From Phycisphaerae bacterium (GTDB lineage Bacteria > Planctomycetota > Phycisphaerae > Phycisphaerales > SM1A02): a DNA stretch of 64,000 nt. The notes under the pieces were generated by a model. It was given only the letters and a program-made list of their open reading frames with translations. It was not told where the DNA came from and did not search any database. The translations under genes and the position numbers were made by a program. The number at the start of each line of letters is the position of its first letter. Position 1 is the first letter of the stretch. Below, piece by piece: positions 1 through 64,000 of this stretch. The stretch covers positions 1 through 64,000 of the forward strand of contig PARI01000025.1 in the NCBI GenBank assembly GCA_002711415.1, read 5' to 3'.

Positions 1-363
1 CTTCGGCGTGCCACTGGCTCGACCCCGGCTGAAGCTCGGCAGCCTGAAGCATCGGCCACGGAGGCCGGGTTGGAACTTCCGGACCTCCAGCCGCAGCAGT
101 CCGGATCGACGGCCACGATCGGCATGCTCGATGATGTGAATCTGGATGTCCGCATCGAGATGGGTCGAACACGGATGCTGATCGAGGATGTCCTGAAGCT
201 GAAGCCTGATTCGGTGGTCGAACTGGAGAAGGCTGCTGGCGATCCCGTTGACGTCTTCGTCAACGGGCGCCTGATCGCGAGGGGCGAAGTGCTCGTACTC
301 AACGACAATTTCTGTGTCAGGATCAACGAGGTGATCGAACAGGAGACATCGCTGGAAGGCTAG
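1..363 (+). CDS. fliN: Flagellar motor switch protein FliN, C-terminal part (5' end outside window)
   Basis: The reading frame is open from base 1, so the gene begins upstream and only about 120 codons are visible. The SpoA/FliN domain is clear: after a Pro/Gln/Ser-rich linker comes a stretch beginning [18 protein letters not shown], followed by the conserved [17 protein letters not shown] core and a final VRINEV strand. FliN forms the lower C-ring of the flagellar motor together with FliM and FliG and receives export cargo and chemotaxis signals. It is followed by fliO, so it heads the export-gate operon. The TTG at 70 could serve as a start codon, but nothing favours it over a start upstream of the window. 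Confidence 0.9.
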
Positions 364-438
364 GACGGCCTCAGCGAACGTCACCGGGCACAGGAGGTGC
401 CCGGGCTGGACAACCAGACTGCAGCCATGGAAGGCGAC

Positions 439-1134
439 ATGCACCCCAGAGGAAACTTCAGACAGGGTATCTCCGTCACCGGTCTTGCCGGCCTGGTGCT
501 GGTCTGTGCCGTCGTCTTCGTGCCCCGTACCGCTGCGATGGCGATGATCGCCCCGCAGTCCGAGCAGCCCCAGATCGAGGAGGCTGCTCTTGAATCCAGG
601 CCGCTTGGGTCACCCAACGGTCTGCTTGATGCGAGGCCGGCCAACACGGGCAGCGGTTCATTGATGGATTCGATCGATCCTCGTCGCAGTGGCACGATAC
701 GGACCGTCGGCTCACTCGTGATCGTGGTCGGGCTGATCCTCGGGTGCAGCTGGCTCTTCAGGCGTCTCGGGCCGGCGGCCGTCTGCGGCCGCTCTCCCGC
801 GGGCGTGATGCAGGTGATGGCTCGTTACCCGATGGGCCGGAAGCAGCAACTTCTGCTTCTGCAGGTGGGTCGCCGGGTCGTCTGCTGTCACCAGACGCCG
901 CAGGGGATCCGCACCATCACGGAGATCGTCGACGAGGACGAGATCGCACAGCTTCGAGCCAGGATCGAATCCGGCTCCGCCAGCGAGAAGAGGGGAAGGC
1001 CTCGTTTTGACCAGGCCCTTCGACGAAGCCTCGGCCGCTTCGCCAAGGGGTCAGGTCGTCGCAGCGGGATCGAGACCGTCGACCTGACCAGGCCGCGCGT
1101 TCGAGCACGTCACGTGCAGGAGGTCGGCTCCTGA
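439..1134 (+). CDS. fliO: Flagellar biosynthesis protein FliO-like
   Basis: This roughly 231-residue protein sits between fliN and fliP, the usual place of fliO. It has a hydrophobic N-terminal segment (possibly a signal anchor), a low-complexity linker, one transmembrane helix (about residues 80-100) ending in WLFRRLG, and a cytoplasmic beta-rich domain typical of FliO (VMARYPMGRKQQLLLLQVG). FliO assists assembly of the FliP ring of the flagellar type III export gate. The ATG at 439 was chosen because GGAAGG lies five bases before it; a GTG at 397 in the same frame is possible. The stop overlaps the fliP start (TGATG). The assignment relies on position plus topology because FliO is poorly conserved. 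Confidence 0.8.
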   Translation: MHPRGNFRQGISVTGLAGLVLVCAVVFVPRTAAMAMIAPQSEQPQIEEAALESRPLGSPNGLLDARPANTGSGSLMDSIDPRRSGTIRTVGSLVIVVGLILGCSWLFRRLGPAAVCGRSPAGVMQVMARYPMGRKQQLLLLQVGRRVVCCHQTPQGIRTITEIVDEDEIAQLRARIESGSASEKRGRPRFDQALRRSLGRFAKGSGRRSGIETVDLTRPRVRARHVQEVGS

Positions 1135-2000
1135 TGCGACGTGCGTTGCTGGTCTTCGCGTGCATGACCTGGATCCTGCTTCCGGCAGGAGCCGTCGACG
1201 CCAGCGTGATGGTGTCACCGGGACAGATCACAGTCCCCCCGATCGACTCGGTCAACCCGATCGGGATCCTCGAGGATGTCTCCGAACATGTACCCGGGCT
1301 CGAAGGTGGACTCTCCACGAGCCTGAACATCCTCATTCTCCTGACCGTGCTGAGCCTGGCGCCGGCGTTGCTGATCCTCTGCACCTGCTTCACCCGAATC
1401 GTGATCGTCCTGAGCCTGCTGCGTCAGGCCCTGGGCACCCAGGGGCTTCCGCCGAGCCAGGTCATCGTCGGCTTGAGCCTCTTCATCACATTCGTCGTGA
1501 TGGCGCCGACATTCCGCCAGATGTACGACGAGGGACTCAGGCCCTACCTGGATGGAAGCCAGCCCAACCAGCTGGTCGCCTGGAACCAGGCCAAGCAGCC
1601 GCTCCGCAACTTCATGTTCGAACAGATCGAGACGACCGGGAACTGGTCCGGCGTCTACATGATCATGAACTACCGTGGCATGGACACGTCGGACCCTGCA
1701 AGCCTCAGTCGATCCGACGTGGACATGCTCACCCTGGTGCCGGCCTATGTCCTCAGCGAGTTGAAGGTCGCCTTCCTCATCGGCTTCCGGGTGTACCTGC
1801 CGTTTCTCGTCATCGACATGGTGATCTCGAGTCTCCTGATCTCGATGGGCATGCTGATGCTTCCACCCGTGTTGATCTCGCTTCCGTTCAAGCTGCTGCT
1901 GTTCGTGCTCGTCGACGGGTGGCAGCTGGTCGTCGGCTCTCTCATGACCAGTTTTGCTCAGCCTCACCTCGGGACACTCATGGCGATCCCGATCGGATGA
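1134..2000 (+). CDS. fliP: Flagellar export gate protein FliP
   Basis: The 288-residue protein has a cleavable signal-like N terminus followed by the FliP core: a hydrophobic helix running into TCFTRIVIVLSLLRQALG, then LPPSQVIVGLSLFITF, and further membrane helices near the C terminus around FRVYLPFLVIDMVIS. FliP forms the FliP5Q4R1 export gate through which flagellar subunits pass. The start codon overlaps the fliO stop by one base, pointing to translational coupling. Length and all conserved blocks match the family. Confidence 0.96.
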   Translation: MRRALLVFACMTWILLPAGAVDASVMVSPGQITVPPIDSVNPIGILEDVSEHVPGLEGGLSTSLNILILLTVLSLAPALLILCTCFTRIVIVLSLLRQALGTQGLPPSQVIVGLSLFITFVVMAPTFRQMYDEGLRPYLDGSQPNQLVAWNQAKQPLRNFMFEQIETTGNWSGVYMIMNYRGMDTSDPASLSRSDVDMLTLVPAYVLSELKVAFLIGFRVYLPFLVIDMVISSLLISMGMLMLPPVLISLPFKLLLFVLVDGWQLVVGSLMTSFAQPHLGTLMAIPIG

Positions 2001-2028
2001 CCGCCCGCCTGTTCCCCGGAGTTCATTG

Positions 2029-2280
2029 ATGGATCAATCCGCCCTAGACCTGGTTCGAGACACGCTGCTGATCACGCTGATGATCGCTACGCCGATTCTC
2101 GGCGCCGGGCTTCTGGTCGGCCTGCTGATCAGCCTGCTGCAGGCGGTCACCCAGATCCAGGAGCAGACGCTGACATTCGTTCCCAAGATCGTCGTGATGC
2201 TGCTGGTCGCGGTCTTCCTCATCGGGTGGATCACCGTGAAGATGCTTGATTTCTCATCCTTCATGTTCACCGGGACATGA
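2029..2280 (+). CDS. fliQ: Flagellar export gate protein FliQ
   Basis: An 83-residue protein with two transmembrane helices and the FliQ signature between them (LQAVTQIQEQTLTFVPKI). FliQ wraps around FliP/FliR in the export gate. The ATG at 2029 gives the family's usual N terminus (MDQSALDLVRDTL); an in-frame upstream start at 1954 would overlap fliP and add non-homologous sequence. It lies between fliP and fliR in the canonical order. Confidence 0.95.
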   Translation: MDQSALDLVRDTLLITLMIATPILGAGLLVGLLISLLQAVTQIQEQTLTFVPKIVVMLLVAVFLIGWITVKMLDFSSFMFTGT

Positions 2281-2304
2281 CCCAGGAAGGACCCAGCCAG
2301 GCCC

Positions 2305-3105
2305 ATGAACATGATCGAGGTCATCATCCAGCACCTCGGACCCATGATGATGGTCCTCGTGCGCCTCGGTGGGCTGTTCATCTTCGCGCCCGTGCTGGGC
2401 AGCCCGATGATCCCGGGAAGGATCAAGGCGCTGCTGGTCGTGATCCTCGCGGTCGCTGTCTACCCGCTGCTCTCCTCGGCGATGGTCAGTCAGGTTCCGG
2501 CCAACGCGTCGCTGATGGAACTGGTTCCACTGATGGCGATGGAGGTGTCCGTGGGCCTGATGATCGGCTTCGTCGCGATGATCCCCCTGTTCGCGATGCA
2601 GACGTCTGGTCTGGTCATGGGCCAGCAGATGGGTCTGGGATTCGCCCGGTTCTACAACCCGGCCTCCGACAGCGAGGCCGATGTTCTGGAACAGCTGCTG
2701 TTCTACCTGGCGCTGGCGACCTTCCTGGCGATGGGCGGTCTGGAGGCGATGGTCCTCTCGCTGGTGCGCAGCTTCGAGTACGTGCAGGTCGGGCAGATGT
2801 TCTTCGGCAGCGGTGCGATCAGGCTGCTGACCGGCCTGCTGCTGTCGGCCATGGAGATCGGGCTGAGGATCGCGGCGCCGCTGCTTGCACTGATCTTCCT
2901 GGAAACGGTCGCGATGGGTTTCGTCGCCAAGACGGTGCCGCAGTTGAACATCCTGAGCCTCGGATTCCCGCTCAGGATCATCATGGGGATCGCAACCATC
3001 CTTGCGGGGCTTGTGGTGATCGAGAGCGTGATGATCACCGGCATCGAGCGCATCCTGGATTCATTGTTCACCTGGTTCCAGGGATTTCCCGGCACCAGCA
3101 CCTGA
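2305..3105 (+). CDS. fliR: Flagellar export gate protein FliR
   Basis: A 266-residue integral membrane protein with about six helices. It has the FliR features LVRLGGLFIFAPVLGSP near the N terminus and ILSLGFPLRIIMG near the C terminus. FliR is the single-copy subunit that closes the FliPQR gate and contacts FlhB. A second ATG (2311) follows the chosen one by two codons. flhB follows after 12 bases, as in many flagellar operons. Confidence 0.95.
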   Translation: MNMIEVIIQHLGPMMMVLVRLGGLFIFAPVLGSPMIPGRIKALLVVILAVAVYPLLSSAMVSQVPANASLMELVPLMAMEVSVGLMIGFVAMIPLFAMQTSGLVMGQQMGLGFARFYNPASDSEADVLEQLLFYLALATFLAMGGLEAMVLSLVRSFEYVQVGQMFFGSGAIRLLTGLLLSAMEIGLRIAAPLLALIFLETVAMGFVAKTVPQLNILSLGFPLRIIMGIATILAGLVVIESVMITGIERILDSLFTWFQGFPGTST

Positions 3106-3117
3106 TGGAGTACATCC

Positions 3118-4191
3118 GTGGCGGAAGACCTCGGCGAAAAGACGGAAGCCCCGACACCTCGTCGCCTTCGGGAGGCGAGAGAGGAAGGCAATGTCGCTCG
3201 CAGCATGGACCTGGCCGGTGCGCTCATGCTCACCGGGATGAGCATCGGGCTCATGCTCCTGCTGGTGCCCATGTTCTGGCGACTGGCGGTTCTCCTGGAG
3301 CGGCTGTTGGATCCATCCGGTGGGGCCGGCGCGATCGTGACATTGGATGCACTTCCTGCGGCGCTGGAGCAGTCGATCATGTCCGGCATCCTGGCGCTGG
3401 TGCCGATCCTCGTGGTCGCATGGTTGCTCGGCTGGCTGTCCCAGGTGATCCAGGTCGGCTGGCTCTTCTCGCCCGCCTCGGTGAAGGCGAAGTTCCAGAA
3501 GCTCAATCCGATCAACGGGTTCAAGCGGATCTTCGGTCTCCAGGCCATCGTCAAGGCGAGCCTGGATTCAATGAAGGTCCTGGTGGTCGCACTTGTCGTC
3601 ACCTGGACGATCTGGAGCTACTGGGACCAGATCCTGGTTCTTCCAACCCATCCATTGGTCGAGGCATTCCTCGAGTCGGGCTGGATGCTCTTCGGCCTTG
3701 CGATGCGGATCGTGGCCATCCTGCTGATTCTCGGGCTGCTCGACTTCGCCTGGCAGCGATGGAAGCATGCACGGGACCTGAGGATGACCAAGCAGCAGGT
3801 CAAGGACGAGTTCAAGCAGACCGATGGAGACCCGGACGTCAAGAGGAGACGGATGCAGGTCTCGCGGCAGCTGTCGCTCCAGAGGATCGCCACCGACGTG
3901 CCCAAGGCCGATGTGGTGGTGACCAATCCGGAACACCTGTCCATCGCGATCGCGTACGACCCGGAGACCATGGTCGCGCCGCGTGTCCTGGCCAAGGGCG
4001 CCGACCTGATGGCGATGCGCATCAGGCAGATCGCGCAGAAGCATGGAATCCCCGTGATCGAGCGAAAGCCCCTGGCCAGGGCGATCTACAGCGATGTGCC
4101 CGTCGGTGGGCACATCCCGGAGGAGTTGTACACCGCCGTGGCGGAACTGCTGGCTCACGTCTACCAGTTGAGTGGGAAGGTCGCGTCATGA
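3118..4191 (+). CDS. flhB: Flagellar export switch protein FlhB (NPEH variant)
   Basis: A 357-residue protein with the basic N-terminal export motif (GEKTEAPTPRRLREAREEGNV), four transmembrane helices, and a C-terminal cytoplasmic switch domain. FlhB normally cleaves itself between Asn and Pro of an NPTH loop to switch substrate class from hook to filament. Here the loop reads NPEH at residues 270-273. The Asn, Pro and His are kept but Thr is Glu. The GTG start at 3118 is supported by GGAG seven bases before it. Downstream, flhA begins after 18 bases. Confidence 0.95.
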   Translation: MAEDLGEKTEAPTPRRLREAREEGNVARSMDLAGALMLTGMSIGLMLLLVPMFWRLAVLLERLLDPSGGAGAIVTLDALPAALEQSIMSGILALVPILVVAWLLGWLSQVIQVGWLFSPASVKAKFQKLNPINGFKRIFGLQAIVKASLDSMKVLVVALVVTWTIWSYWDQILVLPTHPLVEAFLESGWMLFGLAMRIVAILLILGLLDFAWQRWKHARDLRMTKQQVKDEFKQTDGDPDVKRRRMQVSRQLSLQRIATDVPKADVVVTNPEHLSIAIAYDPETMVAPRVLAKGADLMAMRIRQIAQKHGIPVIERKPLARAIYSDVPVGGHIPEELYTAVAELLAHVYQLSGKVAS

Positions 4192-4209
4192 TCAACGAGG
4201 GAGCACGAC

Positions 4210-6378
4210 ATGGCTGAGCCTGAACTTGGCATCAAGCTGCCGGCGCCCCTGTTCTGGATCGCCTCCAAGCGACACCTGATCGTTCCGGTCTCGTTCCTCC
4301 TGTTGATCGTCGTCCTGGTCATTCGCATGGCGCCGGGCGTCCTGGACCTGCTGATCTGCCTGAACATCTCGCTGGCCGCCATCGTGCTGATGACCACCAT
4401 CTACATGAGGCGGCCCCTGGAGTTCAGCGTCTTTCCGTCACTGCTGCTGGCGACGACGCTCTTCAGGCTGGTCCTCAATGTCGCATCGACACGCCTGATC
4501 CTCTCGGCCGAGGCACAGACCCCGGAGGACGCCCAGGACGTGGCGGGCAAGGTCATCGAGACCTTCGCAAACTTCGTCGCTGGTGATTCGCCGATCGTCG
4601 GTGGGATCATCTTCATCATCCTGATCGTCGTGCAGTTCGTCGTGATCACCAAGGGTGCCACCAGGATGAGCGAGGTCGCCGCGAGGTTCACGCTCGACGC
4701 GATGCCCGGCAAGCAGATGGCCATCGACGCCGACCTCGCCGCGGGACTGATCAACGAGGACGAGGCCCGCAGTCGTCGCGACCAGATCATGCGAGAGGCC
4801 GACTTCTACGGGGCGATGGATGGTGCGAGCAAGTTCGTCCGGGGTGACGCGATCGCGGGCATCATCATCACGATGGTGAACATCATCGGCGGCTTCGGCA
4901 TCGCGCTGCTGGAGAAGGGCTGGACGCTGAGCGAGGGGCTGCACGTCTTCGGACTGCTGGCCATCGGCGACGGCCTGGTCTCCCAGGTGCCCGCCTTCAT
5001 CGTGGCCATCGCCGCCGGCCTCATCGTGGCGCGTGCCGGTGGTGGCAAGACCATCAGCGACGAGATCCCCGCCCAGCTGGCATCCCAGCCGATCGGTCTC
5101 TACCTGATCAGTGGTTTCCTGCTGCTGCTGGCGGTCACGCCGCTGCCGACGATCCCACTTGTCACGGCGAGCCTCGGCGTGGGTGGCCTGGCCTTCTTCA
5201 TGACCCGCCAGGGCAAGCTCCGGCTGCAGGCCGACAAGGACCGCGCCAGACAGGAGGCGGCCCAGGCCGGAAGCAGTGAGCCCGAACCGCATGACCTCCT
5301 GGGTGTCGAGACGCTCGAGATCGAGGTCGGATACGGGCTGGTGCAATTGGTCGATGCGACCAGAGGTGGTGATCTGCTCGAGCGGATCGCCATGATCCGG
5401 CGGCAACTGGCATCCGAGATCGGGATCGTCGTCCCGCCTGTGCGCATACGCGACAACGTGCAGTTGTCACCGCAGGAGTACCGCGTGAAGATCCGCGGTT
5501 CGGTCATCGGCAGTGGCGAGGTACATCCGAACCTGGTCGTGGCGATGGATTCAGGTGTCGCCACGGGCCAGCTGGACGGGATTCCCGGGGTCGAGCCGGC
5601 TTTCGGGCTGCAGGCGACCTGGATCGAGTCAAACCTGCGTCAGCGAGCCGAGACCATGAACTACACCGTGGTCGATCCCACCAGTGTCGTGGCGACGCAT
5701 CTGGCCGAGCTGATCAAGCGGCATGCGGATGAACTGCTCACTCGCGAAGAGGTCAATGCGCTGCTGGACGCCCTCAGGCAGAAGTCGCCCAAGCTCGTCG
5801 ACGAGACGATCCCCGCGGTCGTCAAGACGGGGGAACTCCAGAAGGTGCTCCAGGCTCTTCTTCGAGAATCGGTTCCCATCCGTGATCTTGAGACGATCAT
5901 CGAGACGCTCGGGGACTGGGCCGTCCATACGAAGGATCCCGAGGTGCTTGTGGAGTACGTTCGAAACGCCCTGAGGCGGATGATCTGTCATCAACTGGCC
6001 GAGCAGGGTGATGACGGACGGATGAAGCTCTACTGCATCAGCCTGGATCCCACCCTCGAGGAACTGGTCAGCGGGTACATCGACCGATCCGCCGCTGGAA
6101 CCTCGGTGACCATGCCTCCGGAGATGGCTGCGGCACTGGCCGCGGCCGTCAGCAGGCACGGGCAGCCCCTGGCCGTCGCCGGCCGGCAGATCATCCTGCT
6201 GACCAGCCCGAGCGTTCGAGGCTCGGTGCGGAAAATCCTTGAAACAAGCATGTCGCAGGTGGTCGTTCTCGGGTACAACGAGGTCATCAGGGAACTCGAC
6301 GTTGAGAGCGTGGGTCTGGTACAGTTGCCTTCGGAACCGACCAGCCATGCTGCCGAACCCGTTGTCGGCGCTGCTTGA
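4210..6378 (+). CDS. flhA: Flagellar export protein FlhA
   Basis: A 722-residue protein with eight predicted N-terminal membrane helices (about residues 20-335) and a large cytoplasmic domain. The FHIPEP signature region is present (TRMSEVAARFTLDAMPGKQMAIDADL and the following DEARSRR stretch). FlhA forms the nonameric ring that binds export chaperones and is energised by proton flow. GAGGGAG precedes the ATG at good spacing. The gene follows flhB and precedes flhF, the standard order in polar-flagellate and planctomycete clusters. Confidence 0.97.
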   Translation: MAEPELGIKLPAPLFWIASKRHLIVPVSFLLLIVVLVIRMAPGVLDLLICLNISLAAIVLMTTIYMRRPLEFSVFPSLLLATTLFRLVLNVASTRLILSAEAQTPEDAQDVAGKVIETFANFVAGDSPIVGGIIFIILIVVQFVVITKGATRMSEVAARFTLDAMPGKQMAIDADLAAGLINEDEARSRRDQIMREADFYGAMDGASKFVRGDAIAGIIITMVNIIGGFGIALLEKGWTLSEGLHVFGLLAIGDGLVSQVPAFIVAIAAGLIVARAGGGKTISDEIPAQLASQPIGLYLISGFLLLLAVTPLPTIPLVTASLGVGGLAFFMTRQGKLRLQADKDRARQEAAQAGSSEPEPHDLLGVETLEIEVGYGLVQLVDATRGGDLLERIAMIRRQLASEIGIVVPPVRIRDNVQLSPQEYRVKIRGSVIGSGEVHPNLVVAMDSGVATGQLDGIPGVEPAFGLQATWIESNLRQRAETMNYTVVDPTSVVATHLAELIKRHADELLTREEVNALLDALRQKSPKLVDETIPAVVKTGELQKVLQALLRESVPIRDLETIIETLGDWAVHTKDPEVLVEYVRNALRRMICHQLAEQGDDGRMKLYCISLDPTLEELVSGYIDRSAAGTSVTMPPEMAAALAAAVSRHGQPLAVAGRQIILLTSPSVRGSVRKILETSMSQVVVLGYNEVIRELDVESVGLVQLPSEPTSHAAEPVVGAA

Positions 6379-6461
6379 GCAGGTGTTGAGTTCACCATGG
6401 ATCCGGAAGGATTTGGATCCGCTCGAGGCTGGATGACACCTCTGCCATGGAGGGCAACGCG

Positions 6462-8084
6462 GTGAACCTGAAGACCTACCACGCATACACGATGTCGGAG
6501 GCCCTGGCCGTACTCAAGCAGGACCTCGGTGATGATGCCATCATCCTGCACACGCGAACCTTCAAGAGACGTGGCCTGCTTGGCTTCGGAAGTCGCACGA
6601 TCATCGAGGTGACCGCAAGCGCCAACGATCAGGATGCGCACGAGGCCGGACTGGTCGATGCAGACGCGTCCGGAACGCCCGCAGTCGTTGACGTACCGGT
6701 CCCCGCCAGGTCCGATGCCGTGCAGGCGTATCAACGAACCTCCGCGATTCCCGTGGCCGAGCAGGACGCGGATCCCCCCTCGACACCCGCGGACGAGCAC
6801 GTGCGACGGCGGGAGTCCCTGGCCGCCACCTGCCGGGAGGAACTCAAGCAGAGGGCTCTGGACGAGCCGGTCGACCTGTCTGGCGACGACCCTGTGCCCG
6901 AGGTGATCCAGCAAGGGCGGCTTCGACCTGTGGACTCGACCAGTTCATCCACCCTGACGGCTCAGCCTCGCGAACCAGTGGATGACCACGTCAGCGAACA
7001 GCCACCGCCCCGGCCCCGCCGGTTCGTCATCGAGCAGGCGGACCATGATGGGGAGTCGGCTGAGGATTCCTTGGCGACCACGCCGGTCGATGCGACTGCG
7101 CCCAGTCATCGCTTGGTCGAGGACGAACCCGTCCAGGGCGACGGTGTCTCCTCATCGATGGCGACGATGGAGCAGGAACTCCAGGCGATCAAGCAGATGG
7201 TCGGGCAGGTACTGTCGCGGAATCAGGACCTGCCTGCCGCGTCCGTGAACACGGAGGAGCCCGCCTTCGATGACTCGCTGCCTGATCCTCTGGCCGAGTT
7301 CTACACCAGGCTCGTGTCACAGGAACTGGCTGAACCGATCGCCAGGGAACTCGTCCAGGATCTGCTGGACACCTGTCCGCAGGAGATCCTGGCCGACCAG
7401 CAGCGGATCCGCTTGGAGATGTCCCGGCGGATCGGATCGCTGATTCCCGAGACCGAGCCGGCCCCGACCGAGTGGCGGCGTGAGGGGCGACCCAGCACGA
7501 TCGCCCTGGTCGGCCCGACCGGGGTTGGCAAGACGACGACCCTCGCCAAGCTGGCGGCAACCTTCAAGATCAAGCAGGGGGCCCGGGTCGGGCTGATCAC
7601 CGCGGACACCTACAGGATCGCGGCCGTCGACCAGTTGCAGACCTATGCCAACATCATCGGGCTGGACCTGAAGGTGGTTCAGACTCCCCAGCAGATGCGA
7701 CAGGCATGTGGCCAGTTGCAGGACATGGATGCGATCCTGATTGACACGGCGGGCCGGAGCCAGAACGACACGGATCGCATCAACGAGCTCAACGCGATGC
7801 TCGAGGCGGCGTCCCCGCACGAGGTGCACCTGGTTCTCTCCGCAACCGCGAGCGAGAAGGTGCTGCTGAAGGAGGCCGAGGCGTTCGGTGCCGTCAGCAT
7901 CGACAAGGTCGTTCTGACCAAGCTTGATGAAGCCGTCAGCTTCGGTGTGCTCATCAACGTCATCACGCGGATCAAGAAGCAGGTGAGCTACGTCACGACC
8001 GGCCAGGAAGTGCCGCATCACATCGAGGTGGCCAGGCCGCAGCGGTTGGCCGACCTGGTCATCAATGGAGAAGTGCACGCGTGA
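6462..8084 (+). CDS. flhF: Flagellar SRP-like GTPase FlhF
   Basis: A roughly 540-residue protein. An N-terminal segment (NLKTYHAYTMSEALAVLKQD) is typical of FlhF. A long acidic, Pro-rich variable linker (about residues 60-250) follows, then a C-terminal SRP-type NG domain with P-loop GPTGVGKTTT near residue 350, DTYRIAAVDQL, DTAGRS and TKLDE. FlhF sets flagellar position and number with FlhG. The GTG at 6462 is preferred over ATG 6447 because GGAGGG (6449-6454) lies seven bases before it and the resulting N terminus matches the family. The stop overlaps the flhG start (GTGA). Confidence 0.95.
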   Translation: MNLKTYHAYTMSEALAVLKQDLGDDAIILHTRTFKRRGLLGFGSRTIIEVTASANDQDAHEAGLVDADASGTPAVVDVPVPARSDAVQAYQRTSAIPVAEQDADPPSTPADEHVRRRESLAATCREELKQRALDEPVDLSGDDPVPEVIQQGRLRPVDSTSSSTLTAQPREPVDDHVSEQPPPRPRRFVIEQADHDGESAEDSLATTPVDATAPSHRLVEDEPVQGDGVSSSMATMEQELQAIKQMVGQVLSRNQDLPAASVNTEEPAFDDSLPDPLAEFYTRLVSQELAEPIARELVQDLLDTCPQEILADQQRIRLEMSRRIGSLIPETEPAPTEWRREGRPSTIALVGPTGVGKTTTLAKLAATFKIKQGARVGLITADTYRIAAVDQLQTYANIIGLDLKVVQTPQQMRQACGQLQDMDAILIDTAGRSQNDTDRINELNAMLEAASPHEVHLVLSATASEKVLLKEAEAFGAVSIDKVVLTKLDEAVSFGVLINVITRIKKQVSYVTTGQEVPHHIEVARPQRLADLVINGEVHA

Positions 8085-9094
8085 TCGACCAAGCAGAGAA
8101 GCTCCGGGAACTGTTCAATGATGGCGTGAAGGTGGAGCACGCTCCTTCGGCCACCCGGGCCGAGTCGGGCGATGGTCATGGGGCGAGCGTCAGGACCGGT
8201 CGGGTCAGCTTCGCCCCGGCGACCGAGTCGCCCGAGGAACCCGTCGAGCCGACGCGCACACGCCTGGCCCAGGCGGTCGCCATCACCAGTGGAAAAGGGG
8301 GGGTCGGCAAGAGCAATCTCACGGTCAACCTCGCCGTGGCCCTGGCCAGAAGCGGCAGACGGGTCTGCGTTCTCGATGCTGATTTCGGGCTGGCCAACGT
8401 CGACGTTCTCTGCGGTCTCAGTCCGAGGCAAACGCTCGAGCACGTGATCACAGGCAAGTGCAGGCTCCTGGAGGCAACGGTTCGCTGTCCAGGCGGGTTC
8501 TTCCTGGTCCCCGGGGCCTCCGGTGTCGCCGACCTGGCTGACCTGGACGGTCTCCAGAGGAGGCGATTGCTCGAGCAGTTGGCCGATCTGGAGCGACGGG
8601 TGGACGTCCTGCTGATCGATACCGGTGCTGGGATCGGATCCAATGTGATGGCGTTTGCGGCGGCGGCTCACCGCGTCCTCGTCGCGGTGACTCCCGAGCC
8701 GACCTCGATGACCGACGCCTATGGGGCGATCAAGACGCTTGTCGGCCGGGTTCCAGGTACGCGGCCGGAACTGGTCATCAACATGGCCACCAGCCGGACT
8801 GAGGCGTCCAAGGTCTACAAGAGGCTGGACAAGGTCTCCAGGGCCTTCCTGGAAACGCCATTGGAACTGGCCGGGGTGGTTCCGTTTGACATGACCGTGC
8901 GTGGTGCCGTGCGCCGACGTCGGCCGCTCACGCTCGTGGCGCCCCAGGCCCCTGCTTCACAGGCCATCAGCAATCTGGCTCAGCGGCTGATGCAGACCTG
9001 GCAGACCGGTTCTGCGGCCCCGACCGGGGCCGGGTTCCTCAAGCGACTCGCCAAGTGGATCTCGTCCAGACAGGATGAGGAGGTCCAGGCATGA
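8081..9094 (+). CDS. flhG: MinD/ParA-like ATPase FlhG (YlxH)
   Basis: A 337-residue P-loop ATPase with the deviant Walker A SGKGGVGKSN near residue 70, then the DADFGLANVDVLCGL switch block and LIDTGAGIG. These are characteristic of FlhG/FleN, which limits flagellar number and counteracts FlhF. A roughly 65-residue N-terminal extension precedes the ATPase; FlhG proteins usually carry a short N-terminal activator helix for FlhF, which the first 20 residues (DQAEKLRELFND) could represent. The GTG start overlaps the flhF stop by four bases and the stop overlaps the next ATG. Confidence 0.93.
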   Translation: MIDQAEKLRELFNDGVKVEHAPSATRAESGDGHGASVRTGRVSFAPATESPEEPVEPTRTRLAQAVAITSGKGGVGKSNLTVNLAVALARSGRRVCVLDADFGLANVDVLCGLSPRQTLEHVITGKCRLLEATVRCPGGFFLVPGASGVADLADLDGLQRRRLLEQLADLERRVDVLLIDTGAGIGSNVMAFAAAAHRVLVAVTPEPTSMTDAYGAIKTLVGRVPGTRPELVINMATSRTEASKVYKRLDKVSRAFLETPLELAGVVPFDMTVRGAVRRRRPLTLVAPQAPASQAISNLAQRLMQTWQTGSAAPTGAGFLKRLAKWISSRQDEEVQA

Positions 9095-9480
9095 GCGTCG
9101 ACCAGGGAGATCCTCTCCAGCGATTGCCACTTCTTGTCGGTGCCTGTTTCGGACTCGTGAGCTTCTCGGTCTCGATCATCGTCGGCCTTCAGTCGACGAA
9201 CCCGGCCATGACCATCCTCCTGCGAGCCCTCTTCGCTCTGCTGATCTGCTACACCGTCGGGTACGTGCTGGGGCACCTGGCAAGGTTCGTCCTGGCAGGT
9301 TCTTCGGTCGAGTCGGAGGCTGTGGGCGAGGATGATGTTGCTGGAGCGGACCAGGGGGTCATGCAGGGGCAGGGGGGCGAAAATGTAGCCCTGGATACGG
9401 CCGAAGCGGCTCCTGGGGCCATACAGAGCGACCAGGGCAGCCAGGTCGAAACAAAAGATGCCACAATCCAGGCCGTCTGA
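9091..9480 (+). CDS. Small two-helix membrane protein in flagellar operon, unknown function
   Basis: A 129-residue protein that I do not recognise. It has two hydrophobic helices (about residues 12-32 and 40-65), the second ending near a GHLARF stretch, followed by an acidic, Gly/Gln-rich tail. Its ATG overlaps the flhG stop (ATGA) and GAGGAGG lies upstream, so it is translationally coupled to flhG and belongs to the flagellar operon. The context between flhG and fliA suggests a flagellar or polar-localisation accessory, but this is inference from position only. Confidence 0.7.
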   Translation: MSVDQGDPLQRLPLLVGACFGLVSFSVSIIVGLQSTNPAMTILLRALFALLICYTVGYVLGHLARFVLAGSSVESEAVGEDDVAGADQGVMQGQGGENVALDTAEAAPGAIQSDQGSQVETKDATIQAV

Positions 9481-9488
9481 TAAAGGAA

Positions 9489-9518
9489 TTGCCAACTCGG
9501 GGGGTTCTTATGTATACT
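9489..9518 (+). promoter_or_regulatory. Sigma70-type promoter candidate for fliA
   Basis: TTGCCA (9489-9494) and TATACT (9513-9518) are separated by 18 bases. The pair lies in the 137-base gap between the small membrane-protein gene and fliA, which would give fliA its own promoter in addition to read-through from the flagellar operon. Confidence 0.55.
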
Positions 9519-9617
9519 CCCCGTCACGTTCGTCAAGGATCGGCGGACATTCCATTGTGAGGTTCATGAGTGGTCATGAGCCTGGCGACAAACCCGGATA
9601 GGTCAAGGAGCAGACCG

Positions 9618-10556
9618 ATGCCGCAAACCACCACACGTACAAAACGTGCGTCTCGTACGCCTGTCAAGGCTGCCACCAAGAAGAAGGCAGCTGGTTCTTC
9701 AACATCCAAGTCCACGGTGAAGGGACGACGGTCGACCTCGACCAAGTCCGGTAACACCCGACGACGGAAGGCGATCAAGATCACCCTCGAGTCCATCCAT
9801 GAGATGCCGATCGAGGATGTCTGGTACGCCTACAGGGATGACTCCAATGACATGTTGAGGAACTTCCTGATCGAGAAGTACCACGACATCGTCAAGTACA
9901 CCGCTGAGAGGATGCACATGAGGCTTCCTTCAGAGGTGGATGTCGACGACCTGATGTCCGCTGGGCTCTTCGGCCTGATGGATGCCATCGACGCCTATGA
10001 CCCGGATCGAGGCGTGAAGTTCGAGACCTATTGCACCCAGCGAGTCCGTGGCGCTATCTTCGATGAGCTCAGGGCGATGGACTGGGTTCCCAGGCTCGTC
10101 CGAGCCAGGACCTCGAAGATGGAACGGGTTCGCAAGAAGCTCGAGATGGAATCGGGACAGCCTCCGACCGAGGAGGAGATCTGCGAGCAGATGAACCTCG
10201 AGAAGGGCGAGTTCGACAAGGTCAGGAAGGATTCCCGGCCCGTCGGTGTCGTCAGCCTGAACCGCAAGTGGTTCGAGACCGACTCGAGCAAGGACGTCCG
10301 TGAAATCGATGTCATCAAGGACACCAAGCAGGAGAACCCGGTCCATGCGGTGCAGAAGCAGGATCTGCAGCACCTCCTGACCAAGGGACTTGCCCGGGCC
10401 GAGCAACTCATCGTGATCCTCTACTACTACGAGGAGATGACGATGAAGGAGATCGGCGTGACCCTGGACCTCTCCGAGAGCCGGGTCAGCCAGATGCACA
10501 GCTCGATTCTTGCAAGGCTCAAGGCCCAGATGCAGCACAAGTCCAAGGACTTCTGA
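9618..10556 (+). CDS. fliA: Flagellar sigma factor FliA (sigma-28/WhiG family)
   Basis: A 312-residue sigma factor. After a strongly basic N-terminal tail (residues 1-54, about one third Lys/Arg, Thr/Ser-rich) come sigma region 2 (YHDIVKYTAERM, DVDDLMSAGLFGLMDAID, FETYCTQRVRGAIFDELR, DWVPR), region 3 and region 4 (YYYEEMTMKEIGVTLDLSESRVSQMHSS). The RGAIFDELR and DWVPR blocks are diagnostic of the FliA/WhiG group. The ATG at 9618 is chosen because AAGGAG sits seven bases before it; an ATG at 9576 lacks such a site. FliA directs RNA polymerase to late flagellar genes. The basic tail is unusual for the family. Confidence 0.93.
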   Translation: MPQTTTRTKRASRTPVKAATKKKAAGSSTSKSTVKGRRSTSTKSGNTRRRKAIKITLESIHEMPIEDVWYAYRDDSNDMLRNFLIEKYHDIVKYTAERMHMRLPSEVDVDDLMSAGLFGLMDAIDAYDPDRGVKFETYCTQRVRGAIFDELRAMDWVPRLVRARTSKMERVRKKLEMESGQPPTEEEICEQMNLEKGEFDKVRKDSRPVGVVSLNRKWFETDSSKDVREIDVIKDTKQENPVHAVQKQDLQHLLTKGLARAEQLIVILYYYEEMTMKEIGVTLDLSESRVSQMHSSILARLKAQMQHKSKDF

Positions 10557-10632
10557 CCCCTTCGACCGGATCACCGGCCCCGCCATGACGGCGATTCAGG
10601 TTCCGGTGGTCGGCTGGTCGATATCAATCAGG

Positions 10633-10671
10633 CAGGCCGTGGTCACGAATCCACTCCGTGATCACGGCCTG
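10633..10671 (+). terminator. Hairpin terminator downstream of fliA
   Basis: An inverted repeat of 15 bases (10633-10647 with 10657-10671, one G-T wobble) with a 9-base loop is followed on the plus strand by a short T-rich tail (TCTGTTTTC). It lies between the convergent fliA and CoA-transferase genes and could stop transcription in both directions, although the minus-strand tail is less T-rich. Confidence 0.75.
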
Positions 10672-10682
10672 TCTGTTTTCTC

Positions 10683-11345
10683 TCAGATCGAGACCTGCTG
10701 GACGTTCTCCGGCACCAGGATCTCGGCCGTGGTCTTCTGGAGCACCTCGTCGACGGTCACGTCCGGCGCCAGTTCGACCAGTGAGAAGAGGTTCTTCGAC
10801 CGATCCATCTCGAGGACGCACAGGTCCGTGATGATCATGTCGATGCAGTTCCGGCCTGTCAGGGGGAGCGTGCACTCCGGGATGATCTTGGGCTGTCCCT
10901 TCCTGTTGCAGTGTTCCATCGTGACGATCACTCGCTTGACGCCCGCGACCAGGTCCATCGCGCCGCCCATTCCCTTGACCATCTTGCCCGGGATCATCCA
11001 GTTGGCGATGTCGCCATGCTGTGAAACCTCCATGGCACCGAGGATCGCCAGGTCGACATGGCCGCCGCGGATCATCTCGAAGCTCTCGGCGCTGGAGAAG
11101 AAGCTGTGCCCCGTGACGCCGGTGACGGTCTGCTTGCCCGCGTTGATCAGGTCGGCGTCGACCTGGTCGTCGGACGGGAATGGGCCCATGCCCAGGAGCC
11201 CGTTCTCCGACTGGAGCCAGACGGTCATGTCCTCCGGCACGTGGTTGGCGACCAGGGTCGGCATGCCGATGCCCAGGTTCACGTAGAACCCGTCTTCCAG
11301 TTCCTTCGCAGCTCGCTGGGTGATCCCGTTTCGATCCAGTGGCAT
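10683..11345 (-). CDS. 3-oxoacid CoA-transferase, subunit B (beta)
   Basis: A 220-residue CoA-transferase family I beta subunit. It has the [19 protein letters not shown] block, the catalytic-glutamate motif [12 protein letters not shown], and [19 protein letters not shown], which match succinyl-CoA:3-oxoacid/acetoacetate CoA transferase beta chains (ScoB/AtoA/PcaJ). These enzymes pass CoA between succinyl-CoA or acetyl-CoA and an acetoacetate-type acid through a glutamyl-CoA intermediate. The ATG at 11345 follows a GAGGAG site. The alpha subunit normally sits directly upstream, but here the upstream neighbour is a divergent aldehyde dehydrogenase, so the partner must be elsewhere. Confidence 0.9.
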
Positions 11346-11462
11346 GTCCGACTCCTCGTGGTCTTCTGCCTGCCAGTGTACTGCACGAACGGTGGAAGTT
11401 CCCGCTTGATTCAACCCTGAACGCACACACAGGGGGACCGTCTCGATGTACCCTGTCTGGTC

Positions 11463-13016
11463 ATGAGCAAGACAGACACCATCAGCGGGCTCGGGATTTC
11501 CGGCAGTGCACGCATCGGCGTGGACAGCGATCCGGACGTGGTCGCGAGCATCAATCCTTCGAATTCAAGCACGATCGCCTCGGTCAAGCTCCAGACGGCC
11601 GCCGACTACGACGCGGTCGTCGAGCGTGCCCGTTCCGTTCAGCGTGAATGGGCCCTCGTACCGGCACCGAAGCGTGGTGAGATCGTCCGCCGGATCGGCA
11701 ACGCCTTCAGGGACAACATCGACCAGCTCGGGGAGCTGGTCACGCTCGAGGTCGGCAAGATCAGGGCCGAAGGCGTGGGGGAGATTCAGGAATGCGTCGA
11801 CATCGCCGACTTCGCCGTCGGTCTCTCGAGGCAGTTGTACGGTCTCTCGATGCACAGCGAGCGACCCGGCCACCGCATGTACGAGCAGTGGCACCCGATC
11901 GGCACCATGGGCATCATTACAGCCTTCAACTTCCCGGCCGCCGTTTGGGCCTGGAACGCGATGCTCGCGGCCGTCTGCGGCGATGCCATGGTCTGGAAGC
12001 CCAGCCTGGTCGCCCCTCTGACCGCGGTGGCCATGACCGACATCGCCCACCAGGTCATGAGGGAGCAGGACATCTTCACGCCCAGTTCGGGCGAGGCCGC
12101 CGACATCTTCGGGCTGATCATCGGTACCGATGACCAGGTCGGTGAGCGGATGATCAACGACCGCCGTCTTCCACTGATCTCCGCGACCGGCAGCTGCCGC
12201 ATGGGCCGGAGGGTCGGCGAGGTCGTTGGAGGCAGGCTCGGCCGGGCCCTGCTCGAACTCGGCGGCAACAACGCGATCATCGTGTCCGATGACGCCGACC
12301 TGGAGATGACCGTTCGTGCGGTCCTCTTCGGCGCCGTCGGCACGGCCGGACAGCGATGCACCTCGACCCGACGGCTTCTCTGTCACCGTGACATCGTCAA
12401 CACCCTCACACCTCGACTCGTCGAGGCATACCAGAGCGTCAACATCGGTGATCCCATGGATCCATCGACGCTGATGGGTCCGCTGATCGCCCCGGATTCG
12501 GTCGAACGGATGGGTGAGGCGATCGAGGCTGCCATCCAGCAGGGCTGCAGCGTCCTCTGTGGTGGACTCGAGGGTATCGAGCGGTTCGCAGGCAGCGACG
12601 GCTACTTCGTCGAGCCCACGATCGTGCGCGTTCCTGCGGGACAGGTACCCGAGATCACCCGCCAGGAGACCTTCGCACCCCTGATGTACATCTTCGAGTA
12701 CGAGGATCTGGATCAGGCCATGCAGATGCACAACGACGTCGACCAGGGCCTGTCCAGCGCGATCTTCACCGACTCGGTCCGCAAGGCCGAGAAGTTCCTC
12801 GGGCCGCTCGGCAGCGACTGCGGAATCGCCAATGTCAATATCGGCACGTCAGGAGCGGAGATCGGTGGCGCATTCGGTGGCGAGAAGGACACCGGTGGCG
12901 GTCGCGAATCGGGATCCGACTCGTGGAAGCAGTACATGAGGCGCCAGACCTGCACGATCAACTATTCGACGGAGCTTCCCCTGGCCCAGGGGATCAACTT
13001 CGGTTCGGATGACTGA
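11463..13016 (+). CDS. ALDH7-type aldehyde dehydrogenase (probable 2-aminoadipate semialdehyde dehydrogenase)
   Basis: A 517-residue aldehyde dehydrogenase. The [16 protein letters not shown] cofactor segment, catalytic Glu265 (ELGGNN) and catalytic Cys299 ([12 protein letters not shown]) are present. The C-terminal block [19 protein letters not shown] followed by [10 protein letters not shown] and LPLAQGI is the signature of the ALDH7/antiquitin group. That group oxidises L-2-aminoadipate 6-semialdehyde (piperideine-6-carboxylate) with NAD+ in lysine degradation, and also betaine or lipid aldehydes. No other lysine-catabolic gene is adjacent. A possible -10 (TACCCT, 11449-11454) ends eight bases before the ATG, with no clear Shine-Dalgarno site. 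Confidence 0.9.
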
Positions 13017-13030
13017 GCCCGACCAGTTCC

Positions 13031-13813
13031 TCAGCGGAACGCGGGTGGTTCGATGTCCTCGTTCTTGTCGGTCTTCGCCGGCGAGGCGGCGGTGGTCCGG
13101 GTGCCTGTCGGAACGGTTTTCGAGCTGGCGCCGGTCGGGGCGGCCTTGATCGAGTCGGCGGTCGCCTTGTTGATCCGGGTGACCTTCTCGATGATCACCG
13201 GCTTGGTCGGCACGTTCTGCATCTGTCCCCTCGAGGACACTGGAACCGCCTTGATCGAGTCCACGACGTTCATGCCAGAGTACACGCGACCGAAGACGGC
13301 GTAGCCGGCTCCACCGGAGATCGGCTTGTCCAGGTTCGGGTTGTTCACGACATTGATGAAGAACTGGGTGCTCGCCGAGTTCGGAGCCTGGGTGCGTGCC
13401 ATCGCGATGGAGCCACGGGTGTTCTTCAACCCGTTCTGCCACTCGTTCTTGATGGGAGCATTGGTCGGACGCTTCTTCATCTGTACGTCGAAACCGCCGC
13501 CCTGAATCATGAAGCCGTTCATCACGCGATGGAAGATCGTGCCGTCATACGCGCCGGACTCGGTGTAGTCCAGGAAGTTCTTGACGGAGATGGGTGCCTT
13601 GGCCGGATCCAGTTGCAGCACGATGTCGCCCATGCTGGTCTTCATGAGGACGTAGTCATGGGGGTCGGTCTTCGACTTGGTCGAGGGGTCGACGGATGCC
13701 TCTGGGGCCTTCGTGGCGCCACCGGATTCCGTGGTCTTCTCACAGGAAGCCAGGGGCAGTGAGCCCAGGATCATCAGGAGCATCAGGAGCAGGGGGCGGC
13801 GGGTCAGTTGCAT
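13031..13813 (-). CDS. Lipoprotein cyclophilin-type peptidyl-prolyl cis-trans isomerase
   Basis: A 260-residue protein with a lipoprotein signal ending LASC (Cys24) and a Ser/Thr/Lys-rich spacer. A cyclophilin domain occupies about residues 50-215: GDIVLQLDPAKAPISVKNF, YDGTIFHRVMNGFMIQGG, SIAMART and STQFFINVVNN. The catalytic Arg of FHRV and the Gln/Phe of the active site are present. Such enzymes catalyse proline isomerisation during folding of exported proteins, here at the periplasmic face. A Thr/Ala/Lys tail follows the domain. It is transcribed away from the resB-ccsA operon. Confidence 0.92.
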   Translation of the reverse strand: MQLTRRPLLLMLLMILGSLPLASCEKTTESGGATKAPEASVDPSTKSKTDPHDYVLMKTSMGDIVLQLDPAKAPISVKNFLDYTESGAYDGTIFHRVMNGFMIQGGGFDVQMKKRPTNAPIKNEWQNGLKNTRGSIAMARTQAPNSASTQFFINVVNNPNLDKPISGGAGYAVFGRVYSGMNVVDSIKAVPVSSRGQMQNVPTKPVIIEKVTRINKATADSIKAAPTGASSKTVPTGTRTTAASPAKTDKNEDIEPPAFR

Positions 13814-13969
13814 GGGAACCTCCGGTGAAGACCGTCCATCGTGAATGACAAGTTCGAGCGGACTATCATACGGTGTTCGGCGGGATTGAAAACCAGGCCT
13901 CCGCGACAGGATTTCTTGCAGAGCGTAGGATGTAGTGATCGATCTATCGAGGGCCGGTTACGAGGGAAC

Positions 13970-16438
13970 ATGAGCGGTTCAATGACGACTCCCGAAGACG
14001 CCAAAACAGTCCAGGAAGACCGTCGCAGCGGTGGTGCTGGTGCGAAGCCCTTGAGGCGGTTGTTCGACCTATTCAGCAGCGTCCGATTCGGGATCATTCT
14101 GCTGTCGATCCTCTTCGTCTACTGCACGATCGGTTCCGCCGGCATCCTCTACCCGATCCATCCCAACCTGTTCCACCCTGACTCATGGGTTCACGAGCAG
14201 ATGAGGCAGTGGCGGTTCTTCGAGATGACCGAGTTCGAGTGGTTTCACTGGTGGCCGTTCGATGTCCTCATGGTCCTGATCTGCACCACCCTCGTCGTCA
14301 CCACCATCAGGCGGATCCCCTTGAAGCCCGTGAACTACGGTGTTTGGATCATCCACACGGGCGTGATCGTCCTGTGCGTCGGCAGTGTCATGTACTTCGG
14401 CACCAAGGTCGAGGGTGACGCGCCGATCGTTCGACGGAGCATGGCGATCACGCTGGTTGATCCGGAACGGCCCGGCGAGGCCCTCGCAACCGCCTCCCTG
14501 GTCGCGATGCCCGGCAACAGGGCTCAGATGGAGCACGACGGACGGGCGTGGAACTTCGATGTGCTCTCGATCGATCCGTCCTGGGAACTGTTGTCTGGCG
14601 AGGATGCCGGTGAGCGGACCTACTCGGTCAACCTGCTCGTCGATGGGCCGGACGGCCGCTTCATCAGGCAACTGCTGGCGGGGTATCCCGAGTACACCGA
14701 GGACATGGTGATCACGGAGGATCCGACACAGCCGATGAAGAGAGCGATCAAGGAGATCGGTCGGACGCTGGTGGACGACTCGATCCAGGTCGAACTGGAC
14801 TATGAATCACAAGGCTGGTTCTACCTTCGCAACGATCTGGCCAAGAGCTTCGCGGTGTACCTTCGAAAGCCCGGGGAACTGGACTGGGTCGAGCGACCGA
14901 TCCATGGCATGCCGCTCTACAACGACTACCTCAGCAGCGAGGATGATGCCTGGCTGTTCCCCGGCGGCCCGCCACCGGTCGATCCGCTGGACATCACCGT
15001 CTCCGCGGTGTCGCCGGACGATCCCGCTCCCGGCATGGACATCCGGATCACCGGGTATCTTCGCTACGCCATGACCCGGACACGGTACAAGGCCGGGCCG
15101 TCCACGGCACCGATCAACCCGATGGCCTGGCTGACGCTGTCATCCACGGATGGAGCATCCCAGCAGTACCAGCTCTCGGCGATGGATCCACGGGGTCGTA
15201 CCGGTGACAACGGGCTGGTTGCCTTCCGTTTCGTCCAGGACCAGCAGCAGTTGGAATCCTTGCGGCAACCGCCATCGCTGACCTTCCAGGTCGAGGGCAT
15301 TGATGGTGACATGAACATGATCATCGATGACGTCCAAGCGGCCAACCCGGCGCTCGAGTTCACGCCGGTCGGCGATTCGGGCTATTCCTACCGCGTCATC
15401 GCCGTACAGGACGACATCATTCTCAGCGAGCGGGTTGCTTCCGTCGCCATCATCGAGATCAAGACGCCCGGCGAGGAAACCATCCGGCGATGGGTCTTCA
15501 GTGATCCCAGCCTCACTCGTGACGTGACCGACCAGATGCTGGAAGATCCGACCGGTCACTCCGGTCCGACCTTGCTCGATGAGACCATCACGGTCAGCTA
15601 CCAGCCCGGCAGCGGCAATTCGCTGTTGATGCTCGTGGCCGGTCCTGATCCGAACCAGCTTCGCCTGCTTGACGCGCTTGATTCGATGGGCCAGGCCGAG
15701 GCCAGGGTGCAGCCGATCTCCGTCGGTGTTCCCGTGCCACTGTCCAGCGGGAGCCTGTCCCTGCTGCTCACGGAGTATCTTCCCCGGGCCGTCCAGCAGT
15801 CACGGCCAGTGATCGCTCCACCGGAACAGCGAAATCGTGATGCGAGGGAGCTGTTCAGCCAGGTCCAGGTCCGCGTGCCCGGCAATGATCCGGTATGGCT
15901 GGAGTACCACCAGTACCCGTTCAGGGATCGATCAGAGCTGCTCAGGAGGCAGGTCTACAACCCATCCCTGCTGCGGCTTGAGGATGGCACCAAGGTCGAG
16001 TTGATGTTCTCCCGACAGAGGCTGCCCTTGCCGACGGGAATCGCCCTCGAGGAGTTCATCCTCACGACACACCAGGGAGGCTACACCGGGCAGGCTGGCA
16101 GCATCCGCAACTACACGAGCATGATCCGCTTCATGACCGATGCCGGTTGGACCAATCCCGTGCCGGTCAGTGTCAATGAGCCCGTCGAGTGGGGCGGCTA
16201 TTCCTACTTCCAGTCACAGTGGGATCCCCCCGAGCCGGCCCGATTCGAAGGCGATCGTGCCTCCATGGGACTGAACTACACCGTGCTCGGCGTCGGGAAC
16301 AGGCATGGAGTCTGGACGCAGCTCGCAGGCTGCATCATCGCGACGATCGGGATGATCTACGCCTTCTACATCAAGCCGATCATCAAGCGTCGCCAACGAC
16401 TGGAGCATGCCCAGCCCCGGCCGGGGGGTACATCATGA
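13970..16438 (+). CDS. resB: ResB-like cytochrome c biogenesis protein
   Basis: An 822-residue membrane protein. Three N-terminal transmembrane helices (SSVRFGIILLSILFVYCTIGSAG type start, a WPFDVLMVLICTTLVV helix, and NYGVWIIHTGVIVLCVGSVMYF) match ResB/Ccs1. A very large periplasmic region follows (about residues 155-760), and one C-terminal helix (CIIATIGMIYAFYIKPI) closes it. With CcsA, ResB forms the system II haem-delivery complex for c-type cytochrome maturation. The stop overlaps the ccsA ATG (ATGA). ATG 13970 is used, preceded by GAGGGA; the open frame extends upstream to 13841 without support. The protein is longer than typical ResB because of its periplasmic part. Confidence 0.88.
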   Translation: MSGSMTTPEDAKTVQEDRRSGGAGAKPLRRLFDLFSSVRFGIILLSILFVYCTIGSAGILYPIHPNLFHPDSWVHEQMRQWRFFEMTEFEWFHWWPFDVLMVLICTTLVVTTIRRIPLKPVNYGVWIIHTGVIVLCVGSVMYFGTKVEGDAPIVRRSMAITLVDPERPGEALATASLVAMPGNRAQMEHDGRAWNFDVLSIDPSWELLSGEDAGERTYSVNLLVDGPDGRFIRQLLAGYPEYTEDMVITEDPTQPMKRAIKEIGRTLVDDSIQVELDYESQGWFYLRNDLAKSFAVYLRKPGELDWVERPIHGMPLYNDYLSSEDDAWLFPGGPPPVDPLDITVSAVSPDDPAPGMDIRITGYLRYAMTRTRYKAGPSTAPINPMAWLTLSSTDGASQQYQLSAMDPRGRTGDNGLVAFRFVQDQQQLESLRQPPSLTFQVEGIDGDMNMIIDDVQAANPALEFTPVGDSGYSYRVIAVQDDIILSERVASVAIIEIKTPGEETIRRWVFSDPSLTRDVTDQMLEDPTGHSGPTLLDETITVSYQPGSGNSLLMLVAGPDPNQLRLLDALDSMGQAEARVQPISVGVPVPLSSGSLSLLLTEYLPRAVQQSRPVIAPPEQRNRDARELFSQVQVRVPGNDPVWLEYHQYPFRDRSELLRRQVYNPSLLRLEDGTKVELMFSRQRLPLPTGIALEEFILTTHQGGYTGQAGSIRNYTSMIRFMTDAGWTNPVPVSVNEPVEWGGYSYFQSQWDPPEPARFEGDRASMGLNYTVLGVGNRHGVWTQLAGCIIATIGMIYAFYIKPIIKRRQRLEHAQPRPGGTS

Positions 16439-18126
16439 CCGGATTCGGAAGGGTCGCGTCGTTGCTGCTGGCTCTGCTCATTGCGCCCTCGGCTGCAATG
16501 GCCCAGCAGCAGACGTTCATCGAGCAGGTCGATCTGGAGCCCATCGAATCGCTGGCGGTCCAGGTCGACGGACGTCTCAAGTCGTTTGGATCCCATGCGA
16601 ACACCCTCATGTCGGTGGTCAGTGGATCCCGGAGCATCAACGAGCAGTCACCCTCGTTCACCTACATGGACATGATGCTGCGTCCGAATGCCTACGAGGA
16701 CGCCGATATCGTCTACGTCAAGAACAAGCTCGTTCGCAACAAGATCGCTGACGCGCTGTTGATGGAGGACCCGACTCTGGGTGATCGGATCGAGGCCTTC
16801 CGAGAGACCGGGCTGGTCTCCCCGATGCTGCTGAACAGGCCGTCGGCGCAGGAACTCGTCGAGGTCCTCTCCCGCGACCTGATCCGGACCGCCTCGAGCG
16901 TCGACGCGATCAACGGGGCGCTCATCGTGAGAGAGCCTGCCTTCCTCCTGGACCGGATGAGGATCGTTCCCCCGGCAGTCGAAGGTGAAACGGCACCCTG
17001 GCAGAGTCTTTCAGGAATCGCCCTGATGGATGCTTCGGCCTATGCCGATCATGATCCGTCCGACATCGCGGCGATCACGGAAACGTGGATGGGTCTGGTC
17101 GAGGCGTGGAACACGCATGACCCCGATGCGGTCAACCAATCGATGGCGACGCTTGCGACGCAGCTCCAGGAACTCTCGCCGGATGTCTATCCCGAGACCG
17201 GTCGCCTCAGCTGGGAGAGCTGGTATTTCAACCAGAAGAGCATGACCTGGGTGTGGCTGATCTACATGCTCAGCGTGATCCTGCTCCTGCTGGGCATGGT
17301 CTACCGATGGCCCCCGGCTCGATGGGCGGGCCTGGGAGTCTTCTTGATCGCCTTCGGGCTGCACACCTTCAGCATTCTCCTGAGGTGGTACATCGCGGAT
17401 CGATGGCCCAACTCGAACATGTTCGAGGCCGTGACGACCGCGGCATGGTTCGGCGGATGCCTCGCGATCGTGATGGAGCTGATCGCTCGACGCACCGCGA
17501 TGCATGGGATCTTCGCCCTTGGCAGTGCGATGGCCAGCATGGTGGCGTTGATGGCCGCCAGGTTCCTTCCGCTGTACCTGGATCCGAACATCTCCAACAA
17601 GATGCCCGTTCTGCACGACATCTGGCTCTACATCCACACCAACGTGATCATCTTCAGCTACTGCCTGATCTTCATGGCGGCCGTCAGTGCCGGGCTCTAC
17701 CTGCTGCGAAGGCTCTTTGGTGGATCGGCCGATTACGTCCGAGCAGGCGGAGCCGGGGCGCTCATTCTCAGGGGCACCACGTCCACGCCCGACGCCCTCG
17801 CCGACACGGACAACGCGTCACTCGGGCAGGTGCTTGATGGAGTGACCATGCTGTTGATGGAGCTCTCGTTCGTGCTGCTGTGGGCGGGGATCGCGATGGG
17901 GGCGATCTGGGCGGATCACTCCTGGGGAAGGCCCTGGGGCTGGGATCCCAAGGAGGTCTTCGCCCTCAACACGTTCATCATCTTCGCGTTGTTGATCCAC
18001 GTGCGGTTGAAGGTCCGGGACAAGGGGCTCTGGACGGCGTGGCTGGCGCTGCTGGGCTGCCTCGTGATGCTGTTCAACTGGATCGTCATCAACTTCGTGA
18101 TCACTGGTCTGCATTCCTACGCCTGA
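16435..18126 (+). CDS. ccsA: CcsA-like cytochrome c haem-handling protein
   Basis: A 563-residue protein. It has a signal peptide ending AMA before QQQTF and a periplasmic N-terminal domain of about 240 residues. The CcsA/CcmF-like membrane region follows, with multiple helices, a WPNSNMFEAV motif, conserved histidines (HTFSILL, HDIWLYIHTNVI) and the Trp-rich haem-binding WWD-type segment reading WGRPWGWDPKEV. It works with ResB to carry haem across the membrane and attach it to apocytochromes c. The ATG overlaps the resB stop by four bases. Its 3' end overlaps the convergent crcB gene by 26 bases. Confidence 0.92.
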   Translation: MTGFGRVASLLLALLIAPSAAMAQQQTFIEQVDLEPIESLAVQVDGRLKSFGSHANTLMSVVSGSRSINEQSPSFTYMDMMLRPNAYEDADIVYVKNKLVRNKIADALLMEDPTLGDRIEAFRETGLVSPMLLNRPSAQELVEVLSRDLIRTASSVDAINGALIVREPAFLLDRMRIVPPAVEGETAPWQSLSGIALMDASAYADHDPSDIAAITETWMGLVEAWNTHDPDAVNQSMATLATQLQELSPDVYPETGRLSWESWYFNQKSMTWVWLIYMLSVILLLLGMVYRWPPARWAGLGVFLIAFGLHTFSILLRWYIADRWPNSNMFEAVTTAAWFGGCLAIVMELIARRTAMHGIFALGSAMASMVALMAARFLPLYLDPNISNKMPVLHDIWLYIHTNVIIFSYCLIFMAAVSAGLYLLRRLFGGSADYVRAGGAGALILRGTTSTPDALADTDNASLGQVLDGVTMLLMELSFVLLWAGIAMGAIWADHSWGRPWGWDPKEVFALNTFIIFALLIHVRLKVRDKGLWTAWLALLGCLVMLFNWIVINFVITGLHSYA

Positions 18127-18628
18127 TCGTCAGCAACCTTCCCGTGTGAAGCCCAAGATAGGTGGCGATCAGTCCGAGCAGGACGGAGCCGGCGGTATTG
18201 AACATCGCTGTCCAGTGCTGGTCGTTCTGCTGCAGGTTCAGGCTCAGAAGGCTGAAGAGGCTGAAGGTCGTCATGCCTCCGAGGATCCCCGTGATCAGGA
18301 AGCCGGCGAGCAGTTGTGCCTGGAGTTCCTCCTTGAAGTCCCTGGCGACCGGTTGCGTCGGATCGCTCTCGGGCCACAGGCCATCAGCGATCAGGGGTTC
18401 GCATGCCTTCCACTTCTTCAGCTTGCTCAGCTGAGTCCTGTTGATCATGGATTCGAGCAGGAAGAATACGAGGCCGATCAGGAAGCAGCCTGAGATGTTC
18501 ACGATCATGATCGAGGCGTATTCCGGGAGTCCGATGATCCCGTGGAGCAGCCAGGCGCAGGCATGACGCGCCGTGGCCCCGATGCCGCCTCCCAACCCGA
18601 TTCCCATGCACAGGATGAAGAGTTTCAT
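18101..18628 (-). CDS. crcB: CrcB/FluC fluoride channel subunit, larger copy
   Basis: A 175-residue protein with four hydrophobic helices and the FluC signatures GGGIGATARHA, MIVNISGCFLIGL and GGMTTFSLFS. Between helices 2 and 3 it carries an insertion of about 45 charged residues that the other copy lacks. FluC channels export fluoride as dual-topology dimers; paired paralogous genes generally indicate an obligate heterodimer. Its ATG overlaps the stop of the upstream crcB copy (ATGA on the minus strand). The 3' end runs 26 bases into the convergent ccsA coding region. Confidence 0.9.
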   Translation of the reverse strand: MKLFILCMGIGLGGGIGATARHACAWLLHGIIGLPEYASIMIVNISGCFLIGLVFFLLESMINRTQLSKLKKWKACEPLIADGLWPESDPTQPVARDFKEELQAQLLAGFLITGILGGMTTFSLFSLLSLNLQQNDQHWTAMFNTAGSVLLGLIATYLGLHTGRLLTIRRRNADQ

Positions 18629-19062
18629 GGGAGCAGGCTCCCCCCGATGTACCACCCGGCCATCACCGCGATGTACGCGAGTACGGTCGTGCAGACGGCA
18701 TTCAGCAGGAACTGCCCCCTGTTGGTGATCAGGAGTAGGAAGTTGTCCAGGGAGAAGGTGCTGAACGTGGTGAAGGCTCCACAGAAACCGATCACGAAGA
18801 TCCCCAGTGCCTCGGAGATCGCCACTTCATCCTGGGTTATCCGCGCCGGTGAGAGGTGTTCGAGTCGCAGGTGACTGGCCTCCCCAGTAAGCCAGCAGGC
18901 GAGGAGTCCGATCATGAAGCTGCCGGTCACGTTGACGACCATGATCGCCAGCCACCCCGGCAGGGGAGTCCTGGTGGCGAAGAGCCCTTGCACGCCGAAT
19001 CGTGCCAGAGCTCCACCAGCTCCGCCGACCATGATGAACAGGGTGACTTGGATGATGTTCAT
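18625..19062 (-). CDS. crcB: CrcB/FluC fluoride channel subunit, smaller copy
   Basis: A 145-residue four-helix membrane protein with GGAGGALARFGVQ, MVVNVTGSFMIGL and FCGAFTTFSTFSLD, the classical fluoride-channel motifs including the TTFS segment. It is the first gene of the two-gene minus-strand crcB pair and is translationally coupled to the second. No good Shine-Dalgarno site is seen before its ATG; instead a 7-bp GC hairpin (19072-19093) ends about ten bases upstream. Confidence 0.93.
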   Translation of the reverse strand: MNIIQVTLFIMVGGAGGALARFGVQGLFATRTPLPGWLAIMVVNVTGSFMIGLLACWLTGEASHLRLEHLSPARITQDEVAISEALGIFVIGFCGAFTTFSTFSLDNFLLLITNRGQFLLNAVCTTVLAYIAVMAGWYIGGSLLP

Positions 19063-19071
19063 GTGTTGCGT

Positions 19072-19093
19072 GGGCTGGTGTTGAAGCCAGCCC
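19072..19093 (-). promoter_or_regulatory. Leader hairpin upstream of crcB pair
   Basis: A perfect 7-bp inverted repeat GGGCTGG/CCAGCCC with an 8-base loop lies immediately before the translation start of the first crcB gene. It could influence ribosome access. It does not fit the fluoride riboswitch consensus as far as I can see by eye. Confidence 0.3.
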
Positions 19094-19459
19094 CTTCAGG
19101 CTCCCTGCTTGAGGAGTGAGAAAATATACAGGGATATCCCGGGCGCCCCTCCGTCCCCGTTGATTTGGCCGAGACCGGCACCTGTGAGCCTCTTCAAGCA
19201 GTCACCGGGAGGGGTGAGCCCTATCCGTGCTCACCGCGATCATCCAGGCGGCCGTGCATGGACCTGCTGGATGAGAATGGATTGTCTGGTTGGGCTCTCG
19301 CCCAGCCGCAGCGGGGTGAGGAATGTTTGATGGATTTGATTGGAACCAAGCCCCCGGATGGGGAGTACATCTGGCTTGTGGATTGTTCCCGGAACAGTCA
19401 TCAATACCCGCCCACTTCGCTCGTATAGTGATGTCGCCCCACCGCGCAAGGAGACAGCT
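19094..19459. other. Intergenic region between crcB pair and LPMO gene
   Basis: About 370 bases hold no credible gene. They contain short inverted repeats at 19213-19235 (GGTGAGC/GCTCACC, 9-base loop) and 19291-19304 (TGGGC/GCCCA), a perfect 13-base palindrome at 19384-19396, and a -10-like TATAGT at 19424-19429 without a good -35. The small open frames across it are unsupported by ribosome sites or recognisable sequence. Confidence 0.5.
19384..19396. promoter_or_regulatory. Operator-like palindrome upstream of LPMO gene
   Basis: TGTTCC-C-GGAACA is a perfect 6+1+6 inverted repeat placed 27 bases before a -10-like TATAGT (19424-19429). It therefore overlaps or abuts the -35 region of a promoter that lacks a recognisable -35 box, as expected for a regulator site. 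The binding protein is unknown. Confidence 0.35.
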
Positions 19460-20818
19460 TTGAACATAAAGAGCACCGCAGCTATTGCATGTACGATCGC
19501 ATGTGCGTCATTGGTCCACGGACATGGTTCGATGGCCAAGCCGATCAGCCGGGTCTACAGCGCGTTCCAGGAAGGACCTGAGAACCCGCAGTCGGCAGCC
19601 GTCCAAGCCATGATCCAGGTCAATGGGACCCAGCCGCTCTACGACTGGAACGAGGTCGTGAACTTCTTTCCGGGCGATCCGGAGTTCCAGGCCACGGTTC
19701 CATACTGGGAGTACATCCCGGACGGGCAACTGGCATCTGCTGGAAACAGCAAGTACGCCGGCCTGGACCTGGTTCGTGACGACTGGCCTTCGACCCAGGT
19801 GCAATCCGGTCCGTACGAGCTCGTCTGGTTCGCGACCACGCCCCATGACCCGAGCGTCTTCCGCGCGTTCATCACCACCGACGACTGGGATACGTCCCAG
19901 CCGCTGAACTGGGCGCAGATGGAGGAACTGGATCTTGGCCCGGTCACGCTTGACGGCCAGGACTACAAGTTCAACACGATCCTGCCGGCACGCAGCGGCA
20001 AGCATGTCATCTATGTGATCTGGCAGAGGCTTGACCCGGTCGGGGAGGGGTTCTACGCCGCGTGTGACGTTGATTTCGGCGCCGGGCCCGCCCCGGACTG
20101 CCCGGCGGATCTGAACGAGGACTCCCTGGTCGATGGAGTCGATCTGGGGATCATGCTCAGCTCATGGAACCAGCCGGGGGCTGATCTTGACGGCGATGGA
20201 AACACCGATGGAAGCGACATCGCACTCCTGCTTGCAGGATGGGGGCCGTGCGGCAACGACTGCAACGGGAACGGCCAGTCCGATTCGATCGACATCGAGC
20301 AGGGGGCTGCTGACTGCAACTTCAACGGCATCCCCGATGAATGCGAGGGCCTGTCCGATTGTGACGGTGACGGGATCTCGGATGCATGCGCGATCCTGGA
20401 TGGGCTTGCCGAGGACTGCAACATGGACCTGGTCCCCGATGGGTGCCAGTTGCAGGACCCGGCCAACGACGTCAACGAAGACGGAATTCTCGACGACTGC
20501 CAGATCGACGGCCTCAGTTGGTCGTTCCAGGTAGAGAACCAGTGGGAGGGCGGTTTCATCGGATCGATCACGATCTACAACGACTCCGGTTCTCACCTGC
20601 ACTGCTGGAACGCATCATTCGACGCGCCGTTCACGCTGGTCAACGCCTGGGATGCGATCCTGGTCGATCAGTCCGAGGGCCGAGTCTTCGTGATGCATGA
20701 GACCTACAACAAGATGGTCGATGACAATGACAGCGTGACGTTCGGGTTCGAAGCCTCCGGCCAACCCGGCCAGCCCTCCAACGTCTACGTCAACAACAGT
20801 CCTGCTGACCCTGAGTAG
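19460..20818 (+). CDS. Secreted AA10 lytic polysaccharide monooxygenase with dockerin, TSP3-like repeats and CBM2
   Basis: A 452-residue secreted enzyme. The TTG at 19460 is taken as start because AAGGAG lies six bases before it and it yields a 21-residue signal peptide ending VHG. The mature protein then begins with His22 (HGSMAKPISR), the N-terminal copper ligand of AA10 enzymes. The second histidine-brace ligand is His129 (FATTPHDP), and HVIYVIWQRLDP with AACDVDF completes the fold to about residue 206. A dockerin-like EF-hand pair (217-261), Asp/Asn/Cys-rich thrombospondin-3-like repeats (263-348) and a C-terminal family 2 carbohydrate-binding module (about 352-452) follow. It should oxidatively cleave chitin or cellulose outside the cell. 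Confidence 0.9.
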   Translation: MNIKSTAAIACTIACASLVHGHGSMAKPISRVYSAFQEGPENPQSAAVQAMIQVNGTQPLYDWNEVVNFFPGDPEFQATVPYWEYIPDGQLASAGNSKYAGLDLVRDDWPSTQVQSGPYELVWFATTPHDPSVFRAFITTDDWDTSQPLNWAQMEELDLGPVTLDGQDYKFNTILPARSGKHVIYVIWQRLDPVGEGFYAACDVDFGAGPAPDCPADLNEDSLVDGVDLGIMLSSWNQPGADLDGDGNTDGSDIALLLAGWGPCGNDCNGNGQSDSIDIEQGAADCNFNGIPDECEGLSDCDGDGISDACAILDGLAEDCNMDLVPDGCQLQDPANDVNEDGILDDCQIDGLSWSFQVENQWEGGFIGSITIYNDSGSHLHCWNASFDAPFTLVNAWDAILVDQSEGRVFVMHETYNKMVDDNDSVTFGFEASGQPGQPSNVYVNNSPADPE

Positions 20819-20845
20819 GTGCGCCGAATCCGGGTGGGAGAGAGG

Positions 20846-20884
20846 ATGCGATGGGGCTGTGGGCCGATGCCTGCAGCCCCGCAT
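20846..20884. terminator. Hairpin between convergent LPMO and lipoprotein genes
   Basis: GGGGCTG (20853-20859) pairs with CAGCCCC (20874-20880), and ATGC (20846-20849) with GCAT (20881-20884) around a 3-base bulge. It lies in the 79-base gap between two convergent genes. The flanks are pyrimidine-rich rather than a clean T-run, so it may act as a bidirectional terminator of moderate strength. Confidence 0.45.
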
Positions 20885-20897
20885 TCCTTCCCTTGGG

Positions 20898-22082
20898 TCA
20901 GCCCGTCGGAATGGTCAGGAGTATGCCCTCGTTGTCGCTGTTGGTACGAGCCTCCTGGAGCCGGCTCAGGTACTGGATCAGCGTGAAGGTCGTCTTGGTG
21001 GTCCTGTCGTGCTTTTCGATCCAGTACCAGGATCCCTCGATCCTGCACTTGACGTATGCCGAATCGGGCTTGGTCTTCGAACAGTGGATCCTGAAGAAGT
21101 TGACCGGATGCAGCCAGGATCCGTCCTCCTTCCGGTCCTTCAGTTGCTTGAACACTTCGGGATAGTACTCGGCGAGATCCTCTGTCAACACGATTCCACC
21201 CGTGAGGTAGAGCATGATGCTCAGCATCGACCGCATCTCGATCACGATCTCCCTGCCGGCCAAACCCTTGGCCGGGTGCATGAGGATCGGGAAGACGTCG
21301 ACATCCGGGTCCAGGCCCAGCAGGGTCTTCAGGCTGCTGATCTTCCCGGTCAATTCCTCGTTGTTCTCCTGGGTCGTGAAGGCCAGGACGTAGTGGAGTT
21401 TCTGGTTGGCTGCAGGACCGGATGGCTTGCTACCTCCGGCGGCGGGAGTGGGTGGAGGAGGAGCCTGTTGAAGGTAGATTTCCAGTGCTCCCTCGGTCTC
21501 GAGCATTTCCATGAGCCAGGTCGCCTCCGCGAACTTCTCCAGCGTGCTTGGGACCGACTTGGCCGAGAGACCGACCGAGGTCGGCAGGTTCTCAAGCCCG
21601 TTGATGTTCTGGACCACCGCGGACATCAGCCTCTGAAGATCCCATCCGGACCTGCTGAGCAGGAAGATCTGGTAGTCATCGATCGGGGCGAGCATCCGCG
21701 TGGCGAATTCGGTTCCGGTCACCGGGCTGTAGGTGACCGTCGGTGTCTCCTGGATGTAGGCCCCGATCGAGAACGGGTACGTGTTGGGGCCGGACGTGAT
21801 CGAGCCGCCGGCCTCTCCGGTCGTGCGGATCTGGTACTGGCTCACGATCTGGGTCAGGTCCAGCAGTTCCGGCGTGCCACCAAGGCGAAGCCTCACGATG
21901 TTCATCAACAACTGCTGGGAACTGCTGGTCCTGATGGCCTCGGAATACTCGGACCGATCAGGGACGATCTTCGATGAACCGAAGGAACTGCACCCGCTCG
22001 TGAACATCATGATCGTGCCGAGCAGGGCAGCGATGAACCATCCGGCGCCGCCGGCCAAATTGAATCGGTCTTTCTCTTTCAT
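20898..22082 (-). CDS. Conserved lipoprotein of unknown function
   Basis: A roughly 394-residue protein with an N-terminal hydrophobic segment ending in the lipobox-like FTSGC, so it is probably membrane-anchored by a lipidated cysteine. The mature N terminus holds a conserved-looking stretch LLMNIVRLRLGGTPELLDL followed by VSQYQIRTTGE. This resembles a widespread family of uncharacterised lipoproteins with NIVRLRY-type motifs, but I cannot name a function. A Pro/Ala/Gly-rich linker sits mid-protein. ATG 22082 was chosen; a GTG three codons upstream is also possible. It is divergent from the flippase-like gene, with about 130 bases between them. Confidence 0.7.
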   Translation of the reverse strand: MKEKDRFNLAGGAGWFIAALLGTIMMFTSGCSSFGSSKIVPDRSEYSEAIRTSSSQQLLMNIVRLRLGGTPELLDLTQIVSQYQIRTTGEAGGSITSGPNTYPFSIGAYIQETPTVTYSPVTGTEFATRMLAPIDDYQIFLLSRSGWDLQRLMSAVVQNINGLENLPTSVGLSAKSVPSTLEKFAEATWLMEMLETEGALEIYLQQAPPPPTPAAGGSKPSGPAANQKLHYVLAFTTQENNEELTGKISSLKTLLGLDPDVDVFPILMHPAKGLAGREIVIEMRSMLSIMLYLTGGIVLTEDLAEYYPEVFKQLKDRKEDGSWLHPVNFFRIHCSKTKPDSAYVKCRIEGSWYWIEKHDRTTKTTFTLIQYLSRLQEARTNSDNEGILLTIPTG

Positions 22083-22215
22083 GACGGGCACTCACGTTGT
22101 AGCATATTGAATCGCAGTATCCGTGCAAATCATGCTTCAGGATACTGCTCGTGGGTTCTTCATTCATCCAGATCCGCGCTCATGGCCTGCCCGGCCGTCG
22201 CACCGGAGAACGTGA

Positions 22216-23913
22216 GTGATCGGTAAGAAGTACATGGGGCTGCTTGACTACGCCAACGGGGTGGACAGCTTTCGAGGTGTTCATTCCAGTGGCGTGCTCC
22301 ACTTCGGCCACCTGGACGACAAGGCCGTCGATCTGCTCGAGTGGATGGGGCCGCATGATTCACCTCTCACCCTCGAATCGATCGCAACCGGCATGGAGGT
22401 GCCGGAGGACCTGGTCATTCCTCACCTGGAGACCCTCAAGCACGAGGGCATGCTCGAGCAGACCGAGGACGGGTACAGGGTGCGGGACCACGTGAGGCAC
22501 AGGATCACCGAGCATGACGGGGCCCACAGGCGGCACCTGCTCGGCTCGATGCTCATCGGCGCGTTCAGCTTCTCCAGGTACAGGATCCTCGATTTCCTCC
22601 TGGTGATCACGGCGCAGGTGATGATCGCCAGGTGGGCCGGTTTCAAGAACTTCGGTGACGTCGTCGTCGTGGGATTGATCGCGACGATCATCGGGATCGC
22701 CGCCACGGGCGGGTTGTGCAACATCCTGACCGTGTTCCTGCCCGAGTACGAGCACTCAGATGACAGGAACAGGTTCCTCGGACTTTTCAGGTACGTGATG
22801 ACGCGTGTCGTCCTCAGCTCAATCATCGTCACGAGCCTGTGCATCGGCGTGACGCTGCTGCTTCCTCTCAGTGATCAGACGAAGTTCCTGATGGCCCTGG
22901 CCTTCTGCAAGATTCCGCTCTGGAACATCTGGGATGTGGCCCAACTGGTGTCGGCATCGGTCAAGCAGTGGACCAGAGCCTACATCGTCGAGTACATCAT
23001 TCAGCCCCTGGCATTGATTGGTCTGCTGGTGACGGCCCACTTCATGCTCGAGCAGATCACGGCGGAGCAGGTCATCGTCATCAAGCTCGTCACAGCGGCG
23101 ATCGCGATGAGCCTCCAGTTGCTGATCGCCTCTCATTTCATCTCTCGATACTGTAAAGGGGCGACACCCGAGTACGATGCCCGCGAGGGGAATGCCAAGG
23201 CCCGTCCACTGCTGTTCAACACGCTCGTGGCGATCCTACGCGGTTCCGTGCCCCTGCTGACACTCCAGGCGTTCGTTGGTGGGGTCGTTCCCGGGATGTT
23301 CGCTGCGGCTCGAAGTGCGGTCATGCCCGTCGGTATCGTTCGCGCCGCGTTCAAGAACTCCGGGACACCGGACATCTCGTGGCTCTTCGAGCGTGGGTTC
23401 AACGAGCGGCTGTCCTACCTTTGCAGGACGATGACCGGAGCCAATGCGATCGTGACCCTCATGATCGTTCCGCCGATAGCGATCTTCGGACACGAGATAC
23501 TCGCGCTCTACGGTAATGATTCCGATGCCACCTACGGACTGCTGCTGCTGCTGCTGTGCGGCTCGGTCATCCTGAGTCTGTTCGGCTATCCGACGGCGTT
23601 CCTGCGGAACACCGAGTTTCAGAAGAACGCGGTGATCGTCTCGCTGATCAGCTTGTTCACGATGCTGGCTCTCGTCTGGATCTTCGTCATTCCCAACCGC
23701 CATGATCCGACTGCAGCCTTGATCGGATGCGGGTTCGCGATCATGACCAACGCCGTGGTCATCCAGTCAGGTGCATGGTTCTTCATGATCCGTGACATCG
23801 GCTTCACGAGCTTCGTGACCGGAACGTTCATTCCGCTGCGGTACCGGTACCTCGAGCGATTCTTCAGGAGGTCGGTGGAGACGGGAGCGGTCGTCGAGGC
23901 GGTGTCCCGATAG
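22216..23913 (+). CDS. Winged-helix domain fused to a flippase-like multi-pass membrane protein
   Basis: A 565-residue protein with two parts. Residues about 30-105 look like a winged-helix module (LLEWMGPHDSPLTLESIATG, then PHLETLKHEGMLEQTEDGYRV). Residues about 110-540 contain some 12 hydrophobic helices resembling the MATE/Wzx/MurJ (MOP) oligosaccharide flippase superfamily. The substrate is unknown. The GTG start at 22216 has GGAG seven bases before it; ATG 22234 is an alternative. It ends five bases before the convergent phosphoesterase gene. The winged-helix/flippase combination is one I do not recall seeing named. Confidence 0.7.
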   Translation: MIGKKYMGLLDYANGVDSFRGVHSSGVLHFGHLDDKAVDLLEWMGPHDSPLTLESIATGMEVPEDLVIPHLETLKHEGMLEQTEDGYRVRDHVRHRITEHDGAHRRHLLGSMLIGAFSFSRYRILDFLLVITAQVMIARWAGFKNFGDVVVVGLIATIIGIAATGGLCNILTVFLPEYEHSDDRNRFLGLFRYVMTRVVLSSIIVTSLCIGVTLLLPLSDQTKFLMALAFCKIPLWNIWDVAQLVSASVKQWTRAYIVEYIIQPLALIGLLVTAHFMLEQITAEQVIVIKLVTAAIAMSLQLLIASHFISRYCKGATPEYDAREGNAKARPLLFNTLVAILRGSVPLLTLQAFVGGVVPGMFAAARSAVMPVGIVRAAFKNSGTPDISWLFERGFNERLSYLCRTMTGANAIVTLMIVPPIAIFGHEILALYGNDSDATYGLLLLLLCGSVILSLFGYPTAFLRNTEFQKNAVIVSLISLFTMLALVWIFVIPNRHDPTAALIGCGFAIMTNAVVIQSGAWFFMIRDIGFTSFVTGTFIPLRYRYLERFFRRSVETGAVVEAVSR

Positions 23914-23918
23914 TGGGT

Positions 23919-25859
23919 CTACGGCCTGTCCGATGACACCAGTTCAGGATCACCATGCAGCCGAGCGGCGTTGTCACGCCGCCCATCCAGATGGGTCAGC
24001 CTGCCGGAGACCTCGTCGAAATGCAGGAGTACGACGGCATCGTCGTCCGGCTGGTGCCTCCTGGCCGGCTCGAATGAATCCCCGGTGTACCTCGCTCCGA
24101 TGGAGAGCCTGACCTCGTCGATCTCGCCCTGGAAGAAGCTCGTCGGATGGCCCGCTGCATCAACATCCCCGCCGATCACCAGCGGCAGGCCGTTGAGCGT
24201 CCGGGTGCCGCTGCACGGGCTCGATGACACGAGGCGACCATCCACGTAAAGCCGCACCTCCGAGCCGTCATAGACCCCGGCGAGGTGATACCAGCGACCG
24301 GTTCGCAGACGGAGATCATCGGCCCGGGCGACGCGGTAGGCGCCATCGAGATGGACCTCAAACAGCGGAATGCCGTTGCTGACGAAGATGCAGTACTCGC
24401 TGGACTCGCTCTTGGCCACCAGGCCGACACGCTCGGAGAAGGCGTCGGCCTTGAGCCAGGCCTCCACGGTCAGCGGTCCCTGCGGCAGGTTCACCTGATC
24501 GCTGGGAACCACGATCGCATCGCCGACTCCATCCAGTCGAATCGAGGAGCTGCTCGGTTCAGGTCTCTTCATCCGGATCCGCATCGGGATGGGGGTCTCG
24601 ACCGTTGCCAGGGGATACCTCGCCTTCTCTCCGAGTGCATCCACGCGCATCTGCATCACGGGCCATCGGAACGACGCATCGATCCTTCCTGGAATCCGGG
24701 TCACCTTGAACGCGAGTTCCCTGCGATCCCCTGGTTGGAGGATCGCATGCCTGTGGTCGGGGGAGAAGAACCAGTTTGAATCCTCGCAGTCGGGGATGAG
24801 TTCGAATTCGGCCTTCATGCCGGAAGGATTGTGCACCTGGACCAGAAGTTCCGAATCGACGGCCCCATCCGGCTCCAGCACGATCTTCGAATCCATCACC
24901 GGCTTCTGCTGGGACAGCAGGCGGACCTGCTGGCTGACATGCCCGGTGATCTCCCTCGGATCGATGACTTCACCGACCGGAACCGTGGCGATCCAGACGC
25001 CGTCTGTGCGAACCGTGACGATGTTGAAGTGATGGAGAAAACCGGCCTCCGGGGATACGCTGGACTGTCCACCCCCGGTGGTCGCCAGGGCGAAGTATTC
25101 GATTCCATCGTCCGGGTCGTATCGCATCCTGTGAATGTGACCGGCGAACACGGCCGAGACGTTGCCGGCATCGACCAGCAGGTCGTGGACCTTGTTCCAG
25201 TCGTCACCGTAGTTGCCGCCCAGCCAGCGGGGGTGATGCAGGAAGCAGAAGACGTGATCGGCATCGCTCGCATCTGCGAGGGTCGCCCGGAGCCATTGGA
25301 ACTGCTCTGGGCTCATTCGTTGCGATTGCGGCCTGGAGAAGTTCCGGATCCCGGTCTCGGGATCGGCCTCATCCGAGTAGAGGATGATGAAACAGCTGTT
25401 CTTGTGCATGAAGCTGTACCACAGCGGGCCGAAATGCTCCTCGTAGTGACCTTCGTGCTCGTTCTCCGGGGCATCGGGTCCCCGCCAGTAGACATCGTGG
25501 TTGCCCGCGACCGGATACCACGGCATGGTCAGGCGGTCCATGACCCCGCGGAACTCGCGCATCTGGTTCATCCATGGTCCGCGCGTGTTGTATCCCTGAA
25601 TCATGTCCCCGACGGTCATGACCAGGTCGGGGTCGAACAACGCCATGTCATCGACGGCCTCCTCCAGCACCTTGATGCCCTCTGCGGGACCTCCGGTCCT
25701 GTCCCCGATGATCGCGAAGACGAATCCCTCCTCCTCCTGGGGTGAGTGAAGGGGGCGTGCCTCCCTGTTGGTCTGGACTTCCTCCTGGACCGGCTCGGTC
25801 GACTGTGATGCCGTGCAGAGCCAGCCGATCAGGAGGCCGGCGTGAAGGATGATGTTCAT
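23919..25859 (-). CDS. Exported calcineurin-like metallophosphoesterase with C-terminal LamG domain
   Basis: A 646-residue protein. A short hydrophobic N terminus is followed by a calcineurin-like phosphoesterase domain with the five metal motifs in order: GDRTGG (Asp53), GDMIQG (about 84), GNHD (119-122), FLHHPRW, and AGHIHRM. A middle beta-rich region follows. A LamG/concanavalin-A-like jelly roll occupies about residues 440-640 (LTVEAWLKAD, RWYHLAGVYDGSEVRLYVDGRL, GEIDEVRL). It is probably a secreted or periplasmic phosphoesterase acting on nucleotides, phospholipid or sugar phosphates. The frame stays open upstream to 26321, but that stretch overlaps sthA and is not homologous, so ATG 25859 is used. 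Confidence 0.85.
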   Translation of the reverse strand: MNIILHAGLLIGWLCTASQSTEPVQEEVQTNREARPLHSPQEEEGFVFAIIGDRTGGPAEGIKVLEEAVDDMALFDPDLVMTVGDMIQGYNTRGPWMNQMREFRGVMDRLTMPWYPVAGNHDVYWRGPDAPENEHEGHYEEHFGPLWYSFMHKNSCFIILYSDEADPETGIRNFSRPQSQRMSPEQFQWLRATLADASDADHVFCFLHHPRWLGGNYGDDWNKVHDLLVDAGNVSAVFAGHIHRMRYDPDDGIEYFALATTGGGQSSVSPEAGFLHHFNIVTVRTDGVWIATVPVGEVIDPREITGHVSQQVRLLSQQKPVMDSKIVLEPDGAVDSELLVQVHNPSGMKAEFELIPDCEDSNWFFSPDHRHAILQPGDRRELAFKVTRIPGRIDASFRWPVMQMRVDALGEKARYPLATVETPIPMRIRMKRPEPSSSSIRLDGVGDAIVVPSDQVNLPQGPLTVEAWLKADAFSERVGLVAKSESSEYCIFVSNGIPLFEVHLDGAYRVARADDLRLRTGRWYHLAGVYDGSEVRLYVDGRLVSSSPCSGTRTLNGLPLVIGGDVDAAGHPTSFFQGEIDEVRLSIGARYTGDSFEPARRHQPDDDAVVLLHFDEVSGRLTHLDGRRDNAARLHGDPELVSSDRP

Positions 25860-25889
25860 GGGTTCATTCTCGTGGAAGATGAGGTCGGC

Positions 25890-27383
25890 ATGCAAGGACA
25901 ACCATATTGGTATTCCGCGAAGACGGTAGAATCCAGCCCGGTCAACCAGAGTCCACATTGCCCGGAGATCGACTTGCCCAGAGAGCACTACGACCTGATC
26001 GTGATCGGCAGCGGTCCTGCGGGGCAGCGTGCGGCGGTCCAGGCGGCCAAGTTGGGCCGCTCGGTCGCGATCGTGGAACGAGATGCACGCGTCGGGGGCG
26101 TCTGCGTATTCACCGGTACCGTTCCGAGCAAGACCTTCCGCGAAGCAGTGGTCTCCAGCATGAGGGACATGCAGCCGGTTGGTGGAGGTGGTACCGGGTG
26201 TGGCCAACCGACCATGGACGACCTGAGGGCTCGCGTGGTCGATGTCATCGATGTCGAGGCCTCTGTGATCAGGGATCAACTGGAGCGCAACGGCGTGCGG
26301 ATCTACCGGGGTTCCGGACATCTCGTGGATGCCAATACCGTCGAGATCGACACGTCTGAAGGAGCCGTTCTATGTACCGCCGACTTCGTGCTCATAGCCA
26401 CAGGGACCACGGCGGCCCGGACCGAGTTCACCAAGCAGAATCCCGAGCGGATCGTCACGAGTGACGAGATCCTCCAGCTTCCGCACATACCCGGCTCCCT
26501 CGTGGTCATCGGAGCTGGTGTCATCGGCATCGAGTACGCGTCCATGTTCTGCGCCCTTGGCACCAGGGTGACCGTCATCGACAGGAGGAACAAGCCGCTC
26601 GAGTTCGTCGATTGCCAGATCACGGGTGAACTGATTCACCAGATGGAATCATGCGGTGCCGATTTCATGCTCGAGGAATCGGTCGACCATGTCACCGCCA
26701 TCGGTGACGGCGTCGAGGTCGTCCTGGCATCCGGTCGGAGCGTTCGGGCCGAGATCGCCCTCTTCTCGATCGGTCGAGTCGCCCAGACCGCGTCGCTCGG
26801 CCTGGACTCCATCGGCATCCGGACGGACGACCGTGGGCGGATCATCGTCGACGAGGAGTATCGTTCCAGCAGGCCCAACATCTATGCAGCCGGTGACGTG
26901 ATCGGGTTCCCATCGCTGGCGGCGACCAGCTCGGAGCAGGGGCGGATCGCCGTCCGCAACATGTTCGACATGCCGACGGTGTGCATGGGCAGGGACTTTC
27001 CCTACGGCATCTATTCGATCCCAGAGATCTCCATGGTCGGCTCGACCCAGGAACAGCTCGAGCAGGAGGGGGTGGAGTACGAGATCGGGACGGCCCGATA
27101 CCGCGAGATCGTCAGGGGTCAGATCCTCGGGGACCACACCGGCCTGTTCAAGATGATCTTCAATGCCCAGGACAAGTCCCTTCTCGGGGTCCATTGCATC
27201 GGTACTCAGGCGACCGAGCTCGTTCACATCGGCCAGGCGGTCCTGAAGCTGGGTGGAGGACTCGAGTACTTCCTCGAGACCGTTTTCAACTACCCCACGC
27301 TGGCCGAGTGCTACAAGGTCGCGGCGCTTGATGCGGCCAACAGGCTGGCCTCACGAGGGCTGGAGTCGAGTCATCACCACTGA
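25890..27383 (+). CDS. sthA: Soluble pyridine nucleotide transhydrogenase (SthA-like flavoprotein)
   Basis: A 497-residue FAD-dependent oxidoreductase. It has the N-terminal FAD motif (YDLIVIGSGPAGQRAAVQAA), the segment GGVCVFTGTVPSKTFREA, the NAD motif (LVVIGAGVIGIEYASMF), the FAD-binding IYAAGDVIGFPSLAATS, and a C-terminal dimerisation domain with FNYPTLAECYK. The redox-active cysteine pair of dihydrolipoamide dehydrogenases is reduced to one Cys because the second position is Thr, as in SthA. That supports direct NADPH/NAD+ hydride exchange instead of disulfide chemistry. The ATG at 25890 has GAGG upstream; the divergent phosphoesterase starts only 30 bases away. Confidence 0.9.
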   Translation: MQGQPYWYSAKTVESSPVNQSPHCPEIDLPREHYDLIVIGSGPAGQRAAVQAAKLGRSVAIVERDARVGGVCVFTGTVPSKTFREAVVSSMRDMQPVGGGGTGCGQPTMDDLRARVVDVIDVEASVIRDQLERNGVRIYRGSGHLVDANTVEIDTSEGAVLCTADFVLIATGTTAARTEFTKQNPERIVTSDEILQLPHIPGSLVVIGAGVIGIEYASMFCALGTRVTVIDRRNKPLEFVDCQITGELIHQMESCGADFMLEESVDHVTAIGDGVEVVLASGRSVRAEIALFSIGRVAQTASLGLDSIGIRTDDRGRIIVDEEYRSSRPNIYAAGDVIGFPSLAATSSEQGRIAVRNMFDMPTVCMGRDFPYGIYSIPEISMVGSTQEQLEQEGVEYEIGTARYREIVRGQILGDHTGLFKMIFNAQDKSLLGVHCIGTQATELVHIGQAVLKLGGGLEYFLETVFNYPTLAECYKVAALDAANRLASRGLESSHHH

Positions 27384-27511
27384 ATGCGGCCCATCGAGCC
27401 CCGCCTGGGCTGTTTGAAAATAAATCGAACCCATGCTGAGAGAAATGCCTCGCCTCCGCGGAATGTGGGTGACAAATCGCCGTATATGGCGTCATTCCTG
27501 GAGGTCAATTC

Positions 27512-28708
27512 ATGTCCAAGTTTTCAAAGCGCCTCGTGAACTCGTTGTTCCTGGCATCCCTGTGTTCAGCCGCCCCCTGTGCTGCAGAAGCACCCAGGTG
27601 GGAGGACCATGCCCTTGGCAGCACGTTCGCCGTTGGAGACATCACCACGGCAGACGGCATCGAGGTCTTCTTCGACTGCTTCACCGTGCCGGGCCACATG
27701 CCGACCTGCACCGGCGAGGCGACCGTGATGCCCGAGAGCCCGGGCTGCAACTACGATCATCGCCTGTGGCTCAACAACATCAACGCCAGGATGGAACTGG
27801 CCGGGTCGATCGGTCCCCAGCCCGACCTGAAGCTCCTGTTCGGTGAGTATGGTGGCGTGATCAACATCGAGATCAACGGTCATTACGCGATCTTCGACAA
27901 CTTCATCGATGCGCACCTTGCTGTTCTCGGTGGTGTCAAGATCGAGGTCGTCTCCGGTGGCTTCGGAGCCGACTGCGGTGAAGTCATCCTCCGTGGCGTG
28001 ACCGAGAAGCTGGTCATCGGGGGACAGGAATTCTGGATCGATGCGGAGCCGCTGAGCAACTGCACGTACGATTTCGAGGATCTTGCTGCGATCGTAGTGG
28101 GGAGCCCTGGCGATACGTTCACCACACACGGGATCGACTGTCTTGTACGTCCACTGCCACTGCCAGACGGCACCCTCTTCATGGACGGCCAGGCAGTCAA
28201 TGACAGCACCGGTCTGGCCTGTGGATCCGGACAGGAGCTCTGGACCTACGCATGCGTGGCCGAATTCGATTTCGCCGGTTCAATCGGCTCGATGAGCGAT
28301 GTCTCCGTACGGACCGCCGACCATGGGACCCACATCTACGTCGAGATCAATGGTGAAGGTCGGATCTACAACGACTACATCGATGCCCATGGGGACGTGC
28401 TCGGTGGCGTCGGGATCTCGGTCGCAGGTGGTGCCGAGGGATCGTGCACGCTTCTCTGGCTCAACGGCGTGGTCGAGACGCTCGCGCTCGGTGGGGGTCA
28501 GCACGTCATCGACTGCCTCGAGGGCACCATCCTGGAGGAACCTGAAACCGACCCCGCCGACCTCAGCGGTGATGGTACGGTCGATGGCGAGGACCTGGCG
28601 ATGCTGCTCGGTGCATGGATGACGCCCGATGGGGACATCGATGGAGACGGCTTCACCGATGGAACCGACCTGGCACTCCTGCTTGGAAGCTGGAAGCTGA
28701 AGAAGTAG
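27512..28708 (+). CDS. Secreted protein with two homologous domains and a C-terminal dockerin-like module
   Basis: A 398-residue protein with a signal peptide ending about CAAEA. Two similar domains follow, about residues 28-182 and 186-337. Both carry a -EINGxxxIxxxxIDAHxxVLGGVxIxV- motif and a late -LGG- or -IGG- turn, so the pair arose by internal duplication. The C terminus (about 350-396) is a dockerin-like EF-hand pair ([19 protein letters not shown] and [20 protein letters not shown]). The function of the duplicated domain is not recognised. GGAGG precedes the ATG. Dockerin-like tails in planctomycetes mark exported, surface-held proteins. Confidence 0.75.
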
Positions 28709-28737
28709 ACATCGTTCTCACGACACGCCACGAGTTC

Positions 28738-28768
28738 GCGGCGGCGGATCCATGTGATCCGTCGCCGC
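28738..28768. terminator. Strong GC hairpin upstream of enolase
   Basis: A 13-bp stem with one G-T wobble (28738-28750 with 28756-28768) and a 5-base loop lies between the secreted repeat protein and eno. It has no T-run, so it may be a non-canonical terminator or an RNA stability element of the upstream mRNA. Confidence 0.4.
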
Positions 28769-28836
28769 CGTGGTTGATCCGTACCTGCTTCGGTGTCTGC
28801 TATAGTCGGGCTGACACCAGGAGCAGGAGCCGGTTG

Positions 28837-30144
28837 ATGCAGTCGAAAATCACGAACATCCATGCACGACAGGTGCTTGATTCAAGGGGCAATCCAACGC
28901 TGGAGTGCGACGTGATCCTGGAGTCCGGGGTCCTGGGCAGAGCGATGGTTCCCAGCGGTGCGAGCACCGGCGAGCACGAGGCGGTCGAACTCCGTGATGG
29001 TGAGGATGCCTTTGGTGGCAAGGGGGTCGCCCGCGCCGTGGGGAACGTCAACCAGGTGCTGGCCCCGCGACTGATCGGCATGGACGCGACCGACCAGGGA
29101 GCAATCGATGCCCTGATGATCGAGGCCGACGGCTCCCCCAACAAGGGGGTTCTCGGGGCCAACGCGATGCTGGGGATCAGCCTCGCCTCTGCTCGGGCTG
29201 GAGCCCTGGCCTCTGGCCAGCCGCTCTACAGGTATCTCGGTGGAGATGATGCCCACGTCCTGCCGGTCCCGATGCTCAACATCCTCAATGGAGGCAAGCA
29301 CGCCGACAACACGGTCGACTTCAAGGAGTTCATGATCCAGCCCCAGGGGTTCGCCGACTTCCAGTCCGCGATGCGGGCCGGGGTCGAGATCTACCACTGC
29401 CTCAGCACGGTGCTTCACGAGCAGAAGCTCTCGACGGCCGTCGGAGACGAGGGCGGCTTTGCGCCGGATCTTGGCTCCAACGAGGAGGCTCTCGAGATGA
29501 TCGCACGAGCGGTTGATCGCTCCGCATACTCTCTCGGGGACAAGATCTTCATCGCGCTGGACCCGGCCACGAGTGAACTGGCCAACGAGGCCGACGGCAA
29601 GGGGTATCGCTTCTTCAAGAGCGATCCCGATCGGATCGTCGATGCCGATGCGATGACGCAGCTTTGGAGCGACTGGTGTGATCGATGGCCGATCCGGTCG
29701 ATCGAGGACGGCCTGGCCGAGAACGACTGGGATGGATGGGCCGGACTGACCAGGGCGCTGGGCGACACCGTGCAGCTGGTCGGTGACGATCTCTTCGTGA
29801 CCAACCAGGAGTTTCTTCAGCGAGGCATCGACCAGGGCTGCGCCAACGCGATCCTGGTCAAGGTCAACCAGATCGGAACGCTCACCGAGACGCTCCAGGT
29901 GATGGACCTGGCTCGTCGCAGCGGATACGCCAGCGTGTGCAGCCATCGTTCCGGCGAGACCGAGGATTCGACGATCGCCGACATCGCCGTCGCGACAAAC
30001 TGCGGGCAGATCAAGACCGGCGCGCCGTGCCGGAGCGATCGCAATGCCAAGTACAACCAGCTGTTCAGGATCGCCGAGCAGCTCGGTGATGCCGCCGTGT
30101 ACGCCGGCGCCTCCCCGTCGGGGGCTGGCACCAGCTCGAGCTGA
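28837..30144 (+). CDS. eno: Enolase
   Basis: A 435-residue glycolytic enzyme that interconverts 2-phosphoglycerate and phosphoenolpyruvate. The conserved blocks are [54 protein letters not shown], the Mg2+ ligand segments around [17 protein letters not shown] and VGDDLFVTN, the catalytic Lys of [13 protein letters not shown], and [16 protein letters not shown]. The start at 28837 follows AGGAG at seven bases and gives the family N terminus. It ends five bases before the convergent 2-hydroxyacid dehydrogenase gene. Confidence 0.98.
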
Positions 30145-30149
30145 CGGGC

Positions 30150-31115
30150 TCAGGCAAGGGCCGGGTCGGACGGGTCGGCCTGCCACGTGGGTTGTTCATC
30201 CTGGATCACCGCGACCACGTCCTGAACGACCCTGCCCATGTTGGCCAGGGATGTTCGTGTCCGGCTGGCCAGGTGCGGGGCGATGAAGCAGTTGTCCAGT
30301 TCCCACAACGGGTTGGCCGGATCCGGAGGTTCCTGTTCCTGGACATCCAGCAGAACGGCTGCGAGCGGATTCGCCTGCAGCCAGTCGGCCAGGTCGTCCT
30401 CGGCGATGACCCGCCCTCTGCTCGTGTTGACCAGGAGCAGGCTCGAGGATGCGTTCTGAAGCAGGGACTCGTTCACGAGTCTCCGGTTGGCGCTTCGTCC
30501 GTCGACATGGATCGAGATGACGTCGGATTCGGCGAAGAGTCCTTCGATCGGCAGGGGGGTCGCGCCATGTCGATCCTGTGCGGGGATCTCCCGGAGATCG
30601 CAGTAGTTCATCGTGCAGCCGAGCGAGCCGAGTGCGCCGGCCAGGCGGCTTCCGATCCTGCCCATGCCGAGGATCCCGATGGAGAGTTCATTCAACTGGT
30701 GGAATCCGACGATCTCCGCTCGCAGCGACGCCCACTCGGTGCGGTCGACCGGTTCATCCAGCACGATGCGAGGGCGGACCATGTCCAGCATCGCGGCGAG
30801 GGTGTACTCCACGACCGCCTGCGTGCTCGCCTCGGGCGTGTAGACGACCCGGACACCCCTGGCCTGGCAGGCTCCGACGTCGATGTTGTCGATGCCCACG
30901 CCACCACGACCGACGACCTTGAGCCGAGGCATCCGTTCAAGCAGGGCCTCGTCGACCGTCGTGGCCGTCCTCACCAGGAGACCTGCGGCCTCGTCGGCGA
31001 ACTTCTGGAACTCGGGCGAATCAACCTCGACGTGAGCGAGGTCGGCGTGCTGGCTGACCCATGAAGCGGACTCGTCGTCGAGTTCGTCGGTTCGGATGAT
31101 CAGGGGCTTGCTCAT
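30150..31115 (-). CDS. D-isomer-specific 2-hydroxyacid dehydrogenase (3-phosphoglycerate dehydrogenase-like)
   Basis: A 321-residue dehydrogenase. It has the substrate-domain motif VVGRGGVGIDNIDV, the NAD-binding loop ILGMGRIGSRLAG, and the catalytic triad Arg (NTSRGRVI), Glu (DVQEQEPP) and His (APHLASRT). It lacks the C-terminal ACT/regulatory part of full SerA, so it is a short-form enzyme whose 2-hydroxyacid substrate cannot be fixed from sequence. Phosphoglycerate is plausible next to enolase, but the genes are convergent. ATG 31115 gives the family N terminus; upstream in-frame codons are not homologous. Confidence 0.88.
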   Translation of the reverse strand: MSKPLIIRTDELDDESASWVSQHADLAHVEVDSPEFQKFADEAAGLLVRTATTVDEALLERMPRLKVVGRGGVGIDNIDVGACQARGVRVVYTPEASTQAVVEYTLAAMLDMVRPRIVLDEPVDRTEWASLRAEIVGFHQLNELSIGILGMGRIGSRLAGALGSLGCTMNYCDLREIPAQDRHGATPLPIEGLFAESDVISIHVDGRSANRRLVNESLLQNASSSLLLVNTSRGRVIAEDDLADWLQANPLAAVLLDVQEQEPPDPANPLWELDNCFIAPHLASRTRTSLANMGRVVQDVVAVIQDEQPTWQADPSDPALA

Positions 31116-31309
31116 GGAGGGTCCTCGCGGGATCCAGACGATACCACCATCACCTGCACCAGGGGGCGTCCGGTAAGTGGGTGCCCTCACAACCGGAACT
31201 CCCGGTGCAAACAACATGGATTGGCCATCCAGAGCCCGCCCCCACGAACCGATCAGAGGTGAGCACCAGCGTGAACAGCTGTTCTCTCGTGTCCCGGAGG
31301 CATCGCGTC

Positions 31310-32092
31310 ATGGACAAGTCAAGCATCATCGGTATCACTCTCGGCGTGGTCTGCGTGTCGTTCGTCTGTTGGCGGGCGTCCGAAGGTCACCTGGCCATGT
31401 TCTACTCCGAGAAGGGGTTGATCATGGTTCTCGGTGGGACCATCAGTGTCCTCTTCATGGCGATGCCGCTGTCGAAGCTTCGGCAGGTACCCGGGTACGT
31501 CAAGCGATTCATGTTTGATCGGCGGATGAGCCTGGAGCAGACCGTCAGCACCATGAACACGCTGAGCGAAAAGGCTCGCCGCGAGGGCATCCTCTCGCTG
31601 GAGTCGGACCTGGACACCATTGACGACTCCTTCCTGAAGCAGGGAGTCAGGATGGTCGTCGACGGGACCGACGAGGAGATGGTCGAGACGACGCTGAGGA
31701 TGGAGATCGTGGCCATGCAGGAACGCCATCGTTCCGGCAAGAAGTTCTTCGACCTGATCAAGCTCTATGCTCCCGGCTACGGCCTGGTGGCCACGCTGAT
31801 CGGGCAGATCGGCATGTTCGGGAATCTCGGTGGTGACATCGAGACCCTCGGCAATCTCCTGGCGATCGCCGTCATCGCGACGATGTACGGCGCACTGCTT
31901 GCCAACGGCATCGCCGGACCCATGGGCGACAAGCTCTCGATGCGATCCAACGAGGAACTGATGGGCAAGGAGATGATGCTCCAGGGAATCCTCTCGATCC
32001 AGACGGGTGAGAACCCGAGGGCCACCCAGGAACGCATGCTCGCTTTCGTCCCGCAGGCCTCGCGGCAGAACTTCATCAAGAAGGCTGCATGA
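31310..32092 (+). CDS. motA: Flagellar motor stator protein MotA
   Basis: A 260-residue protein with four membrane helices. It includes an N-terminal GTISVLFMAMP helix, a cytoplasmic loop with RREGILSLE and RSGKKFFDLIKLYAPGYGLVATLIG, and GTMYGALLANGIAGP-like sequence in the fourth helix. With MotB it forms the ion-conducting stator that drives flagellar rotation. The ATG at 31310 has GGAGG nine bases before it; an open frame upstream to 31181 is not homologous. The motB ATG at 32089 would overlap its stop. Confidence 0.95.
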   Translation: MDKSSIIGITLGVVCVSFVCWRASEGHLAMFYSEKGLIMVLGGTISVLFMAMPLSKLRQVPGYVKRFMFDRRMSLEQTVSTMNTLSEKARREGILSLESDLDTIDDSFLKQGVRMVVDGTDEEMVETTLRMEIVAMQERHRSGKKFFDLIKLYAPGYGLVATLIGQIGMFGNLGGDIETLGNLLAIAVIATMYGALLANGIAGPMGDKLSMRSNEELMGKEMMLQGILSIQTGENPRATQERMLAFVPQASRQNFIKKAA

Positions 32093-32106
32093 ACAGGAGC
32101 CAGTCG

Positions 32107-32952
32107 ATGTCCGACCAGCAACACAACGATTCCGCTCCCGAGCATGCTCGCCGTCGCGGCGCCAGTCCTTTTCCGGCTTCCGGTGCGCACTTCGGGGAGG
32201 AGGAGCGTGAGGGGGCCCCGGAGTGGCTGATCTCCTTCGCCGACATGGTCCTGCTGATGATGGGGTTCTTCGTGATCCTCTTCGCGATGAACATCGCCGA
32301 CAAGTCCGGTGCCGACGGCGCCGAGGCCGGTGTCGGTTCGGGGATCGAATGGGATGAATTCGTCTACGAGGTCAGGAAGGCCTTCAACAATCCGATTCCG
32401 TTGGACTCGAGCAATCCGGAGGAGCAGCGATTCATCGAGGCGTATCTCCAGAAGAGCCAGGAGCAGGACGGCCAGTCGGTTCCCGGTTCGCTCGACCCCG
32501 GTCTCGAGGGTGATCACGACACCGTGCACACGGTTCGTACGAGCGAGTACTACGGACTCGGCGCGGTGGTCTCCTTCAACAACGACCTGTCACGATTGGA
32601 CGAGGTCTCGACCAGGAGGATCGATGAACTGGCCGAGCGGATCCGCGGCATGAGTTCGATCATCGAGGTTCGAGGACATGCCACAAGCGCCGAGGCCTAC
32701 AGGGATCCTCAGCAAGCGGTCCAGCTTGCATTCGATCGAGCACTCACCGCCTCGAGGCGTCTGGCCGAGCAGGGAGTCCGCTGGGAACGCATCCGCATTC
32801 TCTCGGCATCGGACCAGGATCCGCTCCAGGCACTGCCCCAGGATGCCGGAACCGATCGGACCAATGCCAGAGTCGAGATCCTCGTCGTGGACGAGGAGGC
32901 CCCCAGCAGGGTTCCGACCCATCCGGGAGTCATCCTCAACGGCGATTCCTGA
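32107..32952 (+). CDS. motB: Flagellar motor stator protein MotB
   Basis: A roughly 281-residue protein with one N-terminal helix (WLISFADMVLLMMGFFVIL) containing the ion-binding Asp46. A linker or plug region follows, then a C-terminal OmpA-like peptidoglycan-binding domain (IIEVRGHATS, a variable Arg/Ala-rich helix and a final NARVEILV). It anchors the stator to the cell wall. The ATG at 32107 has AGGAG seven bases before it; the ATG at 32089 overlaps the motA stop and is an alternative. The pair is separate from the main flagellar operon. Confidence 0.93.
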   Translation: MSDQQHNDSAPEHARRRGASPFPASGAHFGEEEREGAPEWLISFADMVLLMMGFFVILFAMNIADKSGADGAEAGVGSGIEWDEFVYEVRKAFNNPIPLDSSNPEEQRFIEAYLQKSQEQDGQSVPGSLDPGLEGDHDTVHTVRTSEYYGLGAVVSFNNDLSRLDEVSTRRIDELAERIRGMSSIIEVRGHATSAEAYRDPQQAVQLAFDRALTASRRLAEQGVRWERIRILSASDQDPLQALPQDAGTDRTNARVEILVVDEEAPSRVPTHPGVILNGDS

Positions 32953-33002
32953 TCGTCAGAACAGAGATACCGGACCAAATGGACATCCTTCTGGATGCGG
33001 TA

Positions 33003-33030
33003 TTGCCTTGAGCGACCATGGTGCTACTGT
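33003..33030 (+). promoter_or_regulatory. Promoter candidate for subtilase-like gene
   Basis: TTGCCT (33003-33008) and TACTGT (33025-33030) are 16 bases apart in the gap after motB, about 65 bases before the next start codon. This would separate the secreted peptidase from the motAB transcript. Confidence 0.35.
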
Positions 33031-33096
33031 TGAAATGGTTGAATCAAGGCCGGCCCCGTCCGGTCTGTTGTGCACCTGAAACCGGAGATCTGATTC

Positions 33097-34650
33097 ATGA
33101 GGCGCATCCTTTCGTCCACGTTCCTGCTGGGCATCCTGTTCCCGACAGCCACGATCATCGCCGATTGGGAGGGCGTGGGGTACACGGACCTGATCGATCG
33201 ACTCGGCGGACAGTCCAACACGCCAAACGGAGAGGGGATCGCGGTCGGGCAGGTCGAGATCGCCAACAACGGCTGCTACAGGGCGAACCCCGATGCATCA
33301 CATTTCACCGATGTCGATTTCATCTACATGAGTGGTTCGACGTGCAACTCCTCGCATGCCAACACCGTGGCCAAGAGCTACTTTGGATGGCCGACGAGCA
33401 TCGCCCACGGGATTCCGTTGGCGCATTTCTGGGAGGTCAACGACTTCCTGCAGAACGGGTACTTGAGGATCAACCTGTCCTCTTCGTTCCCTCCACTCTC
33501 GCCACCGAATGATCTGCGTGTCTTCAACCACAGCTGGATCGGCTCCTTCAACAACTCGACCAATGACAACGCCGTCCTCCGCCGAGCCGATTTCGCGGTC
33601 GTCCGTGATGACACGATCTGGGTCAACGGGGTCAACAACGGGGCCAACGGGCAGCAGCTTCAGTTGATGTCCCACATGTACAACGGCATTGCTGTCGGGC
33701 TCGAGAGCGGTGCGCATGCATCAGCCAACACGTCCGGCAGTGTCGATGGCGGTGGGCGCCAGATCCCGCATATCGTGGTGCCCGCGAGCCAGACCAGCTG
33801 GGGCACCCCGGTGGTAGGTGCTGCGGCGGCGATCCTCATGGAAGTCGAGCAGCTCGGCGAGGTCCCTTCGATCTGGGCCGATGAGAGCGCCGTCATCAAG
33901 GCCTGCCTGCTGGCCGGTGCCAACAAGTCGACCACCTGGACCAACAATCCCGGTACGGGTTCGCAGCGAGGGATCACCGGAACGCCGCTTGACGACGTCT
34001 TCGGTGTCGGGACCCTGGACATCAACCGCTCGCACCTGATCTACACGAGTCAGGAGCAGGACGGGGCGGCCCGTGTTCCTTCAAGGCCGACCATCGGGAA
34101 CACCGGGTGGGACTTTGCATTCGCCGCCCAGGACAGTTCCACCTACTACCGCTTCACGATCCACGAGCAGGTTGACGAGCTCGTCTTCCTGGCTACCTGG
34201 CACCGACTGGTCAACTCCAGCTTCAGCAGCTACTCGTTCGCCGATGTCGACCTGGAACTCCATGCCGTCGACAGTGACGGTTCGCTCCGATCGCTCGTCG
34301 GCGATTCGGGGCTGGCCGACTTCGAGTCTGGCAATGTCGTCAGCGAGAGCGTCGTGGACAACGTGGAGCATCTTCACGTCCGCGGGCTGGTCGCCGGTGA
34401 CTACGTGCTGGAACTGTCCAGGAAGCCCGGCGGAAGCGCCAGTTCCGCTCAGGTCGGCCTGGCCTGGATCATCCCGGAAACCGAGCCCGGCTCGATTCCA
34501 GGTGACATCGATGGAGACGGGTTCGTCAACGGAGTCGATCTCGGCCTCCTTCTTGGTGCCTGGGGCAGTGGTGATCCGGATGCCGACCTGGATGGCAGTG
34601 GCTTCGTCGATGGCGTCGACCTGGGGGTCCTGCTGGGCAACTGGTTCTGA
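33097..34650 (+). CDS. Secreted divergent subtilase (S8-like) with C-terminal dockerin-like module
   Basis: A 517-residue secreted protein with a signal peptide (residues 1-22). The subtilase fold is suggested by a His motif (SSHANTVAKSYFG, His87), an oxyanion Asn in FNHSW (Asn144) and a Ser motif (TSWGTPVVGAAAAILM, Ser234). The Asp motif appears as GIAVGQVEIAN, with Glu54 where Asp is usual, so activity is uncertain. A beta-rich domain of about 115 residues follows. The C terminus is a dockerin-like EF-hand pair (DIDGDGFVNGVDLGLLLGAW and DLDGSGFVDGVDLGVLLGNW). Confidence 0.72.
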   Translation: MRRILSSTFLLGILFPTATIIADWEGVGYTDLIDRLGGQSNTPNGEGIAVGQVEIANNGCYRANPDASHFTDVDFIYMSGSTCNSSHANTVAKSYFGWPTSIAHGIPLAHFWEVNDFLQNGYLRINLSSSFPPLSPPNDLRVFNHSWIGSFNNSTNDNAVLRRADFAVVRDDTIWVNGVNNGANGQQLQLMSHMYNGIAVGLESGAHASANTSGSVDGGGRQIPHIVVPASQTSWGTPVVGAAAAILMEVEQLGEVPSIWADESAVIKACLLAGANKSTTWTNNPGTGSQRGITGTPLDDVFGVGTLDINRSHLIYTSQEQDGAARVPSRPTIGNTGWDFAFAAQDSSTYYRFTIHEQVDELVFLATWHRLVNSSFSSYSFADVDLELHAVDSDGSLRSLVGDSGLADFESGNVVSESVVDNVEHLHVRGLVAGDYVLELSRKPGGSASSAQVGLAWIIPETEPGSIPGDIDGDGFVNGVDLGLLLGAWGSGDPDADLDGSGFVDGVDLGVLLGNWF

Positions 34651-34693
34651 TCCAGCTCGTCATCAGGAACAGGTTGACCTTCACCGGCTGTGG

Positions 34694-34699
34694 TAGATT
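34694..34699 (+). promoter_or_regulatory. -10 box placed for a leaderless permease mRNA
   Basis: TAGATT ends six bases before the permease ATG at 34706 and no Shine-Dalgarno sequence is present. TTGACC lies upstream at 34674-34679, but with only 14 bases between, so the -35 is doubtful. Confidence 0.35.
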
Positions 34700-34705
34700 C
34701 CTGCC

Positions 34706-36499
34706 ATGCACGGACGGACCAAGCTCCAGTGGATCATCTACATCAGCCTCCTGGTGCTGCTGTGCATGTTCCTGCTGTACCCGATCTGGCTGACGATCCG
34801 TGGCGCATTCGAGTCGGACTCAGGGTTCACCCTGCACCACGTCCTGGTTGTCTTCACCGATCCGGTCCTCCGGGCCGGGTTGATCAACGCGACGGCGATC
34901 GCGATCTTCACGACCATCCTCTGCATCATCATCGCGATGCCCCTGGCGATCCTTGGATCTCGCTGCGAGTTCGTCGGCAAGGGGTTCTTCAGCGCGATCA
35001 TCCTGATCCCCCTGATCCTTCCACCGTTCGTCGGGGCGATCGGGTTGAGGCACATCCTCGGTCGGAGCGGTTCGCTCAACACGATCCTCATGGACCTGGG
35101 CATCATCGAGCAGGGGATCGACTTTCTCGGTGACGGCGGTTTCTGGGCGATCGTCCTCCTGGAGGCGCTGCATCTCTATCCCATCGTGTACCTGAACCTG
35201 GTCGCCTCCCTTGCCAACCTCGATCCCGCCCTGGAGGAGGCCGCCTCCAACGTCGGTGCATCGCGGTGGCGTTCGTTCTTCCGCATCGGGCTGCCCCTGA
35301 TCCGTCCGGGAATGTTCGCCGGGTGCACGATCGTGTTCATCTGGTCCTTCACGGAACTGGGAACGCCATTGATGTTCGAGTACCACCAGGTGACCCCGGT
35401 TCAGATCTTCAACGGCATCAAGGCGATGCAGGCTTCGCGTGAACCGTTCGCGCTGACCGCCGTGATGCTGACCTGCGCGGTGCTGTTCTACCTCATCGGG
35501 AAGATGACCTTCGGTGGACGCGGGCATGCGATGTACGCCAAGGCGTCCAGGGCATCGTCGATGCGGCGGCTGGGAACCTGGGGGACGGTGGGAGCGATCG
35601 CCGCATTCGGACTGGTCTCACTGGTCGCGGCGACCCCGCACATCGGCGTGGTGCTCACGAGCATCTCGGGTGCGGGGCAGTGGTACGAATCGATCCTGCC
35701 TCGGGCGTTTACAGGTGAACACTATGCCGAGGCCCTGACCCATCCCCTGGCGGTCGGATCGATCCGCAACAGCATCTTCCTGGCGACGATGGCGATGCTC
35801 CTGGACGTGGTGGTCGGTGTCATGATCGCGAGGATCCTCGTCCGTTCAACCCTTCCAGGACGCAGCGTGCTCGATGCCCTCAGCATGCTGCCCCTTGCGG
35901 TGCCCGGACTGGTCATGGCCTTCGGGTACGTCGCGATGACCCTGGAGTGGCCATTCAGCCCCGGGATGCCCGGCCTCTTCGCGCATGTCCTTGAACCGTT
36001 CATGCCGTCGACCTGGTTCGCCTGGCTGGACTCGGGTCCCCTGGCCTCGATGGTGAGCGTGCTCGGAACGGATCCGAACCCCTTCCCATTGTTGATCATC
36101 GCCTATGCCGTGAGACGTCTTCCCTATGTCGTCCGGTCGACGGTGGCGGGCCTGGACCAGACCTCGATCGAACTGGAGGAGGCCGGACTCAACGTCGGCG
36201 CCTCGCGAGGACTGGTGACCAGGCGCATCGTGCTGCCCTTGATCGTTGCCAACGTGATCGCCGGGGCGTTGCTGGCATTCAGCTTCGCGATGCTTGAGGT
36301 CTCCGACAGTCTGATCCTCGCTCAGCGAGCAGCAGATTTCCCGATTACCAAGGCGATCTACATCCTGTACGAGCGACTCGGTGACGGCCAGTACGTAGCC
36401 AGCGCGATGGGCACCTGGGGCATGTGCCTTTTGGCGGTGACCTTGATTGCCTCAAGCGTGCTCCTGGGCAAGAAGATGGGGGCTATATTCAGGGTTTAA
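34706..36499 (+). CDS. ABC transporter permease with two fused permease domains (FbpB/iron-type)
   Basis: A 597-residue membrane protein made of two tandem binding-protein-dependent transport domains of about 280 residues each. Each has about six helices and an EAA loop: EEAASNVGASRWRSFFRIGLP in the first half and EEAGLNVGASRGLVTRRIVLP in the second. Fused double permeases of this kind are typical of Fe(III)-type (FbpB/AfuB) importers. No binding protein or ATPase gene is adjacent, so its partners are elsewhere. The start has no Shine-Dalgarno site and a -10 box six bases upstream. Confidence 0.88.
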   Translation: MHGRTKLQWIIYISLLVLLCMFLLYPIWLTIRGAFESDSGFTLHHVLVVFTDPVLRAGLINATAIAIFTTILCIIIAMPLAILGSRCEFVGKGFFSAIILIPLILPPFVGAIGLRHILGRSGSLNTILMDLGIIEQGIDFLGDGGFWAIVLLEALHLYPIVYLNLVASLANLDPALEEAASNVGASRWRSFFRIGLPLIRPGMFAGCTIVFIWSFTELGTPLMFEYHQVTPVQIFNGIKAMQASREPFALTAVMLTCAVLFYLIGKMTFGGRGHAMYAKASRASSMRRLGTWGTVGAIAAFGLVSLVAATPHIGVVLTSISGAGQWYESILPRAFTGEHYAEALTHPLAVGSIRNSIFLATMAMLLDVVVGVMIARILVRSTLPGRSVLDALSMLPLAVPGLVMAFGYVAMTLEWPFSPGMPGLFAHVLEPFMPSTWFAWLDSGPLASMVSVLGTDPNPFPLLIIAYAVRRLPYVVRSTVAGLDQTSIELEEAGLNVGASRGLVTRRIVLPLIVANVIAGALLAFSFAMLEVSDSLILAQRAADFPITKAIYILYERLGDGQYVASAMGTWGMCLLAVTLIASSVLLGKKMGAIFRV

Positions 36500-36574
36500 G
36501 CCGATCTACGGAATCGTACCCCAGCCCGTATACTGTTGATTCGATCCCGTACACCGGTCCAGGAGACCGTTTCG

Positions 36575-37864
36575 ATGCCATTTACATTGCAGCCTGCCGA
36601 GGAAATCGGCCTGGACATCGAATCAACCGAGTACCTGAAGGATCACCCCGGTAGCGAGAACCGCTGGGTCCTCAACTTCGGTCCGCAGCATCCGGCAACC
36701 CACACGACCCTGAGGCTCGTGTTGGAATTGGATGGTGAGCGGGTGGCACGCTGCACGCCTCACATTGGATACCTCCATAGCGGATTCGAGAAGCTCGGGG
36801 AGAACCACGACTACAACCAGTACGTCTGCACCGTCAGCCGGATGGACTACATCAGCCCGATCAGCAACGACATCGCCTGGCACCATGCGGTCGAGAAGCT
36901 GTTCGGGATCTCGCTGACCCCACGGTGCAAGGTCGTCCGAACGATCATGGCTGAACTGGGTCGCATCCAGAACCACCTGCTGTGCGTCGGTGCCGCGGCA
37001 CTGGACCTGGGCGCCTTCACGGGTTTCCTCTACGGGTTCAACGAGCGTGAGTTCATCTACGACATCATCGACTACGTCACGGGACAGCGGTTCCACCCGG
37101 ACTGGACCCGGGTCGGTGGTGCCTGGAGAGACATTCCCGATGACGAGGTATTCTCCCGAATGGTCCGCAACTTCATCGACGTGAGGCTGCCGAAGGCCAT
37201 CAATGACCTCGAGACCTTGCTCAACAGGAACAGGATCTTCGTCGACCGCCTCAAGGGCGTCGGTTCGATCACCGCCGAAGAGGCCGTCGCCTGGAGCCTC
37301 TCGGGTCCGATCGCCAGGGCCGCCGGGGTGCGTCGTGACCTTCGCAAGGATGACCCCTATCTCTGCTACGAGCCCAACTGGGATGGTCGGGGCGCCGATC
37401 CGGTCGAGTTCTCGGTTCCCATTGCAACAGAGGGCGACTCGCTCTCGAGGTATCTCGTCCGTGTCGAGGAGATCAAGCAGTCCGCTCGCATCATCGACCA
37501 GTTGATCGACAACTTGCCGACCGGTTCGATCGACAGTGTCGCCGATGCCAAGGTCAGGGTGCCTGACAAGGCCGACGTGTACGGTTCGATCGAGGGTGTC
37601 ATCCAGTTGTTCGAGATCTTCATGCACAACCGTGGATGGGACACGCCCGTCGCCGAGTGCTATGGGGCCAACGAGACCGCCAACGGCGAGCTCGGCTTCT
37701 ACGTGGTCGCTTCCGGTGACCGATGTGCATGGCGGGCCAGTACGAGACCGCCCTCGTTCATCAACTACCAGGTGTTTCCGAAGCTCATCGAGGGACACCA
37801 GATCGCCGATGTCGTGGCGATCCTGGGATCGCTGAACATCATCGCCGCCGAACTGGATCGCTGA
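36575..37864 (+). CDS. nuoD: NADH-quinone oxidoreductase subunit D
   Basis: A 429-residue complex I subunit. NFGPQHPATHTTLRLVLELDGE, PHIGYLHSGFEKLGE, YNQYVCTVSRMDY and the C-terminal INYQVFPKLIEGHQIADVVAILGS match NuoD. The quinone-site His of the HPATH motif and the conserved Tyr are present. AGGAG lies nine bases before the chosen ATG. It opens the nuoD-nuoE-orf-nuoF cluster. nuoA-C and nuoG onward are not in the window, so complex I genes are dispersed. Confidence 0.96.
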   Translation: MPFTLQPAEEIGLDIESTEYLKDHPGSENRWVLNFGPQHPATHTTLRLVLELDGERVARCTPHIGYLHSGFEKLGENHDYNQYVCTVSRMDYISPISNDIAWHHAVEKLFGISLTPRCKVVRTIMAELGRIQNHLLCVGAAALDLGAFTGFLYGFNEREFIYDIIDYVTGQRFHPDWTRVGGAWRDIPDDEVFSRMVRNFIDVRLPKAINDLETLLNRNRIFVDRLKGVGSITAEEAVAWSLSGPIARAAGVRRDLRKDDPYLCYEPNWDGRGADPVEFSVPIATEGDSLSRYLVRVEEIKQSARIIDQLIDNLPTGSIDSVADAKVRVPDKADVYGSIEGVIQLFEIFMHNRGWDTPVAECYGANETANGELGFYVVASGDRCAWRASTRPPSFINYQVFPKLIEGHQIADVVAILGSLNIIAAELDR

Positions 37865-37888
37865 CTCGATCAACGACGAGGAACGAAC

Positions 37889-38428
37889 ATGTCCTGGAAG
37901 ACCAAGCCATCAGGAACCATGCAGATCGACAGGAGGCAGGAGCCCTACCTGACGGCGGACATGGCGGCTAGTTTCCGCGAACAGATCCTTCCGAGGTACG
38001 CCACGTCGATGGGGGCCCTGATGCCGATCCTCCACGAGATCCAGCACGCCTATCGGCACGTGCCGTACCAGGCGATGATCGAGATCGCCGAGTTCCTCTC
38101 GATCACTCCTGCGGACGTCCTGGACACCGTCACGTTCTACGAGGAGTACCACCTCGAACCCGTCGGTCGCTGCGTGATCGGCATCTGCCAGTCGATCGCC
38201 TGCGAGGTCTGTGGCCACCAGGCGTTGCTGGATCATGTCAGGGAGCGTCTGGACATCGAGCCACACGAGACCACCGATGATGGTGCCTACACGCTTCTGG
38301 CCATGGAGTGCCTCGGTTCATGCGACACCGCGCCAGTGGCACTCTTCAACGAGGAGTTGCACGAGAACCTCACCATCGAGACCGTCGACAGGCTGATTGA
38401 CCAGGCTGCACAGGAGCGAGGGGACTGA
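37889..38428 (+). CDS. nuoE: NADH-quinone oxidoreductase subunit E
   Basis: A 179-residue thioredoxin-fold subunit with the [2Fe-2S] ligands Cys100 and Cys105 (CQSIACEVCG) and Cys141 and Cys145 (MECLGSCDTAPV). The N-terminal helical part is typical (PILHEIQHAYRHVP, VTFYEEYHLEPVG). NuoE passes electrons near NuoF in the peripheral arm of complex I. GAGGAAC precedes the ATG. Its stop overlaps the next small gene's start (TGATG). Confidence 0.95.
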   Translation: MSWKTKPSGTMQIDRRQEPYLTADMAASFREQILPRYATSMGALMPILHEIQHAYRHVPYQAMIEIAEFLSITPADVLDTVTFYEEYHLEPVGRCVIGICQSIACEVCGHQALLDHVRERLDIEPHETTDDGAYTLLAMECLGSCDTAPVALFNEELHENLTIETVDRLIDQAAQERGD

Positions 38429-38661
38429 TGCCTGAGCGAAAGCCCATCATGCGATGCCTCGGCGAGTTCGTCGGGCACATCACCCGGGCGATCAAGTCCG
38501 ATCCGACCAGGGAGTCGCACGTGGTGGGGACCCGTGTCCGAGAGGATGACAAGGGCAACCTGACCTTCCGGCGAACGACCATCGACGAGATCGAGTTCAA
38601 GCAATCTCCCGACGCGGCCCGGTCGCCGGGGCAGCCAGACCAGGAAGGTGCAGACAGATGA
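38428..38661 (+). CDS. Small protein of unknown function between nuoE and nuoF
   Basis: A 77-residue soluble, charged protein that I do not recognise. It begins PERKPIMRCLGEFVGHITRAI and ends in a hydrophilic Pro/Gln/Asp tail. Its start overlaps the nuoE stop and its stop overlaps the nuoF start, so it is translationally coupled within the nuo operon. A role as a complex I accessory or assembly factor is only an inference from this position. Confidence 0.65.
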   Translation: MPERKPIMRCLGEFVGHITRAIKSDPTRESHVVGTRVREDDKGNLTFRRTTIDEIEFKQSPDAARSPGQPDQEGADR

Positions 38662-39992
38662 ATGCCCCAGTCCTGACAAAGCGAATACCCACGCCTCCAT
38701 GGGGTGATCCGGCCGATCGGCACATCGTCGATTTCCAGGAGTACCGTCGTACCGGTGGCTACGAGGCGCTCGAGCAGGCGCTCTCGATGGAGCCGGAGAA
38801 GATCGTGGGTGCCGTCAAGGACTCCCAGATTCGAGGACGCGGTGGTGCTGGCTTCCCGTGTGGTCTCAAGTGGACATTCCTCCCCGAGCCCGATGGTGAT
38901 CGGCGATACCTCGCGGTCAACTGTGACGAGGCCGAACCCGGAACGTTCAAGGATCGACTGCTGTGCGATTTCGATCCTCACCTGGTCCTGGAGGGGATCG
39001 CGATCACCTGCTATGCATGCCGCCTGGATACGGCCTACTTCTTCATCCGTGGCGAATACCACCACCAGGCGAAGGTGATGCAGAAGGCGATCGAGGAAGC
39101 CTACGAGAATGGGATCTTCGGCCCTGGTGGATTGATGGGCCGAGGCGGTTTCGCCGTGGAGTGCTTTCTCCACCGGAGTGCCGGAGCCTACATCTGCGGC
39201 GAGGAGACCGGGCTGCTCGAGGCGATCGAGGGCAAGCGAGGCTGGCCTCGGATCAAACCTCCGTTTCCCGCGGTCAAGGGACTCTTCGACAGGCCGACCA
39301 TCGTCAACAACGTAGAGACCCTCGCGGCGGTCCCGTTCATCGTCCAGGAAGGGCCCGACCGTTTCAAGACGATGGGATGCGAATCCAGCATCGGTGCGGC
39401 CCCCAGCTACGGTCCGAAGCTCATGGGGGTCAGCGGGCATGTCAACAGGCCGGGCTGCTACGAGGTCGACCTTGGCATCAAGCTCTCGACACTCGTCGAC
39501 GAGTACTGCGGCGGAATGCGTGGAGGAAAGGCGTTCAAGGGCGCTATCGCCGGCGGCGTGAGCATGGGCATCCTGGGTCCGGACCAGTTCGATGCCGAGA
39601 TGGACTTTGACATCGGTACCCGGTACGACGTCATGGGCTTGGGTACCGCGTGCCCGACGATCTTCGACGAAGAGACCGACATGGTCGCCGTGGCCAGGAA
39701 CATCGCCAGATTCTTCAAGAACGAGTCATGTGGGCAGTGCACGCCATGCAGGGAGGGATCAGGCTGGCTTCTGAAGCTGCTGACCCGGATCGAGCGAGGT
39801 GACGGCACGAGCGAGGACCTGGACCTGCTCCTGGAACTGGCCGGCTCGATGGGTTCGATGAAGGGCACCACGATCTGCGGGCTCGCAGATGGGAACAACT
39901 GGGCGGTGAGGACGATCGTGAACAAGTACCGTCCGGAATTCGAGGCCCGTATCGTGCCGAAGTTCGTTCCGGTAACGATCGATTCGGCTTGA
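38658..39992 (+). CDS. nuoF: NADH-quinone oxidoreductase subunit F (FMN/NADH-binding)
   Basis: A 444-residue subunit with the NADH/FMN segment RGRGGAGFPCGLKW, NCDEAEPGTFKDR, the GAYICGEETGLLEAIEG block, and the [4Fe-4S] cysteines in ESCGQCTPCREGSG plus a later Cys in TTICGLAD. It oxidises NADH and reduces the Fe-S chain of complex I. The start overlaps the preceding small gene by four bases. nuoG is not downstream; an 85-base gap leads to a separate promoter for ybeY. Confidence 0.96.
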   Translation: MNAPVLTKRIPTPPWGDPADRHIVDFQEYRRTGGYEALEQALSMEPEKIVGAVKDSQIRGRGGAGFPCGLKWTFLPEPDGDRRYLAVNCDEAEPGTFKDRLLCDFDPHLVLEGIAITCYACRLDTAYFFIRGEYHHQAKVMQKAIEEAYENGIFGPGGLMGRGGFAVECFLHRSAGAYICGEETGLLEAIEGKRGWPRIKPPFPAVKGLFDRPTIVNNVETLAAVPFIVQEGPDRFKTMGCESSIGAAPSYGPKLMGVSGHVNRPGCYEVDLGIKLSTLVDEYCGGMRGGKAFKGAIAGGVSMGILGPDQFDAEMDFDIGTRYDVMGLGTACPTIFDEETDMVAVARNIARFFKNESCGQCTPCREGSGWLLKLLTRIERGDGTSEDLDLLLELAGSMGSMKGTTICGLADGNNWAVRTIVNKYRPEFEARIVPKFVPVTIDSA

Positions 39993-40037
39993 ATGCACCC
40001 GTGAGGCCCTCTTGGAGATGGCTGCAGGGTGGCGGCA

Positions 40038-40066
40038 TTGGACTCCGCCGGTCATGGGCGTATGCT
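40038..40066 (+). promoter_or_regulatory. Promoter candidate for ybeY-corC
   Basis: TTGGAC (40038-40043) and TATGCT (40061-40066) are 17 bases apart. Transcription would begin near 40073, so the ATG at 40078 would be almost leaderless while the ATG at 40096 would have a short leader with GGAAG. Confidence 0.5.
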
Positions 40067-40095
40067 TGTGGTGATCCATGATGGAAGTGGCCAGC

Positions 40096-40689
40096 ATGAA
40101 CATGACCAGCAATCAGACCGATTCCCAGGCAGCGGCTCCTTCCGCGCCGGTCATCCATGACGACCGCGACGAGACCGCCGTCGATTCGGATGAAGCCGAC
40201 CCGTCTGAACAACGGGGGGTGTTCGACCTTGGGGTCGACCCTGACGTTCCGCTCCGGCCGGAACATCGAACGTGGATCCTCCAGCAACTGGAACTGCTGG
40301 CGCCCCTGCTGCCCAGCCCGATCGAATCCGTGAGGATCCGGGTCGTCGGCGATCGCTCCATGACAAACATGCACATTCGATCACATGGCATCGATGAGCC
40401 GACGGATGTCCTGACATGGCCAGCGCCGGGCAACGGTCCTCGGCTTGACGGTGACATCGCCGTCTGCATCGACCAGGGTTTCAGGAACATCGAGTCGGTC
40501 CGACACGGGATCGAAAAGGAGTTGCTGCTCTACTGCCTGCACGGGATCCTCCATCTTGCCGGTTATGACGACCAGTCCGAGGAGGATCATCGGTTGATGC
40601 ATGCCGAGGAGGATCGCCTGCTCGAGTCCATCGGTGTCGGATCAATCTTCAATCCCGGGAGCGGACTGTCGGGAGATCACGCCAGATGA
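40096..40689 (+). CDS. ybeY: Endoribonuclease YbeY
   Basis: A roughly 197-residue protein with an acidic N-terminal extension of about 45 residues and then the UPF0054/YbeY domain: MTNMHIRSHGIDEPTDVLTWP, the GDIAVCIDQ strand, and the zinc-binding motif HGILHLAGYDD. The usual third ligand His (HGxLHLxGYDH) is Asp here. I recall Asp at this position in some Bacteroidetes YbeY proteins. YbeY acts in 16S rRNA 3' end maturation and ribosome quality control. The ATGs at 40078 and 40081 are alternatives. The stop overlaps the next ATG. Confidence 0.88.
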   Translation: MNMTSNQTDSQAAAPSAPVIHDDRDETAVDSDEADPSEQRGVFDLGVDPDVPLRPEHRTWILQQLELLAPLLPSPIESVRIRVVGDRSMTNMHIRSHGIDEPTDVLTWPAPGNGPRLDGDIAVCIDQGFRNIESVRHGIEKELLLYCLHGILHLAGYDDQSEEDHRLMHAEEDRLLESIGVGSIFNPGSGLSGDHAR

Positions 40690-41975
40690 CATTGCTCCAG
40701 TGTGGAATCCTCGTGTTGCTGCTGATCCTCTCGACGATCCTGTCGGCGATGTTCACGGCGTTGAGCTCACTTTCCCAGGGGTCCCTCAGTCGGTACCTCG
40801 AGCAGATCGGTGTACCCGGTCGCATGGAGTGGCTGCATCCGCGCATGCATCGCGTGATCGAGGCGGTCTCCCTCTGGAGGATCATCTGCTCGACGCTGGT
40901 GATCCTGGTCCTGGTGTTTCCGGTGCTCCTGGATGCACGCGGGGTCTCGCTGGTCCTGGAGCTGATCGGCATGAGCGTCCTCGCCATCGTGCTGCTCTGG
41001 GTGTTTCCCAGCGTCATCGGATCATCCATATCAAGGCATGCTGGTGTAGAACTGGTCGGCAGGCTCCTGCCCGTGATCCACCTGCTGGACGTGATCACCG
41101 CACCATTGACCAGCTTCATCGGCTTCGTTGACGAAGCGGTTCGAAGGCTCACCGGTGCCAACCTCAAGAAGCTGGAGATGGAGCAGGAACTGCTTCGCAG
41201 CATCGAGGAGACGGAGAGGCAGGGGGGGCTTGATCCCGTCGCCGCAGACATGCTCGAGAACGGCGTGGAGTTCACAAACACGGATGTCAGCAGCGTGATG
41301 ACTCCCAGGACCGACATGGAGGGGATCGAGTACACCGACGACCTCGCCTCGATCAGGTCGTTCATCGACAAGGCCGGTCACTCCCGCATCCCGGTCTACG
41401 AGGACAACCTGGATTCGATCGCGGGCATCCTCTACGTCAAGGATCTGATCTCCTATCTCGGCACCGATGCCAGCGACTTCAGGCTGACCCGGGTCCTGCG
41501 AAAGCCGATCCGAGTTCCGGAGACCAAGAACGTCAGGGACCTGCTCGTCGACTTCCAGACGTCCGAGGTCCACATGGCCATTGTCGTCGACGAGTACGGT
41601 GGGACCGCCGGCCTGATCACGATCGAGGATGTTCTCGAGGAGATCGTCGGCGAGATCCATGACGAGCATGAGCCCGAGCACGAGGACGAGCCCACGCTCA
41701 CCGATGTCTCCGAGGACCGTTTCGAGGTCGATGGACGTTTCGCCATCTGTGACCTCAATGAACAGATCGGGCTGGACATTCCCGAGGACCATGACTTCGA
41801 CACGATCGCCGGTTTCGTGCTGGATCATTTCGGCAGGATCCCCAGTGAAGGAGAGTCATTCCAGGAACATGGGGCACTCTTCACGACGCTCAAGGCCACC
41901 GCGACCCAGGTGAGCCGGATCTCCATCGAGAGGAGCAACGGGATCCAGGAGTCCGGGATGCCTGAATCCGACTGA
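40686..41975 (+). CDS. CNNM/CorC family membrane protein with CBS domains (hemolysin-like)
   Basis: A 429-residue protein with an N-terminal DUF21/CNNM membrane domain of about four helices (1-150). A CBS pair (about 195-320) includes VMTPRTDMEGIE and the VVDEYGGTAGLITIEDVLEEIVGEI segment, followed by a C-terminal CorC_HlyC domain (RFEVDGRFAICDLNEQIGLDI). Members are linked to Mg2+/Co2+ export. It is translationally coupled to ybeY by an ATGA overlap, matching the common ybeY-ybeX arrangement. Confidence 0.92.
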   Translation: MTLLQCGILVLLLILSTILSAMFTALSSLSQGSLSRYLEQIGVPGRMEWLHPRMHRVIEAVSLWRIICSTLVILVLVFPVLLDARGVSLVLELIGMSVLAIVLLWVFPSVIGSSISRHAGVELVGRLLPVIHLLDVITAPLTSFIGFVDEAVRRLTGANLKKLEMEQELLRSIEETERQGGLDPVAADMLENGVEFTNTDVSSVMTPRTDMEGIEYTDDLASIRSFIDKAGHSRIPVYEDNLDSIAGILYVKDLISYLGTDASDFRLTRVLRKPIRVPETKNVRDLLVDFQTSEVHMAIVVDEYGGTAGLITIEDVLEEIVGEIHDEHEPEHEDEPTLTDVSEDRFEVDGRFAICDLNEQIGLDIPEDHDFDTIAGFVLDHFGRIPSEGESFQEHGALFTTLKATATQVSRISIERSNGIQESGMPESD

Positions 41976-42022
41976 ACCCGTGCCTCGGCCTCCTTGCAGC
42001 AAGCATCGCATTGATGTGCTGG

Positions 42023-42028
42023 TAGAAT
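42023..42028 (+). promoter_or_regulatory. -10 box placed for leaderless lptB mRNA
   Basis: TAGAAT ends six bases before the lptB ATG at 42035, and there is no Shine-Dalgarno sequence in the gap. Transcription would be expected to begin at about the A of ATG. No convincing -35 is seen at 16-18 bases. Confidence 0.4.
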
Positions 42029-42034
42029 CACACC

Positions 42035-42802
42035 ATGCCACTCCTGAAGACACAGGGTCTGGTCAAGAGCTATGCCGGCCGGCGGGTCGTCGATGGTGTC
42101 GGCTTCGAGGTCGAGCCCGGCGAGATCGTGGGCCTGCTCGGCCGCAACGGCGCCGGCAAGACCACGTCATTCCGCATGACGATCGGGATGATCACCCCGG
42201 AATCCGGGACCGTTCATTTCCAGGACAAGGACGTGACGCATCTCCCGATGTACCGGCATGCACTGGCCGGGATGGGCTACCTTTCGCAGGAACCAAGCGT
42301 CTTCCAGCGGCTGACCGTCTGGGAGAACCTCATGGCGATCCTGCAGACGCAGCGGCTTGGAAGACAGCAGCGGATCGCCCGGGCCGAGGAACTGCTCAAG
42401 CAGTTCGGCCTGGAGCACAAGAAGGCCGACCAGGCCCGAACATGCTCGGGGGGTGAGCGACGACGCCTCGAGATCGCCAGGGCCCTGATCACCAGGCCAC
42501 GGCTCATGCTTCTTGATGAACCCTTCGCCGCGGTCGACCCACACACCGTGGAGGAACTCCAGGACGAGGTCCGTGCCCTGGCCAAGGAGGGGATCGCGAT
42601 GCTCGTGACCGACCACAATGTCCAGCAGACGCTTCGAATCTGCGACCGTGCCTACATCATCCACGAGGGTCGGAATCTCAAGGACGGCGACCCCAGGTCG
42701 ATCATCAACGACGAGGTGGTCAAGGAGGCGTACCTGGCCTCGACTTTCCGAGGCGATGAATTCGACGAGAGAACGTCCACCCCTGTACACTCATCCCCAT
42801 GA
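42035..42802 (+). CDS. lptB: LPS export ABC transporter ATP-binding protein LptB
   Basis: A 255-residue ABC ATPase with Walker A GRNGAGKTT, Q-loop GYLSQEPSVF, signature CSGGERRRLEIARAL, Walker B LMLLDEPFAAVDP and H-loop VTDHNV. The FRMTIGMI and EPSVFQRLTV segments and the C-terminal extension match LptB more than other ABC families. LptB powers extraction of LPS from the inner membrane through LptFGC. It lies 15 kb from the kdsC-lptC/A locus, unlike the single operon of E. coli. It overlaps the next gene by four bases. Confidence 0.93.
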   Translation: MPLLKTQGLVKSYAGRRVVDGVGFEVEPGEIVGLLGRNGAGKTTSFRMTIGMITPESGTVHFQDKDVTHLPMYRHALAGMGYLSQEPSVFQRLTVWENLMAILQTQRLGRQQRIARAEELLKQFGLEHKKADQARTCSGGERRRLEIARALITRPRLMLLDEPFAAVDPHTVEELQDEVRALAKEGIAMLVTDHNVQQTLRICDRAYIIHEGRNLKDGDPRSIINDEVVKEAYLASTFRGDEFDERTSTPVHSSP

Positions 42803-43293
42803 ACAGACCTGGTCCGATTCTCCTGCTGTTGGTGCTGGTCATGATGGCCTCGACAGGCTGTGTGCGCAGGAAGATCGACATCACCTCCGATCCTTCCGGT
42901 GCCCGCGTCTGGCTCAATGACAGGGAGGTCGGGCGGACGCCGATCGAGGTCGATTTCACCTACTACGGCAGGTACGACGTCCGGCTGGAACTGGCCGGGT
43001 ACCAGCCCGTATGGACCGTCGGTTCGGCCAACGCCCCGGTATGGGACACGATCGGGGCCGACCTGGTGATGGAGACGGTCCCGACCGAACTGACAAGCAC
43101 CAACCAATGGCATTACATCCTCGAACCAGCGATTGATGATCCGGACCAGGTACTCCAGGACGCCCTGGAACTTGGCCGTTTTCTCAGGGACGAGGAGGCT
43201 CGTGAGTCCGGACAGGATGATGTCTCCCCGGAACCGGCTGATGACCAGGACGACACACCTCCCGAGGTTCCGCCGAGCAGCGAAGGGGGCTGA
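42799..43293 (+). CDS. PEGA-domain lipoprotein
   Basis: A 164-residue lipoprotein with a signal ending ASTGC. A PEGA domain (about residues 27-70) contains ITSDPSGARVWLNDREVGRTP and YDVRLELAGYQP. An acidic Pro-rich tail closes it. PEGA domains are surface beta modules of unclear binding role. Its start overlaps the lptB stop (ATGA), so it is cotranscribed with lptB and could be an envelope-assembly accessory; that link is inferred from coupling only. Confidence 0.85.
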   Translation: MNRPGPILLLLVLVMMASTGCVRRKIDITSDPSGARVWLNDREVGRTPIEVDFTYYGRYDVRLELAGYQPVWTVGSANAPVWDTIGADLVMETVPTELTSTNQWHYILEPAIDDPDQVLQDALELGRFLRDEEARESGQDDVSPEPADDQDDTPPEVPPSSEGG

Positions 43294-43317
43294 GAACCGA
43301 ACCAAGGGGTGTGGCCC

Positions 43318-44349
43318 ATGAGCAGTCTTCTTGAACTCCCAATCCTTGATCGGCATGCGCGTCCATCCTGGGCGCTGGGGCCCCGCTCTATCAGCAACCT
43401 GCGCATGCTCAGGATCTCGGTGACCGATCGATGCAACCTGAAGTGCCACTACTGCATGCCCGAGGCGGGCATGGCATTCTCCGACAAGGATGAGCTGCTC
43501 GGGATCGACCAGATCTGCGAGATCGCCGGTGCCGCCCTCGATCTGGGTGTCCACTCGATCAAGCTGCCCGGAGGTGAGCCGACGGTCCGCTCGGACCTGG
43601 AGCAGATCATCACCAGCCTGGCGGCCATGGGAGTTCCTGACCTGTCATTGACCACCAATGGCATGCAGTTGCAGCGACGAGCCTCCGCCCTTCAGGATGC
43701 CGGGCTCGACAGGGTGACCGTGAGCATGGACAGCCTGGTGCCTGAACGCTTCAAGAGGCTCACCGGTGGTGGGCGACTGGACCTGGTCCGGACTGGACTG
43801 GACCGACTGGATCAACTCGGGTTCACCAACACCAAGATCAACGTCGTGATGGTCAGGGGGGTCAATGACGACGAGCTGATTCAACTGGCCCAACTCAGTC
43901 TCGATCGCGACTGGACCATCCGCTTCATCGAATACATGCCATTGGGACAGAGTCGCCTGCTGGAGATGGACGAGGATCCACTGGTTCCCACCGACTCGTT
44001 GATCCAGCGGCTCAGGGACCAGTTCGGGCGGCTGGAGGAGGTTCCCCGGCACATGGAGTCAGGCATGGGGCCAGCCGAGGTTCTCAAGATCCCTGGAGCG
44101 GTCGGGAGGATCGGGTTCATCCACGCGATGACCAGGCCATTCTGTGACACCTGCAACCGCCTCCGGGTGACCGCTCGCGGGGAACTCAGGAGCTGCCTCT
44201 TCGATGGTGGTGAGATCGACCTGCTGCCACTGCTTGGCTCAGGGGGTCCAGGGGCCATCCAGGAGGCCTTCAGGGCCTCCGTGGCGATGAAGCCCGAAGT
44301 GGCCCATGGCAGCAGGGGAGATCGGGCCATGAGCCAGTTGGGTGGCTGA
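43318..44349 (+). CDS. moaA: GTP 3',8-cyclase MoaA (molybdenum cofactor biosynthesis)
   Basis: A 343-residue radical SAM enzyme. It has the N-terminal cluster motif DRCNLKCHYC (CxxxCxxC), the GGEP motif, and the C-terminal cluster CDTCNRLRVTARGELRSC. The terminal Gly-Gly needed for catalysis in MoaA is present (SQLGG). It converts GTP to 3',8-cyclo-7,8-dihydro-GTP in the first step of Moco synthesis. The stretch before GGEP reads KLPGGEPTVR where LTGGEP is usual. ATG 43318 follows AAGGGG; a GTG at 43309 is possible. No other moa genes are adjacent. Confidence 0.93.
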   Translation: MSSLLELPILDRHARPSWALGPRSISNLRMLRISVTDRCNLKCHYCMPEAGMAFSDKDELLGIDQICEIAGAALDLGVHSIKLPGGEPTVRSDLEQIITSLAAMGVPDLSLTTNGMQLQRRASALQDAGLDRVTVSMDSLVPERFKRLTGGGRLDLVRTGLDRLDQLGFTNTKINVVMVRGVNDDELIQLAQLSLDRDWTIRFIEYMPLGQSRLLEMDEDPLVPTDSLIQRLRDQFGRLEEVPRHMESGMGPAEVLKIPGAVGRIGFIHAMTRPFCDTCNRLRVTARGELRSCLFDGGEIDLLPLLGSGGPGAIQEAFRASVAMKPEVAHGSRGDRAMSQLGG

Positions 44350-44470
44350 GGAGGCTCCGAGACCCGGCCCGAATGACGGCCTCCGACCCTTGATATGGGC
44401 CATTGATGAGGTATCTGCAGGGCGATCGCCGACCGAATTCAGATATTCCTTCGCACCTGTCAAATGGCCA

Positions 44471-44498
44471 TTGACCCCGGCGGACATCCCCCGATACT
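44471..44498 (+). promoter_or_regulatory. Sigma70-type promoter of predicted small RNA
   Basis: TTGACC (44471-44476) and GATACT (44493-44498) with a 16-base spacer lie about 120 bases downstream of moaA. The predicted transcription start, about 44505, coincides with the base of the first stem of the small RNA. Confidence 0.6.
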
Positions 44499-44504
44499 GT
44501 ACGG

Positions 44505-44599
44505 AGAGGTGAAACATCCACTCGCCTCAAAGCGGTCCTTCGGGACTGCTTCTAGGCCGCCGTCTGGAAGTGTCGGAGCATTCGGACGGCGGTTTTTTT
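44505..44599 (+). ncRNA. Predicted small RNA of about 95 nt with three stem-loops
   Basis: Three adjacent hairpins follow the promoter. SL1 is a 7-bp stem (44506-44512 with 44522-44528). SL2 is a 9-bp stem with a UUCG tetraloop closed by C-G (44530-44538 with 44543-44551). SL3 is an 8-bp GC-rich stem (44557-44564 with 44585-44592) with a 20-base loop, followed by seven T residues (44593-44599). SL3 plus the T-run is a typical intrinsic terminator. No open reading frame is convincing, and the next gene is convergent, so this is not a 5' leader. It could instead be a long 3' tail of moaA, but the internal promoter argues for a separate transcript. No known RNA family was recognised. Confidence 0.6.
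44557..44599 (+). terminator. Intrinsic terminator (SL3 plus T-run)
   Basis: CCGCCGTC pairs with GACGGCGG, followed directly by TTTTTTT. This is the cleanest intrinsic terminator in the window. It would end the small RNA and any read-through from moaA before the convergent gene. Confidence 0.85.
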
Positions 44600-44633
44600 A
44601 TACAAAAACCATGATTTTGAGGCCATCTTGGAA

Positions 44634-45476
44634 TTATTCCATCTTGAGCCAGGAGGTATCGATGGACCCCGCATCGGCACATCCAATCGCCATGGCGGTG
44701 TTGAGACAGACCTGCAGCGGCATCCCCGCTGTGACGCCCAGGACCAGGCTGACCAGGGCCTGGTGTCGATTCAGTTGCCCTTGGAAACTCGCCTGGATCG
44801 TCCCCTCGGCCGTCTGGAGCGTTGCCATGCCCCGGGCGGGTTCCATCAGCAGCAGCATCTGGAGTTCATGGGCGTTCAGGAAGCGGCCTGCCGCTTCGTT
44901 GACTGTCAGGTCACGCAGGACCGGCTCCAGCCATGCCAACTGGTCAATGGGCATGACACATCCATCAGCCAGCTTCAATGCCTGGAGGACCAGGCTTGAA
45001 TCAACCGCCTCCTGAACCAGGTCCGTGTTGTGATCAAGGATCCGGATCGCCCGCTTGGCAGAATCAAGCACGCGATCGATGGTCGACCTGCATTGGCCAT
45101 TGAATCTGGAGACTGAGTCGTAGACGACCACGTCCGCGGCGATGGCCATGTCCTCGAGGTCCGCATCCCACTGGAGGTTGCCAATGGCATTGTCGGTTCC
45201 GAGTCTTGGAGGCTCGTTGCTGAACGCGATCCGGGCGATCCGAGCGGTCGGCAGGTCCGAATCGACCTGGATCGCGGCGGTGTTGATATCAGCCTCGGCC
45301 AGCGTGTTCCTGATCTGCGAGCCAGCCTGGTCCAGGCCCACCCTGCTGGCACTGAAGGCGTGCTGTCCCATGGCCACTGCGGCCATCGGCACGTCGCAGG
45401 CGACACCACCGCATCCGACGGGAGCGGCTGGGTCCGAGTAGAGGCAACCGATCCCCATGATCTTCTGTGGCTGCAT
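44634..45476 (-). CDS. Degenerate PfkB-family (fructokinase-like) protein
   Basis: A roughly 280-residue protein whose N-terminal two thirds follows the PfkB/fructokinase pattern. It has GIGCLYSDPAAPVGCGGVACDVPMAAVAMG in place of the GGAPANVA region, SRVGLDQAGSQIRNTL, an IQVDSDLPTA stretch, and a mid-region resembling the DVNLR and KLNEEE blocks as LDHNTDL and VMPIDQL. The C-terminal DTxGAGD anion-hole and catalytic-base motif of real PfkB kinases is not visible, so kinase activity is unlikely. It may be a sugar-binding or regulatory paralogue. The start is uncertain (ATG 45476, ATG 45458 or GTG 45482). Confidence 0.6.
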   Translation of the reverse strand: MQPQKIMGIGCLYSDPAAPVGCGGVACDVPMAAVAMGQHAFSASRVGLDQAGSQIRNTLAEADINTAAIQVDSDLPTARIARIAFSNEPPRLGTDNAIGNLQWDADLEDMAIAADVVVYDSVSRFNGQCRSTIDRVLDSAKRAIRILDHNTDLVQEAVDSSLVLQALKLADGCVMPIDQLAWLEPVLRDLTVNEAAGRFLNAHELQMLLLMEPARGMATLQTAEGTIQASFQGQLNRHQALVSLVLGVTAGMPLQVCLNTAMAIGCADAGSIDTSWLKME

Positions 45477-45585
45477 TCGCACACTGTACCGCCTCGGCGG
45501 TGTCGCTCAAGCGGGGACGAGCCCTGTTGCTTCGAGCATGCATGGAATCGGGTACAATCCTCGTCACACAGAAGGGGAATCATCC

Positions 45586-46257
45586 ATGCTCAGGAACATC
45601 ATCAGTGTCGTCTTGATCACCTCGTGCTGGTCGTCCATCGCGGCTGCATCCACCACGACCACTTCAGCGGTGAAGTACACATTCGATCCGACCGATGCCC
45701 CGGTCCTCTTTGCAGGCCAGGCATCCGGTGCAGCCTCCAGTGCTGCTTCCAGTAGTGATGAGGACGAGGCCAACCCGAAGGCCACGACGAGTTTCGGCGC
45801 CGCTGGAAGCTGGCAGTGGCATGTCGTCGGCAGTTGGATCAGCAACTTCGATCGTGACAACTTCGGCAAGATCGGTGGTGGTGTCGATTGGTTCTTCCTG
45901 GAAAACATCAGCATGGGCCTGTCCTTGGACGGTTCCTACTACGACCAGGTTGGTGAGAACGCCTGGGGCATCGGCCTGAACCTGCTCTTCCGTTGGCACT
46001 TCCTCACAGGAGAGAAGTGGTCGATCTACGTCGATGGAGGGTGCGGCATTCTCGGGACCACCAACGACGTGCCGTTCAACGGTTCGAGTTTCAACTTCAC
46101 GCCACAGGCTGGAGCCGGTTTCACCTATGAGATCTGCGAGGGCACCCGCCTGATGACCGGTGCACGCTGGTACCACATCTCAAACGCCCGGACCTACAGC
46201 GAGAATCCCGGGCTGGATGCCATGCAGTTGTACGGTGGAGTGACCTTCAGCTTCTGA
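45586..46257 (+). CDS. PagL-like outer membrane lipid A deacylase (acyloxyacyl hydrolase family)
   Basis: A 223-residue exported protein with a signal peptide (1-21), a Ser/Ala/Asp-rich spacer (45-65), and a C-terminal beta-barrel of about 150 residues ending in aromatic Phe (GGVTFSF). Near the end it has WYHISNA followed by NPGLD, matching the PagL active-site segment: His197 and Ser199 align with the catalytic pair, and Asp211 sits where PagL has Glu. PagL removes a 3-O-acyl chain from lipid A. AAGGGG precedes the ATG. A TACAAT box (45553-45558) is a possible -10. Confidence 0.75.
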   Translation: MLRNIISVVLITSCWSSIAAASTTTTSAVKYTFDPTDAPVLFAGQASGAASSAASSSDEDEANPKATTSFGAAGSWQWHVVGSWISNFDRDNFGKIGGGVDWFFLENISMGLSLDGSYYDQVGENAWGIGLNLLFRWHFLTGEKWSIYVDGGCGILGTTNDVPFNGSSFNFTPQAGAGFTYEICEGTRLMTGARWYHISNARTYSENPGLDAMQLYGGVTFSF

Positions 46258-46261
46258 TGGC

Positions 46262-47281
46262 TCAGTCCTCGTACCCGTTCGGGTGGGCACTGAACCAATT
46301 CCATGCCGTGCTCACGGTCTCCGTGAGATCGGTGTAGCGTGCGGTCCATCCCAGTTCCTCCTGAATCCTGTCACAACAGGCGAACAGCGTCGGAGGATCA
46401 CCTGGACGCCTCGGGGCTTCCACCACCTCGAAATCGACCCCGGTGACCTCCCTGGCGGTGTCGATGCACTCGCGGACCGAGTGACCCTTGCCGATCCCGA
46501 TGTTGTAGTGCCGCTGGTCGCCCGGTTCCAGGGCGTGCATTGCATGGACGTGAGCATCCACAAGGTCGACCACGTGTACATAGTCTCTGATGCACGTGCC
46601 GTCCGGAGTCGGATAATCGGTGCCGAAGATCGACATGCGATCACGCTTGCCCAGGGCGGCTTGCAGGCAGATCGGGATCAGGTGCGATTCCGGCCTGTGA
46701 TCCTCCCCGATCCTTCCTTCCGGATCACTCCCTGCAACGTTGAAGTACCGCAGTGCCGCGTAGGCGAATTCTGGAACGCTGCCGGCATAGTCGGCAAGCA
46801 GCCGTTCCACGTGAAGCTTTGAGGCCCCGTATGGATTGATTGGCCTCTGGGGGCACGTCTCCCGGATCGGGATCTGCGTCTGATCGGGCTCGCCATAGGT
46901 GGCGCAGGTGCTCGAGAACACGAGCCGGCGGACCCCGACCCTGTCCATCGCCTGCAACAGGGAGAGTGAGCCGACGAAGTTGTTGTCGTGGTAGAGCAGT
47001 GGGTCTCCCATGCTTTGTCCCACCTCGGCCAGGGCGGCGAAGTGCATCACGACTTCGATCGACCGATCCTCCAGCAGGGCGGCCACCTTGTCCCGCTCCC
47101 GCAGGTCTCCCTCGCAGAAGGTCAGTCGGCCCGGTTCGGCGAGTCCCTGGAGCACGTCTATGGCCTGCTGATGGCCGTTGACGAAATTATCCAGCACGGA
47201 GACGGCATGACCGTCGTTCAGCAAGCGCAGACACGCATGTGAGCCGATATATCCAGCACCGCCGGTCACAAGGACATTCAT
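46262..47281 (-). CDS. galE: UDP-glucose 4-epimerase
   Basis: A 339-residue extended short-chain dehydrogenase. It has the NAD motif VTGGAGYIGSHACLRLL, LDNFVNGH, the catalytic SSTCATYG and YGASK (Tyr/Lys pair), and the later GTDYPTPDGTCIRDYVHVVDL block that is diagnostic of GalE. It interconverts UDP-glucose and UDP-galactose for LPS or exopolysaccharide sugars. The ATG at 47281 follows GGAG; upstream in-frame sequence is non-homologous. It is divergent from the DUF368 gene. Confidence 0.96.
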   Translation of the reverse strand: MNVLVTGGAGYIGSHACLRLLNDGHAVSVLDNFVNGHQQAIDVLQGLAEPGRLTFCEGDLRERDKVAALLEDRSIEVVMHFAALAEVGQSMGDPLLYHDNNFVGSLSLLQAMDRVGVRRLVFSSTCATYGEPDQTQIPIRETCPQRPINPYGASKLHVERLLADYAGSVPEFAYAALRYFNVAGSDPEGRIGEDHRPESHLIPICLQAALGKRDRMSIFGTDYPTPDGTCIRDYVHVVDLVDAHVHAMHALEPGDQRHYNIGIGKGHSVRECIDTAREVTGVDFEVVEAPRRPGDPPTLFACCDRIQEELGWTARYTDLTETVSTAWNWFSAHPNGYED

Positions 47282-47336
47282 CGAATTCTCCAAACAGGAT
47301 CGTGTGAGAAGGTACTCTAGCCAGAACGGGACTCCC

Positions 47337-48362
47337 ATGCCTGACTCCAACTCGACAGAGCCGCTCAAGCGTTCCAGCGCACCACTCGGTCCGCTGGACG
47401 GTCTTCGGCATGTCCTCGGAGGGTGCCTGATGGGCCTGGCCAACCTGGTCCCGGGAATCTCGGGTGGAACGATGCTGCTGGCCAGCGGGGTCTATCCATC
47501 GTTCGTCGACGGCATCGCCTCGCTGACCCGGTTCCGTTTCAGCAGTTGGGGGATCATCAGGCTCATCCTGATCATCGTTCCTGCGTTGGCGGCCTTTCTG
47601 CTGCTGGCCGGTCCCGTGGTCCACCTGGTCATCCACCACAGGTGGGTCATGTTCAGTCTCTTCATCGGGCTGGCACTGGGTGGAGTGCCGCTGGTCTGGA
47701 ACCTGCTCAAGCCGGTCAAGCCAGACATTGCCCCCGGAGTCGTGATCGGGCTGGTGGTCATGGGCATGATGGCGATGACCAAGCATCAGGTCGGAGCCGA
47801 TGGTCCACAACAGGGGGCCTTCGTGCTGCTGCTGGTCGCCGGCGCCTCCGGTGGTGCGGCAATGGTTCTTCCAGGTATCAGTGGCAGCTACCTGCTCCTG
47901 ATCCTCGGGCAGTACGTGGCAATTCTCATGGCGATCAAGGCCTCGGTCTCAGCCTTGAGAAACGGGGAACTCGAGGCGCTCAGCTCGGCCATGGGAACCC
48001 TCGTGCCCTTTGGAATCGGTGTGCTTGTCGGGGTCGTCGGGCTGAGTAACCTCGTGAGCTTCTGTCTTCGACGCCATCGGAGGATCACCCTGAGCGTGCT
48101 GCTCGGGCTGCTCCTCGGTGCCGTCCTGGGTCTCTGGCCGTTCCAGGAGTCCATCGCTCCCCAGATCGGGGACGTCATCAAGGGTGTCCAGCTCCAGACT
48201 CAGGCCGATGTCGATGCGGTTGACCCCATGGACCAGGCATCAAGGATCGTCAGCCCGAGCTTCCTCCAGGCCCTTGGATCACTCGGGCTGGCCATGATCG
48301 GCCTTTTCATCTCGATGGGAATCAGCCGGCTTGGTTCTCCCCGCAAGGAGCCGGAGCCCTAG
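47337..48362 (+). CDS. DUF368/PopT family membrane protein (polyprenyl-phosphate transporter)
   Basis: A 341-residue protein with about nine helices and two inverted-repeat signatures: GLANLVPGISGGTMLL and AMVLPGISGSYLLLILGQY. DUF368 proteins (PopT) have been shown to recycle undecaprenyl-phosphate across the inner membrane for cell wall and polysaccharide synthesis. No strong Shine-Dalgarno site precedes the ATG at 47337. It follows the divergent galE gene, which fits an envelope polysaccharide context. Confidence 0.85.
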   Translation: MPDSNSTEPLKRSSAPLGPLDGLRHVLGGCLMGLANLVPGISGGTMLLASGVYPSFVDGIASLTRFRFSSWGIIRLILIIVPALAAFLLLAGPVVHLVIHHRWVMFSLFIGLALGGVPLVWNLLKPVKPDIAPGVVIGLVVMGMMAMTKHQVGADGPQQGAFVLLLVAGASGGAAMVLPGISGSYLLLILGQYVAILMAIKASVSALRNGELEALSSAMGTLVPFGIGVLVGVVGLSNLVSFCLRRHRRITLSVLLGLLLGAVLGLWPFQESIAPQIGDVIKGVQLQTQADVDAVDPMDQASRIVSPSFLQALGSLGLAMIGLFISMGISRLGSPRKEPEP

Positions 48363-48515
48363 TCAGATCGTGGAATTTATGGATTCCTGGGCGGTTCTAA
48401 GGCCGATACAAGGGCATCCAGAGCTCCTTGGAAGCCGCCAGGCTGATATTGGTCCTTTCTTGGCAGTTTCCGGGACTTGCCCGCACATGGCGTCTTTGGG
48501 ATGATTGCCGCCCCG

Positions 48516-48848
48516 ATGAGTAGAACCACTCCAGTGCAAGCCGGTACCAGCTCGCCCGAGCCAACCCTCAGGCTGGCTGGTTTTCCCGAGGACTCGCCCG
48601 AGTTCTCCAGTGATGTGGCTGTGCAGGATCAGGTTCCCGAGCATGTCCGGGCCGAGGCCAGAAAGCTCATTGCCGAGGCCGAGGCACTCCTGGAAAGCCT
48701 CCAGCAGGATCGCCAGAAGATTCGCAACAGGCTTGAGCGTCTTGGACGGGTTGATCCGATGCAGCAGGTTCGCGGCGTCAGTTCCATGGACGTGGCCATC
48801 GACGATGCCAAGGAGCTGATCGAGGCGACGATCTCGCTGGAATCCTGA
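48516..48848 (+). CDS. Small coiled-coil-like protein, unknown function
   Basis: A 110-residue hydrophilic protein with a disordered Ser/Pro/Thr N terminus and a predicted helix from about residue 42 (EHVRAEARKLIAEAEALLES) continuing as a basic/acidic heptad-like stretch with DRQKIRNRLERLG. I do not recognise the family. An ATG at 48501 in the same frame is an alternative. The preceding 150 bases (48363-48515) contain only a short weak palindrome. Confidence 0.55.
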   Translation: MSRTTPVQAGTSSPEPTLRLAGFPEDSPEFSSDVAVQDQVPEHVRAEARKLIAEAEALLESLQQDRQKIRNRLERLGRVDPMQQVRGVSSMDVAIDDAKELIEATISLES

Positions 48849-48877
48849 GCCTGTTCCAGGTTCAAGACGTTCTATGC

Positions 48878-49240
48878 CTAGTCCAGTGATTCTGATTCGA
48901 TGCTGGCTTCCTCACCGGCAAGCTTCTTCTCCGCGTAGCGCTTGACCCAGTTCTCCCATGACTTGCCCGCGGCGGTGTCCTTGCCGCTGAAGCTGAGGCC
49001 ACTGATCCGGTCGACATGGATCGAGACTGGATTGGAGTCTTCCGGGCAGATCAGCCTGAAGCACCTGGGCTCGTCAGATGACAGGTCGAAGCCGAATCCG
49101 GTCATCGTGGTTGCATCATCGAGCATGATCGTGATATCGCCTCGATAATCCACGGCAGCGCCCAGCACCTCGAGGCGCTGTTCGCCGGCGATGTCCTCGA
49201 ACGAGGCTCCCTGCTTGAACTGGTCCTCATGACCTGTCAT
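48878..49240 (-). CDS. Conserved hypothetical protein
   Basis: A 120-residue soluble protein without membrane segments. It has a beta-rich middle (RLEVLGAAVDYRGDITIMLDD and PVSIHVDRISGL) and an acidic C terminus with a KSWENWVKRYAEKKL helix. The family is not recognised. ATG 49240 is chosen because a GAGGAG site lies about ten bases upstream; the open frame continues to 49309 into the neighbouring gene. It lies 20 bases after the next gene's stop, so the two are probably cotranscribed. Confidence 0.6.
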   Translation of the reverse strand: MTGHEDQFKQGASFEDIAGEQRLEVLGAAVDYRGDITIMLDDATTMTGFGFDLSSDEPRCFRLICPEDSNPVSIHVDRISGLSFSGKDTAAGKSWENWVKRYAEKKLAGEEASIESESLD

Positions 49241-49260
49241 GTACGTCGCACTCCTCGGGC

Positions 49261-49578
49261 TCAGGGTTCCAGGTCGGGCTGGCTGCCTGTCGGGTTGTGG
49301 ATCCGCCACTTGAACTGGCGAGCCAGGCGGATCATCACGTCCCAGGCGATGTCCTCGTCCGTGATGTAGAGCAGCATCTGCTTGACCGGATCCTCTCCGG
49401 GTGTCAGCTCGATCCGGATTCCCGGTCCGTAGAGCAGGTCGGGCTGTTGCTCTGACTCGGCCGCGGTGTTGTGGCGGGCCAGGTCGTCCAGGAGTTGAGC
49501 CCTCGCCGCGATCGGGGCCATTTCACCATCGGGCGAGCCCTGTTCACGGGAGAGGATCTGGAACAGCTTTGCACTCAT
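49261..49578 (-). CDS. Conserved hypothetical protein
   Basis: A 105-residue soluble, acidic protein beginning SAKLFQILSREQGS. A central beta hairpin (GPGIRIELTPGEDPVKQML) and a helix with DIAWDVMIRLARQFKWRI follow. I do not recognise a family. The gene is first of a two-gene minus-strand pair with 48878-49240, and AAGGA lies upstream of the ATG. Confidence 0.6.
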   Translation of the reverse strand: MSAKLFQILSREQGSPDGEMAPIAARAQLLDDLARHNTAAESEQQPDLLYGPGIRIELTPGEDPVKQMLLYITDEDIAWDVMIRLARQFKWRIHNPTGSQPDLEP

Positions 49579-49643
49579 CGGGTGGATTCCTTGGAGTTCT
49601 TGTGCGGCCGGTTATTTCCGCTTCACGGCCTGCAGGGACAACC

Positions 49644-50072
49644 TTACTTCGAACCGGTCGGATCGTCGACCTCGCCCTCATCCTGTTCGGACGTTGCGGG
49701 CAGCAGGACCGAGCTGATCCGCTCGATCAGCAGTTCGAGGGACACTGGTTTCAGCAGGTAGTCATCGACCCCGAGGCTGCGTGCATAGGCCATATGCCTG
49801 CGGCCCTGGTTGGCGGTGACCATGATCACCCTCGGCCGAGGATCCAACTCGTGCAGCTTCTCAAGCACGAGGAATCCACTCCTGCCAGGGAGCATCATGT
49901 CCAGCACGACGGCGTCCGGTTGGAAGCTTCGGGCGACGCTGATCGCCGAGTTGCCGTCGGATGCCGTCGAGGTGGTGGCGCCGGCCTTCCGGATCGCCAG
50001 TTCCATGCTCGAGAGGATGTCCTGGTCGTCGTCGACGATGAGGATCCGCGTACCGTCCAGCAGCATGGTCAT
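49644..50072 (-). CDS. Stand-alone response regulator receiver protein
   Basis: A 142-residue CheY-like protein. It has the acidic pocket in LIVDDDQD, the phospho-acceptor Asp in AVVLDMMLPGRSGF, the conserved Thr/Ala switch region in VIMVTANQG and the Lys in DYLLKPVS. There is no output domain, only an acidic C-terminal tail. It could be a phosphorelay or chemotaxis-type regulator; no kinase gene is adjacent. The start at 50072 has GAGG upstream, and the open frame continues into the acyltransferase gene end. Confidence 0.9.
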   Translation of the reverse strand: MTMLLDGTRILIVDDDQDILSSMELAIRKAGATTSTASDGNSAISVARSFQPDAVVLDMMLPGRSGFLVLEKLHELDPRPRVIMVTANQGRRHMAYARSLGVDDYLLKPVSLELLIERISSVLLPATSEQDEGEVDDPTGSK

Positions 50073-50103
50073 GACTGTTCCTCGCTGGTACATGTCCGCA
50101 TCA

Positions 50104-51153
50104 TCAGGCGGCCCCGGCGGCGAGTTCAAGGGTGTCTTTCCTCGAGTTCTCGAGGATCTGGTCGAGCATGTCCTGGGTCATCCATGGCAGTGATTCGAGC
50201 TTGGTCCTGAGCTTGGCTGGAAACTCGAGTGACTGCCGCTCGAACTTGGGCCGGCTCTTCCAACGTCGATGCAGCCACAGGTACTGGTCCGGTGCCTGCC
50301 TGACCATGTTCTCCATCGCCCGGTTGAACCTCGCGGTGATGTAGAACAGCGGATCTGGCTGATCCTCCCAGTCCTGGGGCCAGATGAAGTCCGTCGCCGC
50401 CAGTTCATACTTGAATCGACCGTCCAGTCGCCTTGCCAGTCCGGCGACGATCGGAACCTTGTACCTCATCGCCAGCAGCCCGATCGACTTGTAGCTCGAG
50501 GCAAGGCGATTGAAGAACGGAACGAAGAGGCCGTCGTCACCGGCATTCTGATCAGCGATGAACCCGATTCGTCCGCCTGACCTGAGGATCTTCTGGACCT
50601 TCTCGGTGCCACCCCACTTCGTGATGATCTCCATGCCGCGAGCCTCCCGGACTCCGAGGAACCAGTCGTTCACCAGTGGGTTGTCGATGGGGCGAGCCAG
50701 GGCGCTCATCGGGAATCCCAGAAGTGAGAGCGTGTATCCAAGGAGCTCCCAGTTGCCGCAGTGTCCTGTGATGAAGATCGCAGGCTGTCGCTTCAGCAGC
50801 ATGTCCAGGCTGCTGCCGAGCTTGCCGATCTGAACGTACTCGGGCCACGAGGCCGGGGTGAGCAACCTGGGCATCGCGAGGCTGTCGAGGATGAACAGCT
50901 GGAAGAGGTGCTCGACCGACTGGATCGCCAGCCCCTCGGCCTGTTCGGTCGTCATCTCGGGGAAGCATCGCTGGATGTTCTCGATCGCCCTCGTCCGACG
51001 TTTGCGGGCCAAATGCGCATAGAGCCGGCCGATCGACGCGGCCGTGTGCAGGTTCTGGTCCAGGTCAAAGCACTGGATCAGCGCGGCACTGCCTCGCAGT
51101 CCCAGGTACTGGATCCACTCGTTCAACGTCGCCTTGGTGCCGCGCCTGCTCAC
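50104..51153 (-). CDS. Lipid A lauroyl acyltransferase (LpxL/HtrB family)
   Basis: A 349-residue lysophospholipid acyltransferase-type protein. The catalytic HxxxxE motif is HCGNWE (His131 and Glu136), followed by the family blocks ALARPIDNPLVNDWF, GGRIGFIADQNAGDDG and PIVAGLARR, and the C-terminal YLWLHRRWKSRP typical of LpxL/LpxM. These enzymes add secondary acyl chains to KDO-lipid IVA at the inner membrane. The gene is preceded on its strand by the BRCT-like protein and followed by the response regulator. Confidence 0.88.
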   Translation of the reverse strand: MSRRGTKATLNEWIQYLGLRGSAALIQCFDLDQNLHTAASIGRLYAHLARKRRTRAIENIQRCFPEMTTEQAEGLAIQSVEHLFQLFILDSLAMPRLLTPASWPEYVQIGKLGSSLDMLLKRQPAIFITGHCGNWELLGYTLSLLGFPMSALARPIDNPLVNDWFLGVREARGMEIITKWGGTEKVQKILRSGGRIGFIADQNAGDDGLFVPFFNRLASSYKSIGLLAMRYKVPIVAGLARRLDGRFKYELAATDFIWPQDWEDQPDPLFYITARFNRAMENMVRQAPDQYLWLHRRWKSRPKFERQSLEFPAKLRTKLESLPWMTQDMLDQILENSRKDTLELAAGAA

Positions 51154-51166
51154 GTGGGAGATGCCG

Positions 51167-52534
51167 TCAGCGGTTGGTCGTTCCCGTGAGTATCTCGAAA
51201 CGGTTCCAGTTCAGTACCGGGATCTGTGCTTCAGAGGCCTGCTGGAAGAGTTCCTCGTACTGGTCGCGTGCCGTCCTGGAGTCCAGATATGACTTGAACT
51301 GCTGGTCGGTTGCGTCCGGTGGCAGCGGGGGAGGCATCGGGGGCTCGTCGCCGAGGACCAGGAAGTCCAGGTCGCCGGTCAGTTCCGAACCGTCGACGAC
51401 CTCGCCGCCCCATTCGATGATCTTGCTGCGAAGGTAGTCGGCTTCCTTGGTCGTCGGGCGTCCATCACCGTTGATGTCGAACTTGCCGTGAACGAGGAAC
51501 CGGAAGCGGTAGTCCGGGCTGAAGACGGCATTGGCGATGACGTCATCCTTGCCGAGCGAGCGTCCCGGGGTCCGACGGGTCACGCGGGCGGTCGAGGTGA
51601 CGTCCCCGACCTTGATGACCTGGATGCTCGCCTTTCCGCGGTTCTGGCCGCGTGTGTTCGGATCGACCCGGATCGACGTCGAATTGTCGTAGACCTCGAA
51701 GGTCATGCCGGGAACGACACGATCCTCTGACCCGATGTCGATGAAGACCTGATCAGATGAATCGATGACGTCGATGATCCGTCCGTCAACCAGTTCGGCG
51801 GGGTTGCGGGCCTTGACCCTGAACTCGTCGACGATCTTCTGGAGCTGCTGGTTCTTGGTCTGGAAGACGGCGGCTCTCTGGTTCAGCTCGTCGATCTGTC
51901 CCTCCAGGTCGTTCTGGCGATCAGCGAACTGCTGGGACATCTGCCCCTTGGTCGCCTCGATCGTCTTGATCGCTTCGGCGGTCTGATCCCTGTAGTCGTT
52001 GGCGGCCTGCTCGTATCCGGCGATCGTGCCCCTCACGCTGTCGACCTCGCGCCGCGCATCGTCCTGAGCCTGGGTCACCTGCCCCTGCAGGTCCTTGATT
52101 TCAGAGTCACGCGAGTTGAGCTGGTCCTGGAGGTTGGAGACCTCGTTCTGGCTCTGTCGCAGTTGCGCGTTGAGGTTGTCCATCGTGCTCTTGACCGAGC
52201 TGCCATCCTGGATCTGGATGCCCTGCTTCATCTGGTCCAGTTGCTGGGCGGGGGAGCCCATCACGAAGGTCGAGACGTCGTTGTGACGGGCCATCATGTG
52301 ACCATAGAGGCTCTGGCCGCCCTTCTGGCTCAGCATCAGCTTGGCGGCTTCGCTCTGGAGCTCGCTGTCGCGGATGACGTTCTGCTTGTCCTGGCCAGCC
52401 TTGGTGGCCTTCTGCTGTTCGGTCATCGACTTCGAGTAGAAGACGATGGTCATCACCAGGAAGAAGATCGTAGTCATGATGAAGACGATCAATGCGACCA
52501 GAACCCCGGTGCCACCAGCTGCTCGAATAGCCAT
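51167..52534 (-). CDS. Membrane-anchored coiled-coil protein with BRCT-like C-terminal domain
   Basis: A 455-residue protein with one N-terminal transmembrane helix (about 10-33), a long coiled coil (about 100-245, Gln/Asp/Ser-rich), and a beta-rich middle with DSSDQVFIDIGSEDRVVPGM. The C-terminal region (about 345-450) resembles a BRCT fold: FRFLVHGKF, SKIIEWGGEVVDG, DLDFLVLGDEP, then a helix and IPVLNWNRFEILTG. BRCT modules usually occur in soluble DNA-repair proteins, so this context is odd. The function is unknown. The ATG follows GGAGAAG. It lies 13 bases upstream of lpxL on the same strand. Confidence 0.65.
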   Translation of the reverse strand: MAIRAAGGTGVLVALIVFIMTTIFFLVMTIVFYSKSMTEQQKATKAGQDKQNVIRDSELQSEAAKLMLSQKGGQSLYGHMMARHNDVSTFVMGSPAQQLDQMKQGIQIQDGSSVKSTMDNLNAQLRQSQNEVSNLQDQLNSRDSEIKDLQGQVTQAQDDARREVDSVRGTIAGYEQAANDYRDQTAEAIKTIEATKGQMSQQFADRQNDLEGQIDELNQRAAVFQTKNQQLQKIVDEFRVKARNPAELVDGRIIDVIDSSDQVFIDIGSEDRVVPGMTFEVYDNSTSIRVDPNTRGQNRGKASIQVIKVGDVTSTARVTRRTPGRSLGKDDVIANAVFSPDYRFRFLVHGKFDINGDGRPTTKEADYLRSKIIEWGGEVVDGSELTGDLDFLVLGDEPPMPPPLPPDATDQQFKSYLDSRTARDQYEELFQQASEAQIPVLNWNRFEILTGTTNR

Positions 52535-52640
52535 TTTCGGACTTCTCCTCTGCGTACCCGGGAGCCTGCATCCGCCGACGAATGGGGTACTGGACGTGAA
52601 AACATAGTGTCCGGCATCGCCTCCCGACCGTCAAGCCATC

Positions 52641-53849
52641 CTAGGCATCCAAGGGCGGCTCCGCTGGTGATTCCCTCAGCAGGGCACAACAGACAGACTG
52701 GCCATGGATGGCCAGATGGGTGCCGATCGGGCCGATTTCGCCGTTGGCATGGAAGCCCGTAAGTGGAGCATGGTCAAGTCGGCGAGCAAGCCTCGCCGAA
52801 TCTCCAAGGTCGTCGTGGAACATGCCAGCCTGCCTGCCCGTGCAACTGGCCGCGATGACGGCGGCGGGGGGTGGCTGGAACTGCTGGCCATCCAGGAGCA
52901 GATCCAGGTCCTCGGCTGCGGAGACTCCATCCCGCACGTGGAACTGGATGGTCTGGCCGACCCCGACCTGGTCATTGATCAGCAACGAGCCGCTGGCCTG
53001 GTCGATGCCGATGAGGTTCCGTACCAGGAAGTCGCCCCGACCGAATCGCTCCTTGTATTCGTTCACGGCGAGCCCGAGCAGCAGTCCCTGAGCCGCTATG
53101 GACCGTTCAGATGGCTGCAACTGGTCGATCATCTCGCGGGCCACGGCCAACGCTGGTCTGCCCGAGATCTGTTCGATCCGACCGGACCTGGCTCCCGTGA
53201 CGACCAGTGGACTCCCGATCGGTCTGCATCCCTGGCTGACCAGGACATCCACCTCGAGCTTCCCATTGAGGGACACTCCGACGAGACCGGTCTGCTGGAC
53301 ATGATCGTCGATCACCAGCAGGTTGATGCCCGGACGGCTGGCACCCGAGGCCAGGCCACCGATGACCCTGGAGGGGATTCCATCCCCAAGGGCATTGATC
53401 ATCGAGCAGGCCGATGCCCCGGCCGATGTGGTGAAAGGATCGGCCAGGATCAGGCTCAGGGCGTGTTCGGTTCCGATCCCAAGGGCCGATGCGATCATGC
53501 CAGGCCCGGGATGGTTGTAGGCATCCAATGCGAACGGCGTGCAGGTGGCGAGCCCACCGAGCTTCATGCAGAGGACGCTGATCCCGCACCGATGTTCCAG
53601 CTCGTTTGCATCCCCGAGCACGCCGCGAGCACTGCAGGCCAGCATCGTTCCCGGATGCAGTCTCTGCCGGAGCAGTTCAAGGCCGGCCCTGGCGGCCCCG
53701 ATGTGGTGGAAGCTGAAGAAGCAGAGGCACAGGTCACCACCTCCGCCAAGGCCCGATTCGATCGAGTCGCAGCAATCGTGGATGGCCGTGCGGGTATCGA
53801 AATGGCTCGAAGTCACCGAGGCCGCCTTGATGGTTGCAGAGGTCCGCAT
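52641..53849 (-). CDS. FIST-domain sensory protein
   Basis: A 402-residue protein with FIST N and FIST C domains. The N-terminal part has a hydrophobic strand pattern with the GTMLACSARGVLGD block. The C-terminal part ends with the diagnostic GFHANGEIGPIGTHLAIHG and SVCCALL. FIST domains bind small ligands, probably amino acids, in bacterial signalling proteins. No output domain is attached. The start at 53849 has no clear Shine-Dalgarno site, and a TAGGCT box sits seven bases upstream. It is divergent from rpsT. Confidence 0.85.
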   Translation of the reverse strand: MRTSATIKAASVTSSHFDTRTAIHDCCDSIESGLGGGGDLCLCFFSFHHIGAARAGLELLRQRLHPGTMLACSARGVLGDANELEHRCGISVLCMKLGGLATCTPFALDAYNHPGPGMIASALGIGTEHALSLILADPFTTSAGASACSMINALGDGIPSRVIGGLASGASRPGINLLVIDDHVQQTGLVGVSLNGKLEVDVLVSQGCRPIGSPLVVTGARSGRIEQISGRPALAVAREMIDQLQPSERSIAAQGLLLGLAVNEYKERFGRGDFLVRNLIGIDQASGSLLINDQVGVGQTIQFHVRDGVSAAEDLDLLLDGQQFQPPPAAVIAASCTGRQAGMFHDDLGDSARLARRLDHAPLTGFHANGEIGPIGTHLAIHGQSVCCALLRESPAEPPLDA

Positions 53850-53935
53850 CCTGATAAGCCTACGCCATCGAGGGGTTGATTTCCCCTTTATCAGGACCTC
53901 AAGGGGGTCCCGGGAGGCTTCCTCGAGCCCGGCAC

Positions 53936-53964
53936 TTGTCCCAGGAGCCGATTCAGGACATAAT
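53936..53964 (+). promoter_or_regulatory. Promoter of rpsT
   Basis: TTGTCC (53936-53941) and CATAAT (53959-53964) with a 17-base spacer lie 45 bases before the rpsT GTG. This is a good match to a strong housekeeping promoter and would give a leader of about 38 bases. Confidence 0.65.
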
Positions 53965-54008
53965 GCCCAGTTCGAATTTGCTTCAAATCCGTTCCCAGGA
54001 ATCCTCAC

Positions 54009-54284
54009 GTGCCCAATACCAAGTCAGCAGCCAAGCGTGTCCGACAGAGCAGCAAGCGTCGTGCATTGAACCATTGGCGAAAGAACAACGTGAAGAAGCA
54101 CATCAAGTCCTTCCTGGACGCGATCACGAAGCAGGATGTCACGACAGCGGAGACCGAGTACCGTCGAGTCGTTTCGGTCCTGGACAAGGTCGCAACGACT
54201 TCAACCATGCACAAGAACACTGCAGCACGACGCAAGAGTCGCTTGGCTCGACGTCTGAATGCGTTGAAGTCCTCGGCATCCTGA
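54009..54284 (+). CDS. rpsT: 30S ribosomal protein S20
   Basis: A 91-residue, strongly basic protein beginning MPNTKSAAKRVRQSSKRR, with the conserved helix ending in RRKSRLARRLNAL. It binds 16S rRNA in the 30S body. The start codon is GTG, preceded by AGGA, which is unusual but consistent with the family N terminus. Many bacteria likewise use a non-ATG start for rpsT. Confidence 0.97.
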   Translation: MPNTKSAAKRVRQSSKRRALNHWRKNNVKKHIKSFLDAITKQDVTTAETEYRRVVSVLDKVATTSTMHKNTAARRKSRLARRLNALKSSAS

Positions 54285-54407
54285 TCGACTCCTCGAATCC
54301 GTGAACCCACCGAACCCGTGCCCGGTCGTCCCGTGCGTTTTCTTGCGTGACTGCTGCACTTGAGAATCACCCTTGCTGCTGGTTGAATGGAGGGGAAAGA
54401 GCGATGC

Positions 54408-55196
54408 ATGGGAAGATCCAAGAAGACCCAATCACGTGAAGTCGAACTGGTCGCCCCGGGATACTGGGAGCGATCACGTCGTCCCCTTGAGATCCTGCTC
54501 TTCCTCCTCCCGTTGGTCCTGATCTACGAGATCGGGCTGATCGTTCTTCTCAAGTCCGACACGGGCATCCTCACCAACAAGGCGCACCACGAGATCATCA
54601 GGCTCTTCGACCTCTTCGGGGTCACCTCGGCCGCCATGAGCCTTCCAGGCCTGTGCCTGCCCGGGATCGTGCTGGTGGTGGTCCTGGTGCTCTGGCAGTT
54701 CCTCGGCCGCTTTGACTGGACGGTCAACCTCTCGACTCTCGGGGGAATGCTGATCGAGTCGATGATCCTGGCCATGCCACTGCTGATCATCGGGCAGGTC
54801 ATCGCCCGCAGCGTTCCGCTGCTGGCGACTTCGCCTGGGGACCTTCAACAGCTCTCCATCGCAGGCAGGATCGTGCTCTCGATCGGGGCTGGGCTGTACG
54901 AAGAGCTCATCTTCAGGATGCTCATCATCGCCGTGGTCCACACCATCCTGGTGGACTTCTGGAAGATGAGCGAGTTCTGGGGGATCACCATCGCGATCAC
55001 GGTGTCCACGATCTGCTTCACGCTCTACCACCCACTCGTGGCGGCCGATGGAGGCTACTCGCTCCAGAGGATCTTCTTCTTCCTCATCGGAGGCGCGTAT
55101 TTCGGCCTGCTCTTCGTGTTCAGGGGATTCGGAATCGTCGTGGCCGTCCATGCGATCTACGACATCATCGCCCTGGTCCTGGTCCCGTCCGGCTGA
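54408..55196 (+). CDS. CPBP family intramembrane metalloprotease
   Basis: A 262-residue protein with about seven hydrophobic helices and the CPBP/Abi motifs: GLYEELIFR (Glu-Glu and Arg), FTLYHPL (His) and HAIYDI (His/Asp). These are the metal and catalytic residues of Rce1-like proteases. Its target is unknown; family members act in protein maturation or stress. ATG 54408 is preferred over 54387 because the GGAGGGG site lies between them. Confidence 0.9.
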   Translation: MGRSKKTQSREVELVAPGYWERSRRPLEILLFLLPLVLIYEIGLIVLLKSDTGILTNKAHHEIIRLFDLFGVTSAAMSLPGLCLPGIVLVVVLVLWQFLGRFDWTVNLSTLGGMLIESMILAMPLLIIGQVIARSVPLLATSPGDLQQLSIAGRIVLSIGAGLYEELIFRMLIIAVVHTILVDFWKMSEFWGITIAITVSTICFTLYHPLVAADGGYSLQRIFFFLIGGAYFGLLFVFRGFGIVVAVHAIYDIIALVLVPSG

Positions 55197-55256
55197 CCGC
55201 GAGGCGGTGATGGAACGATCTCGCCAACATCCCGAGTATGAACTATCGTGATCCCC

Positions 55257-56171
55257 ATGAGCCGCATCGATCACAGGAGTGTCTATCTCGTCCGGGACCG
55301 GTCCGGCCAGTCCACGGGTCCTTTCGATCACCAGAAGCTCAGCAAGATGGCGGCGGACCGCTCGATCGATCTCGAGGACGAGTTGACGATCGACCATCCT
55401 GATCAGCCCAGGACATGGATGCCCGCATGGAGCTACGAGGGCGTCTTCGCCGACTCGATCCGCAACGCGTTCATCGAGTCGCGTGAGGCGATCGACCGTT
55501 TGAGGTTCATGGAACTGAAGGGTTACTTCTCGAGGAAGGAATACCTCAGGCAACGGGACATGCTTCTGGAACTCCAACAGGAGCCCGCCCCCGACGAGGC
55601 TCCGGAGGATCGCCCGATGTCCACGGCCGAGTGGGCGGCCCAGGTCGATGTCGACCAGGTGGATGGCTCCACCACCAGGCGCTTGTTCGAAGTCATGCAT
55701 GCCGATGGCACCCGGTCCAGCGGCCTCGACAGCGTCCAGTTGAAGGCCCTGGCCAGGAGCGGGTTCATCGACGTCGATGACGAGGTGCGACAACGCGGGG
55801 CGGATCGATGGGTGCCCGCATGGAAGGTCGGTGGCGTGTTCGCCGAGGTCATCGTCAACGGATACCAGAAGCACAAGGATGCGATCGAGCGACTGCGGTA
55901 TCTCCATGTCAACGGGTCGATGGACAGGAGCCGTTTCAGGCAGGAGCGTGATGCGATCATCTGCAACCAGGAGGCGAGCATCGTGGTCCAGGACGACAGG
56001 CTTGATGCACGGGAACAGGCCATCTGTTCGGAACTGGGGATCGGACAGGATGTCCTCAGGAAGTTGAAGCTGCACTTCGCCGAGCAGATCGGTCGCTTGC
56101 GGCATCGATGCGATGCGCTTGAAGCAAGGCTTCGGCGACTGGGTGTCGGTGTCGAGGACGACCAGGCGTGA
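55257..56171 (+). CDS. Protein with two GYF-like domain repeats, unknown function
   Basis: A roughly 304-residue cytosolic protein built from two similar halves. Each half has a GYF_2-like module of about 60 residues (first half YLVRDRSGQSTGPFDHQKL to WMPAWSYEGVF, second half LFEVMHADGTRSSGLDSVQL to WVPAWKVGGVF). A helical stretch follows: EAIDRLRFMELKGYFSRKEY, against DAIERLRYLHVNGSMDRSRF. A C-terminal helical segment closes it. GYF-type modules usually bind proline-rich peptides. The start is uncertain (GTG 55248 or ATG 55257), without an obvious Shine-Dalgarno site. Confidence 0.65.
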   Translation: MSRIDHRSVYLVRDRSGQSTGPFDHQKLSKMAADRSIDLEDELTIDHPDQPRTWMPAWSYEGVFADSIRNAFIESREAIDRLRFMELKGYFSRKEYLRQRDMLLELQQEPAPDEAPEDRPMSTAEWAAQVDVDQVDGSTTRRLFEVMHADGTRSSGLDSVQLKALARSGFIDVDDEVRQRGADRWVPAWKVGGVFAEVIVNGYQKHKDAIERLRYLHVNGSMDRSRFRQERDAIICNQEASIVVQDDRLDAREQAICSELGIGQDVLRKLKLHFAEQIGRLRHRCDALEARLRRLGVGVEDDQA

Positions 56172-56177
56172 CCAGAT

Positions 56178-57188
56178 TCAGCTGGTCGCGTCCACCACGG
56201 CCGGCAGCAGGCCGGTCGCCAGGCCCAGATAGACCGATGTCGCGGCCAGGTCGGCCAGGACCAGCACGAGCGGTCCGGCCGCAATCCTGGGATCCAGTCT
56301 GACCTGATGCAGGAAGACCGGTACCAGGCCTCCGGCGATCGACGAACTGATCATCGCCGAGCAGACGCTGAGGGCCAGCACGATGCCGATGCGATGGTCG
56401 CCGGTGATCAGCCACGAGACGATGGCCACCAGCACGCCACAACTGGCCCCGAGCATCGCCGCGACGATGACCTCCGTCCTCATCCGCCGGAGCAGGGTGC
56501 TCCATTGCACGCTGGGCACGTGCGTCAACTGGAGTGAGAACGTCATCGCCTGCATCGAGATCGATTCGGCCAGGGTGAGCACCAGTGGGATGAACAGGGC
56601 GAGGGCCACCCATGTCTCAAGCGTCATGGAGAACGACCACGCGATCACGGCGCACCCGATGCCACCGATGACGTTGCACAGCAGCCACGGCAGCCGCTTC
56701 CTGTAGCCTCGCAGCACGTTGCTGTTGCGGGCCTCCTCGACGGAGACACCCATGACCTGGAACAGGTCGTTGATACGCTGGGTCTGGGCCAGTTCGAACG
56801 TCTCGTCCGCGTAGACCTGCACGTCGATCGCACCCATGAGTCGGCCCTTGTCATCGACGACCGGCAGGGCCAGGAGCCTGTGGGATGCGAACATGCCGAG
56901 GGCATGTTCCAGGTCCACGTCCATGCGGATCCGGACGACGCTCGTGCGCATGACCTTCTCGACGGTCCGCTCACGATCACCGAGGATCAGTTCCCGGATC
57001 GGGAGCACGCCCACCAGGACGTCCTCGTCATCGACCACGTAGATGTACATGATCCTGTGGTCAATCATCCGGGACCGGAGGGTGTCCAGGGCGTCCTTGA
57101 TCGTCTGGCTGGCGCAGACGGTCGTCTGCACCTGGCTCATCGCCGAGGTGACCGGTTCCTTCAGGTTCAACTTCCGGGAGATGACCAT
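56178..57188 (-). CDS. MgtE-type magnesium transporter lacking the N domain
   Basis: A roughly 336-residue protein that starts directly with a CBS pair (about residues 17-135, with VVDDEDVLVGVLPIREL and VVDDKGRLMGAIDVQ). The MgtE membrane domain follows, with about five helices, PLVLTLAESISMQAMTFSLQ and the conserved DPRIAAGPLVLVLAD segment. Canonical MgtE has an N-terminal Mg2+-sensing superhelical domain that is absent here. The conserved Mg-pore block (PLILTIGGNAGTQ in many MgtE) is altered to TLAESISMQ. The start at 57188 fits a TATACT box eight bases upstream; ATG 57221 would be only 17 bases from kdsC. Confidence 0.82.
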   Translation of the reverse strand: MVISRKLNLKEPVTSAMSQVQTTVCASQTIKDALDTLRSRMIDHRIMYIYVVDDEDVLVGVLPIRELILGDRERTVEKVMRTSVVRIRMDVDLEHALGMFASHRLLALPVVDDKGRLMGAIDVQVYADETFELAQTQRINDLFQVMGVSVEEARNSNVLRGYRKRLPWLLCNVIGGIGCAVIAWSFSMTLETWVALALFIPLVLTLAESISMQAMTFSLQLTHVPSVQWSTLLRRMRTEVIVAAMLGASCGVLVAIVSWLITGDHRIGIVLALSVCSAMISSSIAGGLVPVFLHQVRLDPRIAAGPLVLVLADLAATSVYLGLATGLLPAVVDATS

Positions 57189-57196
57189 GGTTCCTG

Positions 57197-57202
57197 AGTA
57201 TA
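57197..57202 (-). promoter_or_regulatory. -10 box for the MgtE gene
   Basis: TATACT on the minus strand ends eight bases before the ATG at 57188. An AGGA in between could be a weak Shine-Dalgarno site, but the expected transcription start is at or just before the start codon. Confidence 0.35.
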
Positions 57203-57232
57203 TCGACGGCATCCGGTCCATACGGCTACACT
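57203..57232 (+). promoter_or_regulatory. Promoter placed for leaderless kdsC mRNA
   Basis: TCGACG (57203-57208) and TACACT (57227-57232) have an 18-base spacer. The -10 ends six bases before the ATG at 57239 and no Shine-Dalgarno site exists, so transcription would begin at about the start codon. Confidence 0.45.
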
Positions 57233-57238
57233 GTGTCC

Positions 57239-57766
57239 ATGAACAGTGAACCAGGCATCAAACCGATCAAGCTGCTGTGCCTCGATGTGGACGGCGTATT
57301 GACCGACGGCAGGATCTCCATCAGCGACCATGGCATCGAGTCCAAGACGTTCCATGTCCGGGACGGCCTGGCCATGAAGCTGTGGATGTCGCTCGGGCTG
57401 GAGATCGCCGTGATCACCGGCCGGACCAGCAACGCCCTGGTCCATCGCCTCGAGGAACTCGGCGTACGGATCCTCCACATGGGGGTTTCCGACAAGCAGC
57501 CCGTATTCAGGGAAGTCCTGGAGCAGGTCGGATGCGAGGCCTCTGAGGTGGCCATGCTGGGTGATGATTTGCCGGATGCCTGCATTCTGCGCCTTGTCGG
57601 CTATCCTATGGCTGTCCAGGACGCATCCGCTGAGATCCTCAAGATGGTTCATTACGTCACGGTACGCCCTGGAGGACATGCAGCGGTCCGCGAGGCGATC
57701 GAGCACCTGCTCAAGCGGCAGGACCAGTGGGACAGTGCAATCGAGAGATTCCTGCTGGACGGTTGA
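57239..57766 (+). CDS. kdsC: 3-deoxy-D-manno-octulosonate 8-phosphate phosphatase KdsC
   Basis: A 175-residue HAD phosphatase without a cap domain. It has the catalytic CLDVDGVLTDG, TFHVRDGLAMKLW, ITGRTS, GDDLPD and the C-terminal RPGGHAAVREAIEHLL, which matches the KdsC tail that covers the active site. It releases phosphate from KDO-8-P to give KDO for the LPS inner core. It is followed by the lptC/lptA fusion after 41 bases, mirroring the E. coli kdsC-lptC-lptA order. A GTG at 57233 is an alternative start. Confidence 0.93.
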   Translation: MNSEPGIKPIKLLCLDVDGVLTDGRISISDHGIESKTFHVRDGLAMKLWMSLGLEIAVITGRTSNALVHRLEELGVRILHMGVSDKQPVFREVLEQVGCEASEVAMLGDDLPDACILRLVGYPMAVQDASAEILKMVHYVTVRPGGHAAVREAIEHLLKRQDQWDSAIERFLLDG

Positions 57767-57807
57767 TCACCGGGTGATGGTCCGCTTCCCCCGGCAGGAG
57801 GCCCATG

Positions 57808-58065
57808 ATGTTCACCAAGTCCAGTAACGGTTCTTCCCAGGCAGCCAGGAGGTTCATCCTCATCGGGTGCGGTGTTCTCGTCGGCGGCCTGGTCATTCTG
57901 GTGGCGATCAACCTCGATCCCGCCGACACGACCGAGCAAGAGCCGCAGCGGATCATCAATGCGGAAGAACTGGTCGTACCCTCGGCGTTGACCGAATCGG
58001 ACGTCTCGCAGGATCCATCCAGCATCACGGACCAGACCTCGATCCAACTGCGGCAGGGCGCCTAG
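57808..58065 (+). CDS. LptC-LptA fusion, N-terminal part ended by in-frame TAG
   Basis: This 85-codon segment encodes a basic N terminus, one transmembrane helix (about residues 18-36) and the start of an LptC-like periplasmic domain. It ends at TAG 58063-58065, but the same frame continues without interruption to 61179. Reading through, the sequence continues as a normal LptC domain, so the TAG looks like a nonsense mutation (CAG to TAG would restore Gln) or a sequencing error. AGGAGG (57796-57801) lies six bases before ATG 57808, favouring it over ATG 57805. Confidence 0.75.
   Translation: MFTKSSNGSSQAARRFILIGCGVLVGGLVILVAINLDPADTTEQEPQRIINAEELVVPSALTESDVSQDPSSITDQTSIQLRQGA
58063..58065 (+). 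other. In-frame TAG stop inside the LptC-LptA reading frame
   Basis: The frame that starts at 57808 meets TAG here and then stays open for 1037 more codons. No start codon with a ribosome site is seen just after it; the first ATG is at 58150. TAG is used as an ordinary terminator by other genes in the window (for example at 361-363, 20816-20818 and 28706-28708), so recoding is unlikely. Confidence 0.85.
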
Positions 58066-61000
58066 ATCCAGGTCGCGGATGAATCGGGTGAACTGGCCCA
58101 GCAGTACAGCGCCCGACGGATCGATCCGCTCCCGGACAGTTTCATCGCGATGGAACAGCCCCGTGCGGTCCTGTACCCCAGCGGTGATCGGATCGTGACG
58201 CTCCAGGCGGTCGATGGGCGGGCCTATGTGCCGCAGCGAGCCCTTGAATCCGGAACCATGACCGGTGACGTCGTCATCAGGTTGTTCCGCCCGAGTCAGG
58301 GCCGAAGAATCGACATCAACAATGACAAGCCCGCCATGGTCATCAATGCCGACGAAGCCCAGTTCGACCAGGTCCGTGGCGAGATCCGCTGCGACCGGGC
58401 CGTCTCGGTCGACACGGCCGAGGTGCATTTCGAGGGCGTGGGTCTCACGCTGCTGCTTGACGAGCAGGGCGACGGCATCGAGCAGTTGTTCGTCGACCGA
58501 TCGACCGCACCGATTCGGATCAACCGGGTTCAGGAGCAGGTCGCCCGACCGACGCAGGATGTGGCCCCGGCAAGCGATCCTTCCACGGACATTCCACCGA
58601 CACGCGCTGCCGCAACAAGCCCAAGCACGACCCCTCCGGCCCGGCCCACTTCAAAGGCGGCCGGCACACCGACTCCCAAGCCGGCGCCGCCCGCAGTCGC
58701 ATCCAAGCCCGTCACGAAGGAACCGGCGGCCGACCCCGGCTTCTACAAGCTCACCCTGAACGACGATGTCCAGATCGTCCGGACGATCGGATCCGAGCGA
58801 AGCATGATCAGTGGCGACACCCTCGTGGCCGTCTTCAGCCTCGAGTCGGATTCACTCGGGTCCCAGATGGCCGGACTCACCGGCGGTCGATTCGACCGTG
58901 TTGTACCCCGAACACTGCACGCCGGCGGCCATGTGCTGGCGGCATCGGCCTCCACGGTGATCGCGGGGCAGGCGATGACTCCCGAGGCCGAGCTCATCGA
59001 GATCAGCTACTCGGGTCGACTCGTTCTCCTGCCGGTGCCGACCGAGGACCAGGTTCCGCCGACCAAGGACGACGTCATCATCAGGATCGATGGCCAGATC
59101 GTGACGCTGGTGGATGAGCCTTCCAGTGCACGGGCGACGTGCTCGCGCGTGATCTATCGATCGGCCCAGGACGAGGTCGAACTGATCGGGTCGTCCGGAA
59201 CACCGTTGATCGTCGACAGTCCGCAGATGCAGCTGCAGGCCGACCGGTTCTGGTTGCGTCGGCCCGACGGCAAGGGAGGACTCGAAGGACCGGGCTGGAT
59301 GGAACTGGAACAGGAGTCGTCAGGTGATGATCCAGCTGTGGCGTCCGGATCGCTCGACACGAGCATGGTCGTCGCATGCAACGGCTCCAGCGAAGCGCTC
59401 GGATCGATCGTCTCGAGGATGTTCCTGCAGGATTCGGATTCCCTCACCCAGAGGAACCTCCAGATCACCTGGACCGGTGGGGTCGACCTGGAGTTCGCAC
59501 CCGGCCAGCAGGATTCCCGCCTCAGGAGCGCCCAGTTCAACAAGGACGTACACGTCGACAGTGACGACTTCCTGCTCGACTCGGAATCGCTGAAGGTGGT
59601 CTTCTCCACCGAGCGCACCGAGCAGATCGAGCAGATCACGGCCGCCGGCAAGGTCGACATCCAGAGACTCGGTGAACGTGGCGTAATGAGAGCGGAGTTT
59701 CTCCAGATGGATCTGGCCGAATCGGAGCAGGGCAAGGCGATTCCATCGCGGCTTCAGGCGACCGGTGACGTCATGGCATCGGATCCCCAGCAGACCATGT
59801 GGACCCAGTCACTCGATGTGACCTTCCGTCCCCGCCCCTTGGAGCAGGCCGCCCCGGCCGAGGACTCCGCCCAGGGTGAGCAGGATCCATTCGGTGACGG
59901 AGGAAACGTCCAGATCGAGACGGTGGAAGCCACTGAGAAGGTCCAGGTGCTGCTGTCGGAGGGAGCCAGGGTCTTCGCCGACAGCATGAAGGGCAATGCC
60001 ATCGAGTCGAACCTGGAGCTGAAGGGTGATGTGCTGATCATCCAGGACAACATCGTCGCCGATCAGATCCAGCACGTCGTCTTCGATGACAAGCGTCAAT
60101 CCGCCCACGCCGATGGTCCGGGACGGTTCAGGTACTTCGATCAGGTCGTGTCTCCGAATTCCAAGGGGCCGATCCCTCGACCGGAGCTCGACGAGATTCC
60201 AGCCCTCAAGGCCAGCTGGACTCGTTCGATGCATTATGACAACACCGCCAATGATGGTGGGGGATCGATCGACCTTGCCGGAGGTGTTCAAGTCAGGAGC
60301 AGGCCGTCGGCAACCGAGGCGGACCTTCTCGATGGGGACAGCCTCACGCTGGATCTTGCAGACAAGGCGGTTCCTGCCGGTACACGGGCCGATCCCGAGG
60401 TCAAGGCTCAGGATGGCGAACAGGCGGGTGATCTGCCCGTCGACTCGATGATGACCGGCAGCAAGCGGATCAGGAAGCTCACCGCCCGTGGTGACGCCCG
60501 GTTGCAGTCACAGGCATGGCCTGATCCCAAGCGGACGGGTGAGCCCCGACTGTTCCGTGTTCTCGGCCAGCATGTCGAGTACGACACGGATACCGGGGAG
60601 GCCAGCGTGATCGGTTCGGGTGGACTGCTCGTTCATGATGTCGGTGATGGCGAGAAGTCGGAGGCCGTGGTGGGCTCGTTCGCCAGCGAGGGTACGACCC
60701 GGTTCCGTTGGAGCCAGGGCATGCGCATGGAACGCCAGGTCGGTCGTCGTTACCTGATCGTGATGCAGGACGACATCGAGGTGCTTCACGCCGGGCTGGT
60801 TCCCGACGACACACTCACCATGACCGCCGATCGACTCGACGTCACGGTGGAACGCGAACTGCCCGCGCAGGGTGAATCCGAGGACGAGTCCTCCAGTCAA
60901 CAGCAGCAGGAGGGGTTCGAGCTCGGGGAGACCTCCAAGATCCTTCGAGTTCGAGGTGTCGGCCGGGTCTTCATCAGGACACCCAAGCAGGACATCGAGT

Positions 61001-61179
61001 GCCACGAGTTCGACTACAACGTCGACACGCAGATCGCGACGCTCCGGGCGAGGCCCGGTCGCACGGTCACCGTTCTCATGCGCGATGCTGCTGGCCCGAT
61101 CCACTCCGAAAGCGTCCTCTGGGACATGCGATCCGGCAGGATCCGCATCACCGGGGGTGGGGGGACCATCGGGCGTTGA
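58066..61179 (+). CDS. LptC-LptA/OstA-like LPS transport protein, part downstream of the TAG
   Basis: This is the remaining 1037-codon frame; the first ATG inside it is 58150. The first 100 residues continue an LptC-like domain (LAQQYSARRIDPLPDS, VTLQAVDGRAYVPQ). A Pro/Ala/Thr-rich linker follows at about 58560-58740. Then come several OstA/LptA-like beta-jellyroll repeats (with SMISGDTLVAVF, ADRFWL, TMTADRLDVTVE and IECHEFDYNV). It would form a periplasmic bridge for LPS between LptB2FG and LptD. It is far longer than single LptA (about 180 residues). If the TAG is real, it may be silent or made only by read-through or re-initiation. Confidence 0.75.
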   Translation: MQVADESGELAQQYSARRIDPLPDSFIAMEQPRAVLYPSGDRIVTLQAVDGRAYVPQRALESGTMTGDVVIRLFRPSQGRRIDINNDKPAMVINADEAQFDQVRGEIRCDRAVSVDTAEVHFEGVGLTLLLDEQGDGIEQLFVDRSTAPIRINRVQEQVARPTQDVAPASDPSTDIPPTRAAATSPSTTPPARPTSKAAGTPTPKPAPPAVASKPVTKEPAADPGFYKLTLNDDVQIVRTIGSERSMISGDTLVAVFSLESDSLGSQMAGLTGGRFDRVVPRTLHAGGHVLAASASTVIAGQAMTPEAELIEISYSGRLVLLPVPTEDQVPPTKDDVIIRIDGQIVTLVDEPSSARATCSRVIYRSAQDEVELIGSSGTPLIVDSPQMQLQADRFWLRRPDGKGGLEGPGWMELEQESSGDDPAVASGSLDTSMVVACNGSSEALGSIVSRMFLQDSDSLTQRNLQITWTGGVDLEFAPGQQDSRLRSAQFNKDVHVDSDDFLLDSESLKVVFSTERTEQIEQITAAGKVDIQRLGERGVMRAEFLQMDLAESEQGKAIPSRLQATGDVMASDPQQTMWTQSLDVTFRPRPLEQAAPAEDSAQGEQDPFGDGGNVQIETVEATEKVQVLLSEGARVFADSMKGNAIESNLELKGDVLIIQDNIVADQIQHVVFDDKRQSAHADGPGRFRYFDQVVSPNSKGPIPRPELDEIPALKASWTRSMHYDNTANDGGGSIDLAGGVQVRSRPSATEADLLDGDSLTLDLADKAVPAGTRADPEVKAQDGEQAGDLPVDSMMTGSKRIRKLTARGDARLQSQAWPDPKRTGEPRLFRVLGQHVEYDTDTGEASVIGSGGLLVHDVGDGEKSEAVVGSFASEGTTRFRWSQGMRMERQVGRRYLIVMQDDIEVLHAGLVPDDTLTMTADRLDVTVERELPAQGESEDESSSQQQQEGFELGETSKILRVRGVGRVFIRTPKQDIECHEFDYNVDTQIATLRARPGRTVTVLMRDAAGPIHSESVLWDMRSGRIRITGGGGTIGR

Positions 61180-61185
61180 TCGGGT

Positions 61186-61992
61186 TCAGAGCCGACTCCT
61201 GATCGCCCAGAGATCGGGGAAGAACGGCGTGAAGAGCGTGCGTTGAAGGTAGGCTGCGCCCGGGGAACCTCCCGTTCCCATCTTCATCCCGATCGTGCGT
61301 TCGACCATCTTGACGTGTCGGTATCTCCATTCGTGGAACCCTTCATCCAGATCGACCATCAACTCGCAGACCTGCCTGCGGTCGGAATCATCCCTGTAGA
61401 CCTGGAGGAGCACATCCTGCATCCTGGTGGACTCCGGGGCCGGTTGACTCAGGTCCCGCTCAAGGAGTTCTCGCGGGATGTCGTAGCCCTTGTCCGAGAG
61501 GAACTGGCAGAAGGCATCCCAGACGGAGGGGGAGTCCAGTCTCTTCTGGAGCCTGCCACAGGCCTCGGGGTCTTCGGCATGCCTCTGGATGAGTTCGGGT
61601 CGCTTGTGCCCGCAGATGAACTCGATCTCCCTGAACTGGATCGACTGAAATCCACTGGCGCTCTCGAGGAAGTTCCTGAAGGAGAGGAACGAGATCGGTG
61701 TCATCGTCTCGAGGACGCCGATCTGCCCGACCATCGTCTTGAGGATCGTCAGCATCCTCTTGAGCGTCGAGGTCGCCATCGCCCGATCGCCCGCCTGGAA
61801 TGAACTGATGAGCCAGTCGAACTCCCAGAGCATCTGCTTGAACCACAACTCGTACACCTGATGGATCACGATGAACAGATGTTCGTCGTGCTCGGGGGGA
61901 TCCGAGCGGAACTCCTGCAGCGAGAGCAGTTCCTGGATCTTCAGGTATCTGGAGTAGCCCAGTGCCTTTGACTGGTTCGTGGTGTCACTCAT
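61186..61992 (-). CDS. kynA: Tryptophan 2,3-dioxygenase
   Basis: A 268-residue haem enzyme that opens the indole ring of tryptophan to N-formylkynurenine. The conserved HDEHLFIVIHQVYELWFKQ block, FRNFLESASGFQS, and the C-terminal segment YRHVKMVERTIGMKMGTGGS with FFPDLWAIRSRL (haem ligand His and substrate-binding Thr/Gly loop) are present. No other kynurenine-pathway gene is adjacent. The ATG has no Shine-Dalgarno site; a TTGACC/GATAGT promoter on the minus strand lies just upstream. Its stop is six bases from the convergent LptC-LptA gene. Confidence 0.97.
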   Translation of the reverse strand: MSDTTNQSKALGYSRYLKIQELLSLQEFRSDPPEHDEHLFIVIHQVYELWFKQMLWEFDWLISSFQAGDRAMATSTLKRMLTILKTMVGQIGVLETMTPISFLSFRNFLESASGFQSIQFREIEFICGHKRPELIQRHAEDPEACGRLQKRLDSPSVWDAFCQFLSDKGYDIPRELLERDLSQPAPESTRMQDVLLQVYRDDSDRRQVCELMVDLDEGFHEWRYRHVKMVERTIGMKMGTGGSPGAAYLQRTLFTPFFPDLWAIRSRL

Positions 61993-62003
61993 GGAGGCGC
62001 GAC

Positions 62004-62030
62004 ACTATCCAGATGCGGCCGTATGGTCAA
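62004..62030 (-). promoter_or_regulatory. Promoter candidate for kynA
   Basis: On the minus strand, TTGACC (62030-62025) and GATAGT (62009-62004) have a 15-base spacer. The predicted start point is about five bases before the ATG at 61992, giving a very short leader. Confidence 0.45.
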
Positions 62031-62695
62031 GGATCGATGCCGGTTTCCCCCGTTGAGGGATTCCAATCACTCGATTCGGCCGGGCAGGTCTCGACTCGTC
62101 CATCGCCCCGAATCACCAGCCCAACGCCGTTGCGTATATACGCCGTCGATGGCAGGGCCATGTTGGGTGTGCCTGGTCGGCCGATGAAAAAGACCACCGC
62201 CTCGGCGGGCTGCTCGAGCTGGTCCAGTCGCTGGTACGGGATCGCCGCGTTGAAGACGACATCCCGGGTCATCGCCGCCGGCTCGGTGTCGAGGCCGAGA
62301 TCCTCGTGCCAGCTCGAACGCCCCGGCAGCGCCTGATCGTTCTGCTGGAGCCACTGCTGGAACCGTGACGAGACCAGTTCGAGCCTGGACATCTCCTCCC
62401 GTACGCGGGCGGCTTCGATCGCCAGAGGACCCATCTGCAGGATTGAGACCAGGAGAATGATCAGTCCGATTCCGCCGAGGAGAATGCCGACCACCGCGAT
62501 TCGGCCCCCACGAGGCCTGCCCGTGCCGGAGCGAATCCTCTGCAACGCGATACCGCTGAGGATCAGTCCGGGGACTCCGGTCACGCCACAGGTCACCAGC
62601 CCGAAGAGGCTGCAGAAGAACCCGATCAGTGCGCAGCGGTCCAGGTCCGGTTCGATCCAGGGACGTGCGTTGGATTGATCCTTCTCGTTGGACAC
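62027..62695 (-). CDS. DUF4190-like membrane protein of unknown function
   Basis: A roughly 222-residue protein. Two transmembrane helices (about residues 18-45 and 55-82) match DUF4190: ALIGFFCSLFGLVTCGVTG and a GRIAVVGILLGGIGLIILL helix separated by a basic loop. The remainder is extracytoplasmic with pilin/DUF1559-like content (MTRDVVFNAAIPYQRL, VVFFIGRPG). GTG 62695 is used because upstream in-frame sequence overlaps rlmN in a non-coding manner. It lies four bases after the rlmN stop on the same strand, so it is cotranscribed with rlmN. Confidence 0.7.
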   Translation of the reverse strand: MSNEKDQSNARPWIEPDLDRCALIGFFCSLFGLVTCGVTGVPGLILSGIALQRIRSGTGRPRGGRIAVVGILLGGIGLIILLVSILQMGPLAIEAARVREEMSRLELVSSRFQQWLQQNDQALPGRSSWHEDLGLDTEPAAMTRDVVFNAAIPYQRLDQLEQPAEAVVFFIGRPGTPNMALPSTAYIRNGVGLVIRGDGRVETCPAESSDWNPSTGETGIDP

Positions 62696-62699
62696 CGGG

Positions 62700-63800
62700 T
62701 CAGTTCCCTTCGTCCTGGAGCATCGACCGGCGCCTTGACGGTCGGGACAGGTTCGTGTTCCCGAGCTGGCCGCAGGCAGCCATCGTCGCTCGGCCCTTGG
62801 TCTTGCGTCTCTTGGTGAACTGGCCATGCCGAATCGTCCGCTCGATGAACCTGTCGACGACAGACTGCTCCGGCGCAGGCCAGGGAGAATCATCGATCGG
62901 GTTGTACGGGATGATGTTGAGGGTGCATGGAATGTCATCGAGGTACCGGCAGAGCTCATCCGCATCATCCATGCCGTCATTGACCCCCGGGATCAGCACG
63001 TACTCGATGCAGAAACGGCCGGATGGTCGAAGCGGCCAGGCAAGCAGGACCTGCTTCAGCTCGGCCATGGACCATGCCCGGTTGACCGGCATGATCTCCG
63101 ACCGGATCCGGTCATTGGGAGCGTTGATCGATACGGCGAGGTTGAGCCTGTGGAAGCCGTCCTCGGCGGCCAGTTCCGACAGTCGCTGGATGCCACGTGG
63201 ATTGCCCACCGTGCTGACCGTGATGTTCCTGGGTGCTATGGCTGGACCGTGATGGTCGGCGAGGATCCGTATCGATTGGATGACCGCCTCGATGTTGTCG
63301 GTTGGTTCACCCATGCCCATGAACACGATGTTCTTGATCACGTGGCCCAGGTGATGTCTCGCAGCGTGCCATTGTCCTACGATCTGTCTTGGCTGCAGGT
63401 CATGCAGAAGTCCCATCCGTCCCGTCTGGCAGAAGCGGCATCCCATCGCGCACCCGACCTGGCTGCTCAGGCACAGGGTTGTCGTGGTACGTCCGGTGGA
63501 TCCGGTCATGGGGATCAGCACCGACTCGGTCTGGAGGGTGTTCTCCTCAAGGTCCATCAGGAACTTGATCGTCGTGTCGTCTCGCCTGAGCATCGATGGA
63601 GCGGACAGGGCCGGACGGATCCATTCCGCATCACAACGGCCCAGTTGGTGGTGGTCGCGATAGTGTTCGAGCGCGACTGGCCTGGAGATGCCCCTTTTCA
63701 TGGCAGCGGCCATGAATCCCGAGCTGGTCATGGCCAGCGGATCCAGGAGCTCATCCGGTCCGTCATGGATGATCTTCATCTGTTGTCGGGATGTCTGCAT
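62700..63800 (-). CDS. rlmN: RlmN/Cfr-family radical SAM RNA methyltransferase
   Basis: A 366-residue protein with the radical SAM motif CAMGCRFC (Cys117, Cys121, Cys124), FMGMGEPTDN, ITVSTVGNPRGIQRL, and the C-terminal MAACGQLG with the catalytic Cys343. RlmN methylates C2 of A2503 in 23S rRNA and A37 of some tRNAs; Cfr methylates C8. The SQVGC start of the motif favours RlmN, but the N-terminal part is weaker, so a Cfr-like paralogue is possible. The ATG at 63800 has GGAG ten bases upstream. Confidence 0.88.
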   Translation of the reverse strand: MQTSRQQMKIIHDGPDELLDPLAMTSSGFMAAAMKRGISRPVALEHYRDHHQLGRCDAEWIRPALSAPSMLRRDDTTIKFLMDLEENTLQTESVLIPMTGSTGRTTTTLCLSSQVGCAMGCRFCQTGRMGLLHDLQPRQIVGQWHAARHHLGHVIKNIVFMGMGEPTDNIEAVIQSIRILADHHGPAIAPRNITVSTVGNPRGIQRLSELAAEDGFHRLNLAVSINAPNDRIRSEIMPVNRAWSMAELKQVLLAWPLRPSGRFCIEYVLIPGVNDGMDDADELCRYLDDIPCTLNIIPYNPIDDSPWPAPEQSVVDRFIERTIRHGQFTKRRKTKGRATMAACGQLGNTNLSRPSRRRSMLQDEGN

Positions 63801-63867
63801 GACTTGAACTCTCCTGAGCGGCTATGATACGGAACCTCGATCACGTGTTGAACAAGGGACATCGAAC

Positions 63868-64000
63868 ATGCACATGAAGGCTTCAGATCATGACCACGGC
63901 CCGGCCACGGTCCCGGTCCGCATCATCCTCGAGGATCCGCACGGGTTGACCGAGGACGACAAGCCCGAGCATGACCTGATGGCCGCCAAGGGCGAATCGA
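63868..64000 (+). CDS. Hypothetical protein, N-terminal fragment (runs off the window)
   Basis: 44 codons are visible, starting MHMKASDHDHGPATVPVRI and continuing with an acidic stretch. AAGGG lies upstream of the ATG. It is divergent from rlmN. Too little is present to assign a function; the frame stays open to the window end. Confidence 0.6.
   Translation, partial: MHMKASDHDHGPATVPVRIILEDPHGLTEDDKPEHDLMAAKGES

Follow-up and report, generated by a model that had tools for sequence, protein, structure and literature searches.

The window analysed here, a stretch of 64,000 nucleotides from a Phycisphaerae bacterium, contains a gene (22216-23913, + strand) in which a winged helix of the IclR type is fused in frame to a membrane transporter of the Wzx/MOP fold class. 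The component parts are of known kinds; what appears to be new is their combination, found so far in one genome. The winged helix has lost the usual pattern of DNA-contact residues. We propose that the gene product would be a divergent Wzx-type flippase of the MOP superfamily that gained an IclR-like winged helix, and that this module no longer binds DNA and serves in docking or gating at the cytoplasmic side. Taken jointly, these statements seem to us evenly balanced between right and wrong.

The fusion was recognized in the earlier note, and the reading frame bears it out: 22216 to 23913 is one uninterrupted frame of 565 amino acids. It starts with GTG at 22216, and a probable ribosome-binding site, GGAGA (22205-22209, + strand), was read in the sequence 6 nt upstream. 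Since the note had made its claim depend on the start codon, it is relevant that even an alternative in-frame ATG at 22234, which would remove just 6 residues, lies upstream of the winged-helix module, as does the GTG. Across the two blocks spanning the module, GC3 amounts to 0.75 and 0.93, the same range (0.75-0.93) as elsewhere in the gene, and both the module and what follows it have the codon-position composition of coding sequence. A wrongly assigned start, or two genes erroneously joined in assembly, might be suspected in a draft genome of 45 contigs when no second genome carries the fusion. However, the module is situated between a good ribosome-binding site and the first membrane helix (TM1) with no intervening stop and high GC3 throughout, a Pfam domain occurs in the same frame, and the gene is located 22 kb from the nearer end of an 81.9-kb contig. 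We therefore consider such an artefact very improbable.

To the N-terminal module, Pfam assigned the HTH_IclR family at residues 35-83 (22318-22464, + strand), with an E value of 1.2e-4 and a score of 22.2 bits, barely above the cut-off of 22; when residues 1-110 were searched alone, the match improved to 9e-6 and 25.8 bits. With the whole protein as query and E up to 1, Pfam reported just four families, HTH_IclR, HTH_Cmi2_C, Rrf2, and HTH_69, with no IclR_C effector domain among them. No NCBIfam match was obtained for the whole protein. For an independent control, an HMM was built from 30 IclR-type loci, excluding the query; these loci were the ones returned by a class-wide PF09339 search, which gave a match in 93 of 150 genomes. 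Residues 1-112 scored 28.8 bits against this HMM, compared with 9.9 bits for the best of 20,000 shuffled sequences (counting the real sequence, 13,831 out of 20,001 received a reported score). When the same HMM was run against the 577 stop-to-stop frames of at least 60 residues in the window, the flippase-like gene alone fell below E 1 (3.7e-7; the next frame, 1.5). The strongest N-terminal match outside the own genome, in the family and class searches, was a complete IclR regulator (L108, E 0.0013), which fits an origin of the module from the IclR-type domain class. Searching PDB sequences with residues 1-110 yielded at best a viral protein (4djb, E 0.077), dismissed as a chance match, followed by an ArsR protein (8qkf) at E 0.57.

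Structure prediction followed the winged-helix assignment in part. The AlphaFold2 model of residues 1-120 alone, poor at a pLDDT of 46.8, has the beta-alpha-alpha-alpha-beta-beta-alpha order of a winged helix, plus a short strand at residues 61-63; its residues 86-89 form a strand and 91-99 a helix, where the full-length model has a single helix from 84 to 141. In the full-length model, the module is of low confidence and consists of helices only, with no strands. Foldseek with the N-terminal model, a query of pLDDT 46.8, returned none of its 1011 matches at E 0.001 or below. VIA search with the same low-pLDDT query placed an IclR protein in the top row at a weak Z of 3.6, and its rows, all weak matches, were mostly winged-helix regulators with ribosomal proteins and methyltransferases mixed in. 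The earlier note had drawn the winged helix over residues 1-105. Its type stands, by the Pfam match and the shuffle control, and its extent is revised to about residues 35-100; residues 1-34 (22216-22317, + strand) form an N-terminal arm without an assigned fold, having no Pfam match and, in the two models, pLDDT values that are mostly under 50.

We then compared the module with IclR-family regulators, with which it shares the winged-helix core of residues 35-83. In contrast to these regulators, it lacks IclR_C, is joined to a membrane transporter, and carries a core net charge of -9, where the 30 controls, proteins with presumed DNA binding, range from -5 to +3 with a mean of -0.3. The recognition-helix segment (residues 60-71; 22393-22428, + strand; PEDLVIPHLETL) has a charge of -3, compared with -1 to +3 in the controls, and its usual DNA-contact residues are replaced. 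By alignment columns, Pro in the query stands at a segment position occupied by Arg in 23/30 controls and by Lys in 1/30. At the start of the segment, Glu occupies the second position (Lys in 8/30, Pro in 7/30, and Arg in 5/30 controls) and Asp the third (Ser in 14/30, Asn in 6/30), followed by Leu at the fourth (Thr in 12/30, Ser in 9/30). At the eighth position, where all 30 controls have a hydrophobic residue, the query has His, and so do L066 and L068, which are the two remaining PF09339 matches of the own genome. Compared with L066 (PQSTVSRHLKPL), whose segment has a charge of +2, the query lacks the same polar and basic positions. L068, whose PF09339 match falls short of the Pfam cut-off, is likewise without the Arg, and its segment charge is -1; losing the pattern is therefore not in itself conclusive for lost DNA binding. 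On the basis of the acidic charge and the loss of recognition-helix residues, both read from sequence, DNA binding through the usual winged-helix face is unlikely. The His-Leu pair of the query recurs in L066, L068, and the weak ArsR-family match 8qkf, unlike in the 30 controls; the module may therefore resemble ArsR-like winged helices more closely than true IclR ones, and IclR is perhaps not the best class for comparison.

These observations bear on the proposal in the earlier note that the protein might be a membrane-tethered DNA regulator. CadC and ToxR carry an OmpR-type winged helix before a single transmembrane helix. In a one-component regulator of that kind, the flippase-like part would act as sensor and the winged helix would bind a promoter; the IclR-type fold and its placement N-terminal to TM1, the arrangement of CadC and ToxR, would suit this. 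The window protein differs, however, in having a 12-helix transporter in place of one helix with a periplasmic sensor. Its Pfam match is to HTH_IclR, and the OmpR-type domain is not among the listed families. With a core charge of -9 and the Arg/Lys/Ser recognition-helix pattern lost, we regard a tethered regulator as distinctly improbable. Once it is set aside, a docking domain, the other role suggested in the note, becomes the better of the two, at the level of an inferred role.

The winged helix leads into the membrane part through residues 84-112 (22465-22551, + strand), which comprise the end of the wing and an Arg/His-rich juxtamembrane stretch. The long helix at residues 84-141 of the full-length model, computed with a 36-sequence alignment, would connect the end of the module to TM1, and block means of pLDDT rise from 61 through 74 to 83 across residues 81-110. 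Overall pLDDT of this model is 83.4, with values of at least 90 at 354 of 565 residues and mostly above 90 in the membrane part. By our grouping of the listed helices, residues 113-528 (22552-23799, + strand) form 12 membrane helices, followed by a basic C-terminal tail of low confidence (residues 529-565; 23800-23910, + strand). Foldseek matched the full-length model to MATE (E 3.9e-8, TM-score by target 0.66), MurJ (E 5.7e-8, 0.57), and WzxE (E 1.7e-7, 0.75). A PDB search with the 36-sequence profile found TacF and BH2163 (DinF).

Sequence comparison agrees with this fold. The membrane part aligns over nearly its full length with standalone flippases, the nearest of which (L002) shares 24% identity over residues 103-491 (E 2e-15) and itself matches PF01943 (Polysacc_synt) at E 1e-12. 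Residues 101-565 matched no Pfam family (E up to 1), neither PF01943 nor PF13440 nor PF01554, and the gene is not among the matches of a PF01943 search of its own genome. We attribute the missing match to the limited reach of the curated profiles, given that they do recognize relatives. In a phylogenetic tree, the membrane part occupies a branch of 3.02 changes per column, and no supported set includes it. With the flippases of PF01943 and PF13440, WzxE for example, it has in common 12 helices and the MOP fold; what sets it apart is the added N-terminal winged helix, its own escape from Pfam detection, and the missing glycan cluster alongside. Genes for Wzx-type flippases usually lie in a glycan-synthesis cluster, which is not a requirement. 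Neither glycan-synthesis genes nor a sulfotransferase were found among the neighbours tested around the flippase-like gene (six kinds, one without identity). PF13469/PF00685 sulfotransferase domains are encoded just after two flippase relatives (L002 and L099) and adjoining a third (L009), which hints that some of the relatives perhaps handle sulfated glycans.

Of the Wzx/MurJ type with about 12 helices assumed in the earlier note, the Wzx/MOP type and the 12 helices in the model hold, and MurJ in particular is not supported. MurJ has the same MOP fold, with 14 helices, and the mycobacterial MurJ carries a regulatory domain. On that precedent, and in view of the Foldseek matches to MurJ, the gene might be taken for the lipid II flippase of the organism equipped with a regulatory domain. 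A PF03023 search of the genome (E up to 0.01), however, listed only a separate MurJ gene (G000:C31, E 5.1e-97) and not the window gene, and the model has 12 helices instead of 14; this identity is accordingly very hard to credit. Because MurJ is encoded elsewhere, the window gene probably serves as an accessory transporter. Four other genes of the genome (L062-L065) were identified in the PF01943 search, three above the cut-off and L065 below it; none of them, by eye, has a similar module.

Whether the same fusion occurs in other genomes was addressed by searches with both the full protein and its N-terminal part. Full-protein searches (E up to 0.001) covered four overlapping sets, consisting of 61 relatives, 397 class, 392 phylum, and 301 order genomes, and gave matches in 4, 10, 15, and 12 genomes, respectively, the own genome counted. 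The own gene aside, no listed match starts before residue 83. N-terminal searches of 181 family and 327 class genomes (E up to 0.01) returned the own gene together with 6 weak matches in the family and 3 in the class, at E 0.0013-0.0095. By eye, three of these (L012, L014, and L016) resemble GspE-type ATPases with an FHA domain. L108 is the complete IclR regulator and L110 an Rrf2 regulator, L109 is located on the reverse strand of an apparent glycyl-tRNA synthetase (by eye), and in L013, L015, and L017 the matching frames seem to have arisen by chance, two of the three being broken by stops. Flippase matches occurred in 56 of the 181 family genomes, and 30 loci were retrieved. Upstream stretches of L042, L057, and L058 contain no winged helix by Pfam (E up to 0.1) and appear by eye to be untranslated upstream sequence; those of L037, L038, and L059 were read by eye only, and the genomes of flippase matches that were not retrieved were covered by the N-terminal search. 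In L099, whose frame also has 565 amino acids, the extra stretch precedes the likely ATG start (by eye). No relative was found on viral contigs or plasmids, nor in two GTDB genome scans, each using six exact 8-residue peptides, a weak probe by which very near genomes may have been left out. Hence, a second winged helix-flippase fusion, which the note had advised looking for in other planctomycetes, is absent from the sampled family, order, class, and phylum genomes at the E cut-offs used. In the titles and opening lines of abstracts retrieved from the open-access literature, no such fusion is mentioned, although the arrangement may still have been published. We conclude that the fusion is real and probably lineage-specific.

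Restriction to a single genome raises the question of whether the module has any function. In the main rival to our proposal, a piece of a regulator gene was recently joined in frame to a flippase gene and tolerated, and its DNA-binding residues have been decaying with no new role. The single genome, the long branch of the membrane part, the vanished DNA-contact residues, and the lack of related neighbour genes are all in keeping with such a neutral fusion. The module, however, still clearly scores as a winged helix by Pfam and in the shuffle control, its frame has no stop and retains a high GC3, and its change is in one direction, strongly acidic, and not random. We judge a neutral fusion to be unlikely on balance, and a tethered DNA regulator to be less likely than that.

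For a functional fusion, the following mechanism may be envisaged. The flippase would move a lipid-linked glycan or a similar amphiphile; its N-terminus would have acquired an IclR-like winged helix, which gave up DNA binding. MOP flippases have a cytoplasmic N-terminus, and this family topology, together with the Arg/His-rich stretch before TM1, leads us to place the module in the cytoplasm. From that side, the acidic module, joined to TM1 through the Arg/His-rich stretch, would act in one of two ways: it might recruit the enzyme responsible for synthesis of the lipid-linked substrate, or it might restrain the inward entrance at its TM1 side, pending release by a partner or ligand. FeoC is a winged helix that works with the transporter FeoB, and offers an analogy, though only that, for a winged helix that serves a transporter rather than acting as a plain DNA regulator; the window protein belongs to another transporter class. 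In TacF, TM1 and TM8 flank the inward entrance (PMC13385700), and a domain joined to TM1 would thus be well placed to gate it. We tentatively suggest, as a possibility that we think somewhat doubtful, a flippase with a built-in cytoplasmic switch, in which the acidic former DNA-binding winged helix docks the substrate-making enzyme or gates the TM1-side entrance. Counting against the favoured reading of a flippase with a docking or gating module are the single genome, the low confidence of the module models, the missing Pfam match and long branch of the membrane part, and the lack of glycan genes.

To our knowledge, few Wzx-type flippases carry extra domains, and how the synthesis of lipid-linked sugars in the cytoplasm is coupled to flipping is poorly understood. 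With its winged helix naturally joined to TM1, the window protein allows possible gating or recruitment by an attached domain to be tested within one molecule. If the proposal is true, a Wzx-type transporter would here carry, covalently bound, a regulatory domain built from a transcription-factor fold; the significance is tempered by there being one case, with a putative substrate.

The flippase-like gene sits between two genes on the opposite strand. The divergent one (20898-22091, - strand) encodes 397 amino acids with a lipoprotein-like N-terminus by eye and has no Pfam match; the convergent one (23919-26321, - strand) encodes a metallophosphatase joined to a laminin-G-like domain. Further neighbours include cytochrome-c assembly genes and a pyridine-nucleotide oxidoreductase. 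A pair of CrcB-family genes, adjacent and overlapping (18101-18655 and 18625-19062, - strand), was also observed. Between this pair and the divergent gene lies a gene (19340-20818, + strand) for an LPMO_10 lytic polysaccharide monooxygenase (E 1.4e-38) with a CBM_2 cellulose-binding domain, whose listed TTG start is, by eye, probably too early.

Follow-up and report, generated by a model that had tools for sequence, protein, structure and literature searches.

Does the gap between a moaA-type gene and its convergent neighbour contain an RNA gene of its own and, if it does, with what might this RNA pair? The question concerns positions 44471-44599 of the stretch of DNA that was analysed (64,000 nucleotides, hereafter the window), located in contig 24 of a 2.8-Mb planctomycete genome. 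The gap is preceded by a radical SAM gene of the moaA type (43309-44349, + strand; Pfam Radical_SAM and Mob_synth_C) and followed, in convergent orientation, by a PfkB-family homologue (44634-45482, - strand; Pfam PfkB), which is kept in several relatives belonging to family f1. The PfkB match is weak (27.8 bits, with a cut-off of 25.8), and the gene is perhaps degenerate.

Promoter and structure of RNA-A

The original prediction had placed in this gap a TTGACC/GATACT promoter with a 16-base spacer, followed by three hairpins and seven T residues, and both claims held. The promoter (44471-44498, + strand) is of the sigma-70 type, matches the consensus at 9 of 12 positions and recurs 5' of the homologues; two promoter-like sites were counted within 2 kb, compared with 0.4 in shuffled sequences. 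The predicted small RNA, named here RNA-A (44505-44599, + strand), spans the sequence between the expected start point and the last T of the run (~95 nt). Its minimum free energy is -50.1 kcal/mol, compared with -30.5 kcal/mol for shuffled sequences (z = -5.7; 0 of 200 shuffles as good), and a repeat of the shuffle test gave z = -5.4.

The fold, with hairpins at the positions first proposed, comprises (i) SL1, a 7-bp hairpin (44506-44528, + strand); (ii) SL2, a 9-bp hairpin with a UUCG loop (44530-44551, + strand); and (iii) SL3, an intrinsic terminator composed of a long GC stem and TTTTTTT (44554-44599, + strand; hairpin 44554-44594), which is supported by both the fold and covariation. SL3 had been described as an 8-bp stem, and in this respect the prediction failed, as the helix has at least 13 pairs. 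It is topped by a small apical loop, GUGUCGGAGC (44570-44579, + strand), the proposed pairing site. A simple terminator scan, restricted to short loops and uninterrupted stems, did not report SL3.

Conservation, distribution and genomic context of RNA-A

A DNA search of 60 relatives gave matches in 20 other genomes, every one of them confined to SL3. The existence of homologues in relatives shows that the feature is not due to chance. When aligned, the homologues also share a TTGAC...TACTGT-like promoter, the basal pairs of SL2 (CGCGG/CCGUGG) at a conserved position, then CGC, and then SL3 with a constant loop. The covariance search foreseen in the original prediction revealed compensatory changes in SL2 and SL3. 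SL1, by contrast, folds in this genome but is lineage specific, with no counterpart in the homologue alignment, and is therefore not a conserved part of the family.

Across 58 homologues, 93.8% of the stem cells pair, and changes on both sides were found in 13 of 17 pairs, compared with 6.1 in shuffled alignments (0 of 500 shuffles reached the observed value). For helix 1 (SL2), 92.6% of the cells are paired and 3 of 4 pairs show changes on both sides; the respective values for helix 2 (SL3) are 97.6% and 9 of 11. When the 3' partners were slid by one base, pairing fell to about 40%. These figures lean towards structure, because the alignment of the 58 homologues was fitted to the model; the first, free alignment (21 sequences) contained double-sided changes in 6 of the 17 pairs. 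G-U cells in SL3 far outnumber A-C cells across the homologues (53 vs. 2), and the + strand is therefore the RNA strand. While the SL3 stem covaries, its terminator loop UCGGAGC stays unchanged and is common to 75 of 76 model matches.

A short coding gene followed by a terminator might be proposed instead, as in this genome a GTG follows a GGAG at the 5' end. However, closed reading frames inside the homologues are short (median 6.5 codons; 20 codons reached in just 5 of 82), and the indels of one or two bases, together with the double-sided pair changes, fit an RNA and not a protein. This explanation is very unlikely and was rejected; the earlier statement that no coding frame is convincing thus held.

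Out of 251 genomes sampled from the order, 139, representing six families, contain a match to the covariance model, and a second model, applied with laxer filters, matched 30 of 39 relatives. RNA-A is usually present in a single copy per genome in both surveys, a few of whose weakest matches will be false. In a phylum-wide search with the model, true members were found only within the same order. The weak matches outside it (L110-L116, 27-31 bits) do not have the loop and resemble common GC-rich terminators, and one match inside the order (L071) is likewise false. When 84,980 named genomes were scanned with a pattern, 18 records were returned, of which 17 are labelled planctomycetes (several of them Phycisphaerales) and one an uncultured bacterium; no record was named from another phylum. 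Judging from these labels, the order is probably Phycisphaerales. Two side observations concern the distribution: (i) near-identical RNA-A loci occur on different contigs of one genome (L082 and L083 of G133), owing either to a genuine duplication or to an error of assembly, and (ii) genus g18 of family f1 (G017, G102, G115 and others), whose genomes of ~1.9 Mb are the smallest of the family, lacks RNA-A, as well as the second RNA described below, at the thresholds used.

A promoter was identified upstream of 65 of 81 RNA-A homologues (16.3 expected from shuffles), and the predicted length of the RNA has a median of 87 nt and a range of 69-152 nt; some of the promoter calls at the length extremes will be wrong. 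The genomic context varies. A divergent NUDIX hydrolase gene lies upstream in 44 of 82 loci (families f1, f2, f5 and f6), and in the window its place is occupied by moaA. The downstream genes of the window (PfkB-like, PagL-like outer-membrane protein, sugar epimerase and undecaprenyl-phosphate translocase-like) match those of the f1 relatives. Families f2, f4 and f5 have a different downstream neighbour, a membrane protein (neighbour cluster 7) that by eye is CstA-like. As both upstream and downstream genes change among the families, the RNA-A gene shows greater constancy than the genes around it. Vertical inheritance of RNA-A within the order forms part of the best explanation.

The feature might also be a mere terminator of moaA or of a neighbouring gene, without any RNA gene. 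It is indeed located 3' of moaA, whose transcripts could well terminate at this site. Against this explanation, (i) in relatives the promoter is conserved and the gene upstream is usually the divergent NUDIX gene, and for these reasons the element is not a moaA terminator; (ii) SL2 is conserved 5' of the terminator; (iii) a constant loop is not kept by ordinary terminators; and (iv) no other site of the window is like RNA-A, the rest scoring at most 13.7 bits with the covariance model (RNA-A itself scores 70 bits, its sequence being in the training set). This rival is very unlikely and was rejected. Of the conditions under which the original prediction was to be abandoned, the one open to computation (relatives without conserved pairing or promoter, leaving only a moaA terminator) does not apply, since pairing and promoter are both kept and the upstream gene in relatives is usually a divergent NUDIX gene.

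A conserved RNA gene at 44471-44599 is therefore highly probable, and we hold it to be close to certain, with no expression data at hand. On sequence evidence, the gene, its promoter, structure, conservation, strand and fixed exposed loop are shown, and those features of a free-standing small RNA that can be read from sequence are present: its own promoter, an intrinsic terminator, no conserved reading frame, and compensatory changes. The original proposal, a regulatory RNA of ~95 nt equipped with a promoter of its own, is thereby supported; the term "regulatory" remains an inference, without transcript data.

RNA-B and its complementarity to RNA-A

A second RNA came to light when the complement of the RNA-A loop, GCTCCGACAC, was sought in this genome and in three relatives. 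The motif occurs at 7 sites in this genome, compared with 8 for its reversed control; among the 7 is a site in a strong hairpin beside nuoH. This hairpin, named here RNA-B (G000:C10:72258-72307, equivalent to L221:1501-1550, + strand; relatives L219-L232 and L249-L268), has the terminator loop CUCCGAC and is usually located beside nuoH, in family f1. A search around nuoH revealed the same hairpin in nine genera, with a covarying stem (99.1% of cells paired) and a fixed loop. The RNA-B model gave 14 strong matches with the loop in 40 relatives, and matches in about 40 f1 genomes of 251. After matches without the loop had been dropped, 39 loci were kept; the constancy of the loop in these is partly a matter of construction, because the loop was a selection criterion. 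The nine first RNA-B hairpins were found through nuoH and not through the loop.

The nuoH gene is within reach at 35 of the 39 loci, and in the remaining four it is not within the fetched flank. Relative to nuoH, RNA-B is oriented convergently in certain genera and co-directionally in others, while the strand that carries the loop and the U-tract stays the same. The U-tract, where present (it is strong in 4 of the nine hairpins found first), occurs only on the strand whose loop reads CUCCGAC. A promoter-like sequence, CTTG-N18-21-TA[CG][AGT]NT, precedes 28 of 39 loci (0.24 expected), although the pattern was written after the same loci had been seen. The predicted length is about 73 nt (range roughly 50-105 nt), and none of the loci has an Rfam match. 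The U-tract, the G-U pairs, the promoter and the changing orientation place RNA-B on the other strand, carrying the complement; the possibility that the hairpin belongs to the nuoH mRNA and there repeats the RNA-A loop, as a protein site common to both, was ruled out, the RNA being on the opposite strand. Read by eye, a tandem change in genus g57 accounts for the 14 A-C cells of RNA-B; in that genus the U-tract nevertheless favours the RNA-B strand. Matches of model R3 in family f2 lack the loop, and no RNA-B was found near nuoH in families f2-f6. A lone candidate was noted where RNA-B is otherwise not found, a 16-bp terminator hairpin with the loop GCUCCGAC (L237:1501-1551; G041, family f6). 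RNA-B is thus shown, at the level of sequence, to be a second conserved RNA gene with a loop complementary to that of RNA-A; its transcription is inferred.

The CUCCGAC of RNA-B is complementary to GUCGGAG of RNA-A, and in this genome the match extends over 10 contiguous nucleotides, the RNA-B loop GCUCCGACAC (G000:C10:72275-72284) being the perfect complement of GUGUCGGAGC. In 25 genomes with both RNAs, the loops are complementary over 7-12 contiguous nucleotides, with duplex energies of -13 to -22 kcal/mol. Every genome with RNA-B to which an RNA-A model was also applied has RNA-A. Conversely, no true RNA-B was found in the genomes without RNA-A from the surveys of 39-40 genomes, nor in the listed f1 genomes without RNA-A from the larger surveys (251 genomes). 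No probability was attached to this co-occurrence, because the genomes are related and the filters differ. The two RNAs thus fulfil one requirement of a kissing-loop pair, in that they occur together and their exposed loops are complementary.

Loop co-variation adds no significant support. Against a tight pair, permutation of partners between genomes had no significant effect on the contiguous run (9.12 for cognate vs. 9.17 for shuffled pairs, p = 0.63) or on the energy (p = 0.12), with the 7-nt core invariant; as this core is constant in both RNAs, it cannot co-vary. The loop flanks of RNA-A and RNA-B do not track each other, and a matched A/U swap (GAG/CUC) was seen only in genera g7 and g22. 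In the latter, both loops of one genome (L231 and L088 of G021) carry the same matched change as g7, GAGUCGGAG and CUCCGACUC; these are the only hints of co-variation.

Within f1, RNA-B went undetected in a considerable share of the genomes that carry RNA-A. In families f2-f6 the RNA-A loop reads AUCGGAGC, UUCGGAGC or GUCGGAGC (the complement of AUCGGAGC is GCUCCGAU, and that of UUCGGAGC is GCUCCGAA), and is as fixed as in f1. Since the loop is fixed there although no RNA-B was found apart from the lone f6 candidate, other or further partners must hold it constant. It could therefore be argued that the loop pairs mainly with mRNAs or other RNAs and that the RNA-B match is secondary or coincidental. 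The constancy of the loop in families where RNA-B was not found, as well as the lack of significant co-variation in the flanks, speaks for this explanation. Against it, the RNA-B loop is constant across the f1 homologues and carries the complement on a strand fixed by the U-tract and G-U pairs, and no RNA-B was encountered outside genomes that carry RNA-A. We consider this rival unlikely.

Hfq was detected in none of 61 relatives, although positive controls were found, and pairing of RNA-A consequently cannot rest on this protein; an Hfq-dependent small RNA is thereby excluded. CsrA, on the other hand, is encoded by 60 of the 61 relatives, and this genome has two copies. With Hfq missing and CsrA present, the main protein-based rival is that RNA-A binds a protein, foremost as a CsrA-type decoy with a constant GGA in a hairpin loop. 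Besides the distribution of the two proteins, this explanation is favoured by the constant single-stranded loop with GGA, kept even in families without a known RNA-B. CsrA sites favour an A two bases before GGA (A-N-GGA). This core is missing in RNA-A, which has a U at that position; moreover, constancy is not limited to GGA but is equally strict for the flanking U, C, G and C, the extra GGA triplets (2.7 per RNA vs. 1.4 in shuffles) lie off conserved loop positions, and the reverse-complement loop CUCCGAC of the second RNA would be left unexplained. The usual mark of a CsrA-binding RNA, A-N-GGA in what are mostly several loops, is not met by a single conserved GGA loop in which the triplet follows UC. 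In the absence of binding data, we regard the decoy explanation as improbable.

Proposed mechanism and comparison with known systems

The preferred reading is that RNA-A, an RNA of roughly 70-150 nt, would be made from a housekeeping-type promoter, end in its intrinsic terminator and act in trans, base pairing through the exposed terminator loop UCGGAGC. In f1, RNA-B would be the candidate partner, the complementary terminator loops of the two RNAs forming a kissing-loop complex. RNA-B, with its anti-Shine-Dalgarno-like CUCC loop, may repress mRNAs at their ribosome-binding sites, in the manner of the C-rich loops of LhrC and its relatives (PMC4132741), while RNA-A, with its Shine-Dalgarno-like GGAG loop, may serve as a decoy or sponge holding RNA-B; given the nature of the two loops, such a decoy circuit is the simplest one. 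That RNA-A is a trans-acting RNA pairing by its terminator loop, with RNA-B as a candidate kissing partner in f1, is in our judgement as likely to be borne out as not, as transcription, pairing in the cell and the direction of regulation are all inferred. A bolder reading, to which we give rather less credence and which we would not at present favour, is that the two RNAs kiss through their fixed terminator loops and form a conserved switch, in which the order-wide RNA-A would titrate RNA-B, or be titrated by it, and thereby set the translation of a group of mRNAs in bacteria without Hfq; here too, transcription and pairing are inferred. That RNA-A is retained across the order as the adjacent genes change points to a basic role in regulation, which is likewise an inference. 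The absence of Hfq makes the RNA-A/RNA-B pair a possible model for small RNA pairing without that chaperone, and the complementary loop of RNA-B puts a candidate partner for RNA-A at hand.

The suggestion that the RNA belongs to no known family, and may be an undescribed planctomycete RNA, held. Rfam 15 gave nothing at the gathering threshold in the window, and only two tRNAs in 20 homologous loci; the best sub-threshold match was PhotoRC-I (14.9 bits vs. 45). A search, within a limited collection of papers, for work on small RNAs of planctomycetes or Phycisphaera yielded no description of such RNAs. RNA-A very probably represents a new, order-wide family of a known kind of gene, the free-standing small RNA. 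6S RNA (RF00013) is also short and free-standing, but RNA-A lacks its long interrupted hairpin and is not matched by RF00013, and separate 6S RNAs are present in relatives, e.g., G045 (57 bits) and G041.

CsrB/CsrC, RsmY/Z and McaS are CsrA-sponge RNAs with GGA in hairpin loops. RNA-A resembles them in having GGA in a hairpin loop and CsrA in the cell's gene complement, and differs in having only one such conserved loop and no A-N-GGA core. Listeria LhrC and other small RNAs with UCCC loops (RsaE, RNAIII, SprD and FsrA) are, like RNA-A, small and free-standing. Their C-rich loops, including the terminator loop of LhrC, bind target RNA (PMC4132741), and the CUCC loop of RNA-B is of that kind. 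Unlike this group, RNA-A carries a loop of the opposite sense (GGAG), has only one conserved loop, occurs in a different phylum and has no Rfam match.

In CopA/CopT, RNAI/RNAII, FinP/traJ and small RNA sponges, two structured RNAs have complementary loops of ~7 nt or more. The hairpin loops of RNA-A and RNA-B are complementary to a similar extent (about 7 nt or more). Classical kissing pairs are, however, transcribed from opposite strands of one locus, whereas RNA-A and RNA-B, whose pairing is inferred, are encoded by separate chromosomal genes and have unlike stems.
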